Positions 1 to 64,000 of a stretch of DNA of 64,000 nucleotides are shown here, one piece after another. The notes under the pieces were generated by a model. That model did no database searches, was not told where the DNA came from, and saw only the letters and a program-made list of their open reading frames with translations. Position numbers and translations under genes: made by a program. Source of the DNA: Caldicellulosiruptor saccharolyticus DSM 8903 (GTDB lineage Bacteria; Bacillota; Thermoanaerobacteria; Caldicellulosiruptorales; Caldicellulosiruptoraceae); NCBI RefSeq assembly GCF_000016545.1, contig NC_009437.1, positions 1,467,501 to 1,531,500 on the forward strand. The letters run 5' to 3'. Position 1 is the stretch's first letter, and the number at the start of each line of letters is the position of its first letter.

Positions 1-195
1 CCTGGTATGATAGGCAAGATTGGCACAATTGTTGGTGAGTATGGTATCAACATTGCTACTATGCAGGTTTCTCGCAATAAAAAAGGTGAGAAAGCTGTTA
101 TGGTATGTGAGATTGATGGAGCTTTGCCTGATGAAGCAGTTGAAAAACTCAAAAGTGTGGATGGTATCCTGAGGGTTACAATGGCAAGGCTGTAA
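1..195 (+). CDS. serA: D-3-phosphoglycerate dehydrogenase, C-terminal ACT domain (partial)
   Basis: The reading frame is open from base 1 and encodes 64 residues before the stop. The sequence has the beta-alpha-beta pattern of an ACT domain (PGMIGKIGTIVGEYGINIATM, then a strand with sequence AVMVCEIDG), which is the serine-binding regulatory domain at the end of type 1 SerA enzymes. SerA oxidises 3-phosphoglycerate in the first step of serine synthesis and is feedback-inhibited by serine through this domain. The catalytic NAD-binding part lies outside the window. The DUF1015 gene follows 31 bases later and probably shares the transcript. Another ACT-containing protein cannot be excluded from so short a tail. 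Confidence 0.82.
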   Translation, partial: PGMIGKIGTIVGEYGINIATMQVSRNKKGEKAVMVCEIDGALPDEAVEKLKSVDGILRVTMARL

Positions 196-226
196 ACTTT
201 TCTATAAAAACTAAATAGAGAGGGTT

Positions 227-1510
227 TTGCTTGAAATGGCAAATATCAGAGCATTTAGGGGTTTGAGATACTCACCTGAGGTCAAGTTAGATAGCTGTAT
301 TTGTCCACCTTATGATATAATTTCAGATAGCGAACGTGAAGAGCTTTACAGAAAAAGTGAGTACAATATTATAAGAGTGGAGTTTGGGAAAGAATTTGAA
401 GGTGACAATGCCCAAAATAATAAGTTTACCCGTGCAAAAGAGTACTTAGATGAGTGGATTCAAAGGGGTATCTTGAGATTTGAGGACAAGGAAAGTGTAT
501 ATGTGCTTGAGCAAGAGTTTGAGATAGAGGGAAGAAAGTATAGAAGAACTGGTTTGATAGTTTTACTTGAACTTGTTGACTTTGAAGAAGGGATTGTAAT
601 TCCTCATGAGTTTACATTGTCAAAACCAAAACAAGAGCGGCTAAATCTTTTGCGGCACACACATGCTAATATAAGCAGTATATTTGGACTTTACGAGGAT
701 AAACAGCTCAATATAAAAAGAATGTTGGATGATATAAAGGCAAGGAAAGAGAATGTGAGTTATAATGGTATTGGTACATTTGAGAGAATATGGATTGTAT
801 CAGACGATAGCGTAATAGAGAACCTTAAAAAACTTTTTGCAGACAAGAAAATCTTCATAGCAGATGGTCATCATAGGTATGAGACTGCTTTGGAGTACAA
901 AAAAGAGATGATGCAAAGAAAGGATTATAATAAGGATGCAGATTATAACTATATAATGATAACATTAACAGCGTTAGAAGATGAAGGTATAGTAATTCTT
1001 CCAACACACAGGATTGTCCTCTCAAGTGATGTGGAGGAGGATATTTTTCTTGAAAAGTTAAAAATAAACTTTGATATAGAAGAGGGAGAATATAAAGCTT
1101 TAAAAGAAAAACTTTTAGATTACAAAAAATATGCCTTTTTGATTTATACTTATAATAAGAACTTCTATTTGATAAGACTAAAAGACCCTGAAAAATCTTT
1201 AAAAGACATTGAAGGAAGCAGAGCTTATAAGAATCTTGATGTTGTTGTATTGCAAAAACTCATATTAAGTGATATATTAGGTATTACAGATGAGGACATA
1301 CTAAACCAGAGGAATCTAAAATACACAAAGTCAGATAAAGAACTAATTGATATAGTAGATGGTGGAGCGAAATACGGATTTATATTAAATCCAACACTTG
1401 CTGAGGAGTTAAAAGAGGTGTCATTGAGTGGCGAAAAAATGCCCCAAAAATCCACCTATTTTTATCCAAAGCTTATGACGGGAAATGTAATATTTGTACA
1501 TCAGAAATAA
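227..1510 (+). CDS. DUF1015 family protein
   Basis: This encodes a 427-residue cytoplasmic protein of the DUF1015 family, whose biochemical role is not established. Family hallmarks visible are the N-terminal AFRGLRYSPE and CPPYDII motifs and the ADGHHRYETAL motif near residues 211-221, which resembles a metal or phosphate site. Length is normal for the family. Two starts compete: TTG at 227, only 3 bases from the purine-rich GAGAGG, and ATG at 236, which has more usual spacing. The gene directly follows serA, so a link to serine metabolism is plausible but is only inferred from position. A strong terminator at 1556-1604 closes the transcript. Confidence 0.85.
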   Translation: MLEMANIRAFRGLRYSPEVKLDSCICPPYDIISDSEREELYRKSEYNIIRVEFGKEFEGDNAQNNKFTRAKEYLDEWIQRGILRFEDKESVYVLEQEFEIEGRKYRRTGLIVLLELVDFEEGIVIPHEFTLSKPKQERLNLLRHTHANISSIFGLYEDKQLNIKRMLDDIKARKENVSYNGIGTFERIWIVSDDSVIENLKKLFADKKIFIADGHHRYETALEYKKEMMQRKDYNKDADYNYIMITLTALEDEGIVILPTHRIVLSSDVEEDIFLEKLKINFDIEEGEYKALKEKLLDYKKYAFLIYTYNKNFYLIRLKDPEKSLKDIEGSRAYKNLDVVVLQKLILSDILGITDEDILNQRNLKYTKSDKELIDIVDGGAKYGFILNPTLAEELKEVSLSGEKMPQKSTYFYPKLMTGNVIFVHQK

Positions 1511-1555
1511 GTTAAAAATGGTTGTGATATTTTAGGGCAAGACTGAAATTATGAA

Positions 1556-1604
1556 GGTTTGGATATTGATGCCCGATATGGTGTGATATCCAAACCGTTT
1601 TTTA
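1556..1604 (+). terminator. Rho-independent terminator after the DUF1015 gene
   Basis: A perfect 11-bp stem (GGTTTGGATAT at 1556-1566 with ATATCCAAACC at 1586-1596) is followed by a run of six T. It ends the serA-DUF1015 transcript. The HAD frame remains open through this hairpin, which argues that the HAD gene really starts downstream of it. Confidence 0.85.
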
Positions 1605-1648
1605 TTAGGTTTGCAAGAGACAGTAAGGAAGGGAGAAGTGCTTGTAAG

Positions 1649-2449
1649 ATGATAAAGCTTGTTGCAACAGACCTTGACGATAGTCTCCTTTCAAAAGACC
1701 TGAAGATAACTCCCAAAAATCTAAAAGCTATTGAATTTTTGAAGAAAAACAATGTAATTTTGATATTGGCATCAGGTCGGCCTTATCCTTCTGTGAAAAA
1801 GATTGCCTATGACCTTGAAAATTTTTATCCCATGATAACTTATCAAGGTGCTTTAGTTTACGACCCAAAAGATGATAGAAAGCTATATGGATGTGAGATA
1901 CAGCCAAATGATGCAAAAGAGCTTATAAGGCTTGCCAAAGAAGAGAATATACATGTTCACATTTACATTGACAATGTTTGGTATGTTGAGGTATTTAATG
2001 AGAAGGTAGAATATTACAAAAACCTGACGGGTCTTGAGCCTGTGAAGGTGGACAATTTCTTAGAGTTTGTAGACAGACCTGTTACAAAGGTTTTGTTTTT
2101 TGATGAGCATGAAAGGCTTCGCAAGTTAAAAGAGAGTTTACCTCTTGAGTTTTCAAAAAAGTTTAACATTATGTTTTCTAAACCTTTTTTCTTGGAGTTC
2201 ACTGATATTAATGTCTCTAAAGGAAACGCTTTGAAGTTTTTAGCGCAATATTATAACCTCAAAAGAGATGAAATAATGGCAATAGGTGATGGTGACAATG
2301 ACATTTCAATGATTGAATATGCAGGGATTGGGGTTGCAGTCGAAAATGCAACAGAGAAGTTAAAAGAGGTAGCAAGCTTTATAACTTTGAGCTGTGACAA
2401 TAGTGGCTTTGCACATGCTGTTGAAAAAGTATTCAATGTTGAGTTTTAA
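1649..2449 (+). CDS. Cof-type HAD-superfamily phosphatase
   Basis: This is a 266-residue Cof/YidA-type (IIB) HAD hydrolase, probably acting on sugar phosphates or similar small phosphomonoesters in the cytoplasm. Motif I is VATDLDDSL with the nucleophile and general acid at D8 and D10. ILASGRP carries motif II, and the GDGDNDISM motif near residue 213 supplies the Mg2+-binding aspartates of motif IV. The middle is the variable cap domain that sets specificity, so the substrate cannot be named. I chose ATG 1649 because the frame upstream runs through the terminator at 1556-1604. A GGGAG stretch at 1631-1635 is a somewhat distant SD. Confidence 0.86.
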   Translation: MIKLVATDLDDSLLSKDLKITPKNLKAIEFLKKNNVILILASGRPYPSVKKIAYDLENFYPMITYQGALVYDPKDDRKLYGCEIQPNDAKELIRLAKEENIHVHIYIDNVWYVEVFNEKVEYYKNLTGLEPVKVDNFLEFVDRPVTKVLFFDEHERLRKLKESLPLEFSKKFNIMFSKPFFLEFTDINVSKGNALKFLAQYYNLKRDEIMAIGDGDNDISMIEYAGIGVAVENATEKLKEVASFITLSCDNSGFAHAVEKVFNVEF

Positions 2450-2546
2450 AAATCTCATGCATATAATAGCATAAGAAAAAGAAAATCTTATAAGTTAATA
2501 AGAAAACGAGGGCTAATTTAAAAATTTAAAGGAAAATGATATTTTT

Positions 2547-3647
2547 TTAAAAAAGGTACGTGGTGAAGACATATTTACCACCAAATTTATTACAGAACAG
2601 AGAATAGAAGGTGCCTACTTTTTTCATAATATCCTCAAGAAGTAATGTAGGAAATTGAAATATATGGGAGGAGACCAGAGATTTTGAAGCTATGAATTTT
2701 TCGAATGGTGTCCTCCCGTTCATTCCTTTACCATTATGAGGTCTGAAAAAGTTCCATGTATCTTGCCATTTCTGGGCTCTTTGAATAAATTCATCTTTTG
2801 TTTTACATCTTTCAGCATGAATCATTAAAAAATACTCATCATCAGCTCTATGTGAATTTTCAATTATACCCATTAAATGCTTTGCTTTTGGTGGAATAGG
2901 ATTTAGTTCTACACCCAAAAATGACAGCATCTCATTCCACTGCTTTAACTTTCTTTCGCTTCCTCCACAAAATTCTGCTCCATTGTCTAATCGGATCTTT
3001 ATTATATTTCTTACATTATGAGTTCTTAACCATAATGCAACTAAGGATATGAACATAAATCCAAAAGCGGATGAAAGTTCGTAAGAATAGGCTGTAAATC
3101 TTGTTCTTGTTGCAACATCTATTATGTTCCACTCATAGCAAGGCAAATTGTATCTTTTCATATGTTCATATACCTCCTTGGGAAGACTTTCTTTGTCTAA
3201 AAGATGTTTTGTATCAAGCTGAAATTCAGAAAATGGGATAAGAGTTTCATAATCGTATAGACTTCTTTCACCTTTTTTTGTTCTTTTTGTTTTTCGAGCT
3301 ACAGAGTTTCTTCTAAGAATTGACTTTATTGTGTTTTCACTTATTTTGATACCATATTTTCTGAGAAGATAAAAAGACAAACGTCTATATCTAAAACCAG
3401 TTTTTTTAGACTCTTCGACAATAAAATTTTCGAGTTCAGAAGAAAGCTTTTTGGGAGAAGATTTAGGTTTTTTTGATTTATCTTCAAGAGGACCGTAGAC
3501 AGCTCTTCTTACGGTATGTCTTGATACACCTAATATTTTAGCAGTTTTTGATACGTTTTTGTTATTTGATTCAAAGACTTTTCGAACTAATTCTCTAGCT
3601 TTTTGAGGGGATATTTTTCTTAGTTCGTGGTATGATATAATATTCAT
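2547..3647 (-). CDS. DDE transposase with integrase core (IS481-like)
   Basis: This encodes a 366-residue transposase. It has an N-terminal helix-turn-helix (VSKTAKILGVSRHTVRRAV), a second helical DNA-binding region, and an rve-type DDE core. The candidate catalytic residues are D145 (FQLDTKH), D221 (RLDNGAEF) and E263 (GIIENSHR); HNGKGMNGRTPFEKF near the end is also typical. ATG 3647 is chosen because GGAGGA lies about 9 bases upstream and the codon overlaps the previous stop as ATGA. The frame looks intact. I could not find convincing terminal inverted repeats or a target duplication, so the ends are undefined. IS481 is the best family guess; the rest is read directly. Confidence 0.82.
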   Translation of the reverse strand: MNIISYHELRKISPQKARELVRKVFESNNKNVSKTAKILGVSRHTVRRAVYGPLEDKSKKPKSSPKKLSSELENFIVEESKKTGFRYRRLSFYLLRKYGIKISENTIKSILRRNSVARKTKRTKKGERSLYDYETLIPFSEFQLDTKHLLDKESLPKEVYEHMKRYNLPCYEWNIIDVATRTRFTAYSYELSSAFGFMFISLVALWLRTHNVRNIIKIRLDNGAEFCGGSERKLKQWNEMLSFLGVELNPIPPKAKHLMGIIENSHRADDEYFLMIHAERCKTKDEFIQRAQKWQDTWNFFRPHNGKGMNGRTPFEKFIASKSLVSSHIFQFPTLLLEDIMKKVGTFYSLFCNKFGGKYVFTTYLF

Positions 3648-3775
3648 AGTAGGCTGTCCTCCCATCCTGGTAGTTTTTCTATTTTTCTTTTGAATATTAG
3701 ATTACACTTTTTAATTATATCAAACAGGAGGGAGGCAGCCTCAACTCTTTTTATGAAATTTTCTTCTTCGTACAT
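3644..3775 (-). CDS. Small leader ORF coupled to the transposase
   Basis: This encodes a 43-residue charged, helix-prone peptide starting MYEEENFIKRVEAASLLFD and ending LPGWEDSLL. Its stop overlaps the transposase start as ATGA, the usual arrangement for translational coupling. Its own SD is weak (GAAAG). The frame is open further upstream to 3916, but that part runs through the speD promoter region. The peptide may be an accessory ORF of the insertion sequence or simply a translated leader that melts the hairpin hiding the transposase SD. I recognise no family. Confidence 0.45.
   Translation of the reverse strand: MYEEENFIKRVEAASLLFDIIKKCNLIFKRKIEKLPGWEDSLL
3651..3741 (-). promoter_or_regulatory. 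Inverted repeat that can sequester the transposase SD
   Basis: The segment 3651-3663 (AGGCTGTCCTCCC) is complementary, with one bulged base, to 3730-3741 (GGGAGGCAGCCT). In the minus-strand transcript this pairs the GGGAGGA SD of the transposase with an upstream CCTCCC inside the 43-codon leader ORF. Ribosomes translating the leader would open the stem. Confidence 0.5.
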
Positions 3776-3906
3776 TCTTTCGCTGTGGTAAATATCTCTA
3801 CACCTATTCGAGATTTTTTTAAAAAATATATTGACTTTTGAAAAAATTTTGCTAAAATAAATTCTGTTACTTGAAAATAGCAAATTCCAAGAAGGAGGTA
3901 GAGAAG

Positions 3907-4281
3907 ATGCACGCATTGGGCAGGCACATAATAGCAGAACTTTACGGTTGCGACAAGGAAGTACTTAACAATCGGGAGCTGATTGAGAAGATAATGGTAG
4001 AGTCAGCACTCAAAGCAGGTGCAGAGGTAAGAGAGGTAGCATTCCACAAGTTTTCACCACAGGGTGTAAGTGGGGTTGTTGTAATATCTGAGTCACACCT
4101 GACAATTCACACATGGCCAGAGCTTGGCTATGCAGCAGTTGATGTATTTACATGCGGCGAGAGAGTTGACCCATGGCAAGCTTGCAACTACATCACAGAG
4201 ATGCTCAAAGCAAGCCACATGACAACTACAGAGGTAAAAAGAGGTTTGTTCGAACAACCTGTCAAGGTAGCAAACCTGTAA
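3907..4281 (+). CDS. speD: S-adenosylmethionine decarboxylase proenzyme
   Basis: This encodes a 124-residue prokaryotic AdoMet decarboxylase, which makes the aminopropyl donor for spermidine synthesis. The proenzyme cleaves itself to form a pyruvoyl group. The cleavage site is [11 protein letters not shown] with Ser63 as the future pyruvoyl residue, and the other canonical residues His68 and Cys83 are present. Length matches the short bacterial class 1b. ATG 3907 has the strong SD AAGGAGG at about 3892-3898; the frame runs upstream without another good start. No spermidine synthase gene is adjacent, so it appears monocistronic. Confidence 0.95.
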
Positions 4282-4754
4282 TAATACCTCCTTTTTGTTG
4301 ATTGTATAGAAGGTAGTGTCAAAGTTTTGAAGGGATGTGGAACTGGGAATTCTATAAGGAGGATATACCTTATTTGAATTGTATTACATTTTGAGGCTTT
4401 TTGATGTATGAAAAAATACAAAAAGGGAAAAATATTTAACTGAAAGACCCCCTTTACTTAATAAAATATTTTGGTGCACAGATAAGACTTTCTGTGCACC
4501 AATTTTTTTGGATTTACTAAACTTTGAATTTTGAAAACTTAAAGTGTCGAAAATGGAAAAACATGACATCAACAGCAAACTACTTTTCAAGAAACAGAGG
4601 TATTGTCCAAAGTTTTTAATTTCGTTTAACTATTAACACCTGTCAATTTCCTCTAATTGCCAAAACAAAATGGTATTTAACAATATTAAATTATACCAAT
4701 AAAGTTAAATTTAGGACATTAGAATATTAATACTTCAAAAAGCAAATAATTTTC
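4282..4754. other. 473-base intergenic region
   Basis: I find no convincing gene here. It holds an isolated AAGGAGG near 4358 with no usable frame after it, the terminator at 4473-4510, and then AT-rich sequence down to the convergent orphan gene. No tRNA or repeat array is visible. Confidence 0.6.
4473..4510 (+). terminator. Rho-independent terminator downstream of speD
   Basis: A perfect 10-bp stem (GGTGCACAGA at 4473-4482 with TCTGTGCACC at 4491-4500) and 8-base loop are followed by seven T at 4503-4509. It lies 190 bases after speD. Confidence 0.85.
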
Positions 4755-5888
4755 TTATTCTCTATTTTTATGTTTCCTTTTTTCAGCTTCATAAAGACTG
4801 TGTGACAATACTTTGATATAGTGCAGAGTAGAAGCTTTTCGTATTAACATAAATACAAAATAAAGATATTTACTGTCTTTCACTTCTTCACTATTTAAAT
4901 CTACTCTTGCTCTCGCATAACAGAAACTATCATATTTAACCTTGTTAAATATCTCAATTGGAAGTTGAAAATAAAGGGCAGTCGAAGCAGGGTCGATAAT
5001 TAAATAACCGTTCTTTTTATCAATAATAAATCCTTCATCTTGCCATTTAAACATGTTTTCACCCAGATAAGAACGAGCAAACTCTTTAAGTAACATATTC
5101 AAATAAGAAATTTCAAAGGTCACTGGGGATTCTTTCAAAGCTTTGTTAATTTCTTTACAAGCAAGTAAAAAGACTTCATTAGGGCTCCATATTTCTATTC
5201 GTTTTCTTCTCATACCAACACATAAACCATAAAAGGAATCAGGGAAAAATAAATTAACTGCAACTGTTTTTGCATGCGGATTATCACTATATATGTAATT
5301 TCTGAAAGCACTGTCAAAAGTATTCTTGTTAGTATATCCATACCAGTCGTAATTGCTTCCTACAGGTCTGTAATTGAACAGCTTGTCAATCAAAAATTCA
5401 AAAAGATTTTTGTTCATTCTTTTCAGAAATTTAATACTCTTTTTCTCTTCCATAATCAAATTATAAGAATAAGCAATAGCAAAAGCTTCTTCTTTCTGCC
5501 ATATTCGACTACAGTTATTTATTCTGGCAAAAACATCACAGAAGTGGTAAAATTCGAAGCGAGAATAAATAGTTTTTAAAATAATATAAACAACTTGGGC
5601 AAGTTCTTTTTCTGAACTTATTGTGAAACCATTTTGGTAAACAAGTTTTAAAATTTCAAGCATTAACTGCAAAACTGCTTCAATTTTAATTCTTAAAAAA
5701 CCTATCTGCTTGTCAGGAATGTAATATCCTAAAACTTTATTTACAGAACCATAATATACTTTTTGGTAAATTTCCAGCTGAGTATTTTCTATTTCTTTTT
5801 CAAGAAACTCAGCATAGAACAAACCGTTATTATATTTTTTCCCAGATAAAACCTCAACATATTTTTGGAAGAAAACATCAAAAAGCAT
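4755..5888 (-). CDS. Hypothetical protein, no recognised domain
   Basis: This encodes a 377-residue protein that I do not recognise. It lacks a signal peptide and clear membrane helices and is rich in Tyr, Phe, Lys and Ile. The first half is mostly predicted helix (for example IKIEAVLQLMLEILKLVYQNG). Near the C-terminus is DEGFIIDKKNGYLIIDPAS, which looks like a small beta element. Start ATG 5888 has GAGGTGA about 13 bases upstream and a good minus-strand promoter at 5931-5959. It is divergently transcribed from the large modular toxin-like gene. A regulatory or defence role is possible but nothing in the sequence demonstrates it. Confidence 0.65.
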   Translation of the reverse strand: MLFDVFFQKYVEVLSGKKYNNGLFYAEFLEKEIENTQLEIYQKVYYGSVNKVLGYYIPDKQIGFLRIKIEAVLQLMLEILKLVYQNGFTISSEKELAQVVYIILKTIYSRFEFYHFCDVFARINNCSRIWQKEEAFAIAYSYNLIMEEKKSIKFLKRMNKNLFEFLIDKLFNYRPVGSNYDWYGYTNKNTFDSAFRNYIYSDNPHAKTVAVNLFFPDSFYGLCVGMRRKRIEIWSPNEVFLLACKEINKALKESPVTFEISYLNMLLKEFARSYLGENMFKWQDEGFIIDKKNGYLIIDPASTALYFQLPIEIFNKVKYDSFCYARARVDLNSEEVKDSKYLYFVFMLIRKASTLHYIKVLSHSLYEAEKRKHKNRE

Positions 5889-5930
5889 GTATTATTTATT
5901 TTCACCTCTTTCGAATATTTACATATTTTT

Positions 5931-5959
5931 ATCATACCTTAAGTTTTAATTTGTTTCAA
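5931..5959 (-). promoter_or_regulatory. Sigma-A-type promoter of the orphan gene
   Basis: On the minus strand TTGAAA (5959-5954) is separated by 17 bases from TATGAT (5936-5931), about 45 bases before the start codon. Confidence 0.6.
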
Positions 5960-5965
5960 GCTATG

Positions 5966-5995
5966 TTTACAAAAATAAACTGGATATGATATTAT
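5966..5995 (+). promoter_or_regulatory. Possible promoter of the large secreted protein
   Basis: TTTACA at 5966-5971 and TATTAT at 5990-5995 are 18 bases apart, just upstream of the SD GGAGGA at about 6016. The match is moderate in very AT-rich sequence. Confidence 0.35.
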
Positions 5996-6026
5996 AAAAA
6001 TAAAAAAAAATAGTGGAGGATAGAGG

Positions 6027-9000
6027 ATGCCAAAAAGAGTAATATCTTTTGTTATGCTTTTGTCTTTTTTAATTTCAATTTTGCTTTCCTATCAAGCTTT
6101 TTCGTATTCAGATAAAGTTCTAAAAGACATCTCAATATTTGTGACAAAAGTTGAGAGGCTTGACAATAACCAGTATAAAGCAACATGGGGATATGAAAAT
6201 CCGAATAAGAGTACAATAATACTTCCGAAAGGGCACTCTAAACTATTTGGCGATATCAAAAGAGGTGACTGTATTTTCAGATTCGAACCAGGGAAACATG
6301 CAACTGCTTTTTCAACATTATTTACTGGTGACAGGGTGATTTGGGAGATAAAAAACATTTCGGGAAAAGAAAAAAGGGCTATAGCTTACAAAGAAGCTGC
6401 AAATTTAGATTTTAACTCTTCTCTTATATCTATTAATTTTCAGCCTTATATAAAAGGACAAAATAATATTTTAACAGAAGGTTTTATACCAGACAGTGGT
6501 GAAGTTTTTTCAAATCAATTCGGGCTTGATTTTGGATTTGAAAAGAAGGCGAAAACCTTCAGTGATAATGCTTGCAAAGACCCTCTTGTTGGTACCGGCG
6601 TGATATTAGAACATAACAATAAATGGCAGATAAAACTTCCCAATGGAGCATATGATGTTGTAATAAGTGTGGGGAGTGCAAATAAGGACACATGTAACAC
6701 AGTTATTGTGGAAGGGCAGGAGTTCTGTTTAAATTTGAAACTCAAAAGAGGTGAATTTCAGCAGATAAAAAAGAAAGTAATTTTAAATGATGAATATCTT
6801 ACACTCAGCACATCTTTTCACGGTAATTCAAAAACAGTTTTAAATTACATACAGATATTCTCAAAAAAAGTTTGTGGCATCAGCTTAGAGCCGAAGGAAA
6901 TGGAAATTGAAATAGGTGAGAGTTTATATTTATTTGCTAAAGTTATTCCAGAGTGGGCGGATAATCAAGAAGTAATTTTTAGCAGCGAAAACCCTTCAAT
7001 TGCCGAAGTAGACCAAAAAGGTATGGTAACAGGAGTTGCAGCCGGAACCACAAATATAATTGCACAAACTAAGGATGGAGGATATAAGGCTGTATGTAAA
7101 GTCACTGTTGTAGAGTCTGGTGTGCCATATCAGATTTCTTTTGCAAAGACTCGTTTGGATGTAGAGATTGGCAAAAGCAGAAAGATAGAATATATAATTG
7201 AACCTGTAGGGTATAAAGGCAAGATTGAGTGGATTAGCTTAAATCCTGATATTGCTGAGGTGGACTCACAGGGCAATGTAAAAGGAGTTTCAGTAGGAGA
7301 GACAAGGGTTAAGGCAAATCTGCCTGAGACAGGAAGTTTTGATGTTTGCAGGATTGTTGTCTACGACAAGTATCCTTATCCATTTGTTCTTATGGCAGAC
7401 AGTGTCTATGGAGATGTTTATCTTGAATGGGATGAAGTTTGCAATGCTGAATATTATGTTGTAAAGAGAAAAGCAGAAACTGAAGAGAATTACAAGGAAA
7501 TAGCAAAGACAAAAAATACAAGTTTTGTAGATACAACATGTTATGAAGATGGCAGATATTATTACGTGGTGTATGCTTACAACAGCTTTGGAGAGAGTCA
7601 TTCAAACGAAGAAATAGTAGATGTTCGCAACCTCGACAGCGATTTTGATGGCATAAATGACAAGAAAGAGAGCATGCAGGGTTTGAACCCCAAAGTGCGG
7701 GATAGTGACCGAGATGGGCTTGAAGATAGCTATGAAGCAGAGCTTGGCACAAATTCACTTTCTAAGGATTCTGATAATGACGGACTGAGTGATTATTTTG
7801 AACTTGAAATTTCGAAAACAGACCCACTCATTTCTGATTCTGACAGTGATGGCATTATTGATTCCAAAGAAGATTTTGACAATGATAAGCTTGATAATTT
7901 GTCTGAAGAAAAGACTTTTACATCTCCAATTTTTGCAGACACAGATTTTGATGGAATTAGTGATTATGATGAAATATTTATCTCAAAAACAAATCCAATA
8001 AAAGTAGATACTGACGAAGATGGTTTGTTTGATAAAACAGAAGTAGATAGTGGTTTAAATCCACTTAGCAAAGACAGTGACGGCAATGGCGTGATTGATG
8101 GAGAAGAAAGTATCTACCAAGTTGTGTCAGGCGAAAGGCTAAGAAGTGTTAATCAAAATGAACAGGTTGTCTTTGGACTCAAGATAAAAGCAAAGGGTGA
8201 AATAGTCAACAGTGTTGTTGTCCAAAAAGTTTATAATTCATCCACATTTTTTGCAAATGGCTTTATAGTAGGAGAACCTGTTAAAATTGAATGTTTTGAA
8301 CCGTTTGAAGTAGCCCAGCTTCAGTTTAGGTTAAATGACACTGTTTTAAAGGGAGAGCAGCTGAACCATTTTGTGGTTGTGTGCTATGATACCAAAGGTG
8401 GCAAGTTTAGCTTACCAAAGGCAACATATAATGAGAGTTCAAAAACTATTACTGTTGAAACAGATCATTTCAGTGTATACTATCTTATAAATCTTAAGAA
8501 ATATTTAGACATCACTGGTTTAAAAAGTGGGACTGTTTCACCTTCCGGGCAGGCTGATATTGTGTTTGTTATAGACACAACAGGTTCAATGTCAGACGAA
8601 ATAGATGCTGTCAAGCAAAACATTAACAATTTTGTAGATAAGCTAAAAACAAAAGATATTAGTGTAAATTTGGGGCTTGTAACATACAAAGATATAACAT
8701 GTGATGGTCCAAATTCAACAGTAGGTCATGGATTTTTCTCATCAGCAGATGACTTCAAAAATGCACTCGGCAGTATAAAAGTTGATGGTGGTGGCGATAC
8801 ACCTGAGACACTGATTGATGCTCTTGAAACTGCAAGGTTGCTTGGCTTTAGAGAAAACAGCACAAAATTCATAGTTGTTTTAACAGATGCCAACTACAAG
8901 CTTGAGAACAGGTTTGGAATAAAGTCAGCAGATGAGATAATAGAAAGACTCAAAAGTGATAATATTATTGTTTCAGTTGTAAGTACTATGTCGTTTGAAG

Positions 9001-11522
9001 GATTGTATTCTGCTTTTTCCAGCCAAACAAAAGGTATTTTTGCAGATATCTATTCCGACTTTTCTTCAACACTTGAAAAGTTAATTGATTTGACAAACCA
9101 ATATGTCAATGATGGCAGCTGGATTGTTTTGTCTAATCTGGATATAATAAAACTTAAAAAAGCTCCAGATTTAAACGACAGTGTTACCGACACTGATGGA
9201 GATGGACTTGCTGACTCTGAGGAGCTAAAGAACTCCCAGAAAATAACACTGGAACTTCCATGGGGTGGGTTGCTGGAAAATTTAGAAATTTGGAATTTTG
9301 TGAGCTATCCTACCAAAGTTGATAGTGATGAGGATGGACTTTCAGATTACGATGAGGTGCTTAAATACAAAACATCTCCTATCGATTTTGATACCGACTG
9401 CGACCTTTTGAGCGATCTTGAGGAAATAGAAGCAGGGACAAATCCGGTTGTTGTTGATAGCGATGAAGATGGTTTGAGTGATAGTGTTGAGTTTTATCTA
9501 TTTTCCGGTGATGAAGCTTTTGATCCTAACACTGAAACAACTTTGTGGGGATGTGACTATGAAGAAGCAGTCCTCTATTTAAGAGAAGAGCTTCCGCTTT
9601 ATGTGAAAAGAAACACAGTTGAGGATGTAATCTTAACAACAACATACTCTCTTTACAAAAAGCAGCAAACTTTAAATAATTCCAGAAAAAGAAGCAAAGT
9701 TACAATGTTGAATAAAAACATAGTTTTTTGCTCAAGAAATGATGAAAAACTTCTGATTGAACCGGATGAAGAGTTAATAATTTGTGAGGGCTCAACCATT
9801 TATGTTAACAGCAAATACCCTGAATTGTTTAAAGTTTACGGCTCCTTAAAAATAGGTGGACCTAACAAAAAAACTTATGTGAAAATAGGAAATCCAAATA
9901 ATTCATCAAAGTCCAATACACTCAAAGCAATTAGAGAATATACTTCAAGAATGACCATTTTTGCAGTAGTAGCCTCAATGGAGTGTGGTAACCAACCCAG
10001 ATGCGAAATTACGAATATAGAGCTTTCTTCGTTTGCGGGTTTTTTAAGCATAGGACACAAGGGATATGTTAAGATAGATGGTTGCACACTTAAGAATGTG
10101 AAGACGGGTATATATGTAAGCCCGGTTTGTTCTCCGCAGGGTTCCCAGCTTTTGATTTCAAATACCACATTCCATAGCTGCTCAACAGCCGGGCTGTGGC
10201 TTTGCGCAAATATCAAACCTGTCAGGATAAATAAGAGCATATTTTATAGTGCTCCTGTTTTAGTTGACAGCAAGGATGCAAATTTGAGGTTTGAAGAAAG
10301 TACATTCGAAAACTGCAATAACAGCAAAGATGAACCGGCATTTAGAACACTGCAAAGAGGTTCAAAAAACATTCTATTTTTATCCTGTGCATTTAGAAAC
10401 AATAGCATTGGAATACATGCTTATTATCACAAAACAATAGTATTTATAAATGATTGTGTATTTGAAGGGCACAAATATTGCTCAATTTTACGCCAAGTAA
10501 ATCCTAAGGTTATTGTAGATAGACATACACGGTTTTTAGAAACCATAGAGCCTATCGTAAAATTTGAGGGAGCATCAGCAAGCGAAACTTTATTTTCAGC
10601 TATTTTAGGAATATTAGATCCTTGTGGTATTAAAGATATAATAGAAATATTAGCAGGCGAAGACATCCTAACTGGCGAAGAGATTCCAGGTATTGAGAAA
10701 GTTGAAAGGTTACTGTTTTTAACTTTAAATGCTAATGATATAAGAAGAGCAGATGATATTGAAAAGTGGCTTAAATATTTGGATGAAATAGAGAAAAATT
10801 CAAGTAAAGAATTCAGGGACTCTGTTGCGAAATATTCACCTGAGTTTGCCGAAAAAATTTGCAGGAAATTGTCGAATTCTGAAATATCAGCGGCAGGAAG
10901 ACTGTATGATAAGATAGGCGAATTTTTTACCCAAGGATTAAATATCTATATAGACTCACATTACAAAAAACTGATGGAATTATCAGAAGAGTATGGCAGA
11001 GAGGCAGTTTATTTGAGTATTCACGAGGGGTTGGAGAATGCCGAAAGAAGACTGGCTGTAATTTTTAAAAATACAAGAGAAATCAAGAATAAAGAAGATT
11101 TAGTATATTTTATAAATAGCAGCAATGAGCTGGCAAAGTCGCTGGGTGTGAGTGCTTTCAAAGAATCCAACTATCGAGATTGTTTGTATAAATATCTGGG
11201 TATAGATAACATAAAGGATTTGGCAAACAAGGCATATCAAGTTCACCACATATTTCCACAGAGTTTATTTGGGGAAGGTGGTCTTTATGAATCGATATTT
11301 AAAAGAGCGAGATTGAATGTCCACGATGTGAGGTTTTTGGGGCTGTGGGATGCAAAGGACCATTTGAAGAAAAAGTATGATTATAATGAAGTATGGTTTA
11401 AAGAAATGGACGATTTGAAGGAAAAACACGGAAACAGGATAGAAGATATTGATATAATTGAAGTGATAGAAAAAGGAAGGGAGATAGCGAGCAGATATGG
11501 GTTTACAAGGGTTAGATTTTAG
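6027..11522 (+). CDS. Secreted modular protein with VWA, Tsp3 repeats and C-terminal HH nuclease-like toxin domain
   Basis: This is a 1831-residue protein with a Sec signal peptide (about residues 1-27). Domains in order are: an N-terminal beta-rich region; two bacterial Ig-like (BIG2) domains at about 283-361 and 367-446; a fibronectin III-like domain at about 450-531; thrombospondin type 3-like calcium repeats (DSDxDGLxD) at about 535-695; a von Willebrand A domain from about 843 with MIDAS sequence DTTGS; more Tsp3 repeats at about 1054-1165; a probable right-handed beta-helix at about 1240-1500; a helical stretch; and a C-terminal domain with VHHIFPQSLF (H1740, H1741). The HHxxPQ motif is typical of HNH/EndoVII-fold toxin nucleases. 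The order, long display region then nuclease, followed by an overlapping small gene, fits a polymorphic toxin. There is no LPXTG or SLH anchor, so delivery is unknown. The toxin activity is inferred. Confidence 0.75.
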   Translation: MPKRVISFVMLLSFLISILLSYQAFSYSDKVLKDISIFVTKVERLDNNQYKATWGYENPNKSTIILPKGHSKLFGDIKRGDCIFRFEPGKHATAFSTLFTGDRVIWEIKNISGKEKRAIAYKEAANLDFNSSLISINFQPYIKGQNNILTEGFIPDSGEVFSNQFGLDFGFEKKAKTFSDNACKDPLVGTGVILEHNNKWQIKLPNGAYDVVISVGSANKDTCNTVIVEGQEFCLNLKLKRGEFQQIKKKVILNDEYLTLSTSFHGNSKTVLNYIQIFSKKVCGISLEPKEMEIEIGESLYLFAKVIPEWADNQEVIFSSENPSIAEVDQKGMVTGVAAGTTNIIAQTKDGGYKAVCKVTVVESGVPYQISFAKTRLDVEIGKSRKIEYIIEPVGYKGKIEWISLNPDIAEVDSQGNVKGVSVGETRVKANLPETGSFDVCRIVVYDKYPYPFVLMADSVYGDVYLEWDEVCNAEYYVVKRKAETEENYKEIAKTKNTSFVDTTCYEDGRYYYVVYAYNSFGESHSNEEIVDVRNLDSDFDGINDKKESMQGLNPKVRDSDRDGLEDSYEAELGTNSLSKDSDNDGLSDYFELEISKTDPLISDSDSDGIIDSKEDFDNDKLDNLSEEKTFTSPIFADTDFDGISDYDEIFISKTNPIKVDTDEDGLFDKTEVDSGLNPLSKDSDGNGVIDGEESIYQVVSGERLRSVNQNEQVVFGLKIKAKGEIVNSVVVQKVYNSSTFFANGFIVGEPVKIECFEPFEVAQLQFRLNDTVLKGEQLNHFVVVCYDTKGGKFSLPKATYNESSKTITVETDHFSVYYLINLKKYLDITGLKSGTVSPSGQADIVFVIDTTGSMSDEIDAVKQNINNFVDKLKTKDISVNLGLVTYKDITCDGPNSTVGHGFFSSADDFKNALGSIKVDGGGDTPETLIDALETARLLGFRENSTKFIVVLTDANYKLENRFGIKSADEIIERLKSDNIIVSVVSTMSFEGLYSAFSSQTKGIFADIYSDFSSTLEKLIDLTNQYVNDGSWIVLSNLDIIKLKKAPDLNDSVTDTDGDGLADSEELKNSQKITLELPWGGLLENLEIWNFVSYPTKVDSDEDGLSDYDEVLKYKTSPIDFDTDCDLLSDLEEIEAGTNPVVVDSDEDGLSDSVEFYLFSGDEAFDPNTETTLWGCDYEEAVLYLREELPLYVKRNTVEDVILTTTYSLYKKQQTLNNSRKRSKVTMLNKNIVFCSRNDEKLLIEPDEELIICEGSTIYVNSKYPELFKVYGSLKIGGPNKKTYVKIGNPNNSSKSNTLKAIREYTSRMTIFAVVASMECGNQPRCEITNIELSSFAGFLSIGHKGYVKIDGCTLKNVKTGIYVSPVCSPQGSQLLISNTTFHSCSTAGLWLCANIKPVRINKSIFYSAPVLVDSKDANLRFEESTFENCNNSKDEPAFRTLQRGSKNILFLSCAFRNNSIGIHAYYHKTIVFINDCVFEGHKYCSILRQVNPKVIVDRHTRFLETIEPIVKFEGASASETLFSAILGILDPCGIKDIIEILAGEDILTGEEIPGIEKVERLLFLTLNANDIRRADDIEKWLKYLDEIEKNSSKEFRDSVAKYSPEFAEKICRKLSNSEISAAGRLYDKIGEFFTQGLNIYIDSHYKKLMELSEEYGREAVYLSIHEGLENAERRLAVIFKNTREIKNKEDLVYFINSSNELAKSLGVSAFKESNYRDCLYKYLGIDNIKDLANKAYQVHHIFPQSLFGEGGLYESIFKRARLNVHDVRFLGLWDAKDHLKKKYDYNEVWFKEMDDLKEKHGNRIEDIDIIEVIEKGREIASRYGFTRVRF

Positions 11523-12093
11523 CTTTTATGACAATTTTTATCATCTTATACCTAGTTGGCGTTCAATGCAAGTAGAAATGCGACAGGAAGACTATTTAAG
11601 TGGTAAATATTTAGAGATATTAAGACGAGGGCATGAGATTGTGGAAAAAGAAGGTGCGATAGAGTTTTGGAGGATAAGGAATAAAAGGTTATCAGATGTT
11701 CTTACCACAGGAAGTGGTATACTGGTAGTGACGGGCAGGGTGATAGGGATTTTGGAGAGGTATGGGTTTATGGGGTGGAGGAAATTTAAGGTAGTGATAA
11801 AGGATAAGAAGAAGGGCGTAATAAGCGAAGGTTACTGGGGAATAAGTGTTGTGAGCAATATATTGAGAAGAAGGAGGGATTTATATCGAGAGGTAGTAGA
11901 GGAGAGGCTAAATGGGACTAAGAAGATAAGGAAGTTTGGATGGTATTTTGAGCCTGAGGACTGGGACGGCAGTGATTTTAACCTGCTTGGTGGTGTATCT
12001 TTAATAGTTACAAAGAGGGTAAAGGATGTGTTTGAGAAGGAGAAGGTAAAGAATATAAGCATTGATAGTGTGCATGATATTGAGATCTTTTGA
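11497..12093 (+). CDS. Probable immunity protein of the modular toxin (Imm11/Imm43-like)
   Basis: This encodes a 198-residue soluble protein with no signal peptide, as expected for a cytoplasmic immunity factor. Two similar segments, ILVVTGRVIGILERYG and LIVTKRVKDVFEKEKV, recall the repeated 'VS..v...l' elements of DUF1629/Imm11 and Imm43 immunity proteins. That family link is from memory and tentative. ATG 11497 overlaps the toxin gene by 26 bases and has GGAAGGGAG about 13 bases upstream; an internal ATG at 11566 lacks an SD. A terminator follows at once, so toxin and immunity gene form a closed two-gene unit. Confidence 0.6.
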   Translation: MGLQGLDFSFYDNFYHLIPSWRSMQVEMRQEDYLSGKYLEILRRGHEIVEKEGAIEFWRIRNKRLSDVLTTGSGILVVTGRVIGILERYGFMGWRKFKVVIKDKKKGVISEGYWGISVVSNILRRRRDLYREVVEERLNGTKKIRKFGWYFEPEDWDGSDFNLLGGVSLIVTKRVKDVFEKEKVKNISIDSVHDIEIF

Positions 12094-12094
12094 G

Positions 12095-12120
12095 AGGGGC
12101 AGAAGAGCCCCTTGTTTTTT
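12095..12120 (+). terminator. Rho-independent terminator of the toxin-immunity unit
   Basis: AGGGGC (12095-12100) pairs with GCCCCT (12107-12112) around a 6-base loop, followed by TGTTTTTT. It starts two bases after the stop codon. Confidence 0.8.
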
Positions 12121-12294
12121 AATATGCTATAAAAATTTTTACACTTTTTCTGTGAAGAACTTTTAAGAAGAATGCTAAAAGAGTATATTAAAAGGCTTCT
12201 CACAAGGTTTATTTATCCTCTATATTTTCTTCACTTATGAACACTAAATGTTCTATAATAATGTTATACTCAAAGAAAAGGGGGCTACTAGTTT

Positions 12295-13218
12295 TTGAAA
12301 GTTGTCTGCTACGGAGAGGTTTTGATAGATTTTTTGAATGTAAAAGAAAACCTTTTTGAAGCAAACCCGGGTGGTGCACCGGCAAATGTTGCAGCGGCTA
12401 TCTCAAAGTTTGGAGGAACGTCCTATTTAATTTCACAAGTTGGGAATGACATGTTTGGAAAAATGATTATAGATAGCCTTTCTGCCTGTGGTGTTGACAT
12501 TTCAAATGTTAAAATAACAGATGAATATTTTACGACACTTGCGTTTGTAAAGCTTGATAGCAGGGGTGAAAGGTCTTTTTCGTTCTCAAGAAAATATGGT
12601 GCAGATGTTTACCTGAGAGTGGAAGATATTGATATGAATATCGTAAAGTCAGCTGATATATTTCACTTTGGCTCACTTTCAATGACATATGAACAAAACA
12701 AAAGAACCACGTTAGAGCTTTTAAAGATTGCAAGACAAAGCGGTAGCACAATCTCGTATGACCCAAACTACAGAAGTAGCCTGTGGGAAAGCCAAAAAAA
12801 GGCTTTAGAGACCATGATTGAACCTGTTGAAAATGGTTTTGTTGATATTCTGAAAATGTCCGAGGAAGAGGTTTTGTTATATGAAAAGGGTGCAGATAAC
12901 TTTTATAATAGAATAAAAGACAAGGTAAAGATTTTCCTTGTGACACTCGGTGAAAAGGGTAGCATGGTTTTCTTTAAAGGAAAGTCATATTTTGTTGATA
13001 CAATAAAGGTTGATGTTGTTGACACAACTGGATGTGGAGATTGTTTTGTCGGCATGTTTTTACATGAGATCTCAAAGTCTTTGCCAGTTGAAAATCTATC
13101 AGAAGATGAAATTGTGAATATTGTAAAAAAAGCGAACATAGCAGGTGCTCTGTGTGCAACCAAAAAAGGTGCTATTCCTGCAATTCCTGAGTACAGTGAA
13201 GTTTTAGAAAGGCTTTGA
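12295..13218 (+). CDS. PfkB-family sugar kinase, probable fructokinase
   Basis: This encodes a 307-residue ribokinase/PfkB kinase that phosphorylates a sugar with ATP in the cytoplasm. The N-terminal GEVLIDF, GGAPANVAAA (about residues 26-35) and the C-terminal DTTGCGDCFVG, with catalytic base Asp249, are diagnostic. The sequence near GGAPANVA is closest to bacterial fructokinases (ScrK), but 2-keto-3-deoxygluconate or tagatose-6-phosphate kinase cannot be excluded. The start is TTG 12295, supported by AAAAGGGGG about 10 bases upstream and by the immediate family-like sequence KVVCYGEVLIDF. There is no sugar transporter next to it; an ACT-domain gene follows 44 bases later. Confidence 0.85.
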   Translation: MKVVCYGEVLIDFLNVKENLFEANPGGAPANVAAAISKFGGTSYLISQVGNDMFGKMIIDSLSACGVDISNVKITDEYFTTLAFVKLDSRGERSFSFSRKYGADVYLRVEDIDMNIVKSADIFHFGSLSMTYEQNKRTTLELLKIARQSGSTISYDPNYRSSLWESQKKALETMIEPVENGFVDILKMSEEEVLLYEKGADNFYNRIKDKVKIFLVTLGEKGSMVFFKGKSYFVDTIKVDVVDTTGCGDCFVGMFLHEISKSLPVENLSEDEIVNIVKKANIAGALCATKKGAIPAIPEYSEVLERL

Positions 13219-13262
13219 AATTCAAAAATCTTTATCATAAAAACTTTTGGAGGAAAAGAAAC

Positions 13263-13532
13263 ATGAGAGCAATAATAACAGTTGTTGGTAAGGATAAAGT
13301 TGGTATAATTGCAGCAATCTCGAGCTTACTTGCTCAGAACAATGTAAATATTCTTGATATAAGCCAGACAATTATGCAGGGGTTTTTTACTATGATAATG
13401 CTTGTTGACCTACAAGAGTGCAAATTGAAGTTTTCTGAACTGAAAGACCTTCTCATAAAGAAAGGGCAGGAAATAGGTGTTGATGTAAATATGCAGCACG
13501 AAGACCTTTTCAATAACATAAACAGGATATAG
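13263..13532 (+). CDS. ACT-domain protein (UPF0237 family)
   Basis: This is an 89-residue protein made of one ACT domain (MRAIITVVGKDKVGIIAAISSL, followed by NNVNILDISQTI). It belongs to the small GcvR-like UPF0237 family, presumed to bind an amino acid and act as a regulator; no ligand is known. ATG 13263 has the SD TTGGAGGA about 8 bases upstream, so the open frame before it is ignored. It is followed 31 bases later by the UPF0210 gene, and the two are commonly paired in Firmicutes, which suggests a shared function. Confidence 0.9.
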   Translation: MRAIITVVGKDKVGIIAAISSLLAQNNVNILDISQTIMQGFFTMIMLVDLQECKLKFSELKDLLIKKGQEIGVDVNMQHEDLFNNINRI

Positions 13533-13563
13533 TAATTTTTGTTTTTGAGGAGATGAAAGCAGA

Positions 13564-14922
13564 ATGTTCACATCACAGGAGATAATTGAGACCATTAATA
13601 TGGTAAAGCAAAGCAATTTGGATATTCGAACAATCACAGTAGGGATAAGCCTTTTTGATTGTAGCTCTGACATTCCCCAGAGGTTTATTGATAACATGAG
13701 AAAAAAGATTATAAAATATGCTGGGAATCTCAAAAATGTGGCAAATGAGATAGAGGATATGTTTGGGCTACCGATTGTCAACAGAAGGGTTGCGCTAACA
13801 CCAATTTCACTTTTGACCTTTTCTTATTCATATGAAGACCTTTTAAAGGTTGCGCTTGCCATTGATGAGATTGCCAAAGAACTTGAGATTGACCTGATAG
13901 GTGGCTACTCTGCTTCTGTTCACAAGAACTATGATGAAAATACAAAGAAATTCATATCTTCTATCCCAGATGCCTTGGCATCAACAGATAGGCTGTGTTC
14001 TTCGGTTGACGTTGGTACAACAAGGTCAGGTATTAACCTTGATGTGATTGCCCATCTTGGGCATATAATAAAAGACATTGCACAAAAAACAAAGGACAAA
14101 GACAGTTTCGGATGTGCAAGGTTTGTTGTGTTTGCAAACGCACCAGATGACAATCCATTTATGGCAGGTGCGTTTCATGGGACTGGCGAGGGAGATAGCG
14201 CAATAAATGTAGGAATCTCAGGCCCTGGTGTTGTAAAAAGGGCTTTAGAAGGAAAAAAAGATGCTTCAATTGATGAGGTCTATGAGACAATAAAAAAGAT
14301 GGCATTTAAGATAACAAGGGCTGGTCAGCTTGTTTTAAAGTATGCATCAGAAAGGCTAAACATCCCAATGGGTATTGTTGATTTATCTCTTGCTCCAACA
14401 CCAAAAATTGGTGATAGCATTGCAGAGATACTTGAAGAGATGGGACTTGAAAAGGTTGGCGGGTATGGCTCTACGTTTGCTTTAGCACTTTTGAACGATG
14501 CTGTGAAAAAAGGTGGCGCTATGGCGGCAAGTTTCACAGGTGGACTTTCAGGGGCATTTATTCCTGTATCAGAAGACTCTGGAATGGTAAAGGGAGTAGA
14601 GGCAGGGGCACTCTCTTTAGAAAAACTTGAGGCAATGACAAGTGTATGCTCTGTTGGTCTTGATATGATAGTTGTGCCAGGTGATGTAGAAGCTGAAGTT
14701 ATCTCTGCTATGATTGCAGATGAGATTGCCATAGGCATTTACAACAACAAAACAACTGCTGTGCGCGTAATTCCTGCATATGGTAAAAAAGAAGGAGATG
14801 AGGTTAACTTTGGTGGGCTTTTGGGAAGATCAAAGGTGATGAGTATCAACAAAAGTTCACCAAAAAGGCTAATTGAACGTGGAGGAAGAGTTCCACCACC
14901 TGTAATTTCGCTGAGAAACTAA
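13564..14922 (+). CDS. PFL-fold protein of the UPF0210 (DUF711) family
   Basis: This encodes a 452-residue protein of the DUF711/UPF0210 family, which has a pyruvate formate-lyase-like fold but no demonstrated reaction. Typical segments are [16 protein letters not shown] near the start, the [22 protein letters not shown] motif, ISGPGVV, and the C-terminal [22 protein letters not shown]. Length is standard. GAGGAGATG upstream is the SD for ATG 13564. It lies just after the UPF0237 ACT protein, so both are probably co-transcribed and may form a ligand-regulated pair. No glycyl-radical loop is visible. Confidence 0.92.
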
Positions 14923-14950
14923 AAGTTTTTAAAAGGAGGTAGCAAATGTT

Positions 14951-15787
14951 ATGCTTTTTTCAAAAATGCACGGGCTTGGAAATGACTTTATTGTGATAGA
15001 TACAAGAGGTAAAGAGGATATAGATTATAACTTGCTTGCAAAGAGGATGTGTCATCGACACATTGGAGTTGGTGCAGATGGTCTGCTGCTTGTATTAAAT
15101 TCAGATATTGCTGACATCAGGATGAGAATTATCAATTCTGATGGGTCTGAAGCTGAGATGTGTGGAAATGGCATCAGGTGTTTTGCAAAATATGTATATG
15201 AAAGAGGAATTGTGAAAGCCACTAAATTCAAAGTTGAGACATTGGCAGGCATAATTGAGCCAGAGCTTTTTGTAAACGAATATGGCCTTGTTGATAAAGT
15301 TAAAGTGAATATGGGAAAGCCCAGCTTTAAAAGAAAAGATATACCAATGCAAGGTGACCCAGAAAGTGATGCCATAAATACATCTATTGTAGTTGATGGC
15401 AATGAATACAGAATTACATCTCTTTTGATGGGTGTTCCGCACACTATTTTGTTTGTTGATGATGTTGAAAAGGTGGACATTTATACTTTAGGACCAAAAA
15501 TAGAAAAGCATGAGGCTTTTCCAAGAAAGACAAATGTCAACTTTGTTCAGGTGATTGACAAGAATAATATAAAGGTGAGAACCTGGGAAAGAGGAGCAGG
15601 TGCAACATTTGCATGCGGCACTGGATCTTGTGCATCTGTGATAGCAGCAAACTTGAATGGACTTACAGAAAGAAAAGCAAATGTCCACCTTTATTTTGGA
15701 ACTCTTGAGATACAGTGGCAGGATGATGATACAGTCTTCATGACCGGCCCTGCTGAGGAGGTTTTTGTTGGGGAGTATTTGGAGTAA
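14951..15787 (+). CDS. dapF: Diaminopimelate epimerase
   Basis: This 278-residue enzyme interconverts LL- and meso-diaminopimelate for lysine and peptidoglycan synthesis, using two cysteines without a cofactor. Both are visible: Cys71 in EAEMCGNGIRC and Cys222 in FACGTGSCAS. The opening KMHGLGNDFIVID is the family signature. ATG 14951 follows AGGAGG at 14934-14939; another ATG at 14946 is out of frame. It is the third gene of the run after the ACT and UPF0210 genes. Confidence 0.96.
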   Translation: MLFSKMHGLGNDFIVIDTRGKEDIDYNLLAKRMCHRHIGVGADGLLLVLNSDIADIRMRIINSDGSEAEMCGNGIRCFAKYVYERGIVKATKFKVETLAGIIEPELFVNEYGLVDKVKVNMGKPSFKRKDIPMQGDPESDAINTSIVVDGNEYRITSLLMGVPHTILFVDDVEKVDIYTLGPKIEKHEAFPRKTNVNFVQVIDKNNIKVRTWERGAGATFACGTGSCASVIAANLNGLTERKANVHLYFGTLEIQWQDDDTVFMTGPAEEVFVGEYLE

Positions 15788-15800
15788 AGTTCTTTATTTT

Positions 15801-15829
15801 GATTGAATTTTTCTTATCTTGTGGTATAA
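15801..15829 (+). promoter_or_regulatory. Promoter upstream of the small gene and secG
   Basis: TTGAAT lies about 16 bases before TATAAT (15824-15829). It sits inside the frame extending upstream of the small gene, supporting the downstream TTG start at 15874. Confidence 0.5.
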
Positions 15830-15873
15830 TTTTAATATGGTTTTTATGGCTTTTTGCAAGGAAGGTGAATGTA

Positions 15874-16038
15874 TTGAAAGTCTTCTATGTTAAGATTGAA
15901 TACAAAGATGGAAGAAAAGTAGAAGATATCTTTCTCACAAACGCTAAGGCAAAAGAGATGTGCGACTTGCTTTTAGGTGAGGACAAGGAAGGTCAAATTA
16001 AACTTGTTGAGACAAAATGCAGAGAAGTGGATTTATAA
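15874..16038 (+). CDS. Small hypothetical protein
   Basis: This encodes a 54-residue protein beginning KVFYVKIEYKDGRKVEDIF and ending EVDL. It looks like a compact beta-hairpin plus helix and I recognise no family. The start TTG 15874 has the SD AAGGAAGGTGA and follows a recognisable promoter. An alternative start at 15799 would add a hydrophobic leader, but that stretch overlaps the promoter. It is immediately upstream of secG and may be co-transcribed with it. Confidence 0.55.
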   Translation: MKVFYVKIEYKDGRKVEDIFLTNAKAKEMCDLLLGEDKEGQIKLVETKCREVDL

Positions 16039-16095
16039 TTTAACCTGTAATTTTTACAAGTCAATACAAAATTTTTTAGGAGGTTTTAAAGCACG

Positions 16096-16332
16096 ATGGC
16101 CAAAATAATTCTAACCGTTTTAGAGCTTCTTTTAGCAATTGCACTTATAATTGTTGTGCTTTTGCAGTCAGGCAAGAGCGCAGGGCTTTCTGGGTCAATT
16201 GCAGGTGGTGCTGAGACATTTTTTGGAAAGTACAAGGGAAGAACACTTGATGCTATGCTTGGAAGATACACATGGATAATCGCAGCGGCTTTCTTTGTTG
16301 TATCAATACTTTTATTCTTAGTAATAAAGTAA
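16096..16332 (+). CDS. secG: Preprotein translocase subunit SecG
   Basis: This 78-residue membrane protein is the small stimulatory subunit of the SecYEG channel. It has two transmembrane helices (about residues 4-24 and 57-77) flanking the conserved cytoplasmic loop [29 protein letters not shown] upstream supports the start ATG 16096. A terminator begins at its stop codon. Confidence 0.95.
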
Positions 16333-16368
16333 ACCTAAGGTTGGTAGCCGACCTTGGGTTTTTATTTT
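16332..16368 (+). terminator. Rho-independent terminator of secG
   Basis: AACCTAAGGTTGG (16332-16344) pairs with CCGACCTTGGGTT (16348-16360), allowing G-U pairs, with a 3-base loop and a T-rich tail. Confidence 0.8.
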
Positions 16369-16407
16369 AACCATCATACGTGGTATATTTTTACAATTAA
16401 ATCGCAA

Positions 16408-16426
16408 AAGGAGGTCACAACAGTTG
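16408..16426 (+). promoter_or_regulatory. Orphaned SD and TTG start left of the IS607 element
   Basis: A strong SD (AAAGGAGGT) followed by a TTG codon at 16424 and AAA ATA ACA leads nowhere: the frame stops after 13 codons. It resembles the ATG AGC ATA ACA start of the HD-domain gene at 17577. I infer that it is the original translation signal of that gene, now separated by the inserted element. Confidence 0.4.
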
Positions 16427-16452
16427 AAAATAACAATGCAAAAAGGTATAAT
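16424..16452 (+). promoter_or_regulatory. Promoter of the IS607 recombinase gene
   Basis: TTGAAA (16424-16429), a 17-base spacer and TATAAT (16447-16452) form a near-consensus sigma-A promoter 20 bases before the recombinase start. Confidence 0.65.
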
Positions 16453-16471
16453 TTTGAATAGGTGATGTTGA

Positions 16472-17077
16472 ATGTTGCTAAGTGTGCAAAAAGTTAAAGA
16501 GATATATGGTATCAGCCGAAGAACACTAATAAACTGGGAGAAGGAAGGGTTAATAACACCTCTCAGGACACCGAAGGGAAGGAGAAGGTATAAAAAAGAA
16601 GACATAGAAAAACTACTTGGCATGATAGAGGAAAAACCAAAACCAACTGTTGTTTTGTATGCAAGAGTCTCCACTAAAAAGCAAGAAGAGTACCTTAAAA
16701 ACCAAATTAGAAGACTTGAAGAATATGCCAAGTTGCAAGGTTGGCAGTATGAAGTTATATCTGAAATAGCCAGCGGAGTGAATGAAAACAGGAGAGGACT
16801 ATTAAAACTTTTGAACAAAATCAAAAGAGGGGAAGTTGCAAAAGTTGTAATAGAGTATCCTGACAGACTTGCAAGGTTTGGATTTGAATATCTTAAGTTT
16901 TTCATGGAGAGTTTTGGGGTAGAACTTGTAGTATTAAATGGCAGAGAAAACGAAGAAGATATTAACAGAGAACTGGCAGAGGACTTAATAGCGATAGTAA
17001 CATCTTTTGCAGCGAGGATTTATGGCAATAGAGGTGCAAAAAAGCATGGTAACGGTTCAGGCGAAGCTAATTTTTGA
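16472..17077 (+). CDS. tnpA: IS607-family serine recombinase (TnpA)
   Basis: This 201-residue transposase has a MerR-like winged helix-turn-helix at residues 1-50 (VQKVKEIYGISRRTLINWEKEG, then RRRYKKEDIEKLL). A serine-resolvase catalytic domain follows, with Ser67 in YARVSTKKQ, a PDRLARFGFEYL segment and the terminal ARIYGNR typical of IS607. IS607 enzymes excise and insert the element through a serine-DNA intermediate with little target specificity. The frame appears intact. Its 3' end overlaps the start of tnpB at 17046, the usual arrangement. Because tnpB is truncated, the element may survive only by TnpA activity. Confidence 0.92.
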   Translation: MLLSVQKVKEIYGISRRTLINWEKEGLITPLRTPKGRRRYKKEDIEKLLGMIEEKPKPTVVLYARVSTKKQEEYLKNQIRRLEEYAKLQGWQYEVISEIASGVNENRRGLLKLLNKIKRGEVAKVVIEYPDRLARFGFEYLKFFMESFGVELVVLNGRENEEDINRELAEDLIAIVTSFAARIYGNRGAKKHGNGSGEANF

Positions 17078-17200
17078 CAGCAGCGAAGATAAGCAAAAGG
17101 TATTAGACCTTATGAGAAGATGGTCCTCTTGTATGAGGTATGCATACAAGAGGTTACTGGAAAGGCATAAAAGGAATGAACTCAAAAGAGGGCTGCTCAG
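17046..17200 (+). pseudogene. tnpB: Truncated TnpB (N-terminal fragment)
   Basis: From ATG 17046 the frame encodes about 50 residues like the N-terminus of IS607-type TnpB (MVTVQAKLIFDSSEDKQKV, then MRRWSSCMRYAYKRLLE). Homology to a TnpB pattern ends around ELKRGLL. The frame stays open to 17501, but the rest is GC-rich and composed like an RNA gene. The RuvC core and zinc finger, normally some 350 further residues, are absent, which implies an internal deletion. The exact junction is estimated. Confidence 0.72.
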
Positions 17201-17224
17201 AGAGATAGATAGGGTGATAGGGAT

Positions 17225-17556
17225 TTTACAAAGCTCTGGAAGTGAGTCAGGGAGGCTATCCGTGCCTCTGGATGGAACAAGTGCGGGTAGTCGTGGCAAA
17301 AACCACAATCCCTGGCGAGTTCTCAGGGTAGCGGTGGTAACGCCACTCTCCCCTGACAGAGTCCTGCGTGATATGTCTGTCCTGAAGTCATTTTTGATTT
17401 CAGGGCAAGTGGGGAAGACCTGTAAGGGCGCGAGTTCCTGTTTCTTGGGACAGGGGCTATGGCTTTCCCAAATACCGCCTGCTGGGGCTGGGAAAGCCTG
17501 AAAGGCGGACTACAAATACCCCAGCCGCCAAACTCGTGCAATTTTGCACAGTTTGG
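17225..17556 (+). ncRNA. Structured RNA of the IS607 remnant (omega/re-RNA or HEARO-like)
   Basis: This stretch is markedly more GC-rich than its surroundings and full of stems: GAGGC/GCCTC (17252-17268), GTGG/CCAC (17293-17306), CCCTG/CAGGG (17310-17328), GTGG/CCAC (about 17334-17346), CCTGAA/TTCAGG (about 17381-17404), CCTGT/ACAGG (about 17437-17454) and GGCTTTCCC/GGGAAAGCC (17461-17498). Loop sequences of the last stem also pair downstream: CCGCCT (17475-17480) with AGGCGG (17503-17508), and GCTGGGG (17481-17487) with CCCCAGC (17519-17525), giving pseudoknots. A final hairpin joins CCAAAC and GTGCAA to TTGCAC and GTTTGG (17528-17556). TnpB and IscB elements carry such RNAs at the element edge. 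The class assignment is inferred. Confidence 0.6.
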
Positions 17557-17576
17557 TTGACCAGGAAAATTTTATT

Positions 17577-18134
17577 ATGAGCATAACACGCGATATTGCA
17601 CTTGAAGAGGTTAAGAAGAGAATTAAAACACCAAACCTGCTTAAACATTGCTTGGCATGTGAGGCTATTATGAGAGGGCTTGCATGCTATTTTGAAGAGG
17701 ATATGGATAAATGGGGAATATGCGGGCTTGTCCATGACATAGATTATGAGGAGACAAAAAATGACCCAAGCTCACACAGTATAGTTGGTGCAAAAATATT
17801 AGAGGATTTAGGGTTTGACAAAGACATTGTGTATGCAGTAAAAGTTCACAACGACGCACATGGTCTTCCCCGTTTAAGTCTTATGGATAAAGCGCTTTAC
17901 TGTGTTGACCCAACTTCAGGGTTTATTGTTGCAGGTGCGTTGATTCTACCATCAAAAAAGCTCTCTGATGTGACAGTACCATTTTTAATGAACAGGTTTA
18001 ATGAGAAAAGCTTTGCAAAAGGGGCAAATAGAAGCCAGATGAAGGCATGTTCTGAGCTTGGGCTTGAGCTTGAGGAGTTTTTAAGAATATCTTTGGATGC
18101 CATGCAGAAAATAAGTGTAGAGCTTGGGCTGTAG
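17577..18134 (+). CDS. HD-domain phosphohydrolase-like protein
   Basis: This encodes a 185-residue HD-superfamily protein. The metal-binding pattern is visible: His24 in LLKHCLACEA, His53-Asp54 in GLVHDIDY, and a later VKVHND. Such proteins are metal-dependent phosphohydrolases of unidentified nucleotide substrates. ATG 17577 gives the family-like start MSITRDIALEEVKKRIKTPNLL; AGGAA about 10 bases upstream is a weak SD. The IS607 remnant lies immediately before it, and a much stronger orphan SD is found on the far side at 16408. The gene overlaps or abuts rnr. Confidence 0.85.
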   Translation: MSITRDIALEEVKKRIKTPNLLKHCLACEAIMRGLACYFEEDMDKWGICGLVHDIDYEETKNDPSSHSIVGAKILEDLGFDKDIVYAVKVHNDAHGLPRLSLMDKALYCVDPTSGFIVAGALILPSKKLSDVTVPFLMNRFNEKSFAKGANRSQMKACSELGLELEEFLRISLDAMQKISVELGL

Positions 18135-18171
18135 AATAAACTTTTTAAAAAAAGAGGATGTGAGATGTTCT

Positions 18172-20304
18172 GTGAAAAAAGCAAGATTTGAAGAGAAAAA
18201 ACAAGAGATTTGGGGTTTAATCCGCGAAGAAAGCTATCATCCAATGACGTTTTCTGAAATTTTAGATATCTTAGGTTGGAATGAAAAAGACGAACTTTTA
18301 CTGAAGAGAATTCTTGATGAGCTTGAACAGGAAGGGAAAATTGTCAGGACAAAGCGCGGAAGATATGGCCTTGCTGAGGAGATGAACCTTTTTGTTGGTG
18401 TATTAGAAGTAAATCCGCGCGGGTTTGGATTTTTGGTTCCTGACAATCCTAATATCCCTGACATCTATATCTCAGCAGAGAACATGAACGGGGCTATGCA
18501 TGGCGATAGAGTACTTGTCAAAGCACTTTCTTTACCTGTTGAAGGCAAAAGAATTGAGGGATATGTGGAAAGAATTTTAAAAAGAGGAATTACAAAGGTT
18601 GTTGGAAGGTATGAGGATAGTAAAAACTTTGGATTTGTTATTCCAGATGACCAGCGAATAACTTATGACATCTATATTCCAAAGAGCGGGAAAAACAAAG
18701 CAAAGACAGGTCAAAAGGTTGTAGTTGAAATTACAAGATATCCTGAAAAGAGAAGGAACCCTGAAGGAAGAATCATTGAGATTTTGGGATATGAAAATGC
18801 AAAAGGAGTAGATATACTATCAATCATCAAAAAGTACGAATTAGAAGAAGAATTTCCAAAAGAAGTCTTGAAAGAGGTTGAAAATATCCCAGATGTTGTC
18901 TTAGAAGAGGAAATTGAAGGAAGAGTTGATTTAAGAGACTGGACAATCTTTACAATTGACGGTGAGGATGCAAAGGACTTTGACGATGCAGTGTCAATCA
19001 AAAAACTTCCAAACGGCAACTATCTACTAGGTGTTCACATTGCAGATGTCAGTCATTATGTAAAGCCAAATACGCACCTTGACAGAGAAGCTTTCAGACG
19101 TGGTACAAGCGTCTACCTTGTTGACAGGGTAATTCCAATGCTTCCTTTCAAGCTGTCAAACGGGATTTGCTCTCTCAACCCAAATGTGGATAGGCTTACC
19201 TTTTCTGTTCTAATGGAAATAGACAAAAATGGCAATGTGGTAAAGCACGATATATTTGAAAGTGTTATAAGAAGCAAGGAGAGAATGACATACACAAATG
19301 TTACAAAGATACTTAAAGAAGAGGACAAAGACCTTCTAAAAAGGTATGAACACATAAGAGAAGACTTGGAGCTGATGCGCGAACTTGCACTAATTTTGCG
19401 TGAAAAGCGCATGAAACGAGGGGCTTTGGACTTTGACTTTGACGAAACAAAGGTAATCCTTGACAAAAATGGCAGACCAATTGATATCAGAAGGTATGAG
19501 CTCACAATCTCAAACAAAATAATTGAAGAGTTTATGCTTATCTGCAATGAGACAGTTGCAAATCACTTCTTCTGGCTAAATGTTCCATTTTTGTACAGGG
19601 TTCATGAAGAGCCAGACATAGAAAAGATTTACCAGTTTGCTGAGTTTATATACAACATGGGGTATGTTCTAAAAGGAATTTCCAACAAGATTCACCCAAA
19701 AGCGCTGCAGGCAATCTTAGAGCAAAGCAGGGGCACACCAGAAGAAAGGGTGATTCACACACTTTGTCTTCGCTCACTTAAAAAAGCAAGATATTGTGAA
19801 GAAAATCTTGGACACTTTGGTCTTTCAACAGATTATTACTGCCATTTCACATCACCTATTAGAAGGTATCCTGACCTTGTAATTCACAGGATTATGAAAG
19901 ATGTTCTAAAAGGAAAGATGACAGAAAAGAAAGCAGAAAGACTTCGCCGTAAGATGCCTGAGATAGCAAAGTGGACATCACAGCGAGAGCAGATAGCTGA
20001 AGAGGCAGAAAGAGAAACAGTTGAACTCAAGAAAGTAGAGTTTATGACAGACAAGATCGGTCAGGTTTTTGAAGGTATTATTTCAAATGTCACACCTTTT
20101 GGCTTTTTTGTTGAGCTTGAAAACACTATAGAAGGACTTGTAAGAGTGAGTTCTTTAGAGGATGATTATTATGTCTTTAACGAGAAGACATATCAGCTAA
20201 TAGGAGAAAAATCAAAAAAGGTATATAAGATAGGAGACAAGGTAAAAGTAAGGGTAATTTCCGCAAATATAGCTTTGAGGCAGATAGAGTTTACAATTGT
20301 CTGA
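18172..20304 (+). CDS. rnr: Ribonuclease R
   Basis: This is a 710-residue 3'-5' exoribonuclease of the RNB family that degrades structured RNA. It has an N-terminal winged helix, two cold-shock domains (NPRGFGFLVPD near residue 80), the RNB catalytic domain with metal-binding aspartates in DGEDAKDFDDAVSI, and a C-terminal S1 domain (FEGIISNVTPFGFFVEL). I prefer the start GTG 18172 because KKARFEEKKQEIWGLI then begins the protein. An ATG at 18124 would overlap the HD gene's stop. Placement after secG and the HD gene agrees with the common secG-rnr order. Confidence 0.94.
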   Translation: MKKARFEEKKQEIWGLIREESYHPMTFSEILDILGWNEKDELLLKRILDELEQEGKIVRTKRGRYGLAEEMNLFVGVLEVNPRGFGFLVPDNPNIPDIYISAENMNGAMHGDRVLVKALSLPVEGKRIEGYVERILKRGITKVVGRYEDSKNFGFVIPDDQRITYDIYIPKSGKNKAKTGQKVVVEITRYPEKRRNPEGRIIEILGYENAKGVDILSIIKKYELEEEFPKEVLKEVENIPDVVLEEEIEGRVDLRDWTIFTIDGEDAKDFDDAVSIKKLPNGNYLLGVHIADVSHYVKPNTHLDREAFRRGTSVYLVDRVIPMLPFKLSNGICSLNPNVDRLTFSVLMEIDKNGNVVKHDIFESVIRSKERMTYTNVTKILKEEDKDLLKRYEHIREDLELMRELALILREKRMKRGALDFDFDETKVILDKNGRPIDIRRYELTISNKIIEEFMLICNETVANHFFWLNVPFLYRVHEEPDIEKIYQFAEFIYNMGYVLKGISNKIHPKALQAILEQSRGTPEERVIHTLCLRSLKKARYCEENLGHFGLSTDYYCHFTSPIRRYPDLVIHRIMKDVLKGKMTEKKAERLRRKMPEIAKWTSQREQIAEEAERETVELKKVEFMTDKIGQVFEGIISNVTPFGFFVELENTIEGLVRVSSLEDDYYVFNEKTYQLIGEKSKKVYKIGDKVKVRVISANIALRQIEFTIV

Positions 20305-20348
20305 GAAAAGAATTTTTGAAAAATCAATTATGACAAGGGTGAAGGCTT

Positions 20349-21956
20349 ATGCATATAGCGCTATATAGAAAATACAGACCAAAAGTGTTTGAGGATGTTG
20401 TTGCCCAGGAGCATATAACAAAGACACTGAAAAATCAAATAAAACAAGACAAGGTTGCCCATGCATATATCTTTACAGGGCCGCGTGGCACTGGCAAGAC
20501 AACCACCGCTAAGATAATGGCAAGGGCAGTAAACTGTCTTAACCCTAAAGACGGCAATCCTTGTAATGAGTGTGAAGTGTGCCAGAGCATCTTAAATGAA
20601 AAAACACTTGATGTTTTGGAAATAGACGCAGCATCCAACACAAGTGTAAACGATGTAAGACAGATAAGGGATGAGGTCAGATACCCACCGTCAATGTGCA
20701 AAAGAAGAGTGTATATAATAGATGAGGTTCATATGCTCTCAACAGGGGCTTTCAACGCACTTTTAAAAACCCTTGAAGAACCCCCAGCCCATGCTCTTTT
20801 CATTTTAGCAACAACAGATATACAAAAGGTACCAGCTACAATTTTGTCTCGCTGCCAGAGATTTGATTTCAAGAGAATCTCTGTAAAGGATATATATGAA
20901 AGGCTCAAAAAGGTTGTTGAGCTTGAAAAAATCTCAATTGACGACCAAGCACTATATCTTATTTCTCAAAAAGCAGAGGGAGCATTAAGAGATGCCCTTA
21001 CAATTTTAGAGAGATGTGTGAACACCTCTGATGAGCATATATCATACAAGTTTGTTGCAAACTTACTGGGCGTTACCTCAACAGAAATTGTGAAAGAGTA
21101 TTTGAATGCAATTGTCGAGAATGACTCTAACAAGGGTTTGAGAGTGGTAAACAGACTTTGGGACGAGGGAATGGATGTCAATACATTTTTAGAAGAGAGC
21201 ATAAAAATACTGAGAAATGCTTTGATTTTGCGTTTAGGTGCCCAGAACGTTTTGCTTGACATGATGGATGAAGACAAGAGCTTTGTAACAAACCTTTCTA
21301 ACCTCCTTGATTCAAATAGAATCGTGTCTGTTATAAAGATGTTAATTGACACTGCAAACCAGATAAGATGGACAAGGTTTCCAAAGGTCTTGCTTGAAAT
21401 AAACACAATTAAGCTTTGTGATATGCAGATGGACACATCATTTGAAGGACTAAATGAAAGGGTAAAAAAACTTGAAATAAAACTTTCACAGATTTTAGAA
21501 AATCCGAGTCTACTTCAAAGTTTAAAAACAGAAAAAACTCTTTCATTATCCACAGCAGCGGGTGAGAAATCAGGGTCCTCTGAAGTCAACAAAGAGAAAA
21601 TGCTCCTTCCAGATGCAGATGTTTCTGAAGTTTTAGAAAGATGGGCTGAAGTAAAAGAAGCAGTAAAGGAAGAAAAGCCTGGACTTTCGCAGGTTTTGCA
21701 AAGTGCAAGCATTAAGTTTGAAAATGGCCTTAAAATCTGTTTTAAAGAAGAAGACAGCGTCTTTGCAGAGCTTCTAAAAAGGAACCTTGATTATTTCAAG
21801 TCTGTTCTAAAAAAGGTTGTAGGGTATGATGGCGAGGTTGAAGTAGAGGTAAATAGTAACAGTTCTAAAGCTAAACAAGAACCTCAATCTGATGAAGAGA
21901 TTATGAACAAGCTCAAAAGTATCTTCCCTGATACAGAGATTACTATAAAAGAATAA
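20349..21956 (+). CDS. dnaX: DNA polymerase III subunit gamma/tau
   Basis: This 535-residue clamp-loader ATPase drives loading of the beta sliding clamp. Family motifs are ALYRKYRPKVFEDVVAQEH at the start, Walker A GPRGTGKTTTAKI, zinc-binding cysteines (CLNPKDGNPCNECEVC), Walker B IIDEVHML, and the SRC motif ILSRCQRF. The C-terminal third is the polymerase/helicase-interacting tau part and is less conserved. No A-rich frameshift site was seen. It is followed 14 bases later by a DUF362 gene rather than the frequent ybaB-recR pair. Confidence 0.95.
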   Translation: MHIALYRKYRPKVFEDVVAQEHITKTLKNQIKQDKVAHAYIFTGPRGTGKTTTAKIMARAVNCLNPKDGNPCNECEVCQSILNEKTLDVLEIDAASNTSVNDVRQIRDEVRYPPSMCKRRVYIIDEVHMLSTGAFNALLKTLEEPPAHALFILATTDIQKVPATILSRCQRFDFKRISVKDIYERLKKVVELEKISIDDQALYLISQKAEGALRDALTILERCVNTSDEHISYKFVANLLGVTSTEIVKEYLNAIVENDSNKGLRVVNRLWDEGMDVNTFLEESIKILRNALILRLGAQNVLLDMMDEDKSFVTNLSNLLDSNRIVSVIKMLIDTANQIRWTRFPKVLLEINTIKLCDMQMDTSFEGLNERVKKLEIKLSQILENPSLLQSLKTEKTLSLSTAAGEKSGSSEVNKEKMLLPDADVSEVLERWAEVKEAVKEEKPGLSQVLQSASIKFENGLKICFKEEDSVFAELLKRNLDYFKSVLKKVVGYDGEVEVEVNSNSSKAKQEPQSDEEIMNKLKSIFPDTEITIKE

Positions 21957-21970
21957 GGAGAGGAAATAGG

Positions 21971-23053
21971 TTGAACAATAACATTTATATCATTTACGGC
22001 AAAGATGCAAAGTCAATGACAAAGGACCTACTAAAGTACGTTGATGTAAATAAATACATTCCAAGAAATTCAAAAATTGCAATAAAACCGAACTTAGTGG
22101 TTGCAAAACCATATACCTCTGGTGCGACAACAAATCCTCAGATAGTTGAAGGGATAATTGAGTACTTAAAAGAAAATGGACATGACAATATTACAATTTT
22201 AGAAGGTGCGTGGCTTGGAGCATCTACAAAAAGAGCGTTTGAGGTATGTGGGTATAGCGAGATTTCAAAAAAATATGGTGTAAAGCTAATTGACACAAAA
22301 GATGACCAAGTTAAAAAGGTAAATGTTGATGGGTATGAATTGAATGTGTGTAAAAGTGTATTTGAATATGACTACTTAATTAATGTTCCTCTTTTAAAAG
22401 GTCATTGTCAGACAAAACTTACATGTGCGCTCAAGAACTTAAAAGGACTGATTCCAGACAGTGAAAAGAGACGATTTCACACGTTGGGGCTTCACAAACC
22501 AATTGCATATCTTAATAAGGCTATAAAAACACATTTGATCATTGTAGATAGCCTCATGCCAGACCCTGACTTTGAAGAAGGTGGGAACCCTGTTGAAAAG
22601 GATTTTATTGCGCTTGGTTTTGACCCAGTTCTCATCGACAGTTTTGCTGCAGAAAATTTGGGATACAATCCTTATGATATAGAATACATAAAGCTTGCTG
22701 AAAAATTAGGAATTGGTAAGACAACAGGTTATAATCTGATAGAAATAAATCCTGAAAAAAAGCCACGCTTAGCTTCAAGAAAATCATCTATTGTCGGCAA
22801 GTATGCAAAGTACATTGATGAGAGGGATGCATGTTCTGTTTGCTATGCAAACTTGATAAGTGCACTTATGAGATTAGATGAAGAAGGATATCTTAGAAAG
22901 ATTGAGAAAAAACTTTGCATAGGCCAAGGTTTTAAGGGAAAAGGCATCGATGGAATTGGAATTGGAAGCTGCACGAAAAATTTTGATATTTCAATTTCAG
23001 GCTGCCCGCCGAAATCAACTGAGATTGTCCAGTTTATAAAAAGCAAGATTTAA
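21971..23053 (+). CDS. DUF362 domain protein
   Basis: This encodes a 360-residue DUF362 protein of unknown activity. Visible family features are KIAIKPNLVVAKPYTSGATTNP, LINVPLLKGHCQTKLTCALKNLKGLIPD, and a C-terminal region with scattered cysteines (ACSVCYAN, KLCIGQG, GSCTKNF, SGCPP). The cysteines may bind iron-sulfur or another metal, but the spacing does not match a classical 2[4Fe-4S] ferredoxin. The start TTG 21971 follows GGAGAGGAAA. It ends the rnr-dnaX run, and a terminator follows. Confidence 0.85.
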   Translation: MNNNIYIIYGKDAKSMTKDLLKYVDVNKYIPRNSKIAIKPNLVVAKPYTSGATTNPQIVEGIIEYLKENGHDNITILEGAWLGASTKRAFEVCGYSEISKKYGVKLIDTKDDQVKKVNVDGYELNVCKSVFEYDYLINVPLLKGHCQTKLTCALKNLKGLIPDSEKRRFHTLGLHKPIAYLNKAIKTHLIIVDSLMPDPDFEEGGNPVEKDFIALGFDPVLIDSFAAENLGYNPYDIEYIKLAEKLGIGKTTGYNLIEINPEKKPRLASRKSSIVGKYAKYIDERDACSVCYANLISALMRLDEEGYLRKIEKKLCIGQGFKGKGIDGIGIGSCTKNFDISISGCPPKSTEIVQFIKSKI

Positions 23054-23060
23054 GAGTAAA

Positions 23061-23097
23061 AAATGCGCATGCCAAAAAGAAGGTATGCGCTTTTATT
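23061..23097 (+). terminator. Rho-independent terminator after the DUF362 gene
   Basis: GCGCATGCC (23065-23073) pairs with GGTATGCGC (23082-23090) around an 8-base loop and is followed by TTTTATTGTTTTT. Confidence 0.82.
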
Positions 23098-23142
23098 GTT
23101 TTTAGTCACTTTTTCAACAGGTTATATCCTTTGGGAAATATA

Positions 23143-23233
23143 CTATCCACAGAGTTATCCACATTATCCACAAGGATATTTTTAACAGAAAGGATATTTG
23201 GCTGTTGTGGATTGTGTACATTTTTGTGGATAA
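23143..23233. promoter_or_regulatory. Cluster of DnaA boxes
   Basis: Five sites match the TTATCCACA consensus within 91 bases: CTATCCACA at 23143-23151 (8/9), TTATCCACA at 23155-23163 and 23164-23172 (both exact and directly abutting), and on the minus strand CAATCCACA at 23206-23214 (7/9) and TTATCCACA at 23225-23233 (exact). AAGGATATTT is also repeated at 23172 and 23190. The sequence identity is certain. DnaA binding, and whether it serves transcription or replication control, is inferred. Confidence 0.7.
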
Positions 23234-23314
23234 AATTTTTGTGTAGAAAATTCAAAATGGGTGGTATATATATAATAACAAAACAAAACTTTCTACATAG
23301 AAAGGATGGTCAAT

Positions 23315-23863
23315 ATGATGAACTTTATAATTAGCGGCAAGAACATAGAGGTAACAGATGCACTAAAAGATAGGATTGAAAAGAAACTTTCAAAACTTGA
23401 AAGGTATGTTAAAATGAACTGTGATGTGCATGTGACATTGAGCGTTGAGAAGATTAGGCACATTGTTGAGGTGACAATACCATTTTATGGCATGATTTTA
23501 AGAGCTGAAGAAGCGAGTAATGACATGTACAGTGCAATAGATTTGGTTGTTGACAGTTTAGAGAGGCAGATAAGAAAGTTTAAAACAAAGATTGCAAAAA
23601 GGGCAAAGGATGCAGAGTCTTTAAGATATATGACGTTTGAAGAAGAAGCTCAGCAAGAGACAAATCAAGAGGAAAATGGTGAGTTTAAGATTGCAAAGAC
23701 AAAGAGGTTTCCAATAAAGCCTATGAGCGTTGATGAGGCAATTCTGCAGATGAACCTTTTGGGACACAGCTTTTTTGTCTTCCTAAATCAGGACACTGAT
23801 AAAGTCAATGTGGTGTACAAGCGAAATGACGGCGCATATGGTCTGATTGAACCAGAATATTAA
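23315..23863 (+). CDS. hpf: Ribosome hibernation promoting factor, long form
   Basis: This 182-residue protein binds the 30S subunit and dimerises 70S ribosomes into inactive 100S particles in stationary phase or stress. The N-terminal S30AE domain (MNFIISGKNIEVTDALKDRIEKKL) and the C-terminal dimerisation domain (KRFPIKPMSVDEAILQMNLLGHSFFVFLN, then NVVYKRNDGAYGLIEP) are joined by a charged linker, which is the long HPF architecture. AAAGGA at 23301-23306 sets the start at 23315 (or the adjacent ATG 23318). It has its own terminator. Confidence 0.95.
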   Translation: MMNFIISGKNIEVTDALKDRIEKKLSKLERYVKMNCDVHVTLSVEKIRHIVEVTIPFYGMILRAEEASNDMYSAIDLVVDSLERQIRKFKTKIAKRAKDAESLRYMTFEEEAQQETNQEENGEFKIAKTKRFPIKPMSVDEAILQMNLLGHSFFVFLNQDTDKVNVVYKRNDGAYGLIEPEY

Positions 23864-23907
23864 AAAAATAAGTGACAAAAGAAAAAATTGATGAGACATC
23901 ACTGCCC

Positions 23908-23945
23908 CCGCTCAAGACAAAAATTGTCTTGAGCGGATTTTTGTT
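23908..23945 (+). terminator. Rho-independent terminator of hpf
   Basis: CCGCTCAAGACAA (23908-23920) pairs perfectly with TTGTCTTGAGCGG (23924-23936), followed by ATTTTTG. Confidence 0.88.
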
Positions 23946-24019
23946 TGAATATAGATTCAATTAGTGATAAAATTATAACTTGAACATCTAAAAATTCAAA
24001 AAATCGAGGGAGAAAAAGG

Positions 24020-26566
24020 ATGCTAAAAATTATCGAAAAGCTAATTGGTAGCTACAGCGAAAGAGAGATAAAAAAGATACTTCCAATTGTAGACAAAATT
24101 GAGTCACTTGCACCTGAGTATGAAAGATTAACAGATGCAGAGCTGAGGCAAAAGACAGATATATTTAAAGAAAGACTAAAAAATGGTGAGACCTTAGATG
24201 ATATATTACCAGAGGCATTTGCAGCTGTCAGAGAGGCTGCATGGCGAACCCTGAAGATGCGCCACTTCAGAGTCCAATTGATAGGTGGCATAGTTTTGCA
24301 TCAAGGAAGAATTGCCGAGATGAAGACAGGTGAAGGAAAGACTCTGGTTGCAACCCTTCCAGCATACCTCAATGCTTTGGAGGGGAAGGGTGTTCATATA
24401 GTAACTGTAAATGACTACTTGGCAAAAAGAGATGCCGAGTGGATGGGCCCTATTTACAATTTCCTTGGCCTTTCAGTTGGTGTGATAGTACATGGTTTGA
24501 CAAGTGAAGAGAGAAGAAAGGCATACAATTGTGATGTTACCTATGGGACAAACAATGAGTTTGGTTTTGACTATCTGCGTGATAATATGGCAATTTACAA
24601 AGAAGAGCTTGTGCAAAGAGAGCTAAACTATGCAATCATAGACGAGGTTGACTCAATCTTGATTGATGAGGCAAGAACGCCTCTTATCATATCAGGGCCG
24701 GCCGAAAAGTCAACAGACCTTTACAAAAGAGCAGACAACTTTGTCAGAAGATTAAAACCTCTTTATTACAACAGTGATGATGATAAACAAATGCCAGATA
24801 CAACTGGCTATGACTATATAGTAAATGAAAAAAGACACACAGTTGCTCTGACAGAAGAAGGAATCAAGAAAGCAGAGAAATATTTTGGTGTTACGAACTT
24901 AGCTGACCCAGAAAATGCAACACTGCACCATCATATAATTCAAGCCCTAAAAGCTCATGCACTCATGAAACGTGACAGAGACTATGTTGTCAAAGATGGC
25001 CAGGTTATAATTGTCGATGAATTCACAGGAAGATTGATGTACGGTCGAAGATTCTCAGAAGGGCTTCACCAGGCAATTGAGGCAAAGGAAGGTGTGAGGA
25101 TAGAAAGAGAAAGTAGGACCCTGGCGACCATCACATTCCAGAATTATTTTAGACTATACAAAAAGCTTGCTGGCATGACTGGTACAGCAAAGACAGAAGA
25201 GCAAGAGTTTAGAGAAATCTATAAGCTTGATGTAATTGAGATACCAACTCACAAGCCAATGATAAGAATTGACCATCCGGACAAGGTTTACAAGACAGAA
25301 AAAGCAAAATTCGAGGCAATTGTTGAGGAGATTGTTGAGACTCACAAGAAAGGTCAACCTGTTTTAGTAGGTACAGTGTCAATAGAAAAATCTGAGATGT
25401 TAAGCGAAATGCTAAAAAAGCGTGGAATTAAGCATGAGGTGTTAAATGCAAAGCACCATGAAAAAGAGGCTATGATAATTGCAAAGGCTGGCCAAAAAGG
25501 TGCTGTGACAATTGCAACAAATATGGCAGGCCGTGGTACTGACATTGTTTTGGGTGAAGGTGTTGCAGAACTTGGCGGACTGAAAGTGATTGGCACAGAG
25601 CGGCATGAGAGCAGGCGAATAGACAATCAGCTTCGAGGTAGAGCCGGACGTCAAGGTGATCCTGGCGAGTCAAGGTTTTATGTATCATTGGAAGATGATT
25701 TGATGAGGCTTTTTGGTTCTGAGAGAATCAAAAGACTTGTTGAATCATTAGGACTTCCGGATGACCAGCCAATTGAACACAAGCTATTATCTGATGCCAT
25801 TGAAAAAGCACAAAAAAGGGTAGAGGCCCGAAACTTTGAGATAAGAAAGCATCTTTTGCAGTTTGACGATGTTTTGAACAAGCAAAGGGAGATAATATAT
25901 TCACAGAGAAGGAAAGTCTTAGAGGGCGAAAATTTAAGAGACTCTATTCTGAATATGATAGATGAACTTGTAGATTACAAGATAAAGGTCTACACAGGCG
26001 AAAGTCCTCATCCTGATGATTGGGATATAAAAGGGCTTTTGCAGGACCTAAAATTTATATTCTTAGACGGTGAGCTTTCTGAGCAAGATGCAAGAAATAT
26101 GACAAAGGATGAACTAAAAGAAAAGCTGATTTCGATTGCAAAAGAGAAGTATTTGAAAAAAGAACAAGAAGTTGGCGAACTTATGCGCGAGCTTGAAAGA
26201 GTTGTACTACTTCGTGTTGTTGATATGCACTGGATGGACCACATTGACGCTGTTGACCAGCTGAGAGAAGGCATATCTCTTCGCGCGATTGGGCAAAAAG
26301 ACCCTATAGTTGAGTTCAGATTTGAAGCTTTTGAGATGTTTGACCAGATGATAAAGAGAATCCAAGAGGATACTATAAAGATTATTCTCCATGCAAATGT
26401 TGAGAATATGCCTAAAAGAGAAAGAGTTGTAAAAGAGATGTACGAAAACTCTCCTTCAGATGCACCTGTAAGGAAATCTGTTGTTAAAACTCAAAAAGTT
26501 GGTAGAAACGACCCATGCCCTTGTGGCAGTGGCAAAAAGTACAAAAAATGTTGTGGTGCAGTATAA
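24020..26566 (+). CDS. secA: Protein translocase ATPase SecA
   Basis: This 848-residue ATPase drives preproteins through SecYEG. Motifs in order include the Walker A region [20 protein letters not shown], the DEAD-like [22 protein letters not shown], the TVSIEKSE and [17 protein letters not shown] motifs of the second ATPase lobe, [16 protein letters not shown], and the helical scaffold [14 protein letters not shown]. The C-terminus carries the zinc-binding SEC-C tail ([13 protein letters not shown]), used for SecB or ribosome contacts. Length is normal. It is followed closely by prfB, a frequent Firmicute order. Confidence 0.97.
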
Positions 26567-26613
26567 AGAGGTAACACAGTAGAAAAATCTTAGTAAAGGA
26601 GTGGTTTTTGGCA

Positions 26614-27733
26614 ATGCTTTTGCTTGAAGAGATTTTGCAAAGGTTAGAAAAGGTTGAAGAAGATTTAAAAGAAATGAGGGTTTCTCTTTGACATAGGTAG
26701 GTTAGAAGCAGAGCTAAAAGAACTTGAAAACAAGACATCAGACCCAAATTTTTGGGCAGATTTGGAAAATTCACAGAAAGTCTTGCAGCAGATCAAGAGG
26801 TTAAAAGACAAGATTGAAAGGTATCAGAAACTTTATTCTCAATGGGAAGATTTGAAAGTTTTGACACAGCTGTGTATTGAAGAAAGCAATATTGAAATGT
26901 CTGATGAACTTGAAAAAGATCTAATAGATTTAGAAAGAAAGATAGAGGAGTTCAAGCTTGAGATACTTCTAAACGGTCCATATGACAAGAACAATGCGAT
27001 CTTGTCAATTCATGCGGGTGCAGGCGGCACAGAAGCGCAGGACTGGGCAGAGATGTTACTTAGGATGTATACGCGCTGGGCAGCAAAAAAAGGTTACAAG
27101 GTTGAAACCTTGGATATTCTGCCTGGTGAAGAAGCAGGTATTAAAAATGTCACAGTTCGCATAGTTGGTGAGAATGCTTATGGGTATTTGAAAGCAGAGA
27201 AAGGAGTTCACAGGCTTGTAAGAATCTCACCATTTGATGCAGCGGGAAGAAGACATACATCTTTTGCAGCGGTAGAGGTCCTGCCCGAGGTTGAGGATGA
27301 TACAGACATTGAGATAAAGGAAGAGGACCTTGAGATAGACACCTTCAGAGCATCTGGGGCAGGTGGCCAGCATGTTAACAAGACAGAGTCGGCTGTTAGA
27401 ATAAAGCACATTCCAACAGGTATTGTTGTGACATGCCAGAACGAGCGCTCCCAGCACAAAAATAGAGAGATCGCCCTTAAAATTTTAAAAGCAAAGCTTT
27501 TAGAGCTCAGAGAAAAAGAGCGAAGGGAGAAGATCCAAAAACTCAAGGGTGAGCAGACAGAGATTGGTTGGGGTAACCAAATTCGGTCATATGTATTTTG
27601 CCCATACACTTTGGTAAAAGACCACAGGACAGATGCGGAAGTTGGCAATGTTGAGGCAGTAATGGACGGTGAGATAGATGTTTTTATAAACGCTTACCTC
27701 AAAAAATTCAGGAATGAGGAGGAAGTAGCGTGA
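26614..27733 (+). CDS. prfB: Peptide chain release factor 2, with programmed +1 frameshift
   Basis: RF2 reads UAA and UGA stops. Twenty-five codons from ATG 26614 end at an in-frame TGA (26689-26691) in the context CTT TGA C. Shifting forward one base continues as Asp-Ile-Gly-Arg-Leu-Glu through to 27733, giving a 372-residue product. This is the conserved autoregulatory frameshift: low RF2 favours the shift. AGGG six or so bases upstream serves as the stimulatory SD-like element. The codon-recognition SPF motif ([12 protein letters not shown]) and the catalytic GGQ ([14 protein letters not shown]) are intact. TTG 26608 is a possible earlier start with better spacing to AAAGGAG. Its stop overlaps the cheW start. 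Confidence 0.96.
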
Positions 27734-28176
27734 AGCAATTTGTGATTTTCAATGTTGGAGATTACAGCTTTGGGGTTGACATACTTGAGATTGTTGAGAT
27801 TATAAAACCTACAAAGATTGTAAAACTTCCAAGTGCACCACAATATGTAGAAGGTATTATTGATGTAAGAGGCACATCTGTTCCTGTTTACAACCTTGCA
27901 AAGCGACTCGAGATTGAATCAAAAGCAGAGACGCAGAAGATTATTATTGTACAGCTTTCCAAATTCCAGCTTGGATTTTTGGTGGACGATGTCTCTGAGA
28001 TACTCAAAATTGAAGATGACAAGATTGAGAAGGCAAACGAGAGCATAAAAGGTATCAAACGCAAATTTATTGACTCAATCGCAAGAGTTGGCGATGACAT
28101 GATTATCATACTTGACCTGAAGAATGTGCTTACAATGGATGAGGAAGAAGAGATTGGAAAATATATTAACAATTAA
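27730..28176 (+). CDS. cheW: CheW-like coupling protein
   Basis: This 148-residue single CheW domain would couple chemoreceptors to the histidine kinase CheA. Recognisable segments are [43 protein letters not shown] and the [12 protein letters not shown] strand-helix. The start GTG 27730 overlaps the prfB stop, so translation is coupled. No other chemotaxis genes are adjacent; the signalling genes downstream are separated by a terminator. Confidence 0.93.
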
Positions 28177-28200
28177 ATCGATGTTTGAATTGGGTATATA

Positions 28201-28238
28201 TAGAGTAAGGAATAATATCCTTACTCTAATTTTTTTAT
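28201..28238 (+). terminator. Rho-independent terminator after cheW
   Basis: TAGAGTAAGG (28201-28210) pairs perfectly with CCTTACTCTA (28219-28228), followed by a run of T at 28230-28237. Confidence 0.88.
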
Positions 28239-28265
28239 AGATTAATAGGTGGTGAATTTTATATC

Positions 28266-29585
28266 ATGAGAATATTGATTGTTGATGATTCCCCACTTAT
28301 TTGCAGACAAATTAACGAGATCATAAATTCAATGGAGATGAACTGGGAAATTTGGATGGTTGATACCGGTGAGAAGGCAATTGAATTAATTGATAAAAAT
28401 GATATTGATATAGTATTTTTAGATATTGTTCTTCCAGGTATAAGTGGATTTGATGTTTTAAAATTTGTAAGGAGGATAAAAGAGTATGGGGATGTTTATG
28501 TGATTGTTATGACATCGCTTGACGATGATGAGGTTATAAAAGAAAGCTTTTCCTTGGGTGCAAATGATTTTATAAGAAAGCCAATTAATCAGGTAGAGCT
28601 AACCTATCGACTAAGAGCTGCTGTCAGACTCAGAAACTATCAGTATCTCTACAAATCTGCTTTAAACGATTTACAAGAGAAAAATAAGGAATTAATAGAA
28701 CTGACAAAAAAGCTAAAAGAAACTCAAGATGTTTTAATCCAAAACGAAAAAATGTCTGCAATTGGTCAATTAGCCGCAGGTATCGCTCATGAAATTAACA
28801 ATCCATTGGGATTTGTAATAACTAATATTGAAACATTAGGGAAATATATTGAGAAATTTAAAAAGATAATAGAAGAGTACGATAAAGTTAGCAAAAGTAT
28901 TTGTAGTGACAATCAGATAGATATGGAGGGTGTTATTGAGAATTGCAAAAGGATTAGTGAATTAAAAAAGCAACTTAAATTTGACTTCATGGTGGAAGAT
29001 ATAGACCAACTTTTGGATGAAACTATGGATGGACTGAGGAGAGTTTCACACATTGTTCAGAGTTTAAAAAGGTTTGCACGAAGTGGTTTGGATGGTCAGG
29101 CAAGCTATGAAGATTTAAATGATATTATAGAGGAAACTCTTTTAATTGCAAGAAACGAACTAAAATATGATATTGAGGTTATAAAAGAATATGGGGAAAT
29201 AAGACAAATTTACTGTAACCGCGGTGAAATAGGTCAGGTGATACTAAATATTTTAATCAATGCTGCTCAGGCTATAAAATCACAGCCAAATAGAACACAA
29301 AAAAGTCATATCTGGATAAAAACATGGGAGGATTCAGACTTTGTATATTGCTCTATAAAAGATGATGGACCTGGTATAAAAAGGATATACTTGAATAAGA
29401 TTTTTGAACCCTTCTTTACCACAAAGGATGTTGGAAAAGGAACAGGGCTTGGGCTTAGCATTTCATATGACATTATTGTTAACAAACATGGAGGAGATAT
29501 CTGGGCTGAAAGTGAAGAGGGGAGTGGTGCTACTTTTGTGTTTAAACTTCCTATAAGGTCAAAATTATTGGAAAATCAAATTTGA
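28266..29585 (+). CDS. Hybrid histidine kinase with N-terminal receiver domain
   Basis: This 439-residue cytoplasmic protein has a receiver domain first (residues 1-120, phosphoacceptor Asp53 in FLDIVLPG), then a coiled coil, a dimerisation/phosphoacceptor region with His175 (GIAHEINNPLG) and a C-terminal HATPase with N, G1 and G2 boxes (ILINAAQAI, DDGPGI, GKGTGLGLSI). No membrane or sensory domain is present, so the input is probably phosphorylation of its own receiver by another kinase. It opens a three-gene cluster; GTGGTG upstream is the SD. Confidence 0.9.
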   Translation: MRILIVDDSPLICRQINEIINSMEMNWEIWMVDTGEKAIELIDKNDIDIVFLDIVLPGISGFDVLKFVRRIKEYGDVYVIVMTSLDDDEVIKESFSLGANDFIRKPINQVELTYRLRAAVRLRNYQYLYKSALNDLQEKNKELIELTKKLKETQDVLIQNEKMSAIGQLAAGIAHEINNPLGFVITNIETLGKYIEKFKKIIEEYDKVSKSICSDNQIDMEGVIENCKRISELKKQLKFDFMVEDIDQLLDETMDGLRRVSHIVQSLKRFARSGLDGQASYEDLNDIIEETLLIARNELKYDIEVIKEYGEIRQIYCNRGEIGQVILNILINAAQAIKSQPNRTQKSHIWIKTWEDSDFVYCSIKDDGPGIKRIYLNKIFEPFFTTKDVGKGTGLGLSISYDIIVNKHGGDIWAESEEGSGATFVFKLPIRSKLLENQI

Positions 29586-29603
29586 AAAGTGGTGGGATAA
29601 GCC

Positions 29604-30788
29604 ATGTCAAAATCAATTCTGTTCGTTGATGATGAGATAAATATATTAAAGGCTCTTAATAGAGCATTTTTGGATGAGGACTATGAACTATTTTTTGCAC
29701 AGAACGCTGAAGAAGCATTAAAAATTATGGAAGAAAATTACATAAATTTAATAGTAGCTGACATGAGGATGCCAAGCGTTTCTGGGTTTGAACTGCTAAA
29801 AATAGTTAAACAAAGATATCCAGGTACAATTCGTATAATTTTAAGTGGATATGCTGACGAAAATCTCGTTTTTAGGGCTCTTCAAACAAACATAGCAAAG
29901 CTTTATATTCTAAAACCATGGGATAATGAAAGACTTAAACAAATAATTAAAAATATATTCGAGTTAGAAGATTTAATGAAAGCTAAGAAATGCTTAGAAA
30001 TAGTAAACAACATTGATTATATTCCTACATTGAAGAACTTATATCTCAAAATTACAAAGACGATAGAAGAGGAATTAGGTATAGACAATATTATAAGTGC
30101 TATTGAAGAAGACCCTGCAATCTCCTCCAAAATATTACAGGTTGCCAATTCAGCTTTTTACAATTTAAAAACTGCCTCTGTAAAACAAGCTGTAGTCTGT
30201 TTGGGGTTAGTAAATGTTAGGAATATAATTTTGAATACAACTATTTTCGAGTGTTTACAAGATGGAAGTACCAAATCATTGTTATGGCAACATGCTAATA
30301 TCGCAAATAATGTATTTTATTACTTGTATGATAATATTATGAAAAAAAGAGTACATGACTCTTACGCCTCTGCAGGTTTACTTCATGGAATTGGACAATT
30401 GATTTTGCTTAAAACATATCCTAAAAAATACATAGAGTATCTTTCTGTCATAAAAGAAGAAAAGGGACCAATTGATCATCAAAAATTTGAACTTGAATTA
30501 TTTGGCATTTCCCATCCGGAGTTAGGAGCAGTATTGTTAAATTGGTGGGATATACCATATCCTGTAGTAGAAGCTGCTCTTTTTCATCACCAGCCCTATG
30601 ATGAGAGGATTATTCACAAAGAGTTGGTTTGTGCGGTTAATATTGCATGTTATTGCGCATGGGATATTTTAGGAATTCATAGTTTGCAAGAGTATCCACT
30701 TTACTCTATCAAATATTTAAATCTTGATGAATATATTTGTGAGGAAATTAAAGCATGGTTTTTAAATAATCACTATAAAAAAGAATAA
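29604..30788 (+). CDS. Receiver-HDOD response regulator
   Basis: This 394-residue protein has a receiver domain (acidic pocket DDE at residues 9-11, phosphoacceptor Asp53 in VADMRMPS, conserved Lys in LKPWD) followed by an HDOD domain. The HDOD region shows SAIEEDPAISSKILQVANSAFY and VKQAVVCLGLVNVRNIIL, then HGIGQLIL and a HHQPYDE segment. HDOD proteins lack the full HD-GYP catalytic set and act in signalling, often around motility or c-di-GMP, without known enzymatic output. It lies between a REC kinase and a REC protein, suggesting a phosphorelay. Confidence 0.9.
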   Translation: MSKSILFVDDEINILKALNRAFLDEDYELFFAQNAEEALKIMEENYINLIVADMRMPSVSGFELLKIVKQRYPGTIRIILSGYADENLVFRALQTNIAKLYILKPWDNERLKQIIKNIFELEDLMKAKKCLEIVNNIDYIPTLKNLYLKITKTIEEELGIDNIISAIEEDPAISSKILQVANSAFYNLKTASVKQAVVCLGLVNVRNIILNTTIFECLQDGSTKSLLWQHANIANNVFYYLYDNIMKKRVHDSYASAGLLHGIGQLILLKTYPKKYIEYLSVIKEEKGPIDHQKFELELFGISHPELGAVLLNWWDIPYPVVEAALFHHQPYDERIIHKELVCAVNIACYCAWDILGIHSLQEYPLYSIKYLNLDEYICEEIKAWFLNNHYKKE

Positions 30789-30812
30789 TTTGAAAACAGG
30801 AGATTGAGAAAA

Positions 30813-31853
30813 ATGAAGAAATACACAGTATTATTTGTTGATGATGAAGAAAACATATTGAGTGCTTTAAAAAGGGCTTTGATAGATGAGGAATATAGGT
30901 GTCTTTTTGCAAAAAGTGGGGATGAAGCATTGAAGATATTAGAAAAGGAAAATGTTCAAGTTATAGTTGCTGACATGAAAATGCCAGAAATGGATGGGCT
31001 TACTCTACTCAAAATTGTAAAACAAAAATATCCTAAGATAGTTAGAGTTGTATTATCAGGATTTACACAGCTTCCTCAAGTTTTGGCTGCTATCAACCAA
31101 GCAGGAATCTTTAGATTTATCACAAAGCCATGGAATGTGGAAGAAGAACTCAAAATAGTCATAAATCAAGCATTAGAGTACTATGTAATTCAAGAAGAGA
31201 AAGAGCAGCTGACAAAAACTCTTGAAAAAAGAAATGAGATGTATGTCAATGTTTTGAGAGCTACTGAAAAAAAATTTAAGGAGCTAAAGCAAAACTTTGA
31301 CGTTTTAAGGGATATTATTTCCTACCAGGATTCATATATTATTCAGCTTTTAAAAGCGGACAGAAAGAAAGATATTGTTATCTTTTTGCTTGAGAATATG
31401 AAGAGAACTATTTCAAATTACATTTCGATGCTACCAATCTATCCAATAAAGTTTAACGTAGAGAAGTTAGTGAGAGATCTAAGTAAAACTATAGAAGAAA
31501 GATTTGAGGGAAATAGCAATATCAAAATAGAAGTAAAAGATGAGACCAAAGAATACACTTTTGAAGGATTTTACGGTGTATTGCTATTTACCTTAATTGA
31601 GATTATGATGGTTATAATTCAATTTGACTTAGATGCCTTTGCCGTTATAAGCATTGACTGTATTGATAGTAAATTAATTATAATAATTTCGATTCCAACA
31701 AAAATAGAAGAAAAGCTACTTTTATATTTGCTTTCTCTCACTCCTTTTGCATCTGTGTTGAAAGGAACTCTAAAAATTGATACGCAAAAGGGGAAAAATA
31801 TTGATATACAAATCGAATGTACATTTGACTACGTTGAAAAAAACATTAATTAA
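30813..31853 (+). CDS. Receiver-domain protein with an unrecognised C-terminal region
   Basis: This 346-residue protein has an N-terminal receiver domain close to that of its neighbour (Asp54 in VADMKMPEMDG, Lys in ITKPWN), then a coiled coil (about 120-185). The C-terminal half (about 190-346) has strands and helices arranged somewhat like a histidine-kinase ATPase domain, but I see no N-box Asn, no DxGxG and no GxGxG, and no phosphoacceptor His. It may be a degenerate kinase or phosphotransfer dimer. ATG 30813 has GGAG 10 bases upstream. Confidence 0.8.
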   Translation: MKKYTVLFVDDEENILSALKRALIDEEYRCLFAKSGDEALKILEKENVQVIVADMKMPEMDGLTLLKIVKQKYPKIVRVVLSGFTQLPQVLAAINQAGIFRFITKPWNVEEELKIVINQALEYYVIQEEKEQLTKTLEKRNEMYVNVLRATEKKFKELKQNFDVLRDIISYQDSYIIQLLKADRKKDIVIFLLENMKRTISNYISMLPIYPIKFNVEKLVRDLSKTIEERFEGNSNIKIEVKDETKEYTFEGFYGVLLFTLIEIMMVIIQFDLDAFAVISIDCIDSKLIIIISIPTKIEEKLLLYLLSLTPFASVLKGTLKIDTQKGKNIDIQIECTFDYVEKNIN

Positions 31854-31942
31854 TACGCAAAGAAAACAAATTTTTATGATGAAAATGATTTAAGCAATGT
31901 TTATAATTATAGAAAAACTAAATGCAGGGGTGATAATTATAA

Positions 31943-33232
31943 ATGTCAAAGCCGATGACAATGTCCCAAAAGATTTTGGCATACCATGCAGGCAAAGAAT
32001 ATGTTGAGCCAGGCGATTTGATATTTGCAAATGTTGACTTAGTTTTAGGAAATGATGTCACAACACCTGTGGCAATAAAAGAATTTGAAAAGATAGGTGT
32101 TGATAAGGTTTTTGACAAGGACAAAATTACAATAGTTCCAGATCATTTCACACCTAATAAAGATATAAAGTCTGCTCAGCAGTGCAAAATGGTGAGAGAA
32201 TTTGCTAAAAAATATGACATTACAAATTATTTTGAAGTTGGCGAGATGGGTATTGAACATGCACTCTTGCCCGAAAAAGGCCTGGTTGTGCCGGGTGATT
32301 TGGTAATTGGTGCAGACTCTCATACATGCACATATGGGGCATTGGGTGCTTTTTCAACAGGAATTGGTTCTACTGACATGGCATGTGCAATGGCAACAGG
32401 AAAGTGCTGGTTCAAAGTTCCAGAAGCCATCAAGTTTGTCCTCTACGGCAAAAAAACTGGCTGGACATCAGGCAAAGATATTATCCTTCACATTATTGGT
32501 ATGATAGGTGTTGATGGTGCACTTTATAAATCAATGGAGTATACAGGTGAGGGATTAAAATCTTTGTCTATGGATGACAGGTTTACAATTGCTAACATGG
32601 CAATTGAAGCAGGTGCAAAAAATGGTATATTTGAGGTTGATGAAAAGACAATTGAGTATGTAAAACAGCACTCTACAAAGCCTTATAAAATTTTCAAGGC
32701 AGATGAAGATGCAGAGTATTCAGAAGTTTACGAGATTGACATCTCAAAGATAAGGCCAACAGTTGCATTTCCACATCTTCCTGAGAACACAAAGACAATT
32801 GATGAGATAACAGAAAAGATTTATATTGACCAGGTTGTAATTGGCTCCTGTACAAATGGCAGAATTGAAGATTTGAGGATTGCAGCAAAGATTTTAAAAG
32901 GTAGAAAGGTCAAAAAGGGTCTACGTTGTATCATCTTCCCAGCAACACAGAATATCTATAAGCAGGCATTAAAAGAAGGGCTTATTGAAATCTTCATTGA
33001 TGCAGGTTGTGTTGTTTCAACTCCAACATGTGGGCCTTGTCTTGGAGGACACATGGGAATTTTGGCAGAAGGCGAGAGAGCTTTAGCTACAACAAACAGG
33101 AACTTTGTTGGCAGAATGGGTCACCCCAATAGTGAAGTTTATCTATCATCACCTGCAATTGCAGCAGCATCAGCAGTACTTGGCTATATCGGATCACCTG
33201 AAGAGCTTGGAATGAAAGGAGATGAAGAATAG
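31943..33232 (+). CDS. leuC: 3-isopropylmalate dehydratase large subunit
   Basis: This 429-residue aconitase-family subunit isomerises 2- to 3-isopropylmalate in leucine synthesis. Iron-sulfur ligands are visible in [13 protein letters not shown] and in [10 protein letters not shown], and [19 protein letters not shown] is characteristic. The size and motifs fit the shorter LeuC type 2 form shared with archaea and many Firmicutes. CAGGGGTGAT upstream is the SD. It is the first gene of leuCDB; leuA is not in this window, so the locus may lack it or carry it elsewhere. A homoaconitase role is possible in sequence terms but the neighbours favour leucine. Confidence 0.94.
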
Positions 33233-33754
33233 ATGATTTTTAAAGGGAAAGCTCACAAGTATTATGATAACATTGATACAGACGTTATTATTCCTGCAAG
33301 ATATCTTAACACATCTGACCCGGCTGAACTTGCAAAACACTGTTTGGAAGATTTGGATAAAGAATTTGTGAACAAGGTCAAAAAAGGGGATATCTTGGTT
33401 GCAGGTAGAAACTTTGGCTGTGGTTCGTCAAGAGAGCATGCGCCAATTGCAATAAAAGCGTGTGGAGTTTCATGTGTTATTGCTAAATCTTTTGCAAGGA
33501 TATTTTACAGGAATGCCATAAATATTGGCCTTCCAATTGTTGAGTGCGAAGAGGCAGTAGATGGTATAGAAGCTGGAGATGAGGTTGAGGTTGACCTTGT
33601 AAAAGGTATTATAAAAAACCTTACAAAAAACAAGGAATTTAAAGCAAAACCATTTCCTGAGTTTATGCAAAATATCATGAAAGCAGGCGGGCTTATAGAG
33701 TTTGTAAAAGGAGAGTTGAAAAAAGATGCATGGGATAGCTGTAATTCCTGGTGA
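33233..33754 (+). CDS. leuD: 3-isopropylmalate dehydratase small subunit
   Basis: This 173-residue swivel-domain partner of LeuC has the signatures [17 protein letters not shown] and [18 protein letters not shown]. Its ATG immediately follows the leuC stop codon. The last ten residues overlap the start of leuB by 29 bases and diverge from the usual family end near GELKK, making the protein slightly longer than normal. Confidence 0.95.
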
Positions 33755-34793
33755 TGGAATAGGTCCTGAAGTCATCGAGCAGGCACTTCTTGTTCTTGAC
33801 AAAGTGTCTTCAAAGTTTGGGGTTAAATTTGAGTACATTTTTATTGACGCTGGCGGATGTGCAATCGACAAGTATGGTGTACCAATTAGAGAGGAAGATT
33901 TGGAACTTGTTAAAAAATGTGAGGCAACATTATTGGGTGCTGTTGGTGGACCAAAGTGGGATGGTCTTCCCGGAAATTTGAGACCTGAACAAGCTCTTTT
34001 GAAGCTCAGAGGGGGACTAAAAGTTTATGCAAACCTGAGGCCTGCTGTGCTGTATGATGAGCTAAAAGACTCATCCCCACTCAAAAAAGAGATTGTAGAC
34101 AAGGGCATTGATATTCTGGTTGTCAGAGAGTTAATTGGTGGTATGTACTTTGGTCCAAAAGGAAGAGAAGTAAAAGATGGCGATGAAGTAGCTTATGACA
34201 CAGAGGTGTATTCAAAAAGTGAAGTTAGAAGAATTGCAAAGGTTGCGTTCGAAGCTGCCAGAAAGAGAAAGAAAAAAGTAACCTCTGTTGACAAGGCAAA
34301 CATCCTGGAGTCTTCAAGGCTCTGGAGAGAAACTGTTGAAGAGGTTGCAAAAGATTATCCGGATGTGGAGCTTTCTCACATGTATGTTGACAATGCGTCA
34401 ATGCAGCTTGTGAAAGACCCATCACAATTTGATGTGATACTTACTTCTAATATGTTTGGAGATATCTTGTCAGATGAAGCATCAATGATTGTAGGTTCAA
34501 TTGGGATGCTTGCCTCAGCTTCACTTGGCGAGGGCAGTGTGGGACTTTACGAGCCAATTCATGGCACTGCCCCAGACATTGCAGGGCAAGATTTAGCAAA
34601 CCCAATCGCAACAATTTTGTCTGCTGCAATGATGCTGCGTTACAGCTTTGACATGGAAGATGCTGCAAAGGCTATAGAGAATGCTGTGAAGATTGCTCTC
34701 AAAGAAGGGTATAGGACAAAGGATATCTACACTGAAAATTGTAAGCTTGTTGGAACAAAGCAGATGGGAAAAATCATTTGTGAAAATATCTAA
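33726..34793 (+). CDS. leuB: 3-isopropylmalate dehydrogenase
   Basis: This 355-residue NAD-dependent enzyme oxidatively decarboxylates 3-isopropylmalate. It shows [14 protein letters not shown] at the N-terminus, [16 protein letters not shown], the substrate-binding [10 protein letters not shown], the metal-binding [13 protein letters not shown], and the adenine-binding [12 protein letters not shown]. The start ATG 33726 lies inside leuD, with GGAGAG about 11 bases upstream; the overlap implies coupled translation. A strong terminator follows. Confidence 0.96.
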
Positions 34794-34824
34794 AAGCTGC
34801 AGAAAATTTTCTGCAGCTTTTTTG
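34792..34824 (+). terminator. Rho-independent terminator of leuCDB
   Basis: A perfect 30-base palindrome (AAAAGCTGCAGAAAA and its complement, 34792-34821) runs into TTTTTT. Confidence 0.88.
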
Positions 34825-34904
34825 TATTTATATTTTCAAAAAGGTAAGGTAAAATATAAACATCACACACTCTAAATAAACGGTTACTGGGGAGGGGTTT
34901 TTAA

Positions 34905-36035
34905 ATGAATTATAGGCCCTTTGGAAAGACCGATTTCAAAGTATCAGCTCTTGGTTTTGGCGCAATGCGGCTTCCTATTTTAGGCAGTGACTATTCAAAG
35001 ATTGATGAGGAAAAGGCAATTGAGATGCTGCAATATGCAATGGACAATGGAATCAATTACATTGACACAGCGTATGTATACCACGGGGGGAACAGTGAAG
35101 TTGTGGTTGGTAAAGCTTTGAAAGGGGGATATAGAGAAAAGGTCAAGATTGCAACAAAACTACCTGTCTGGCAAGTAAATGGCCTCGATGACGCTGAGAG
35201 AATTTTAGATGAGCAACTAAAAAGACTTAATACAAGCTATATTGACTTTTATCTTTTGCATGCTCTCAACAAGGATCACTGGAAAAAGCTAAAAGAGATA
35301 AACATTTTCAAATGGATAGAAAAAGTTCTCAATGAAGGCAAAATAAAATATATAGGATTTTCATTCCATGACGATTTGAATACCTTCAAGGAAATAGTAG
35401 ATAGCTACAACTGGACATTCTGCCAGATTCAGTATAATATTCTTAACAGAAACTATCAAGCGGGAGAAGAGGGTTTAAAGTATGCTGCATCAAAAGGGTT
35501 AGCAGTTGTCATTATGGAGCCGCTTTTAGGCGGAAGACTTGCAAAAGAACCACCTCATGAGATAAAACAGCTTTGGGAAAAAGCCCATATCAAAAGAACA
35601 CCTGTTGAGTGGGCTTTGGCATGGCTTTGGAATCAGAAGGAAGTATCAGTTGTTTTAAGTGGTATGAGCACATTAGAGCAGGTAAAGCAAAATATCGAAT
35701 ATGCAAGCAAATACAATATTGGGTGCCTCACAGTCGAAGAACTTGAGCTTGTTGAAAAGGTTGCACAAAAGTACAATGAACTGAGGAAGGTCAACTGTAC
35801 TGAGTGCAAGTATTGTATGCCATGTCCACAGGGTATTGACATTCCGTGGAATTTTAATATTTACAATCAGGCAAGCATGTACAATATGTTTGAAGAGATG
35901 AAAAATGACTATTTAAAGAAGGAAAAAGAGAGAGCTGAAAATTGTATAGAATGTGGGGTATGTGAGACAAAATGTCCACAAAATCTTCCAATTAGAAAGC
36001 TTTTGAAAGAGGTTGCAGCTTATTTTTCAAAGTAA
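34905..36035 (+). CDS. Aldo/keto reductase with C-terminal ferredoxin domain
   Basis: This 376-residue protein has an aldo/keto reductase TIM barrel (residues 1-280: FGKTDFKVSALGFGAMR, catalytic DTAYVY region, later SFH and VLSGMS) and a C-terminal domain with two cysteine clusters: CTECKYCMPCPQGID and CIECGVCETKCP. The first lacks the full spacing of a classical cluster, but together they could hold two [4Fe-4S] centres. These fused reductases are common in anaerobic Firmicutes and have no firm substrate. GGGGAGG precedes ATG 34905. It stands alone between terminator and rpsF. Confidence 0.88.
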   Translation: MNYRPFGKTDFKVSALGFGAMRLPILGSDYSKIDEEKAIEMLQYAMDNGINYIDTAYVYHGGNSEVVVGKALKGGYREKVKIATKLPVWQVNGLDDAERILDEQLKRLNTSYIDFYLLHALNKDHWKKLKEINIFKWIEKVLNEGKIKYIGFSFHDDLNTFKEIVDSYNWTFCQIQYNILNRNYQAGEEGLKYAASKGLAVVIMEPLLGGRLAKEPPHEIKQLWEKAHIKRTPVEWALAWLWNQKEVSVVLSGMSTLEQVKQNIEYASKYNIGCLTVEELELVEKVAQKYNELRKVNCTECKYCMPCPQGIDIPWNFNIYNQASMYNMFEEMKNDYLKKEKERAENCIECGVCETKCPQNLPIRKLLKEVAAYFSK

Positions 36036-36045
36036 AAATAGATTA

Positions 36046-36076
36046 TTTACTTTAAAGTGCATTTTGTGATAAAATA
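36046..36076 (+). promoter_or_regulatory. Promoter of the rpsF-ssb-rpsR operon
   Basis: TTTACT and TAAAAT (about 36071-36076) are 18 bases apart, leaving an approximately 80-base leader before rpsF. Confidence 0.45.
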
Positions 36077-36087
36077 CTGCATGTTGT

Positions 36088-36138
36088 GGGAAGAAAAAAT
36101 TACTCTTCCCTTGCTCCCAAAAAGTGATTTGGGGGCCT
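36088..36138 (+). promoter_or_regulatory. Two hairpins in the rpsF leader
   Basis: GGGAAGA pairs with TCTTCCC (36089-36111), and GCTCCCAAA pairs with TTTGGGGGC (36114-36138). This could be an S6/S18 autoregulatory leader, which is known upstream of rpsF in many bacteria. I could not verify the conserved CCG loop motif. Confidence 0.4.
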
Positions 36139-36164
36139 TTAAGTCTATAAGGGAGGTGAAAGCT

Positions 36165-36455
36165 GTGGTTGAGAGAAAATATGAAACAGTGTTTATTATA
36201 AGCCCCACACTGGACGATGAGGCAAGAGCAAACCTCATCGAAAAGTTCAAAAACCTTATCTCAAGCAATGGGCAGCTTCTTACAGTAGAAGAGTGGGGCA
36301 AAAGAAGGCTTGCGTACAAGATTGACAAGCACGCAGAAGGGTATTATGTGCTGATGCAATTTATAAGCAAGCCTGAGTTCCCACGCGAGCTTGAGAGGGT
36401 TTACAGAATTACAGATGGGGTTATCAGGTTTTTGATTGTAAAGCTCGAAAAGTAA
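36165..36455 (+). CDS. rpsF: 30S ribosomal protein S6
   Basis: This 96-residue protein binds the central domain of 16S rRNA as a heterodimer with S18. The family pattern is RKYETVFIISPTLDDEARANL, then VEEWGKRRLAYKIDKHAEGYYVLMQF and the terminal ITDGVIRFLIVKLEK. The start GTG 36165 follows the SD GGGAGGTGA at 36151-36159. The open frame further upstream runs through the leader hairpins and is not coding. ssb follows 15 bases later. Confidence 0.95.
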   Translation: MVERKYETVFIISPTLDDEARANLIEKFKNLISSNGQLLTVEEWGKRRLAYKIDKHAEGYYVLMQFISKPEFPRELERVYRITDGVIRFLIVKLEK

Positions 36456-36470
36456 GAGGGGGCGGCTTTT

Positions 36471-36953
36471 TTGAATAAAGTTATTTTAATGGGTCGCTTA
36501 ACGCGCGACCCTGAGTTTAGATTAACCGCTAACAATACCCCCGTTGCAAATTTTACATTAGCAGTAAACAGAAGGTTTAGAAGAGAAAATGATCAGGATG
36601 CTGATTTTATACCTATTGTTGCATGGAGCAGGCTTGCCGAGTTTTCAAAGAATTACTTGAAAAAAGGCAGGCAGGTAGTTGTAATAGGAAGACTGCAGCT
36701 TAGAACATGGGATGATGAGTCAAATCGACGACATTATATTACAGAGGTAATTGCAGAGGAGATATACTTTGCAGAACCAAAGCCCAAAGATGTTCCAGCA
36801 GAGGCTGAGGCAGATGTAAAAGAGGAAGATATCCTGCCAGACTTAGACGAAGAGATACTTGACAGTGAACTTGAAAACTTCTTTGAGGAGGATATAGGTA
36901 CCTCTTCGAAACTGGATCTTGACGAAAATCCAGAAGATGATTTGCCGTTTTAA
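36471..36953 (+). CDS. ssb: Single-stranded DNA-binding protein
   Basis: This 160-residue SSB has an OB-fold of about 105 residues ([27 protein letters not shown] and [12 protein letters not shown]). An acidic, disordered tail ends in DDLPF, the canonical tip that recruits replication and repair partners. The start TTG 36471 follows GAGGGGGCGG. It lies between rpsF and rpsR as in most Firmicutes. Confidence 0.96.
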
Positions 36954-36988
36954 ATAAAAGTAAAAAACTGAAAAAGGAGGGAAGTTGG

Positions 36989-37264
36989 TTGACAAATCAA
37001 AATCAGAGCCAAACCCAGACTACTCAGACTGTAGAAAAGGTAAGCTCAAGACAAAAGAAGAAGAAAAGAGTTTGCTCTTTTTGTGTTGAAAGAATATATG
37101 ACATAGACTACAAGGATGTAAATAGATTGAAAAAGTTCCTCACTGAAAGAGGCAAGATTATGCCAAGAAGAACAACAGGAAACTGTGCAAGACATCAAAG
37201 ACAGCTAACAAGGGCAATTAAAAGAGCAAGAATCTTGGCACTTTTGCCGTTTATAGTTGAATAA
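36989..37264 (+). CDS. rpsR: 30S ribosomal protein S18
   Basis: This 91-residue protein has the S18 core [25 protein letters not shown] and the basic [23 protein letters not shown]. It has an unusually Gln/Thr-rich N-terminal extension. Cysteines of the CxxC type suggest a zinc-binding (C+) variant, though only one CxxC is complete. The start TTG 36989 follows AAAGGAGG with 8-base spacing. Confidence 0.95.
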
Positions 37265-37271
37265 ATACTAC

Positions 37272-37309
37272 AAGCCTCTATGCCTGAGATATGGCATAGA
37301 GGCTTTTTG
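37272..37309 (+). terminator. Rho-independent terminator of the rpsF operon
   Basis: AAGCCTCTATGCC (37272-37284) pairs perfectly with GGCATAGAGGCTT (37293-37305) and is followed by T at 37304-37308. Confidence 0.9.
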
Positions 37310-37527
37310 CTTTGTGTGCAGTTTTCTAAATTATAAACTACCTTTTTGTAACATAAATTTTGTATTTAAAACATCAATAAGCTACTCAAAAAGTTTTTCG
37401 CATAGTTTTTCAAAAAGCAAAATTTATTTTTAGCATTCTGCTTGACACTATTATACATGTTGTAAAATTGTTGATTTAAAAAACTTTATAGTGATAAAAT
37501 AATAGCAAAATAGTTACCCAAAAGAGG

Positions 37528-38544
37528 GTGATAAAAATTCCAGCCACCATCAAAGACATTGCTCGCTACACAGGCTTGTCAATTGCAACAATTTCAAAAT
37601 ACTTAAATGGAGGAAATGTGCTTGAAAAAAATAGAATATTGATTGAAGAAGCCATAAAAGCCTTGGATTTTGAAGTGAATGAGATTGCTAGAGGCTTGAG
37701 GACAAACAAGACTATGACCGTGGGTGTGCTTATCCCTGTATTTGAGCAATTCTTCAGCACTATTATTTCAAGCTTAGAAACAATCTTGCTTGAAACAGGC
37801 TATAGCGTTGTTGTGTGCGACTATAAAGATGACGAAAAATTAGAAAAGGAGAGATTTGATTTTCTTTATAAAAAAAGAGTAGATGCTCTTGTAGTTGTTC
37901 CCACTTCTTTGAGGGGTTGTGATATAAGAAAAATTGTAAAAAGAGATATTCCAATAATAGCAATTGATAGGCCAATTCCAGATTATGAGTGTGATACAAT
38001 TGTTGTAAACAATTTTGAAATTTCATACAAAGCGGTGGAAAAACTTATCACCATGGGACATAGAAAAATTGGCATAATATGCGGCCCGCAAAATATTTAT
38101 ACAGCAAAGGAAAGACTGAGGGGTTACATTGAAGCACACAAGAATTATAACGTGGAAATAGACGAGGGATATATAAAATTTAGTGATTATCACAGCATGG
38201 AATCAGGATTTAAGAGGATGATGGAACTTTTAGAGAAAGATGATCCTCCCACTGCAGTATTTATTACAAATTACGATATGACTGTTGGAAGTGTAATTGC
38301 TATGAATGAAAAGGATGTTAAAATTCCCGATGAACTTTCTGTTATTGGATTTGACAGCATTGAAATAGCAAGAATGGTAAAACCACCTCTATCTTTAGTA
38401 CTACAACCAACAGAGGAAATTGGCAAGGCTGCAGCTGAACTTATTTTAAAGAGACTAAAAGGTGATAAAAGCGATTTCCCTCTCTTTAAAAAGTTGGATG
38501 CACAACTTTTGATAAAAAAGTCTATAAGAGAGATTAAATGTTGA
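37528..38544 (+). CDS. LacI-family transcriptional regulator
   Basis: This regulator is up to 338 residues long. The N-terminal LacI helix-turn-helix is ATIKDIARYTGLSIATISKYLNG, and the remaining region is a periplasmic-binding-protein-like effector domain (TMTVGVLIPV, the segment AIDRPIPDYECDTIVVNN, and SVIGFDSIEIARMVKPPLS). It is immediately upstream of, and co-oriented with, the L-fucose genes and the two mirror-image operators, so it is the likely fucose-locus repressor. The start is ambiguous: GTG 37528 sits inside the SD AGAGGGTGAT, whereas ATT at 37537 would have correct spacing. Confidence 0.88.
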   Translation: MIKIPATIKDIARYTGLSIATISKYLNGGNVLEKNRILIEEAIKALDFEVNEIARGLRTNKTMTVGVLIPVFEQFFSTIISSLETILLETGYSVVVCDYKDDEKLEKERFDFLYKKRVDALVVVPTSLRGCDIRKIVKRDIPIIAIDRPIPDYECDTIVVNNFEISYKAVEKLITMGHRKIGIICGPQNIYTAKERLRGYIEAHKNYNVEIDEGYIKFSDYHSMESGFKRMMELLEKDDPPTAVFITNYDMTVGSVIAMNEKDVKIPDELSVIGFDSIEIARMVKPPLSLVLQPTEEIGKAAAELILKRLKGDKSDFPLFKKLDAQLLIKKSIREIKC

Positions 38545-38670
38545 TTTTATTGGTTTTGAGATGATTTAAAGTTTTTTAGCTTATTTTTTATTTAAATTAT
38601 TTGTTATTGACAAGGAATGTATCAAAGAATATAATAAAATCAAAAATAGAATTTTTATTTTGTCGTGCGA

Positions 38671-38685
38671 TGTGAAACGTTTAGC
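38671..38685 (+). promoter_or_regulatory. LacI-type operator O1
   Basis: TGTGAAACGTTTAGC contains the palindromic AAACGTTT core typical of LacI/CcpA-type operators. It is the exact reverse complement of O2 at 38885-38899 and lies upstream of the promoter. Confidence 0.72.
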
Positions 38686-38811
38686 ATATGGTGAGAGAGT
38701 TTTAATGATGATTGACTCTCTATTTTTAGAGTAAATAGAAAAATGTGATATACAATTGTGACTAAAGGACAATTATGTAAAAGTTTATAGCGAAAAAATT
38801 AGGCAAATATA

Positions 38812-38840
38812 TTGACAAGTTGTGAAAAAGAGTGTATACT
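38812..38840 (+). promoter_or_regulatory. Promoter of the fucose genes
   Basis: TTGACA (38812-38817), 17 bases, TATACT (38835-38840): a near-consensus sigma-A promoter between the operators. Confidence 0.8.
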
Positions 38841-38884
38841 AGAAACAGAATAAATGGCGTTATAATTATTTTTGTAAAACAAAA

Positions 38885-38899
38885 GCTAAACGTTTCACA
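38885..38899 (-). promoter_or_regulatory. LacI-type operator O2
   Basis: GCTAAACGTTTCACA, the reverse complement of O1, lies about 40 bases downstream of the expected transcription start, where a bound repressor would block elongation or loop to O1. Confidence 0.72.
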
Positions 38900-38967
38900 T
38901 ACTTTCATTCCATTTCACCAATGTAGTTTTGCATCTCAAAAACTGAAAGAAAGGAGAAATAGTAAAA

Positions 38968-40782
38968 ATGTCAAATGAAAGATTGAATGTTTTTATAGGT
39001 GAAAAAAGATTTGTTGAAGATTACCCCAAGGTGGGTATAAGACCAACTATAGATGGAAGATATGGTGGAGTAAGGGAATCACTGGAAGAGCAGACATGGA
39101 GATTAGCAAAATCGGTAGCAGAATTTATTGAAAAGAATGTTTATTTGCCAAATGGGGGGAAGGTAAAGTGTGTGCTTCCACCTCGATGCATTGGTGGTGT
39201 TGTTGAAGCAAGAATGGCAGATGAACTTTTCAAGAAAGAAGGAGTTGGCCTTTCTATAACAGTCACGCCCTGCTGGTGTTATGGTTCCGAAACAATGGAC
39301 ATGACACTGGATATTCCAAAAGCTGTATGGGGATTTAATGGTACAGAAAGACCGGGTGCTGTATATCTTGCTGCAGTGTCGGCCGCTCACAATCAAAAAG
39401 GGTTACCTGTCTTTAAGATATATGGGAAGGATGTTCAAGACAAAGATGATTTTTCAATTCCTCAAGATGTCCAAGAAAAGATTTTAAAGTTTGTAAAAAG
39501 TGCTTTAGCAGTTTCTATAATGAAAAATAAGTCCTATCTTTCAATTGGAAACGTGTCGATGGGAATTGCAGGTTCTATTGTTGACCCTGACTTTTTTGAA
39601 GACTATCTTGGGATGAGAGTTGAGTATGTTGACATGTCAGAGATAATAAGGCGAATAGAAGAAAAGATATACGACCAAGAAGAATTTGAAAGGGCAATAC
39701 AGTGGGTGAGGAATAATTGTAAGGAAGGAGAAGATCCTAATCCACCAGAGAAAAGAGTTGACAGAAAAAAGAAGGATGAGGTATGGGAATTTGTGGTCAA
39801 GATGGCTATAATAACAAGAGATTTAATGATTGGTAACAAAAAGCTTGAAGCATTAGGTTATCCCGAAGAAGCACTTGGACATAATGCAATTTTAGCAGGA
39901 TTTCAAGGACAGCGGCAGTGGACAGATCATTTTCCAAACGGTGATTTTATGGAAACAATTCTCAACTCCTCATTTGACTGGAATGGACTGAGACAGCCCT
40001 ACATACTTGCAACTGAGAATGATAGCTTAAACGGTGTATGTATGTTATTTGGGCATCTTCTTACAAATACAGCTCAAATTTTTGCAGACGTTCGAACATA
40101 TTGGAGCGAAGGTGCTATTTATAGAGTTACTGGATGGAAACCAGAAGGACTTGCTCAAAATGGGGTTATTCATCTTATAAATTCAGGTTCAGCAGCACTG
40201 GACGGAACAGGTCAGCAAGAGATTGACGGCAAGCCTGCTATAAAACCTTTCTGGGAAATCACTGAAGAAGAAGTTAGAAAGTGTTTAGAAACAACAAGAT
40301 TCTGTTATGCAAATTTGGGCTATTTTAGAGGTGGCGGATTTTCAACAAAATTTGTGACAAGAGGTGGTATGCCTGTTACAATCTCAAGATTAAATATTGT
40401 TAAAGGGTTGGGACCTGTTCTTCAGATTGCAGAAGGCTGGACAGTAGAACTTCCTCCAAATGTTCATGAAATACTTGACAGAAGGACAGACCCGACATGG
40501 CCAACCACATGGTTTGTACCAAAACTAACTGGCAAGGGAGCATTTAAGAGCGCATACTCTGTGATGGAAAACTGGGGAGCAAATCACTGTGCGATAACCT
40601 ATGGACATGTAGGTGATTTGTTTATCACATTGGCAACTATGTTAAGGATTCCAGTGTGCATGCACAATGTAGAAGAAGAAAGAATATTCAGACCAAGTGC
40701 TTGGAGTGCGTTTGGAACAGAAGACTTAGAAGGTGCAGATTTTAGAGCATGCAAGAATTTTGGGCCACTTTATAAGAAATAA
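38968..40782 (+). CDS. fucI: L-fucose isomerase
   Basis: This 604-residue cytoplasmic isomerase converts L-fucose to L-fuculose (also D-arabinose to D-ribulose) with Mn2+. Family-typical segments are [85 protein letters not shown] with metal-binding acidic residues, and the C-terminal [17 protein letters not shown]. Length is normal. The fucosidase gene follows 24 bases later, so released fucose is isomerised directly. Fuculokinase and fuculose-phosphate aldolase are not adjacent. Confidence 0.94.
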
Positions 40783-40806
40783 TTTGTACACAAGGAGGTC
40801 TTATAC

Positions 40807-42267
40807 ATGGAGGAGTATTTAAAAACCATCCAACAAGGTCCATTCTCACCAACATGGGAATCTTTAAGGCAGTTCAAATGTCCTCAATGGTTTTTAGATG
40901 CCAAGTTTGGTATTTGGGCGCACTGGGGGCCTCAATCGGTTCCTATGTATGGTGACTGGTATGCACGCAATATTTATAGAGAAGGAGAGCCACAGTATTA
41001 CTACCATTGGCGAAAGTATGGGCATCCTTCAAAGGTTGGTTACAAAGACATAGTTCAGATGTGGAAGGCCGAAAAGTTTAATCCAGAGGAACTAATTGAT
41101 CTGTATATCAAAGCAGGGGCAAAATATTTTGTTGCTCAGGCTGTTCACCACGATAACTTTGATAACTGGAATTCCCGATACCATAGGTGGAATGCAGTAA
41201 ATATGGGTCCCAAAAAAGATATTGTTGGAATGTGGGCAAAGGCTGCAAGGGAAAGAGGTCTTCCGTTTGGTGTATCAGAACATTTAGCAGCAAGCTTTTC
41301 ATGGTTTGCACCAAGCAAAGGATGTGATTCAAAAGGCCCATATAAGGGTGTTCCATATGATGGAAATGACCCTGTCTATGAGGATTTTTATCACCCAAAT
41401 AGGGACGAGTATGAGTTAGAAAAACAGCATGGAAAGATTGTCAATTGGTACTCGCAAAATACACAGTGGCATATGAAATGGTTTTTAAGAATAAAAGATT
41501 TAATCGACCAGTATGAACCAGACTTTTTGTATTCAGATGGTGGTGTTCCATTTGGTGAGATTGGTCTGAGTATAGTTGCGCATCTTTACAATACAAGTGC
41601 CAAGAATCACGATGGTATAAATCAAGCAGTGTACACTCAAAAAGACACAAATCCGGATGTGTATAAAATTGGTGTTTTGGACATTGAACGTGGAGCAGCC
41701 GAAGATATTCTACCTCATCCATGGCAGACAGATACATGTGTAGGTGGCTGGTTTTATGATGTAAGAGCTGTATATAAAACTCCTGAGCAGGTAATTGAAA
41801 TGCTTATTGATATTGTCAGCAAAGGTGGAAACCTTCTTTTAAACATTCCACAAAAACCAGATGGCACATTGGATGATGAGTGTCTTTATATTCTTGATGA
41901 GATTGCAAAATGGATGAAAGTAAATGCAGAAGCCATATATGCAACACGTCCATGGATAAGATATGGAGAAGGTCCGACAAAAGCTCAAGGTGGAGCTTTC
42001 CAGGAGAAAAGGCTTGAGTGGACAAAAGAGGATTTTAGATTTACCCAAAAAGATGGAAAGATTTTTGCTTTTCAAATGAAATGGCCAGAAGATAACAGAG
42101 CAATCATCAAAAGTTTGGGACTGTCAAGCGGTATCTCTGTCAAAGAGGTAAAACTTTTGGGTTTTGAAGATAAGCTTGAATTTAAACAGCTCGATAACGC
42201 ACTGATAATCAAATTGCCAGAGAAGTACTGCAGCACAGGGTATCCACACTGTTTTTGCATAAAGTAA
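40807..42267 (+). CDS. Alpha-L-fucosidase, GH29
   Basis: This 486-residue GH29 enzyme hydrolyses terminal alpha-L-fucose by a retaining mechanism. Family features are WFLDAKFGIWAHWGPQSVP, YFVAQAVHHDNFDNWNS, and the nucleophile Asp244 in FLYSDGG. GNLLLNIPQKPDGTLDDE closes the catalytic barrel. There is no signal peptide, so it acts on imported fucosyl oligosaccharides. AAGGAGG lies just upstream. It is the second gene of the LacI-regulated unit with fucI. Confidence 0.93.
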   Translation: MEEYLKTIQQGPFSPTWESLRQFKCPQWFLDAKFGIWAHWGPQSVPMYGDWYARNIYREGEPQYYYHWRKYGHPSKVGYKDIVQMWKAEKFNPEELIDLYIKAGAKYFVAQAVHHDNFDNWNSRYHRWNAVNMGPKKDIVGMWAKAARERGLPFGVSEHLAASFSWFAPSKGCDSKGPYKGVPYDGNDPVYEDFYHPNRDEYELEKQHGKIVNWYSQNTQWHMKWFLRIKDLIDQYEPDFLYSDGGVPFGEIGLSIVAHLYNTSAKNHDGINQAVYTQKDTNPDVYKIGVLDIERGAAEDILPHPWQTDTCVGGWFYDVRAVYKTPEQVIEMLIDIVSKGGNLLLNIPQKPDGTLDDECLYILDEIAKWMKVNAEAIYATRPWIRYGEGPTKAQGGAFQEKRLEWTKEDFRFTQKDGKIFAFQMKWPEDNRAIIKSLGLSSGISVKEVKLLGFEDKLEFKQLDNALIIKLPEKYCSTGYPHCFCIK

Positions 42268-42280
42268 AAACTTTCCTTTT

Positions 42281-42322
42281 TCAGGGCTATTCCAAAAAAA
42301 AGGCGGAATAGCCCTGATGGTT
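42281..42322 (+). terminator. Hairpin after the fucosidase gene
   Basis: TCAGGGCTATTCC (42281-42293) pairs perfectly with GGAATAGCCCTGA (42305-42317) and is followed by TGGTTTT. The T-run is modest. The glycerate kinase converges on it. Confidence 0.7.
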
Positions 42323-42333
42323 TTATCTGCTTT

Positions 42334-43473
42334 TTAAAGATTTTTTGATCTTAAAATCAAATTCACAATACTCTTTGTAGTTTCTTTCAAAAGCCGTGGT
42401 GCTTCTTTGAGACATCTGTCAAGCGATGATGCCATATCAACGATAGAGAAAATTGAAGTTATGCCTTCTTTTGAATATTCTTCAAAAGGACAATCAATAG
42501 ACCCTGAAATAACAATTACCATCTTGCTGAACTTTGCCCCAAGTGTTGCAATTCCAATTGTAGATTTTCCAGATAGGCTTTGCCTGTCAAATCTTCCTTC
42601 ACCTGTGATAATAATATCTGCCCATTTGACATGTTCTTCTGCATTTGAAGCGCTGAGTATATAATCTATTCCCGATACATACTGAGCGTTCAAAAAAGCA
42701 AGAAGCGCAAATCCTAAACCCCCTGCAGCACCAGCTCCGCTGGATAGCGATAAGTCTTTTCCAAGATACTCTTTGGCAACATTTGCAAAATTCCTAAGTC
42801 CCATATCAAGAAGCTTTACAGCATTTTCGTCTGCCCCTTTTTGAGGTGCAAATACATACGCTGCACCGTTTTCTCCATAAAGCGGATTTGTCACATCACA
42901 CAAAACTGTAAATTTTACCTTGAGAGCATCTTTCAAAAATTCTGAATCATCAATCTTTTTTATTTTTACCAAGTTTTGCCCAATTGGTTTTAACTCTTCT
43001 CCATTTTCGTCCAGAAATTTCATACCAAGGCTATTTAGCATCCCAACTCCTGCATCATTTGTTGCAGACCCACCAATGCCAATGATGATTTCTTTCACTT
43101 TCTTTGAAATTGCGTATTTAATGAGCTCACCAACACCGTATGTTGTTGTGTAAAGGGGATTTCTTTCTTCATCTTTTAAAAGAAGAAGTCCTGAACATTC
43201 TGCCATTTCAATAATTGCTTTGTCTTCAAAAAATCCTATCCTGCTTTTTATCTTCCTAAAAAGAGGGTCACTTACCTCAACCTCTTCTATTTTGGCACCA
43301 AAGATTTTAGACAGAGCTGTCAGAGTTCCTTCTCCACCGTCAGCAAGCGGAAGCTGGAAAACTTCTGCGCTTTTGTCAACCTCAATAATAGCTTCTTTTA
43401 TTATCTCAGATGCAACTGAAGCGTCAAACGACCCTTTATATTTATCCGGTGCAACCAAATATTTCAATAACAT
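42334..43473 (-). CDS. Glycerate kinase
   Basis: This 379-residue GarK/GlxK-type kinase phosphorylates D-glycerate, feeding it into glycolysis. Features visible are YLVAPDKYKGSFDAS at the start, LPLADGGEGTLTAL, GIGGSATNDAGVGMLNSLG and TGEGRFDRQSLSGK. Two starts are close together: ATG 43473 only two bases from the AAAGGAGG SD, and TTG 43467 with normal spacing; the latter may be used. It is monocistronic, convergent with the fucose genes. Confidence 0.93.
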   Translation of the reverse strand: MLLKYLVAPDKYKGSFDASVASEIIKEAIIEVDKSAEVFQLPLADGGEGTLTALSKIFGAKIEEVEVSDPLFRKIKSRIGFFEDKAIIEMAECSGLLLLKDEERNPLYTTTYGVGELIKYAISKKVKEIIIGIGGSATNDAGVGMLNSLGMKFLDENGEELKPIGQNLVKIKKIDDSEFLKDALKVKFTVLCDVTNPLYGENGAAYVFAPQKGADENAVKLLDMGLRNFANVAKEYLGKDLSLSSGAGAAGGLGFALLAFLNAQYVSGIDYILSASNAEEHVKWADIIITGEGRFDRQSLSGKSTIGIATLGAKFSKMVIVISGSIDCPFEEYSKEGITSIFSIVDMASSLDRCLKEAPRLLKETTKSIVNLILRSKNL

Positions 43474-43603
43474 TTCCTCCTTTCTTGTCAATCTTACCAA
43501 TGCGAAGTTTACATTTATATTTTACCAAAATTCTTGTCAAATTCCTTGCATTTTTAAAATAAAAGTATTTACTTATGCTTATTAAAAATCGTTATCCAAG
43601 CAA

Positions 43604-43632
43604 TTGACATTGACAATATAATGTATTAGAAT
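43604..43632 (+). promoter_or_regulatory. Promoter of rplM-rpsI
   Basis: TTGACA (43604-43609), 17 bases, TAGAAT (43627-43632), leaving an approximately 80-base leader before rplM. A second overlapping TTGACA begins six bases later. Confidence 0.6.
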
Positions 43633-43721
43633 ATTTAATGTTTTAAAATGAGGCCCCGAGTATGAGTTGATAACATAGATTTTCAGAAAACAAAATTTCA
43701 AAAGGAGTGAAAACGAGAGCG

Positions 43722-44150
43722 ATGAAGACATACCTTGCAAAGCCAAATGAAGTTCCAAAGAAGTGGTATGTGATAGATGCAACAGGAAAACCGCTGGGAA
43801 GGCTTGCAGCTAAAATTGCTGTGATTTTGAGAGGAAAACATAAACCCCAGTTTACACCTAATGTTGACACTGGAGACTATGTAATTGTGGTAAATGCTGA
43901 GAAGGTTGTTTTAACAGGTAAAAAGCTTGACAAGGATGGATACAGATATCATACAAAGTATCCTGGGGGACTTAAGTTCATACCATATCGCAGACTTCTT
44001 GAAAAGCATCCAGAAAAGGCAATTGAAATTGCGGTGCGCGGAATGCTTCCTAAAAATAGGCTGAGAGATAGGTTCATGAGAAAGCTAAAAGTCTACAGAG
44101 GACCAAATCATCCACATGCTGCACAAAAGCCAGAAGTGCTGGAAATTTAG
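43722..44150 (+). CDS. rplM: 50S ribosomal protein L13
   Basis: This 142-residue protein is an early assembly component of the 50S subunit. It begins [20 protein letters not shown] and carries [22 protein letters not shown] and the terminal [18 protein letters not shown] 43722 follows AAAGGAG; a GTG at 43707 overlaps that SD and is rejected. rpsI follows after 15 bases, the near-universal pair. Confidence 0.96.
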
Positions 44151-44165
44151 TTTTAAGGGGAGGAT

Positions 44166-44564
44166 ATGAAAGTGGCACAGATTAGATATTATGCAACTGG
44201 TAGAAGGAAAACTTCTGTTGCTAAGGTTTGGCTTTCACCTGGAAATGGTAAGATTATTGTGAACGATAAGAACATGGAAGAGTATTTTCCTCTTGAGACA
44301 TTGAGAATTATTGTAAAGCAGCCATTGACACTTACTGAAACACTCAACAAATATGATGTAATTGCAAAGGTTAAAGGTGGCGGGCTTTCTGGCCAAGCAG
44401 GTGCACTGCGCCATGGTATTGCAAGAGCGCTTGTGCTTGCTGACCCAACACTCAGACCTGTTTTGAAAAAAGCAGGATTTCTCACAAGAGACCCACGTAT
44501 GGTGGAAAGAAAGAAGTACGGTCTCAAGAAAGCAAGAAGAGCACCCCAGTTTTCAAAAAGATAA
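44166..44564 (+). CDS. rpsI: 30S ribosomal protein S9
   Basis: This 132-residue protein ends in the conserved basic tail [17 protein letters not shown], which reaches the P-site t[18 protein letters not shown] and [14 protein letters not shown] are S9 signatures. AAGGGGAGG upstream supports the start at ATG 44166. Confidence 0.96.
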
Positions 44565-44575
44565 AAAGTTTTTGC

Positions 44576-44606
44576 AGCTCCTTTTCCAAAAAGGAGCTTT
44601 TATTTT
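44576..44606 (+). terminator. Rho-independent terminator of rplM-rpsI
   Basis: AGCTCCTTTT (44576-44585) pairs with AAAAGGAGCT (44589-44598) and is followed by TTTATTTTTG. Confidence 0.82.
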
Positions 44607-44636
44607 TGCAATTTCACCAATTTAAAATTTCACCTA

Positions 44637-44665
44637 TTGACATCATCTCAAAAGCTGGATATAAT
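44637..44665 (+). promoter_or_regulatory. Promoter of amt-glnB
   Basis: TTGACA (44637-44642), a 17-base spacer, TATAAT (44660-44665): a full consensus promoter. Confidence 0.85.
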
Positions 44666-44683
44666 AAAATTGTAATTGCCAAT

Positions 44684-44722
44684 GGGGGCATACCAAAAAA
44701 GGGTATGTCCCCATTTTGCATT
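44684..44722 (+). promoter_or_regulatory. Terminator-like hairpin in the amt leader
   Basis: GGGGCATACC (about 44684-44694) pairs with GGGTATGTCCCC (about 44701-44713) around an A-rich loop, followed by ATTTTGCATTTTA. Since a consensus promoter lies just upstream, the hairpin sits inside the amt 5' leader and could attenuate transcription. Confidence 0.6.
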
Positions 44723-44767
44723 TTAGGCGGATATAGACTTTCAAAATAAAATTTGGGGGTGTTTTGG

Positions 44768-45988
44768 ATGAACTATGCTGATATTGTATGGGTTTTAATT
44801 TCAACTGCTTTGGTTATGCTGATGACACCAGCGGTAGGTCTTTTTTATGGTGGTATGGTCAGAAGAAAAAATCTTCTTTCAACAATTACCATGTCAGCGT
44901 TGACTTTGGGGATAATTAGCATTGAATGGGTACTGGTTGGCTACAGCATGGCGTTTGGCCCTGACAGGTTTGGTTTGATTGGCACCTTAGATTGGGCAGG
45001 GCTGAGGAATGTGGGGTATAAACCAAATCCTGACTATGCGGCCACAATCCCACACCTTTTGTTCATGGCATTTCAAATGATGTTTGCTGTTATTACCCCG
45101 GCTTTAATTGTAGGTGCGTATGTAGAAAGAATAAAATTTAGCAGTTATATACTTTTTACATTACTATGGGCTCTGTTTGTCTACAACCCTGTCGCACATT
45201 GGGTGTGGGCAAAAGGTGGATGGCTCAAAAACTTGGGCGCTTTGGATTTTGCAGGCGGCACTGTTGTGCACATTACTGCTGGTGTGTCAGCTTTAGCACT
45301 ATCACTTGTACTAAGACCCAGGAAAGATTTTGGTAAAGTTCAGATGGAACCAAATAATGTGCCACTTACATTACTTGGGGCGTTTTTGCTCTGGTTTGGA
45401 TGGTTTGGTTTCAATGGTGGTAGCAGTCTTGCTGCAAACGAGATTGGTGTCAACGCATTTGTTGTAACAAATGTAGCTGCTGCTTCTGCAGCAGTTTCCT
45501 GGATGATTATAAGCTGGCTTTACAAAAAACCAAGTGCAATTGGAATTGCAACAGGTGCGATTGTTGGACTTGTTGCAATAACACCTGCATCAGGTTATGT
45601 AAATGCTCTTTCAGCAATTGTAATAGGTGCAGTTGCATCTGTAATCTCATTCTACTTTATAAGACTTCGCGAAAGATTAAAGCTTGATGAGACTTTGGAT
45701 GTATGGGCATGCCATGGCATGGGTGGAACTTGGGGGGCGCTTGCGACAGGCATATTTGCAAGCAAGGCGGTAAACCCTGGCGGAAATGATGGTTTGATAT
45801 TTGGAAACTTTCAGTTATTTGTGGTACAGATACTTTCTGTAGCTGTTGTGTGGGCTTTTTCATTTGTAATTACATTTATAATAGCGAAAATTCTTGACAA
45901 GACAGTTGGGCTTGCTGTGACATATGAAGAGGAGACAGTTGGTCTTGACATATCCCAGCATGGCGAAGAAGCTTATGGCGGAATTTAA
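44768..45988 (+). CDS. amt: Ammonium transporter
   Basis: This 406-residue Amt/Rh-family channel has about eleven transmembrane helices. Signatures are TPAVGLFYGGMVRRKN, NPVAHWVWAKGGWL with GALDFAGGTVVHITAGVSALALSLVL, and the twin-His pore element DVWACHGMGGTWGALATGIF. No signal peptide is required beyond the first helix. ATG 44768 follows GGGGGTG. glnB follows 18 bases later, the standard pair in which PII blocks the channel when nitrogen is ample. Confidence 0.95.
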   Translation: MNYADIVWVLISTALVMLMTPAVGLFYGGMVRRKNLLSTITMSALTLGIISIEWVLVGYSMAFGPDRFGLIGTLDWAGLRNVGYKPNPDYAATIPHLLFMAFQMMFAVITPALIVGAYVERIKFSSYILFTLLWALFVYNPVAHWVWAKGGWLKNLGALDFAGGTVVHITAGVSALALSLVLRPRKDFGKVQMEPNNVPLTLLGAFLLWFGWFGFNGGSSLAANEIGVNAFVVTNVAAASAAVSWMIISWLYKKPSAIGIATGAIVGLVAITPASGYVNALSAIVIGAVASVISFYFIRLRERLKLDETLDVWACHGMGGTWGALATGIFASKAVNPGGNDGLIFGNFQLFVVQILSVAVVWAFSFVITFIIAKILDKTVGLAVTYEEETVGLDISQHGEEAYGGI

Positions 45989-46006
45989 TTTTGGGGGTGT
46001 TTTGAA

Positions 46007-46342
46007 ATGAAAAAGATTGAAGCTATTATCAGGGAAGAAAAACTCAATGACCTCAAGGAGTGCTTAGAAAAAGAAGGAATCTATGGCATGACAGTTATGA
46101 GAGTAAAAGGAAGAGGTATACAGCGTGGCATTACCCTGCAGTGGAGAGCTGGAAGCTATACCGTTGATCTTCTTCCGAAAGTTCTTGTGATGATTGTTGT
46201 GAGCGATGAGAAGTTTGAAAAGGTTATTGACATTATTCTGGAGTGCTGCTCAACTGGCAACCCAGGTGATGGTAAGATATTTGTCTCAGAGGTAAGTGAG
46301 GTTATCAGAATTAGCAGCAAAGAAAGAAATGTAAGGATTTAG
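46007..46342 (+). CDS. glnK: Nitrogen regulatory protein PII
   Basis: This 111-residue PII protein senses 2-oxoglutarate, ATP and ADP and controls the neighbouring ammonium channel. The T-loop (GRGIQRGITLQWRAGSYTVDLLPK) keeps the tyrosine that is uridylylated in other bacteria, and TGNPGDGKIFVSEVSEVIRI is the B/C-loop. The T-loop sequence differs from the GlnB consensus (Trp in place of Tyr, AGS in place of GAE), closer to NifI or diverged GlnK types. Assignment as GlnK comes from linkage to amt. Confidence 0.92.
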   Translation: MKKIEAIIREEKLNDLKECLEKEGIYGMTVMRVKGRGIQRGITLQWRAGSYTVDLLPKVLVMIVVSDEKFEKVIDIILECCSTGNPGDGKIFVSEVSEVIRISSKERNVRI

Positions 46343-46365
46343 AGGTTTTTAAAAACACCAAAAAT

Positions 46366-46424
46366 CAAAAGGGCTACCTCTCTGATAAAAAATTTTTTTG
46401 CAAAGGTAGCCCTTTAAATTTTTT
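46366..46424. terminator. Bidirectional terminator between glnK and the glycosyltransferase
   Basis: AAAGGGCTACC (46366-46376) pairs with GGTAGCCCTTT (46405-46415), with T-rich sequence on both sides. The right arm overlaps the stop codon of the converging glycosyltransferase. Confidence 0.78.
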
Positions 46425-47541
46425 GTATAATCTTTTTGTAAATCTCAAATTGCATTTTTGCCATATTCTCAGCTGAAAATTTTTCTTTTGCTTTTTGAGA
46501 AAGTCTTTTGCCAAAAGTTGTAATAAGTTCTTTGTTATTTAAAAGAGTTTCTATTTTTTTAGAAAGTTCTTTATAATCTCCTACCTCGAACAAAAAGCCA
46601 TTTTCACCATCTTCAATCAAGTCAGGGACAGAACCTACTTTACTTGAGATACAGCATTTTTCAAGAGCTGTTGCCTCTAAGATTGAGTATGGGAATGTCT
46701 CTGAATATGAACTAATTACATTTATGTCTATTGCGTTGAAAAAATCATATGGATTTCTTATATTGCCAAGCAAAAAAACTTTGTCATTTAATTTAAACTC
46801 ATTTATCATATTTTGAAGATACTCCCTTTGGGGACCACTGCCACCAATTAAAAAAATCACATTAGGGTTATCTTTAACAACCAAGTTTGCAGCTTTAATA
46901 AAAACGTCTAATCCCTTTACTTTATATAACCTGCTTAAGTTTCCTACAATTGTTTTAGATTGATATACAGATTTGTCCATGTACCTTGATAAAAATGCAT
47001 CTTTTTCTTCAAAGCTTATCTCTTTGGCGAAGTCAAATCCGTTGTACAAAAGAAAAATTTTCTTTTCATCTACTCCTAAACTTTTAATCTTATCAATCAA
47101 GGCAGATCCAACAGAAATAAAATAGTCAAATCTTTTTAGTGAGACTTTGTTCAAGTACGAAAAAATAATCCTTTTATAAAACACATCCTGAAAATCCAAA
47201 TCAAAATCACTATGTATGGTTGTTATAAAGGGTCTGTTTTTGACCTTTCTTTTGAGAAACATTCCGATAAAGTTTGCCCTTGCACCGTGACAGTGAATTA
47301 TATCGTACCCCTCATGCTCTATCATTTGATATATCTTGTCAACAACACTCAAATCAAATCGTGAACGTTGCGGGATAACATCTATGTCAATTCCAGCATT
47401 TTTTACCTCATCATAAAATGGTCCATACATAAAACAAATAATCTTCAGCTTAACCAGATTTTTTAATTTTGAACAAAGGTTTATGATATGTGTTTTTGCA
47501 CCCCCAGTATCTCCACCACTTATTAAATGCAAGACCTTCAT
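46414..47541 (-). CDS. Glycosyltransferase family 4
   Basis: This 375-residue GT-B enzyme transfers a sugar from a nucleotide or other activated donor, probably in cell-surface polysaccharide synthesis. Its N-terminal lobe starts KVLHLISGGDTGGAKTHI, and HCHGARANFIG and ITTIHSDFD follow. The C-terminal donor lobe shows VGNLSRLYKVKGLDVFIKA, IGGSGPQREYLQ and the E(x7)E-like PYSILEATALEKCCIS. No signal peptide or transmembrane segment is present. Its acceptor is unknown. It is transcribed away from radA, though the csaB-tagA fusion two kilobases away shares a surface-polymer theme. Confidence 0.88.
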   Translation of the reverse strand: MKVLHLISGGDTGGAKTHIINLCSKLKNLVKLKIICFMYGPFYDEVKNAGIDIDVIPQRSRFDLSVVDKIYQMIEHEGYDIIHCHGARANFIGMFLKRKVKNRPFITTIHSDFDLDFQDVFYKRIIFSYLNKVSLKRFDYFISVGSALIDKIKSLGVDEKKIFLLYNGFDFAKEISFEEKDAFLSRYMDKSVYQSKTIVGNLSRLYKVKGLDVFIKAANLVVKDNPNVIFLIGGSGPQREYLQNMINEFKLNDKVFLLGNIRNPYDFFNAIDINVISSYSETFPYSILEATALEKCCISSKVGSVPDLIEDGENGFLFEVGDYKELSKKIETLLNNKELITTFGKRLSQKAKEKFSAENMAKMQFEIYKKIIQKI

Positions 47542-47666
47542 TTTCTAAAAACAAACCTCCTCATCTTTTACCATGCCCATCAATTAGATTATATCATAAC
47601 TCTTTATTAATAGGTGAAAATATGATAAAAATATATCGTATGGATTTAAAGAAAAGGTGATTTGAA

Positions 47667-49001
47667 TTGAAAATGGTTTATGTCTGTCAAGAATGTGGCT
47701 ACAAGACCTCAAAGTGGCTGGGAAAGTGTCCAAACTGCTCAAGCTGGGACACATTTGTGGGAGAGTACATAGATGAAAAGAAAAAAGATATTACAAAATC
47801 TCCCAAAAATAGCTTGGTCCCTTTAAAGCTTTCAGATGTAGCAACCGAGGAGGAAAGATTCCTCTGTGGCATTGATGAGCTTGACAATGTCCTTGGTGGT
47901 GGTTTTGTAAAGGGTGAGCTGATTTTACTTGGTGGTGAGCCAGGGATAGGGAAGTCAACTTTGCTTTTGCAGGTTGGAAGTGTCCTAAGCAAGAGGATGA
48001 AGGTATTGTATGTCTCAGGTGAAGAAGGGGCAAACCAGTTAAAGATCAGAGCAGAAAGGCTAAAAATAAATGGTGATATTGAGATTTTGTGTGAGACAAA
48101 CTTTGACCTTGTTGAAAAACTGATTTTGGAACTAAAACCAGAGTTTATCATAATAGATTCTATTCAGACAATGTATATTCCAGATAATCAATCAGCTCCG
48201 GGAAGTGTTACACAGGTTAGAGATGTGACAATGAAACTTTTGAAACTGGCAAAAAGCTTAAAAATTACAATTGTAATTGTTGGACATGTCACAAAAGACG
48301 GACTTATTGCCGGGCCAAGGGTTTTAGAGCATATGGTTGACTGTGTTTTATATTTTGAAGGTGAGCGATTTAATACATTTAGAATTATAAGAGCTTACAA
48401 GAATCGATTTGGACCAACAAACCAGCTTGGGATATTTGAGATGACCGATAGCGGGCTTGTTGAGGTAAAAAATCCTTCAAGTCTTTTTTTAGAGAGTAGC
48501 TACAATGTAGAAGGAGTTGCTATTTACTCTGCAATTGAAGGGACGCGTGCTATTTTATTGGAGATTCAGGCACTGACCACCCCGACATCTTTTGGTACAC
48601 CACGAAGGACTGTGACCGGAATTGACTATAACAGATGTGTAATGCTTTGTGCAGTACTTGAAAAAAAGGTTGGTCTTCCTTTGAATGTTCAGGATATATA
48701 TGTAAATGTTGCAGGTGGATTTAAGGTTACAGAACCTGCGGCAGACCTTGCAATTGTGTGTGCAATTGCCTCAAGTTATAAGGGCGTGCCGATTGGAGAT
48801 AATGTATTAATAGGTGAAGTGGGTTTAACCGGCGAGATTAGAGCAGTAAATAGCATTGAAAAAAGGCTAAATGAGGCTAAAAAACTGGGCTTTGAAAGGG
48901 CAATAATTCCAAAGAGGAATTCAGAAAATTTGTCTTCAGATTTTGGAATGAAGATATATGCAATGTCAAATATAGAAGAAGTATTTGATTTTATATTCTA
49001 A
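47667..49001 (+). CDS. radA: DNA repair protein RadA/Sms
   Basis: This 444-residue RecA-like ATPase processes branched recombination intermediates. It has an N-terminal C4 zinc finger (CQECGYKTSKWLGKCPNC), Walker A LLGGEPGIGKSTLLLQ, the RadA-specific YKNRFGPTNQLG, and a C-terminal Lon-like domain (NVAGGFKVTEPAADLAIVCAI). The start TTG 47667 follows AAAGGTGA. It is transcribed divergently from the glycosyltransferase, and its next neighbour is a ferredoxin-type protein. Confidence 0.96.
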   Translation: MKMVYVCQECGYKTSKWLGKCPNCSSWDTFVGEYIDEKKKDITKSPKNSLVPLKLSDVATEEERFLCGIDELDNVLGGGFVKGELILLGGEPGIGKSTLLLQVGSVLSKRMKVLYVSGEEGANQLKIRAERLKINGDIEILCETNFDLVEKLILELKPEFIIIDSIQTMYIPDNQSAPGSVTQVRDVTMKLLKLAKSLKITIVIVGHVTKDGLIAGPRVLEHMVDCVLYFEGERFNTFRIIRAYKNRFGPTNQLGIFEMTDSGLVEVKNPSSLFLESSYNVEGVAIYSAIEGTRAILLEIQALTTPTSFGTPRRTVTGIDYNRCVMLCAVLEKKVGLPLNVQDIYVNVAGGFKVTEPAADLAIVCAIASSYKGVPIGDNVLIGEVGLTGEIRAVNSIEKRLNEAKKLGFERAIIPKRNSENLSSDFGMKIYAMSNIEEVFDFIF

Positions 49002-49021
49002 AAAAGAGAGTGATTTTCAAT

Positions 49022-49711
49022 ATGATCTTAAAAGAATTAAAAGAAATGCTAATTAAAGAAGGCGCAAGTGACGTTGGTATTTCAAATATACATGAATACC
49101 TTCCAGCTGAACTAAAAATGTTTAAAACCTGCATAACTGTAGCTGTAAGACTTTCTGACGCTATCGTAAATGAAATTGTGGATTCACCCACATTTACATA
49201 TTACCACCATTACAAGGCAGTAAATAACCTCATTGACCTTTTGACTTTAAAAGGAGTATTATTTTTAGAATCAAAAGGATATTTTGCAATGAGCGTTGCA
49301 GCATCACAGAGTGTCCATGGCAAAGACAACGGTTTTTCAGGAGTTTTATCTCACAAGATAGGAGCAGTTTTGTCTGGCATGGGGTTTATAGGGAAAAACA
49401 ACCTTTTTGTTCACAATAGATTTGGTCCGAGAGTAAGGCTTGGAACAATACTTACAACATATGAACCAGAAGAAAAGATTGAAAATCATATAATGGAGCC
49501 TCAATGTGGACAGTGCAATCTCTGTATTATAAGCTGCCCAGCACAGGCACTTCGTGGAAGTACATGGTACTTTGGCATTGATAGAAATGAGATGATAGAC
49601 CCCCATGCATGTAGCACTTACATGAAGGAAAAGTTTAAGTATATAGGGCGTGGCCAGGTTTGTGGTATATGCATGAGGGTCTGTCCTTACGGAAATGAGG
49701 TCAAAAGATAG
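49022..49711 (+). CDS. QueG-like iron-sulfur protein
   Basis: This 229-residue protein resembles the epoxyqueuosine reductase/ferredoxin-like family but is shorter than QueG (about 300-380 residues) and lacks its HEAT-repeat end. It has the N-terminal KEGASDVGISNIHEY, the core SHKIGAVLSGMGFIGKNNLFVHNRFGPRVRLGTIL, and two cysteine clusters: CGQCNLCIISCP and CGICMRVCP, with C597-like His-Ala-Cys (DPHACSTYMK). These probably bind two [4Fe-4S] centres. The substrate is unknown. ATG 49022 follows GAGAGTGA. A radA link is not functional as far as I can see. Confidence 0.8.
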   Translation: MILKELKEMLIKEGASDVGISNIHEYLPAELKMFKTCITVAVRLSDAIVNEIVDSPTFTYYHHYKAVNNLIDLLTLKGVLFLESKGYFAMSVAASQSVHGKDNGFSGVLSHKIGAVLSGMGFIGKNNLFVHNRFGPRVRLGTILTTYEPEEKIENHIMEPQCGQCNLCIISCPAQALRGSTWYFGIDRNEMIDPHACSTYMKEKFKYIGRGQVCGICMRVCPYGNEVKR

Positions 49712-49716
49712 GAATT

Positions 49717-49875
49717 TTATCTTCTTAAAGTGTATGTGTGACAATTTGTTTTTTCTTTTGTGCCGTGAGCTGTTGAACCACCACCATCAACTGAGACTTC
49801 AATTGATGGAGCTGTACATCTTTTGTTGTCCCAGTACATGCAATCAGAGACATTACAGGTGATTCTATCTGGCAT
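49717..49875 (-). CDS. DUF1540 protein
   Basis: This 52-residue cysteine-rich protein matches the DUF1540 pattern: ITCNVSDCMYWDNKRCTAPSI and a final CHTYT. Four cysteines may bind metal; the function is unknown, and related proteins occur in sporulating Firmicutes. ATG 49875 has the SD TTGGAGGTA. It is convergent with the QueG-like gene, five bases apart. Confidence 0.88.
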   Translation of the reverse strand: MPDRITCNVSDCMYWDNKRCTAPSIEVSVDGGGSTAHGTKEKTNCHTYTLRR

Positions 49876-49987
49876 CTTATATACCTCCAATATTGATGTG
49901 ATTTTTAAGTTTTCCATAGGTTATTCTCTGCAAATAATTTGAACTTTATTCAAAACCAATATTTTTAATTTTGGGTGAGAAAAGCAA

Positions 49988-51826
49988 ATGAAAAATATTG
50001 TTATATCGGGATATTACGGACAATTAAATACTGGTGATGAGGCAATTCTGAGGGTTTTAGTTGACAGACTGAAAGAATATGAAAGAGAGAGCAACAGTAG
50101 CTTAAATATAGTTGTATTATCTTCAAGACCAGAACTGACAGCAAGGCTTTATAATGTGGAATCTGTCAACAGGAAAAAGATTCCTTCTGTTATAAAGGCA
50201 ATTAAAAGATGTGATATTTTTATTTCTGGCGGGGGAAGTCTTTTTCAAAATGAGACGAGTAACAGAAGCCTTTATTATTACCTTTTTCAGATACTCGTTG
50301 CAAAGCTTTTTGGCAAAAAGGTTTTTATTTTTTCTCAGGGAATTGGACCCATTAAAAGATGGTATAATATACTTCTTTTCAAACATGTAATAAAACTTGC
50401 AGATTATATTACAGTAAGAGACTATGACTCATTTGATTTTTTGCATAAGCTAAAGATAAATAAAGAGGTTGAACTTTCAGCAGACCCTGCCTTTTTACTG
50501 AATCCGTGTTGTGATCAAAAAATTCAAAAACTTTTAGAAGAGTATGATATTGATTTTAGCAAAAAAACAGTGGGCATTGTGGTAAGGAAATGGAAAAAAG
50601 AAAAGAATATGACTGACAAAATTGCAGAGATTGCTGACATTCTTATAGAAAATGAAGGGTACAATGTTATATTTATCCCTTTTCAGGGCAAGTGGGACAT
50701 AATCAAGATAAATGAGATTGTCTCAAAGATGAAAAATAGGCCGTATGTGCTAAGTGAAAAATTATCTGCTCATGAGCTTTTAGGGATTTTTAAGAAATTG
50801 GATTTAGTAGTTGGGATGAGGCTTCACGCTCTTGTGTTTGCAGCAAAGATGGGTGTTAAATTCATTGGTATTTCCTATGACCCAAAGATTGACAGTTTTC
50901 TAAAGATATATGGGTTTAAACCTGCAGGGTATGTAGACAGTTTCGATGAAAATAATGTGCTAATTAGCGTTCAATATATGCTATCTGATGGGAAAGTAAC
51001 AAAGAAAATTGATGAGATTACAAAGAACATGACCCAGAAAGCTGAAAAGGCTTTTGAAATATTAAGAGAGGCTTTGAATAATATTAAGAAGAAAGATAGC
51101 ATAAACATCTTAGGTGTGAGGATTGACTGTGTGAACTTTAAAAAGGCAAAAGAAAAGTGTCTTGAGTTTTTAAATTCCTCATCACCCCATATTGTTTTTA
51201 CTCCAAATGTAGAAATGATTATGCTTGCACAAAAGGATGAAAAGTTTAAAAAGATTCTAAACTCAAGCGATTTAAATGTTCCAGATGGAATTGGGGTTGT
51301 ATGGGCATCAAAATATTTTGGTGAAAAACTGTATGAGAGGGTTACTGGCTTTGACCTGATGATGGAATTGATGCCAGAGCTTGAAAGACATCAAAAAAGG
51401 GTGTTTTTACTTGGTGCAAAGCCTTCAGTTGCTGAAAAGGCAAAAGAAAATCTTTTAAAGATTTTTAAAAACTTAAGTATCTGTGGTACACACCATGGTT
51501 ATTTTTCACAAGAAGAAAACGAAAAGGTGATAGAGCTTATAAACTCTTCAAAAGCAGACGTAGTCTTTGTTGCAATGGGCATGAAAAAGCAAGAAGAGTG
51601 GATTTACAAAAATAAAAAGAAGCTAAATTGCAAACTCATCATGGGAGTTGGTGGAAGTTTGGATGTACTCTCAGGTGAGGTCAAAAGAGCGCCAAAGATT
51701 TTCCAAAAGCTTGGACTTGAGTGGTTTTATAGGCTTATTACCCAGCCTTGGAGATTTAAAAGAATGCTTGCATTGCCCAAGTTTATATTTGTTGTTTTGA
51801 AAACTAAACTATTTGGGGGAAGATAG
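49988..51826 (+). CDS. CsaB-TagA fusion: pyruvyl transferase plus WecG/TagA glycosyltransferase
   Basis: This 612-residue protein joins two enzymes normally encoded separately. Residues 1 to about 350 are a polysaccharide pyruvyl transferase (CsaB-like: GYYGQLNTGDEAIL, ISGGGSLFQNETSNRSLYYY, FSQGIGPI, VVGMRLHALVFAA). Residues about 365-610 are a WecG/TagA/CpsF glycosyltransferase (VFTPNVEMIMLAQKDEKF, VPDGIGVVWASKYFG, ERVTGFDLM, MGMKKQEEW). CsaB adds ketal pyruvate to wall polymer that anchors SLH-domain proteins, and TagA adds ManNAc to a lipid-linked GlcNAc. A fusion would couple these steps at the cytoplasmic membrane. The next gene's ATG directly follows. Confidence 0.9.
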   Translation: MKNIVISGYYGQLNTGDEAILRVLVDRLKEYERESNSSLNIVVLSSRPELTARLYNVESVNRKKIPSVIKAIKRCDIFISGGGSLFQNETSNRSLYYYLFQILVAKLFGKKVFIFSQGIGPIKRWYNILLFKHVIKLADYITVRDYDSFDFLHKLKINKEVELSADPAFLLNPCCDQKIQKLLEEYDIDFSKKTVGIVVRKWKKEKNMTDKIAEIADILIENEGYNVIFIPFQGKWDIIKINEIVSKMKNRPYVLSEKLSAHELLGIFKKLDLVVGMRLHALVFAAKMGVKFIGISYDPKIDSFLKIYGFKPAGYVDSFDENNVLISVQYMLSDGKVTKKIDEITKNMTQKAEKAFEILREALNNIKKKDSINILGVRIDCVNFKKAKEKCLEFLNSSSPHIVFTPNVEMIMLAQKDEKFKKILNSSDLNVPDGIGVVWASKYFGEKLYERVTGFDLMMELMPELERHQKRVFLLGAKPSVAEKAKENLLKIFKNLSICGTHHGYFSQEENEKVIELINSSKADVVFVAMGMKKQEEWIYKNKKKLNCKLIMGVGGSLDVLSGEVKRAPKIFQKLGLEWFYRLITQPWRFKRMLALPKFIFVVLKTKLFGGR

Positions 51827-52678
51827 ATGCTAAAAAAGATTTTCAGAGTTATATACGAATATGCTGCTATAACATTTGGTTCACTTTTGGTTGCACTGTC
51901 TTTAAACCTCTTTCTTGTTCCAAACAAGATTGCAGCAGGTGGATTTTCTGGTATTGCAACCGTTGTGTATTATGTCTCTCGTTTTAAACTTCCTGTTGGT
52001 ATGACAATGCTTGCTTTGAACATTCCTGCTTTTATTTGGGGCGTGAAGACAATTGGAGTAGATTTTGGAGTCAAGAGTGTGTACGGTACAATAGCCCTTT
52101 CAGTTTTGACAGACCTGACAGCTTTCTTGCCCTGTATTACATATGATAAGCTATTAGCTTCAGTTTTTGGTGGAGCACTAATGGGGCTGGGACTTGCTAT
52201 TGTGCTTTTGTACGGGGCAACAACTGGTGGAACTGAGATGCTTGCAAGAATAATTCATAAGTTTATCTCCTTTATCTCAGTTGGACAGATTCTTTTAGGG
52301 CTTGATGTTGCTGTAATTGCAATGGCTTCAATAGTATTTAAAAACTATGAACTTGGACTTTGGGCAGTTTTGACCCTTTTTGCATGTTCAAAAGTAATGG
52401 ATGCTATCTTAGAAGGTGTCAACTTTGCAAAAGCACTTATAATAATCTCTGACAAATCAGACATAATCGCAGAGAAGATTCTAAAAGAGCTTGACAGAGG
52501 TGTGACAGGTCTTCATGGTATTGGCATGTGGACAAAGAAAGAGAAGAATGTACTTCTTTGTGTTGTTAAGAGACATGAAGTGAGCCGTGTCAAAAACCTT
52601 GTAAAAAGTATTGACCAAAGAGCTTTTGTGATTTTAACAGATGTTCGTGAGGTTTTAGGTGAAGGTTTTTCTGTTTGA
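51827..52678 (+). CDS. YitT-family membrane protein
   Basis: This 283-residue integral membrane protein has an N-terminal YitT/DUF161 region of about five to six helices with characteristic glycine-rich repeats (IAAGGFSGIATVVYY and TGGTEMLARI). A C-terminal soluble DUF2179 domain follows (GVTGLHGIGMWTKKEKNVLLCVVKRHEVSRVKNLV). Transport substrate is unknown. Its ATG follows the fusion gene's stop codon without a gap, so the two are co-translated. No terminator separates it from transketolase, but a promoter-like gap of 100 bases lies between. Confidence 0.88.
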   Translation: MLKKIFRVIYEYAAITFGSLLVALSLNLFLVPNKIAAGGFSGIATVVYYVSRFKLPVGMTMLALNIPAFIWGVKTIGVDFGVKSVYGTIALSVLTDLTAFLPCITYDKLLASVFGGALMGLGLAIVLLYGATTGGTEMLARIIHKFISFISVGQILLGLDVAVIAMASIVFKNYELGLWAVLTLFACSKVMDAILEGVNFAKALIIISDKSDIIAEKILKELDRGVTGLHGIGMWTKKEKNVLLCVVKRHEVSRVKNLVKSIDQRAFVILTDVREVLGEGFSV

Positions 52679-52781
52679 GTAAAAAATGATTTAATGGTAT
52701 AATATAAAGAAAAAAGAAGTAAACCACCAGTTAATTGGTAAATGAGAATCCAAATTTCGTAAGGGAGGTTCAAGGTACAAG

Positions 52782-53630
52782 ATGGACAAGGCAAAGGAGC
52801 TTGAGCTCAAAAAGATAGCAACTGAAATAAGAAAGAGCATAATTATTCAAACAGCTGAAGCTGGTTCTGGTCACCCTGGCGGTTCACTTTCTGGCGTTGA
52901 AATTTTGACATATCTTTACTTTGTTGAAATGAACATTGACCCGAAAAATCCAAAAGACCCGAATAGAGATAGGTTTGTTCTTTCCAAAGGTCATGCATCC
53001 CCGCTTTTGTACGCAGTTTTGGCTGAAAAGGGTTTCATAAGCAAGGAGGAGCTAAAAGGTTTTAGGCAGATCTATTCAAATCTCCAAGGCCATCCTGATA
53101 TGAAGAAAGTGCCAGGTGTTGAAATGTCAACAGGGTCATTAGGTCAAGGGCTTTCTGTTGCAAACGGTATGGCACTTGCTGGAAAACTGGATGAAAAAAA
53201 CTACAGAGTTTATGTTCTGCTTGGTGATGGTGAGATTCAGGAGGGTCAGATTTGGGAAGCTGCAATGACAGCTGCACATTACAAACTTGACAATCTCACA
53301 GCATTTTTAGACCACAATGGGCTTCAGATAGATGGTAAAATCACAGAGGTCATGTCACCCGAGCCTGTTGATGAGAAATTCAGGGCATTTGGCTGGCATG
53401 TTATAAAAATTGATGGGCATGATTTTAACCAGATTGAAAAGGCTGTAAACGAAGCAAAGACAATAAAAGGGAAACCCACAATCATTATTGCTGAAACAGT
53501 AAAAGGCAAGGGTGTATCATTTATGGAAAATGAAGTAGGCTGGCATGGTACAGCTCCTAATAAAGAGCAAGCTCAAAAAGCTTTAGAGGAATTACAAAAG
53601 CAGTATGAAGCTTTGGAGGTGCAAGGATAA
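52782..53630 (+). CDS. Transketolase, N-terminal subunit
   Basis: This 282-residue polypeptide is the thiamine-diphosphate-binding half of a split transketolase, which shuttles two-carbon units in the pentose phosphate pathway. It shows [40 protein letters not shown], and [15 protein letters not shown] for the diphosphate-Mg2+ motif. AAGGGAGG upstream sets the start. The other half follows immediately. Pentose use by a hemicellulose degrader suits this gene. Confidence 0.94.
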
Positions 53631-53631
53631 G

Positions 53632-54573
53632 ATGGCAAAAATAGCAACAAGGGAAGCATATGGTCAAGCACTGGCTGAGTTTGGTGAAGTGTACAAAGAC
53701 ATTGTTGTACTTGATGCAGACCTTTCAAAATCCACAAGGACAGAGATTTTCAAAAAGAAGTTTCCTGATAGATTTTTCAATATAGGAATAGCAGAGCAAG
53801 ACCTTATGGCAACAGCAGCGGGACTTGCAACATGTGGCAAGATTCCTTTTGCAAGCACATTTGCTGTCTTTGCAGCAGGAAGAGCGTATGACCAGGTGAG
53901 AAACTCCATTGGCTATCCACATCTTAATGTCAAGATTGGAGCATCACATGCTGGTGTGTCAATTGGCGAGGACGGTGCATCTCACCAAATGCTTGAAGAT
54001 ATAGCATTGATGAGAGTAATTCCTGGTATGGTAGTGCTCTCTCCTTCTGATGCAGTATCCACGTATGAATGTGTAAGGCTTGCAATCGAACATGAAGGCC
54101 CTGTTTATATTAGACTTGGCAGGCTTGGTGTTGAAGAGATTTACAAAAAAGGAGAGTTGAATCTTTCTCTTGGTAAAGGTATTGTTCTGCAAAAAGGCAC
54201 TGACGTTGGAATTTTGGCAACAGGGCTGATGGTCCATGAAGCTATAAAAGCTGCAAAGATGCTCCAGGATGAGGGAATTTCGGTATATCTTGTTGATATG
54301 CCATGCATAAAGCCAATTGATATTGATTTGATTTTAGATGTTGCAAAAATGACTGGCTGCATTGTCACAGCAGAAGAGCACAATATCCTTGGCGGTTTTG
54401 GAAGTGCTGTTTCTGAGGTTTTGATTCAAAACTATCCTGTACCGGTAAAAATGGTTGGAGTAAATGATGAGTTTGGAAGGTCAGGAAAGCCTGAGGATGT
54501 TTTGAAATACTACAAGCTTACAGCAGAGGAGATTGTAAATAAAGCAAAAGAGGTTATGAAGATGAAAAGATAA
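53632..54573 (+). CDS. Transketolase, C-terminal subunit
   Basis: This 313-residue polypeptide carries the pyrimidine-binding and C-terminal domains of split transketolase (ATREAYGQALAEFG, VVLDADLSKSTRT, FFNIGIAEQDLMATAAGLA with the catalytic Glu, and HAGVSIGEDGASHQ). ATG 53632 lies one base beyond the previous stop, and GGAGGTG about 10 bases upstream is its SD. A terminator follows. Confidence 0.94.
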   Translation: MAKIATREAYGQALAEFGEVYKDIVVLDADLSKSTRTEIFKKKFPDRFFNIGIAEQDLMATAAGLATCGKIPFASTFAVFAAGRAYDQVRNSIGYPHLNVKIGASHAGVSIGEDGASHQMLEDIALMRVIPGMVVLSPSDAVSTYECVRLAIEHEGPVYIRLGRLGVEEIYKKGELNLSLGKGIVLQKGTDVGILATGLMVHEAIKAAKMLQDEGISVYLVDMPCIKPIDIDLILDVAKMTGCIVTAEEHNILGGFGSAVSEVLIQNYPVPVKMVGVNDEFGRSGKPEDVLKYYKLTAEEIVNKAKEVMKMKR

Positions 54574-54595
54574 AATATTATTCAATAGGTGAAAT

Positions 54596-54630
54596 GCTGC
54601 CGCAAATTTTGGTCTGCGGCAGCTTTTTAT
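54596..54630 (+). terminator. Rho-independent terminator of the transketolase genes
   Basis: GCTGCCGCA (54596-54604) pairs perfectly with TGCGGCAGC (54615-54623), followed by TTTTTATTTTG. Confidence 0.88.
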
Positions 54631-54711
54631 TTTGTTGTGCTTGTGGTAAAATTTATTTGAGATAAATACATTGCATTTGTTGAAAGTATACAAAAAAGTG
54701 GGGAAATTGCA

Positions 54712-55572
54712 ATGGATGAAAGGTTGAGGCTCAAAGAAAAGGTGCAACATGGCAGTGCGGTGTTTCCTATAAATGTATATGAAAAAATATTTGTTCACGA
54801 AAACAATACTCTTCTACCTCACTGGCATGATGAATTTGAGATAGTCTATCTTGAAAAGGGAACGGCAAGTTTTAGAGTTGATGGCAAAGAATATTTTTTA
54901 GGACCAAAACAGTTTTTATTTGTTAACTGTGGGTCAATTCATGGTGGCAAAGCAGAGGATAATCCCGAACCTTATGCAATTGTATTTAGTCTGAGCATGC
55001 TATTTTCCGAAGGTCCGGATATATGTAAAAGCAAGTATTTGCAGTCTGTTTCAGAAAGAAAACTACTTGTTCAAAATAGTTTTGAGGATGAACATACAAG
55101 AGAACTAATTTCGAACATAATCACAGTGTGGAAAGAAAAGCCAAAAGGTTATGAGCTCTTGGTTAAAGGCTATTTATTTGTTATATTTTATTATCTTTTT
55201 AATAAAAGATATGTGACAGCAAGTTCTACTGACAGAGAGCTTGATTTGAAACTTGAAAAAATAAAGTCCGCGCTTGATTTCATCAATTCCAACTATTCAT
55301 CTGATATAGATATTGACCTACTCGCAAAGCTTGCAAACCTGAGCAAATTCTATTTTTGTCGTCTTTTTAAGGAAATTACCCATCTTACACCAGTTGATTA
55401 CATAAATAAGTTCAGGGTTGAAAAAGCAATTGAGCTTATTAAAAACACAAACTTGAGTATTTCTGAAATTGCATTTGAAGTAGGTTTTAATAATGTGAGC
55501 TACTTTATAAAAGTATTTAAAGAGTATGTGGGTGTTACTCCATTTAAATACAAAAAAAATGTCTTATGTTAA
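54712..55572 (+). CDS. AraC-family transcriptional regulator
   Basis: This 286-residue regulator has a cupin sensor domain at the N-terminus (LPHWHDEFEIVYLEKGTASFRVDGKEYFLGPKQFLFVNCG) and a C-terminal pair of AraC helix-turn-helix motifs (LAKLANLSKFYFCRLFKEITHLTPVDYI and ISEIAFEVGFNNVSYFIKVFKEYVGVTPFKYK). It probably binds a sugar and activates the adjacent GH31 gene. It is transcribed in the same direction, 234 bases upstream of that gene. Confidence 0.92.
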   Translation: MDERLRLKEKVQHGSAVFPINVYEKIFVHENNTLLPHWHDEFEIVYLEKGTASFRVDGKEYFLGPKQFLFVNCGSIHGGKAEDNPEPYAIVFSLSMLFSEGPDICKSKYLQSVSERKLLVQNSFEDEHTRELISNIITVWKEKPKGYELLVKGYLFVIFYYLFNKRYVTASSTDRELDLKLEKIKSALDFINSNYSSDIDIDLLAKLANLSKFYFCRLFKEITHLTPVDYINKFRVEKAIELIKNTNLSISEIAFEVGFNNVSYFIKVFKEYVGVTPFKYKKNVLC

Positions 55573-55806
55573 GATGATTTTCATTTTACCCTAACTACTT
55601 ACTAACAGTTATCTATCTTTAGCAAAAACCACTATTTTTGATAAGATTCATATTTTTCTATATTGATTAGAGCAAGGTATTTATACTTTTTTGCAATAGA
55701 GTATGAGAAGTAAAAAAAGAGGTTTTATATAATAAAACTTGATTGTTTCTAAACTTTTCATAAACAATAACTGTTTTTAAACTAAGAAAAGGGGGAAGTT
55801 AACAAA

Positions 55807-58140
55807 ATGAAATTTACAGAGGGTCTTTGGCGTGTAAAAGATGGAGTAAAATTGTATCATCCTGCCCATGTATATGGCTACGAAATTTCGAAAGATTCAG
55901 TCATAGTTTTTGCTCCAGCTCACTTCATTACAAACAGAGGGCAAACCCTGCAGGGTCCTGTTTTTACCATACGCTTTTCGTCACCTTTTGAGGATGTTAT
56001 AAGAGTACAAATTTGGCACTACAAGGGTCAAAAAAGCCAAAAGCCTTATTTTGAATTTTATAAAGAAAAAGAATATTGTCCTTGCATAGAAGATTTTTCA
56101 GATAATATTGTAATAACAAGTGGAAAGCTCAGAGCTGTTATTAATAAAAAAGGTGAATGGAAAGTAGAATATTACTATGAAGATAAATATCTCACAAAAA
56201 ATGGTTATAAATATCTTGGCTATGCAATCATGGCTGATAATAATACTTACATGAGAGAACAGCTTTCTTTGAGTGTTGGCGAATGTGTTTATGGGTTAGG
56301 TGAGAGGTTTACCCCTTTTGTTAAAAACGGACAAGTGATTGATATGTGGAACGAAGATGGTGGTACAATCTCTGAGCTTGCTTACAAAAACATTCCTTTT
56401 TACATCACAAACCGTGGTTATGGTGTTTTTGTGAATGACCCAGGACGTGTATCGTTTGAAGTTGCCTCTGAGAATGTGGAAAGAGTCCAGTTTTCTGTGG
56501 AAGGTGAATATTTAGAGTATTTCATAATTAGCGGTAGCAACATGAAAAATGTTTTAGAAAATTACTCAAAGCTGACAGGAAGACCGCAGCTTCCTCCTGC
56601 ATGGTCTTTTGGACTTTGGCTTACAACCTCATTTACTACAAACTATGATGAAAAAACAGTTACAAGCTTTATAGATGGAATGATTCAAAGAGATATTCCA
56701 CTTCATGTTTTTCATTTTGACTGTTTCTGGATGAAGGATATGCACTGGGTTGACTTTGAATGGGACAAAAGGGTTTTTCCAGAGCCTTCGCAGATGCTAA
56801 AGCGTCTAAAAGAAAAGGGAGTTAAAATTTGTGTTTGGATAAATCCTTACGTGTCTCAACTTTCAAAGCTTTTTGATGAGGGAAAAGAAAAAGGATATTT
56901 TTTGAAAAAACCAAATGGTGATGTATGGCAGACAAATGATTGGCAGCCCGGCATGGCAATTGTTGATTTTACAAACCCTGAGGCGCGTAGGTGGTATTCA
57001 GATAAGCTCAAAGAGCTGATTAAAATGGGAGTTGATTGTTTTAAGACAGATTTTGGTGAAAGAATTCCAACAGATGTTGTTTATTTTGATGGCTCAGATC
57101 CTCAAAAGATGCACAATTACTACACCTACCTTTACAACAAGACAGTATATGAAACGCTTCAAGAAACGTTTGGCAAGGGAAATGCAGTTGTGTTTGCAAG
57201 GTCAGCGACAGCAGGAACCCAGAAATTTCCTGTACACTGGGGCGGAGACTGTTTGGCTTCATATGAGTCTATGGCAGAGACGCTCAGGGGCGGACTTTCA
57301 CTTTCGCTTTGCGGGTTTGGTTTTTGGAGCCATGACATAGGGGGGTTTGAGAGCACAGCAACCCCAGACCTTTATAAAAGATGGGTGGCATTTGGGCTTT
57401 TGTCTTCTCACAGCAGACTTCATGGGAATTCTGCATATAAAGTTCCATGGCTTTATGACGAGGAAGCAGTAGATGTTTTGAGGTTTTTCACAAAGCTAAA
57501 ATGTAGACTTATGCCTTATATCTTTGCAAAGGCTGTAGAGGCAGCAGAAAAAGGAATTCCAGTTTTGCGACCTATGGTGTTGGAGTTTCCAGATGATCCT
57601 GCATGCGATTATCTTGATAGACAGTATATGCTTGGAGACAGCCTCTTAGTTGCTCCAATCTTTTCACCAGATGGCGAGGTTCAGTACTATGTTCCAGAAG
57701 GTGTGTGGACAAACATATTGACAGGCGAAAAGATTGTTGGTGGCAGATGGAGAAAGGAAAAACATGACTATTTTAGCCTGCCACTTTTGGCAAGGCCAAA
57801 TTCTATAATTCCAATGGGAAGTTGTGACACAAGACCTGACTATGACTATACTGCTAATGTAACATTGAATGTATATGAGTTAGAGGATGGAAAGTCTGCT
57901 TTTGTCTCTGTAAAGAATATAAGTGGCGAGACAGAACTTGAGTTAGAAGTAAAAAGAGACAAGGATAAAATTTCGATAAATGTATTAAAAGATACTCAAA
58001 AGCCTTGGAAGCTTCTTTTCCATGGACTTAACTTAAAGTCTCAATTTAATGCTATGGTAAATCAAAAAGAAAATGGGAGTGAGGTAGTTTTAGAATCAGC
58101 GAGTAAAGAAGCCTTGTTGAGTATTGAAAACCAGAGTTAA
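55807..58140 (+). CDS. Alpha-xylosidase, GH31
   Basis: This 777-residue GH31 enzyme closely follows the YicI pattern: N-terminal EGLWRVKDGVKLYHPAHVYGYE, nucleophile Asp415 in FKTDFGERIPTD, and acid/base Asp481 in HWGGDCLASYESMAETLRGG. YicI-type enzymes release alpha-1,6-linked xylose from isoprimeverose and xyloglucan oligosaccharides. It has no signal peptide, so it works on imported sugars. GGGGGAAG is the SD. It precedes a YesM/YesN pair and an oligosaccharide transporter. Alpha-glucosidase activity is a less likely alternative. Confidence 0.92.
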   Translation: MKFTEGLWRVKDGVKLYHPAHVYGYEISKDSVIVFAPAHFITNRGQTLQGPVFTIRFSSPFEDVIRVQIWHYKGQKSQKPYFEFYKEKEYCPCIEDFSDNIVITSGKLRAVINKKGEWKVEYYYEDKYLTKNGYKYLGYAIMADNNTYMREQLSLSVGECVYGLGERFTPFVKNGQVIDMWNEDGGTISELAYKNIPFYITNRGYGVFVNDPGRVSFEVASENVERVQFSVEGEYLEYFIISGSNMKNVLENYSKLTGRPQLPPAWSFGLWLTTSFTTNYDEKTVTSFIDGMIQRDIPLHVFHFDCFWMKDMHWVDFEWDKRVFPEPSQMLKRLKEKGVKICVWINPYVSQLSKLFDEGKEKGYFLKKPNGDVWQTNDWQPGMAIVDFTNPEARRWYSDKLKELIKMGVDCFKTDFGERIPTDVVYFDGSDPQKMHNYYTYLYNKTVYETLQETFGKGNAVVFARSATAGTQKFPVHWGGDCLASYESMAETLRGGLSLSLCGFGFWSHDIGGFESTATPDLYKRWVAFGLLSSHSRLHGNSAYKVPWLYDEEAVDVLRFFTKLKCRLMPYIFAKAVEAAEKGIPVLRPMVLEFPDDPACDYLDRQYMLGDSLLVAPIFSPDGEVQYYVPEGVWTNILTGEKIVGGRWRKEKHDYFSLPLLARPNSIIPMGSCDTRPDYDYTANVTLNVYELEDGKSAFVSVKNISGETELELEVKRDKDKISINVLKDTQKPWKLLFHGLNLKSQFNAMVNQKENGSEVVLESASKEALLSIENQS

Positions 58141-58175
58141 AATTGGAATTAAAGAAATCAAATGGGTGAGAAAAG

Positions 58176-59927
58176 ATGAAACTCTTTTTTGCAAATTTGA
58201 AAATAAAGAAAAAATTCATATTAGCCTTTGTAATTTCTGCTTTAATTCCCCAAACTATTTTGGGGATTATTCTTTTTTTAAACCTGAGAACAATTGCTTT
58301 AGAAAATGCTATCAAAGACACGAGAAAAAATGTTGAGGATGTAAAAATCAAGCTTACAGATATCGTACAAAATGCTGTTGATATTTCTAATAAATTATAT
58401 CTTGATAAAAAACTTCTGAATATACTTTCAACAGAGTACAAAGATATATCCAAAATGTGCGATGATTATACTTCATATACAGAGCTTTCCAATCTCATGT
58501 CTATTTACAGCAAAAATATTCATGCAATAAAAATCTATGCCTTTAATTCTACATTGCTTGATACAGGCGAAATTGTAAAGGTTGACGATTATACAAAAAA
58601 TCAAGAATGGTTTAAAAGAGCTATAAAAGGTGATGGCAAGATTTTATGGGAGCTTGTATATGACAATAATCCATTTCGACCACAGTATTATTTTAGCTTG
58701 ATAAGGCTTATAAAAAACTCTTATGGTGAAAGAATAGGTGTAATGGTAATTTACATAAAAAAAGAAAAGCTTGAGGAAGTATTGTCACTGCACATAAACA
58801 CATTAGTTGTTAGCGACAGAGGGATAATTGTTGCTGCAAGAGATAAAAATCTTGTTGGTAAGAAACTAAATTTTAATTTCTCCTCTCAAGATGGCAAACT
58901 TATTGAAAATGTCAATATTAATGGTCAAATGACAATGGCAATTTTAGGTACAATCAGTGCAAGTGAAAGTGGAAGCAGTTTTCTCAAAGTCATTTCTTTT
59001 TTCTCGAAGAAAGAGATATTTAAAAGGGTCAACAAAATAACTTTTATAACGTTTGTGCTTATACTTGTTAATTCTTTAGTATCACTTCTTCTTATGCTCT
59101 TATTCTCTAAACTGATAACTGACAGAATTGCAATCTTGAACAAAAAAGTGAATGAAATTTCGCATGGCAATTTGGATGCACAGATAAATATTTTAGGCAA
59201 TGATGAGATTGGCCAACTCACAGAGAATATAAAAACAATGGCTAAAAATATCAAAAACCTGATTGACCAGGTATATCTGGCAGAGGTACAAAAACAACAA
59301 ATAATTGCTAAACAAAGAGAAATCCAATTTGAGATGCTTTGTAGTCAAATAAATCCTCATTTTTTATTCAATACTCTTGAGGCTATCAGGATGAAGGCTT
59401 TTTGCACCGGTCAGTATGAAATAGCTCAAGTTGTTTATTTGCTGAGTAATTTGCTCAGGAAAAGTATAGAGATGACAATAGATTTGATAACTTTGGAAAA
59501 AGAAGTTGAGATTGTTAAAGAATTTTTAGAAATTCAAAAGTTCCGATTTGGAGATAAAATATATTACAAAATTGAAGTTCAAGATGACCTTCTTTCATCA
59601 AAAGTACTTCCATTTATTATCCAGCCACTTGTGGAAAATTCAATTAGACATGGTATTGAACCAATAATAGGAAAAGGAACCATTGAAATTAAGGTATTTA
59701 AAAAAGATGGAACAATAAAGATAATTGTTACAGACAATGGTGCTGGAATGCCTAAGGAAAAGCTTGAGGAGGTCTTACAGTCGTTAGATAGCAAAGATAA
59801 GAGCCATGTGGGACTGAAAAATGTTTTTCACAGACTAAAACTATTTTATGGGGAAGAGGCAAAAATTTTTATAAATAGTGAACTTGGCAAAGGCACGAGC
59901 GTGGAAATTCAAATTCCAAAGAGGTGA
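58176..59927 (+). CDS. YesM-type sensor histidine kinase
   Basis: This 583-residue membrane kinase has two transmembrane helices (about residues 13-34 and 288-312) flanking a large extracytoplasmic sensor. A HAMP domain follows (ILNKKVNEISHGNLDAQINILGNDEIGQL), then a His_kinase domain with His395 in INPHFLFNTLEAI, and an HATPase (PLVENSIRHGIEP and VTDNGAGMP). It belongs to the LytS/YesM class that controls carbohydrate transporters in Firmicutes. Its stop lies eight bases before the response regulator's TTG start. Confidence 0.93.
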   Translation: MKLFFANLKIKKKFILAFVISALIPQTILGIILFLNLRTIALENAIKDTRKNVEDVKIKLTDIVQNAVDISNKLYLDKKLLNILSTEYKDISKMCDDYTSYTELSNLMSIYSKNIHAIKIYAFNSTLLDTGEIVKVDDYTKNQEWFKRAIKGDGKILWELVYDNNPFRPQYYFSLIRLIKNSYGERIGVMVIYIKKEKLEEVLSLHINTLVVSDRGIIVAARDKNLVGKKLNFNFSSQDGKLIENVNINGQMTMAILGTISASESGSSFLKVISFFSKKEIFKRVNKITFITFVLILVNSLVSLLLMLLFSKLITDRIAILNKKVNEISHGNLDAQINILGNDEIGQLTENIKTMAKNIKNLIDQVYLAEVQKQQIIAKQREIQFEMLCSQINPHFLFNTLEAIRMKAFCTGQYEIAQVVYLLSNLLRKSIEMTIDLITLEKEVEIVKEFLEIQKFRFGDKIYYKIEVQDDLLSSKVLPFIIQPLVENSIRHGIEPIIGKGTIEIKVFKKDGTIKIIVTDNGAGMPKEKLEEVLQSLDSKDKSHVGLKNVFHRLKLFYGEEAKIFINSELGKGTSVEIQIPKR

Positions 59928-59934
59928 AGAGGTT

Positions 59935-61488
59935 TTGCTAAAAGCAATTTTGATTGACGATGAGCCTATAATATTAGAGGGTCTTCAAAAAATTATTGAT
60001 TGGAAAGCATTGGGATTTGAAATTATTGCTACTGCTCAAGATGGAATAGAAGGATTAGAAAAGATAAAGAAATTTAAACCTGAAGTTGCTTTGGTTGATA
60101 TCAGAATACCTGGCATAGATGGGCTTCTGCTTATAAAAAAGTTAAAAGAGGAAGGTGTGAATACCAAAGTTATAATCCTTTCAGGGTATTCTGAGTTTGA
60201 GTATGCAAAGGAAGCAATTGAGCTTGGTGTTGAAAGTTATTTGCTAAAGCCTGTTGACCCACATATGCTTGAGCAGAAGTTAGAGAAAGTGAAACAAAAG
60301 ATCAGTCAAGAAATTGAACTGCAAAAGGTGGTGCGGACCACTCAAGAAATCGGTTTGGAAAAAGTAATAGAAAAACTTTTGCTGGGGGTATTTGATGAGC
60401 ATGAAATAAATTATATCAGTAGTTTTTATGGGCTCTTGCTTCCATGGAGTAAATATCAGGTTGCTATAGTAACGTTTTGTAGCAAGAATAATCAAAAGGT
60501 TATAGAAGAAAAGATATTTCAATTAAAAAGAGAGGTAGATTTGTTTTTAAAAAGAAATTGTTGTGGATATTCAACAATAATTAATCATAATATATGTATT
60601 CTCTTCAAAGATTTTTGGTATCCCTTCAATAGCAAAAGTATTAACATATTAAAGGAAAACCTAATAAAAATAGTTGGCAACCAAGTGGTAATTTCAATTG
60701 GTAGTGAAGTAGATGATTACACTCTTATCAAAGAGTCGTTTAAGGAAGCAATAGAATTGCTTGAAAAGCGATTTCTATTAGGATATAAAGGAATTGTTTA
60801 CATAGGAGAGTATGTGGAAAATATTGAAGGTAGAAAAGTCAACTTTAATAATAAAGAGTGTACTGAAAAATTAGCAATGGCTATTGCACTAAATGGGTTT
60901 GAGAGCATTAATCGGATAGTTGAAGAAAAGAGTGAACAACTTTTATACAGTAGAATGTCTGAAGAGGATATAAAGATAAATTTCTCAAACTTTTATATTG
61001 AGACTTTATATAAATTGTCGCAAAATGAGTTTTATAAACCTCTTGTTGAAAAATATCTTAGCCAAGAGATTTTAAAGAGTTTTTACATTCAACCTACTTT
61101 GACAGAATTAAAAGGTTTGATAAAATTCTACTTTGTATCTCTTGCAGATGAGATTAATAAATTAAGTCCTGATAGCCTAAAACAAAAGATTGCTGACTTT
61201 ATAGAGAGAAACTATTTTGCAGATATAAAATTAGATACAATTGCCAATGCTTTTGGATACAATAGCTCTTATTTTAGTAAGCTCTTTAAAAAGATATTTG
61301 GAGAGAACTTCACAGTGTATTTAGATAGAATACGGGTAGAAAAGGCTAAAGTCTTTTTAAAAGAAGGATGTAAGGTATCTGAGACATGCAAAAAAGTTGG
61401 TTTTGAAGATGTTGATTATTTTTGTGCAAAATTCAAAAAATATGTAGGGCTTTCACCAAAGGAGTATAAAGAGAAATTAAAAAATTGA
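59935..61488 (+). CDS. YesN-type response regulator with AraC output
   Basis: This 517-residue regulator has a receiver domain (acidic DDEP at residues 8-11, phosphoacceptor Asp55 in LVDIRIPGIDG, Lys in LLKPVDP), a long central region, and C-terminal AraC helices (LDTIANAFGYNSSYFSKLFKKIFGENFTVYL and KVSETCKKVGFEDVDYFCAKFKKYVGLSPKEY). I chose TTG 59935, because the GAGGTGA SD is 7 bases upstream and the receiver begins with LKAILIDDEP; a start at 59878 would lie inside the kinase gene. It probably activates the transporter genes downstream. Confidence 0.92.
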   Translation: MLKAILIDDEPIILEGLQKIIDWKALGFEIIATAQDGIEGLEKIKKFKPEVALVDIRIPGIDGLLLIKKLKEEGVNTKVIILSGYSEFEYAKEAIELGVESYLLKPVDPHMLEQKLEKVKQKISQEIELQKVVRTTQEIGLEKVIEKLLLGVFDEHEINYISSFYGLLLPWSKYQVAIVTFCSKNNQKVIEEKIFQLKREVDLFLKRNCCGYSTIINHNICILFKDFWYPFNSKSINILKENLIKIVGNQVVISIGSEVDDYTLIKESFKEAIELLEKRFLLGYKGIVYIGEYVENIEGRKVNFNNKECTEKLAMAIALNGFESINRIVEEKSEQLLYSRMSEEDIKINFSNFYIETLYKLSQNEFYKPLVEKYLSQEILKSFYIQPTLTELKGLIKFYFVSLADEINKLSPDSLKQKIADFIERNYFADIKLDTIANAFGYNSSYFSKLFKKIFGENFTVYLDRIRVEKAKVFLKEGCKVSETCKKVGFEDVDYFCAKFKKYVGLSPKEYKEKLKN

Positions 61489-61500
61489 TAAATATATCAG

Positions 61501-61535
61501 AAAAGAAGCTACAAAAAATAGCTTCTTTTTTTGTT
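61501..61535 (+). terminator. Rho-independent terminator after the response regulator
   Basis: AAAAGAAGCTA (61501-61511) pairs with TAGCTTCTTTT (61519-61529), then T to 61533. Confidence 0.85.
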
Positions 61536-61665
61536 TTTTAAATGTCTAAACTGTAGGGTATAAGATGTCAAAAAAATAGGGTATTGTAATTTTATTTTTC
61601 TTTTTAATATTGTTTATGTCTGAACAATAGGCAACAAGGTGAAATATATTTTTGGAGGCTTTAAA

Positions 61666-62580
61666 ATGAATAGAGCAAAACTTTCCAAAAAACTGTGGCG
61701 GCAAAGATATCTAATTTTAATGATTTTTCCTTTTATCATATGGCTTATTATTTTTAGGTATGTTCCACTATGGGGCTGGATAATGGCCTTTCAAGATTAT
61801 AAGCCTGGTAAACCTATTTGGAATCAAGAATGGGTTGGATTTAAGTGGTTTGTTGAGATGTTTCAGGACCCTGACTTTTACAAAGCTATGAGAAATACAT
61901 TAATAATGAGTTTTATGGGTTTGATCTTTGGCTTTCCACTACCGATAATCTTAGCTTTGCTTTTAAATGAAATAAAAAATATAGCATTTAAAAGAACAGT
62001 CCAGACAATTTCATATCTTCCGCACTTTGTTTCATGGGTTGTTGTGGCAAGTTTAGTAAGCGAAATTCTATCACCAAGCGGTGTGATAAATCAAATTTTA
62101 CAAAAGCTTCATCTCACAAATTACCCAATTATGTTTATGGCAGAGCCACGTTACTTCTGGTGGATAGTTACATTTTCTGATATTTGGAAAGAACTCGGAT
62201 GGAACACAATTATATTCTTGGCAGCGATTACATCAATAAATCCTGAACTGTATGAAGCTGCAACAGTTGATGGAGCGGGAAGATTCAGAAAGATGATAAG
62301 CATAACCCTTCCAGGAATAATGCCCACAGTTATAGTTCTTTTAATTTTAAGTATTGGAAACATAATAAACATAGGTTTTGAAAAACAGTTTCTTTTGAGA
62401 ACAGCGGCAACAAGAGATGTTGCTGATGTAATCGACCTTTACATACTTACATATGGTATTGGAACAGCCAGATACTCTTTTGGAACAGCTGCAGGTGTTT
62501 TCAAATCAGTTGTAAGTTTGGTACTACTTGTTTTTGCTAACTGGTTTTCTAAAAAGACAACTGGCTATCGCATGATGTAA
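61666..62580 (+). CDS. Sugar ABC transporter permease, LplB type
   Basis: This 304-residue permease has six predicted transmembrane helices and the EAA loop INPELYEAATVDGAGRFRKMISITLPGIMP, which contacts the ATPase. It is of the LplB/YtcP group that imports oligosaccharides. ATG 61666 follows TTTGGAGG; the codons before it are ignored. Its partner permease starts 30 bases later. No ATPase gene is seen, which is usual for these loci because a shared MsmK-type ATPase serves them. Confidence 0.92.
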   Translation: MNRAKLSKKLWRQRYLILMIFPFIIWLIIFRYVPLWGWIMAFQDYKPGKPIWNQEWVGFKWFVEMFQDPDFYKAMRNTLIMSFMGLIFGFPLPIILALLLNEIKNIAFKRTVQTISYLPHFVSWVVVASLVSEILSPSGVINQILQKLHLTNYPIMFMAEPRYFWWIVTFSDIWKELGWNTIIFLAAITSINPELYEAATVDGAGRFRKMISITLPGIMPTVIVLLILSIGNIINIGFEKQFLLRTAATRDVADVIDLYILTYGIGTARYSFGTAAGVFKSVVSLVLLVFANWFSKKTTGYRMM

Positions 62581-62610
62581 AAAAAACTTGACTCAAGGGG
62601 GCATTTTAAA

Positions 62611-63501
62611 GTGAAAAAGAAAACAACAGGAGATTTGGTTTTTGAAGTATTTAATTACCTACTAATGATAATTTTGGCAGTGGTCACTCTCTATCCTTTT
62701 TTACACGTTTTAGCTGTATCACTTAATGACCCTTATGATACAGTAAAGGGTGGAATTACTATATTTCCACGAAAGTTTACGTTGATAAATTATATAGAAA
62801 CATTAAACTATCCCCAAATTCCGTGGGCAGTATTGATAACTGTGCTGAGAACAGTTATTGGAACTTTTGTTGGTGTTTTGTCAACTGCTATGGTTGCTTA
62901 TGTTATAAACAGGAAGGATTTTATTGCACGAAAACCAGTTGCAATAATGTTTATTATTACTATGTATGTTGGTGGAGGCTTGATTCCTGATTACATGCTA
63001 ATAAGAGGACTTGGACTTATGAATAACTTTTTGGTGTATATACTTCCCGGTCTTATAAGTCCTTTTAACGTTATTGTTATAAAATCATATATGGAAGGGA
63101 TTCCACCAGATTTGGAAGAATCGGCAATGATAGATGGTGCAAATGATTTTTTGATATTTTGGAAAATAATTTTGCCGCTTTGCGCTCCTGTTATTGCAAC
63201 AATTAGTTTGTTTATTGCAGTTGGACATTGGAACTCTTGGTTTGATACATATCTGTATTGCTCAAGTGAACCAAAGCTTACCACCTTACAATATGAACTT
63301 CAGAAGATTTTGTCTAATGCAACCGCATCTTCTCAAGTGGATTATTATAGTAATCTTGATCCTAACAGGACCATGAAAGTTACACCACATTCATTGAGAA
63401 TGGCAATGACAATAATTGTAACGCTTCCTATTTTGCTTGTCTATCCATTTATTCAGAGATATTTTATACATGGTATGACAATTGGTGCTGTAAAAAGCTA
63501 A
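62611..63501 (+). CDS. Sugar ABC transporter permease, LplC type
   Basis: This 296-residue second permease has six helices and an EAA loop (GIPPDLEESAMIDGANDFLIFWKIILPLCAPVI). The ending IQRYFIHGMTIGAVKS is typical of the LplC/YtcP group. The start GTG 62611 follows AAGGGGGC. It pairs with the upstream permease to form the membrane channel. Confidence 0.93.
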   Translation: MKKKTTGDLVFEVFNYLLMIILAVVTLYPFLHVLAVSLNDPYDTVKGGITIFPRKFTLINYIETLNYPQIPWAVLITVLRTVIGTFVGVLSTAMVAYVINRKDFIARKPVAIMFIITMYVGGGLIPDYMLIRGLGLMNNFLVYILPGLISPFNVIVIKSYMEGIPPDLEESAMIDGANDFLIFWKIILPLCAPVIATISLFIAVGHWNSWFDTYLYCSSEPKLTTLQYELQKILSNATASSQVDYYSNLDPNRTMKVTPHSLRMAMTIIVTLPILLVYPFIQRYFIHGMTIGAVKS

Positions 63502-63530
63502 ATATTAAAATAAGTTGTTAAAACTTTTGA

Positions 63531-63557
63531 TTTTAAGCTGGGTATACCAGCTTAAAA
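63531..63557 (+). promoter_or_regulatory. Hairpin between permease and solute-binding protein genes
   Basis: TTTTAAGCTGG (63531-63541) pairs perfectly with CCAGCTTAAAA (63547-63557) around a GTATA loop. It lacks a T-run, so it is more likely an mRNA stability or processing element than a terminator. Confidence 0.6.
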
Positions 63558-63595
63558 ATAAACTAAAAACATAAAAGAGGAGGTTTTGAAGAACT

Positions 63596-64000
63596 ATGAG
63601 ATTTTCAAGAAGGCTTTTTGCAGTTATTTCAGTGGTTGTTATATTTAGTTTTATCTTAAGTATCTGTTTAGTTGGCAGTGCTGGGAGTTCAAAACTTGTA
63701 AAGCCTCTCAAGCCAACACCCGAAGCAAAAAAACCAATTACACTCACTATGTACAGTGCTGAAACAAACCCAAATGATGATGGATTTAAGTCACCAGTTG
63801 CACAGAAGATAAAAGAACTTACAGGTGTTACATTAAAGATTGAGTATGCAATAGCTCAGGGTGCTGGTCAACAGAAACTTCAACTCATGGCTGCAAGTGG
63901 TGATTATCCAGACCTGGTATATGCAAAAGGAGACTTGCAACTTCTTAAGAATGCCGGTGGTATTGTACAGTTAGACAGTTTAATTGAAAAGTACGGTCCT
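63596..64000 (+). CDS. Extracellular solute-binding protein, N-terminal part (partial)
   Basis: The first 135 codons run to the window end. The N-terminus is a Sec signal peptide (basic RFSRRLF, then a hydrophobic core to SLVGSAG-like cleavage near residue 36). The mature part (KPITLTMYSAETNPNDDGF, LQLMAASGDYPDLVY) fits the family 1 LplA-type oligosaccharide-binding proteins. No lipobox Cys at a normal position is obvious; the Cys in SICLVGS might serve as one if cleaved there. GAGGAGG precedes the ATG. It delivers sugar to the two permeases. Confidence 0.88.
   Translation, partial: MRFSRRLFAVISVVVIFSFILSICLVGSAGSSKLVKPLKPTPEAKKPITLTMYSAETNPNDDGFKSPVAQKIKELTGVTLKIEYAIAQGAGQQKLQLMAASGDYPDLVYAKGDLQLLKNAGGIVQLDSLIEKYGP

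Follow-up and report, generated by a model that had tools for sequence, protein, structure and literature searches.

Judged against its relatives, the window analysed here (64,000 nucleotides of the genome of Caldicellulosiruptor saccharolyticus DSM 8903) carries an IS607-family element that has lost the middle of its tnpB gene and has kept an intact, structured, and conserved RNA at its 3′ end. The explanation that best accounts for the whole, to which we assign a probability of about 0.6, is that this RNA is the predicted reRNA scaffold of a divergent TnpB clade and that its terminal unit survives as a putative cis-acting leader. The parts of the element are:

16410..17565, + strand: IS607-family element with the core dinucleotide GG at either end; borders from more than 50 compared copies and from empty sites
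16406..16414, + strand: host Shine-Dalgarno sequence AAAAGGAGG of the interrupted gene, which is the insertion site and candidate target-adjacent motif (TAM); from sibling empty sites and GGAGG left flanks
16424..16465, + strand: possible leader ORF of 13 residues with a TTG start and TGA stop, 3′ of the captured Shine-Dalgarno sequence and 5′ of tnpA; from reading of the sequence
16472..17077, + strand: tnpA, an IS607-family serine transposase of 201 aa, apparently full length (NF033518 transpos_IS607, E 7.5e-70; MerR and Resolvase Pfam domains)
17046..17501, + strand: truncated tnpB, codons 1-53 joined in frame to codon 414 onward (intact-TnpB pieces 2-53 and 414-488 in one 166-aa frame)
17214..17565, + strand: structured RNA, candidate reRNA/guide-RNA scaffold; the synonymous-rate fall begins here, and 29 of 106 pairs are compensatory in 16 copies

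The right end of the element, placed at 17565 by the comparison of copies, faces the start codon (ATG 17577) of the HD-domain gene that it interrupts, and the left-end base is ambiguous within GGAGG, with the GG core probably at 16413-16414 based on the empty sites. In sibling genomes the empty site reads ACAAAAGGAGGAAG...ATG, and relative to it the junctions in the window are AAAAGGA-GG-TCACAACAG on the left and ACCA-GG-AAAATTTTATTATG on the right, which is the IS607 pattern: the element joins its target at a dinucleotide common to both, and the target is not duplicated. The TnpA protein likewise belongs to this family, as a serine recombinase with a MerR-type HTH (NF033518 234 bits, cut-off 110). 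Across the family, GGAGG precedes 30 of 33 element left ends compared to 1.8% of random 30-mers from the window, and the elements therefore insert in Shine-Dalgarno sequences. The element's own expression may draw on the ribosome-binding site of the host gene.

The sequence gives seven blastn matches within its own genome, and copies of it are present in 27 of 101 relatives. The target choice and candidate TAM of these copies coincide with ribosome-binding sites. A second copy, in a sibling species, occupies the Shine-Dalgarno sequence of the same HD-domain gene, through either common ancestry or repeated insertion. One full tnpB element of the family, together with its RNA, resides on a 172 kb viral contig, and three element remnants occur 5′ of what by eye looks like selD, with an in-frame TGA where its selenocysteine would be expected.

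The preliminary description of this DNA had recognised an IS607 element with a truncated tnpB, which the NF033518 match and the two pieces of intact TnpB in one frame bear out, but it had the frame fading near 17200. Instead, about 360 codons have been lost without a frameshift, joining codon 53 to codon 414; the RuvC domain is gone with them, and the truncated tnpB has no Pfam match. Intact copies in relatives have a tnpB of about 460–510 aa with the stop codon inside the RNA, such that the first ~210 nt of the RNA (two thirds) also serve as codons of the tnpB tail. The extent first given for the RNA (17225-17556) proved slightly too narrow, and the GC-rich character ascribed to it was confirmed (0.49 in 500-nt segments that cover the RNA vs 0.35–0.41 around it).

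The RNA folds better than all 100 dinucleotide shuffles (z = −5.6), and RNAalifold applied to the 16 diverse copies distributes the pairs with compensatory changes over both the tail-overlapping domain and the terminal part. In the body of 57 intact tnpB genes, pN/pS is 0.20 at a pS of 0.50, and the tail, from the codons matching ~17214, has a pS of 0.29 at a pN/pS of 0.53 (0.6–0.8 in its first part), with substitutions more even across codon positions than in the body. This is the pattern expected where a structured RNA overlaps a weakly constrained protein tail, and by these substitution data the RNA is dual-coding. Translation of the stretch in homologues had been named beforehand as an observation that would speak against an RNA, and this is half borne out: ~210 nt are translated, although synonymous change is reduced there and the protein is weakly constrained. 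It is hardly credible that the stretch is constrained as DNA (through transposase binding) or as protein and not as RNA, and this reading is largely refuted; the stretch does occupy the end of the element on which TnpA acts, and intact copies translate its first part, but helices that cross one another stay paired with both sides changed, the synonymous rate drops and the codon-position bias vanishes in the tail, and standalone units (solos) persist without tnpA. No family in Rfam 15 matches the RNA at the gathering score or at a permissive E of up to 5, where chance matches only were returned; the RAGATH-18, HEARO/IscB omegaRNA, and group I intron models are among those without a match, and a HEARO/IscB affiliation finds no support.

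The last part of the RNA forms a compact unit with the following components:

17458..17560, + strand: terminal RNA unit with H1 stem, two crossing pseudoknot helices, and closing hairpin (model R1 match of 118.6 bits; covariation)
17461..17470, + strand: H1 5′ arm GGCTTTCCCA, pairs with 17489-17498; 88 distinct arm pairs in 126 units
17489..17498, + strand: H1 3′ arm TGGGAAAGCC, pairs with 17461-17470
17475..17480, + strand: helix a 5′ side CCGCCT, pairs with 17503-17508; nearly invariant, with a single full exchange TCGCC/GGCGA
17503..17508, + strand: helix a 3′ side AGGCGG, pairs with 17475-17480
17481..17487, + strand: helix b 5′ side GCTGGGG, pairs with 17519-17525
17519..17525, + strand: helix b 3′ side CCCCAGC, 3′ of a near-invariant AAATA
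17528..17556, + strand: closing hairpin adjoining the right end, seen in the sequence and with compensatory changes

The loop of H1 carries the 5′ sides of helices a and b, both of which pair downstream, and the two helices cross one another and also the GGCTTTCCC stem (H1). All pairings named in the preliminary description, including the closing hairpin, are present at the place it gave, and both of its pseudoknots hold, with covariation found upon checking homologues; ordinary folding cannot show them. Among 27 sequences of the terminal unit, 15 of the 33 pairs have two-sided changes, a number never equalled in 500 shuffles. Helix b occurs as 24 distinct variants in the 126 units, with 93.5% of positions paired vs 75.8% when shuffled (maximum 86.3%); model-fitted alignments lean towards the pairing of the model, and helix b is unpaired in the model. 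Relatives have full exchanges of this helix to GCAGACC/GGTCTGC, GCCAAGG/CCTTGGC, and ACAGGGG/CCCCTGT. Four elements are missing the same ~78-nt stretch, which is the pseudoknot core. One of them (L048) has an open tnpB frame of 522 aa without the terminal unit, and the unit may therefore not be essential to a guide RNA.

By position and structure, the RNA of the window is a candidate for the TnpB guide RNA (reRNA) of the element. As the preliminary description had it, the RNA lies where a TnpB guide RNA does, overlapping the tnpB 3′ end and reaching the right end; its conserved structure includes a pseudoknot, and TnpB with the RuvC D-E-D residues is present in relatives and in an element of the same genome (L051), being absent from the window copy and with one residue lost in another element of the genome (L050). 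The protein of this clade is by its sequence a divergent TnpB. The GID.N.YP, IVIE, and (S/T)KD motifs of the RuvC triad are conserved in nearly all intact copies, TIGR01765 and TIGR01766 match, guided_TnpB matches below its cut-off only, and a CxxC zinc ribbon is not seen. Foldseek searches with the predicted structure return Cas12f-guide RNA complexes as the best matches, of which only the ranking is used, and with caution, due to a model mean pLDDT of 53. A sequence search of solved structures returned no relative, and no tested TnpB belonging to the clade was found.

The preliminary description had also raised the prospect of an intact TnpB acting in trans, and a search of the genome identified two full-length tnpB frames. 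In L050 (934-935 kb), TKG replaces (S/T)KD, such that the third acidic residue is a glycine and the nuclease may be dead; the tnpA of this copy is shortened. L051 keeps all three RuvC residues (GID.N.YP, IVIE, SKD), and therefore a protein that could serve the window RNA exists in its own genome, making a supply of TnpB in trans possible. In the mechanism that we propose, the reRNA scaffold would be cut from the element's own mRNA, and the guide would be the first ~20 host bases beyond the right end, here:

17566..17585, + strand: predicted guide, the first ~20 nt past the right end and into the start of the HD-domain gene; from TnpB biology

The Shine-Dalgarno sequence would act as the target-adjacent motif, and recognition of an empty Shine-Dalgarno site by the ribonucleoprotein would favor retention of the element. 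The window copy, which cannot make TnpB, could rely on the intact TnpB encoded at another locus of the genome.

The terminal unit is not confined to elements. Of 399 genomes sampled across the host phylum, 21 yielded the unit in searches with the covariance model and an exact pattern, and it was also identified in named thermophiles from other phyla: the Aquificota (Persephonella, Hydrogenothermaceae), the Thermodesulfobacteriota, and MAGs of less certain placement. Many of the units in thermophilic Bacillota, Aquificota, and Thermodesulfobacteriota have neither tnpA nor tnpB nearby, and the CCAGG element end is absent from 80 of 213 distinct unit occurrences. The 3′ end of a unit is mostly found 12–20 nt 5′ of a start codon. 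The genes that follow are varied and encode lumazine synthase, RadA, ASADH, threonine aldolase, LeuB, SecD, the ATP synthase delta subunit, and a BioF/Kbl-type transferase, as well as HIT proteins, bifunctional-nuclease proteins, and a GH2 glycosidase after uxuA; RpoA, GrpE, AspS, and AMMECR1-like genes were recognised by eye only. In three unrelated genomes a HIT-family gene stands behind the unit (one identified by Pfam and two by eye). Shine-Dalgarno strength 3′ of the solos is below the window baseline, a comparison biased by the choice of start codon and so not taken as proof, and several of the genes have a normal Shine-Dalgarno sequence as well, which weakens the case for a leader role.

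This range of genes bears on the reading of the terminal unit as a metabolite riboswitch. A compact fold that combines two pseudoknots with invariant unpaired bases, immediately 5′ of ribosome-binding sites, has the appearance of one, but no common pathway joins ASADH, LeuB, lumazine synthase, RadA, SecD, ATP synthase delta, GH2, and HIT genes, and with no Rfam match besides, we regard a riboswitch as unlikely.

Selection on a standalone unit is indicated at the GH2 gene, 5′ of which the unit is present in 11 of 11 sibling genomes with that gene. The flanks in these genomes have diverged, H1 and the closing hairpin occur with different sequences that still pair, and one genome has GCCGGGG/CCCCGGC as its helix b in place of GCTGGGG/CCCCAGC. 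Additionally, solo units before the AMMECR1-like gene are common to different genera. Both observations weigh against the view that the standalone units are functionless leftovers of decayed elements, with covariation dating from their life as elements. That view can point to the CCAGG end and flanking element sequence kept in some solos and to a bare remnant of the element right end in the window's own genome, but inertness sits poorly with compensatory exchanges at one orthologous locus, and we disfavour it as very unlikely.

No TnpB, whether of this clade or another, was found in nine of the unit-bearing genomes, many of which are MAGs and several incomplete; one of the nine is a single contig at 99% completeness with two units and no TnpB match. 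One of the 11 genomes with the GH2 unit is without a TnpB of this clade, with other TnpBs present. The retention of the GH2 unit with compensatory changes, along with units in genomes without a TnpB match, therefore assigns the unit a role independent of this TnpB. Comparison of loci shows that selection maintains standalone units 5′ of the start codons of unrelated genes, also in genomes without a TnpB match. A 1.9-Mb MAG has about 20 units, with helix b mostly changed and no detectable TnpB; the similar upstream flanks among these units make them look like a dispersed longer element. A unit antisense to an IS605-type tnpB was considered as counter-evidence to a guide RNA and set aside, as it looks like a second element inserted beside a solo unit.

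The same distribution supplies the case for the main rival, in which the terminal unit began as a free-standing cis-acting leader RNA of thermophiles and was picked up by IS607 at its right end, as group I introns were by IStrons. There it would keep the interrupted gene expressed, and the guide scaffold proper would be the upstream domain. Units in genomes without a TnpB match are consistent with such a capture, as are the several Aquificota and Thermodesulfobacteriota records that hold distant units as solos only and the elements without just this unit, among them L048 with its open tnpB frame. Against this, the unit adjoins the right end, where the core of a TnpB guide scaffold is expected, and decaying element sequence lies upstream of many solos, so at least those derive from elements. 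Capture of a preexisting leader is less likely, and the preferred reading remains a reRNA scaffold whose terminal unit outlived some of its elements.

With the unit before ordinary genes, sometimes in genomes without a TnpB match, a second job was probably gained there. From its position and conservation, we infer that the terminal unit is retained as a cis-acting leader. The co-option raised in the preliminary description finds support at other loci, where the last ~100 nt stand alone, and none for the window copy. Insertion in ribosome-binding sites, some of them of likely essential genes, implies that the gene-facing end of the element must permit gene expression. A compact fold near the start region may help 30S loading, prevent bad folds, or protect the 5′ region of the mRNA, and as an element decays its terminal unit could persist in a cis-acting role, as a leader that aids translation initiation or protects the mRNA. 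Tentatively, and with less confidence than in the reading as a whole, the ~100-nt double-pseudoknot RNA may be both part of a nuclease system and a portable leader that keeps an interrupted gene translated, repeatedly kept by thermophiles of several phyla after transposon and nuclease were lost.

In the open literature searched on IS607 insertion at Shine-Dalgarno sequences, on TnpB in Thermoanaerobacter, and on related RNA motifs, we came across no description of this RNA. The element-borne RNA would be a variant of the known TnpB guide RNA type, and its standalone use would be new if confirmed. The RNA family described here is missing from Rfam 15 and is tied to a divergent, structurally unsolved TnpB clade, and about 200 distinct natural unit sequences are available for analysis. 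Should the standalone units act in cis, the guide-RNA end of a transposon would have been domesticated repeatedly without its protein, for which no description was found, and the unit suggests how cells may tolerate an element that inserts in the ribosome-binding sites of important genes.

Among known systems, ISFba1 with its RAGATH-18 reRNA (PMC11061315) shares the IS607 tnpA-tnpB arrangement and a pseudoknotted RNA at the tnpB 3′ end, and its TAM, AGGAG, resembles the Shine-Dalgarno site used by the family of the window element. The ISFba1 scaffold is 187 nt with a TnpB of ~390 aa, compared to ~350 nt and ~460–510 aa here, the latter without a CxxC zinc ribbon; the separation from RAGATH-18 is drawn on size, protein, and Rfam model score. 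The reRNA of the ISXfa1 IS607 TnpB, as far as the accessible part of the report describes it (PMC10711439), is ~150 nt and similarly crosses the right end, and its pseudoknot is needed for activity; that part reports one pseudoknot and no standalone copies, whereas the window family has two as well as solos. Surveys of GC-rich intergenic RNAs (PMC11109978, PMC8632094) also recovered GC-rich structured RNAs from AT-rich genomes, with IS607, TnpB, and thermophiles unmentioned in their main texts. IStrons (PMC4227781) are likewise insertion sequences with a structured RNA, through which insertion may do no harm, but they combine a group I intron with the IS element, and the window RNA has no group I intron match in Rfam. 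Exapted TnpBs with guide RNAs (TldR), in the accessible part of their description (PMC13418256), resemble the present case in that part of a TnpB system is kept for host use. TldR keeps the protein; in the standalone units, even where no TnpB was found, it is the RNA that is kept.
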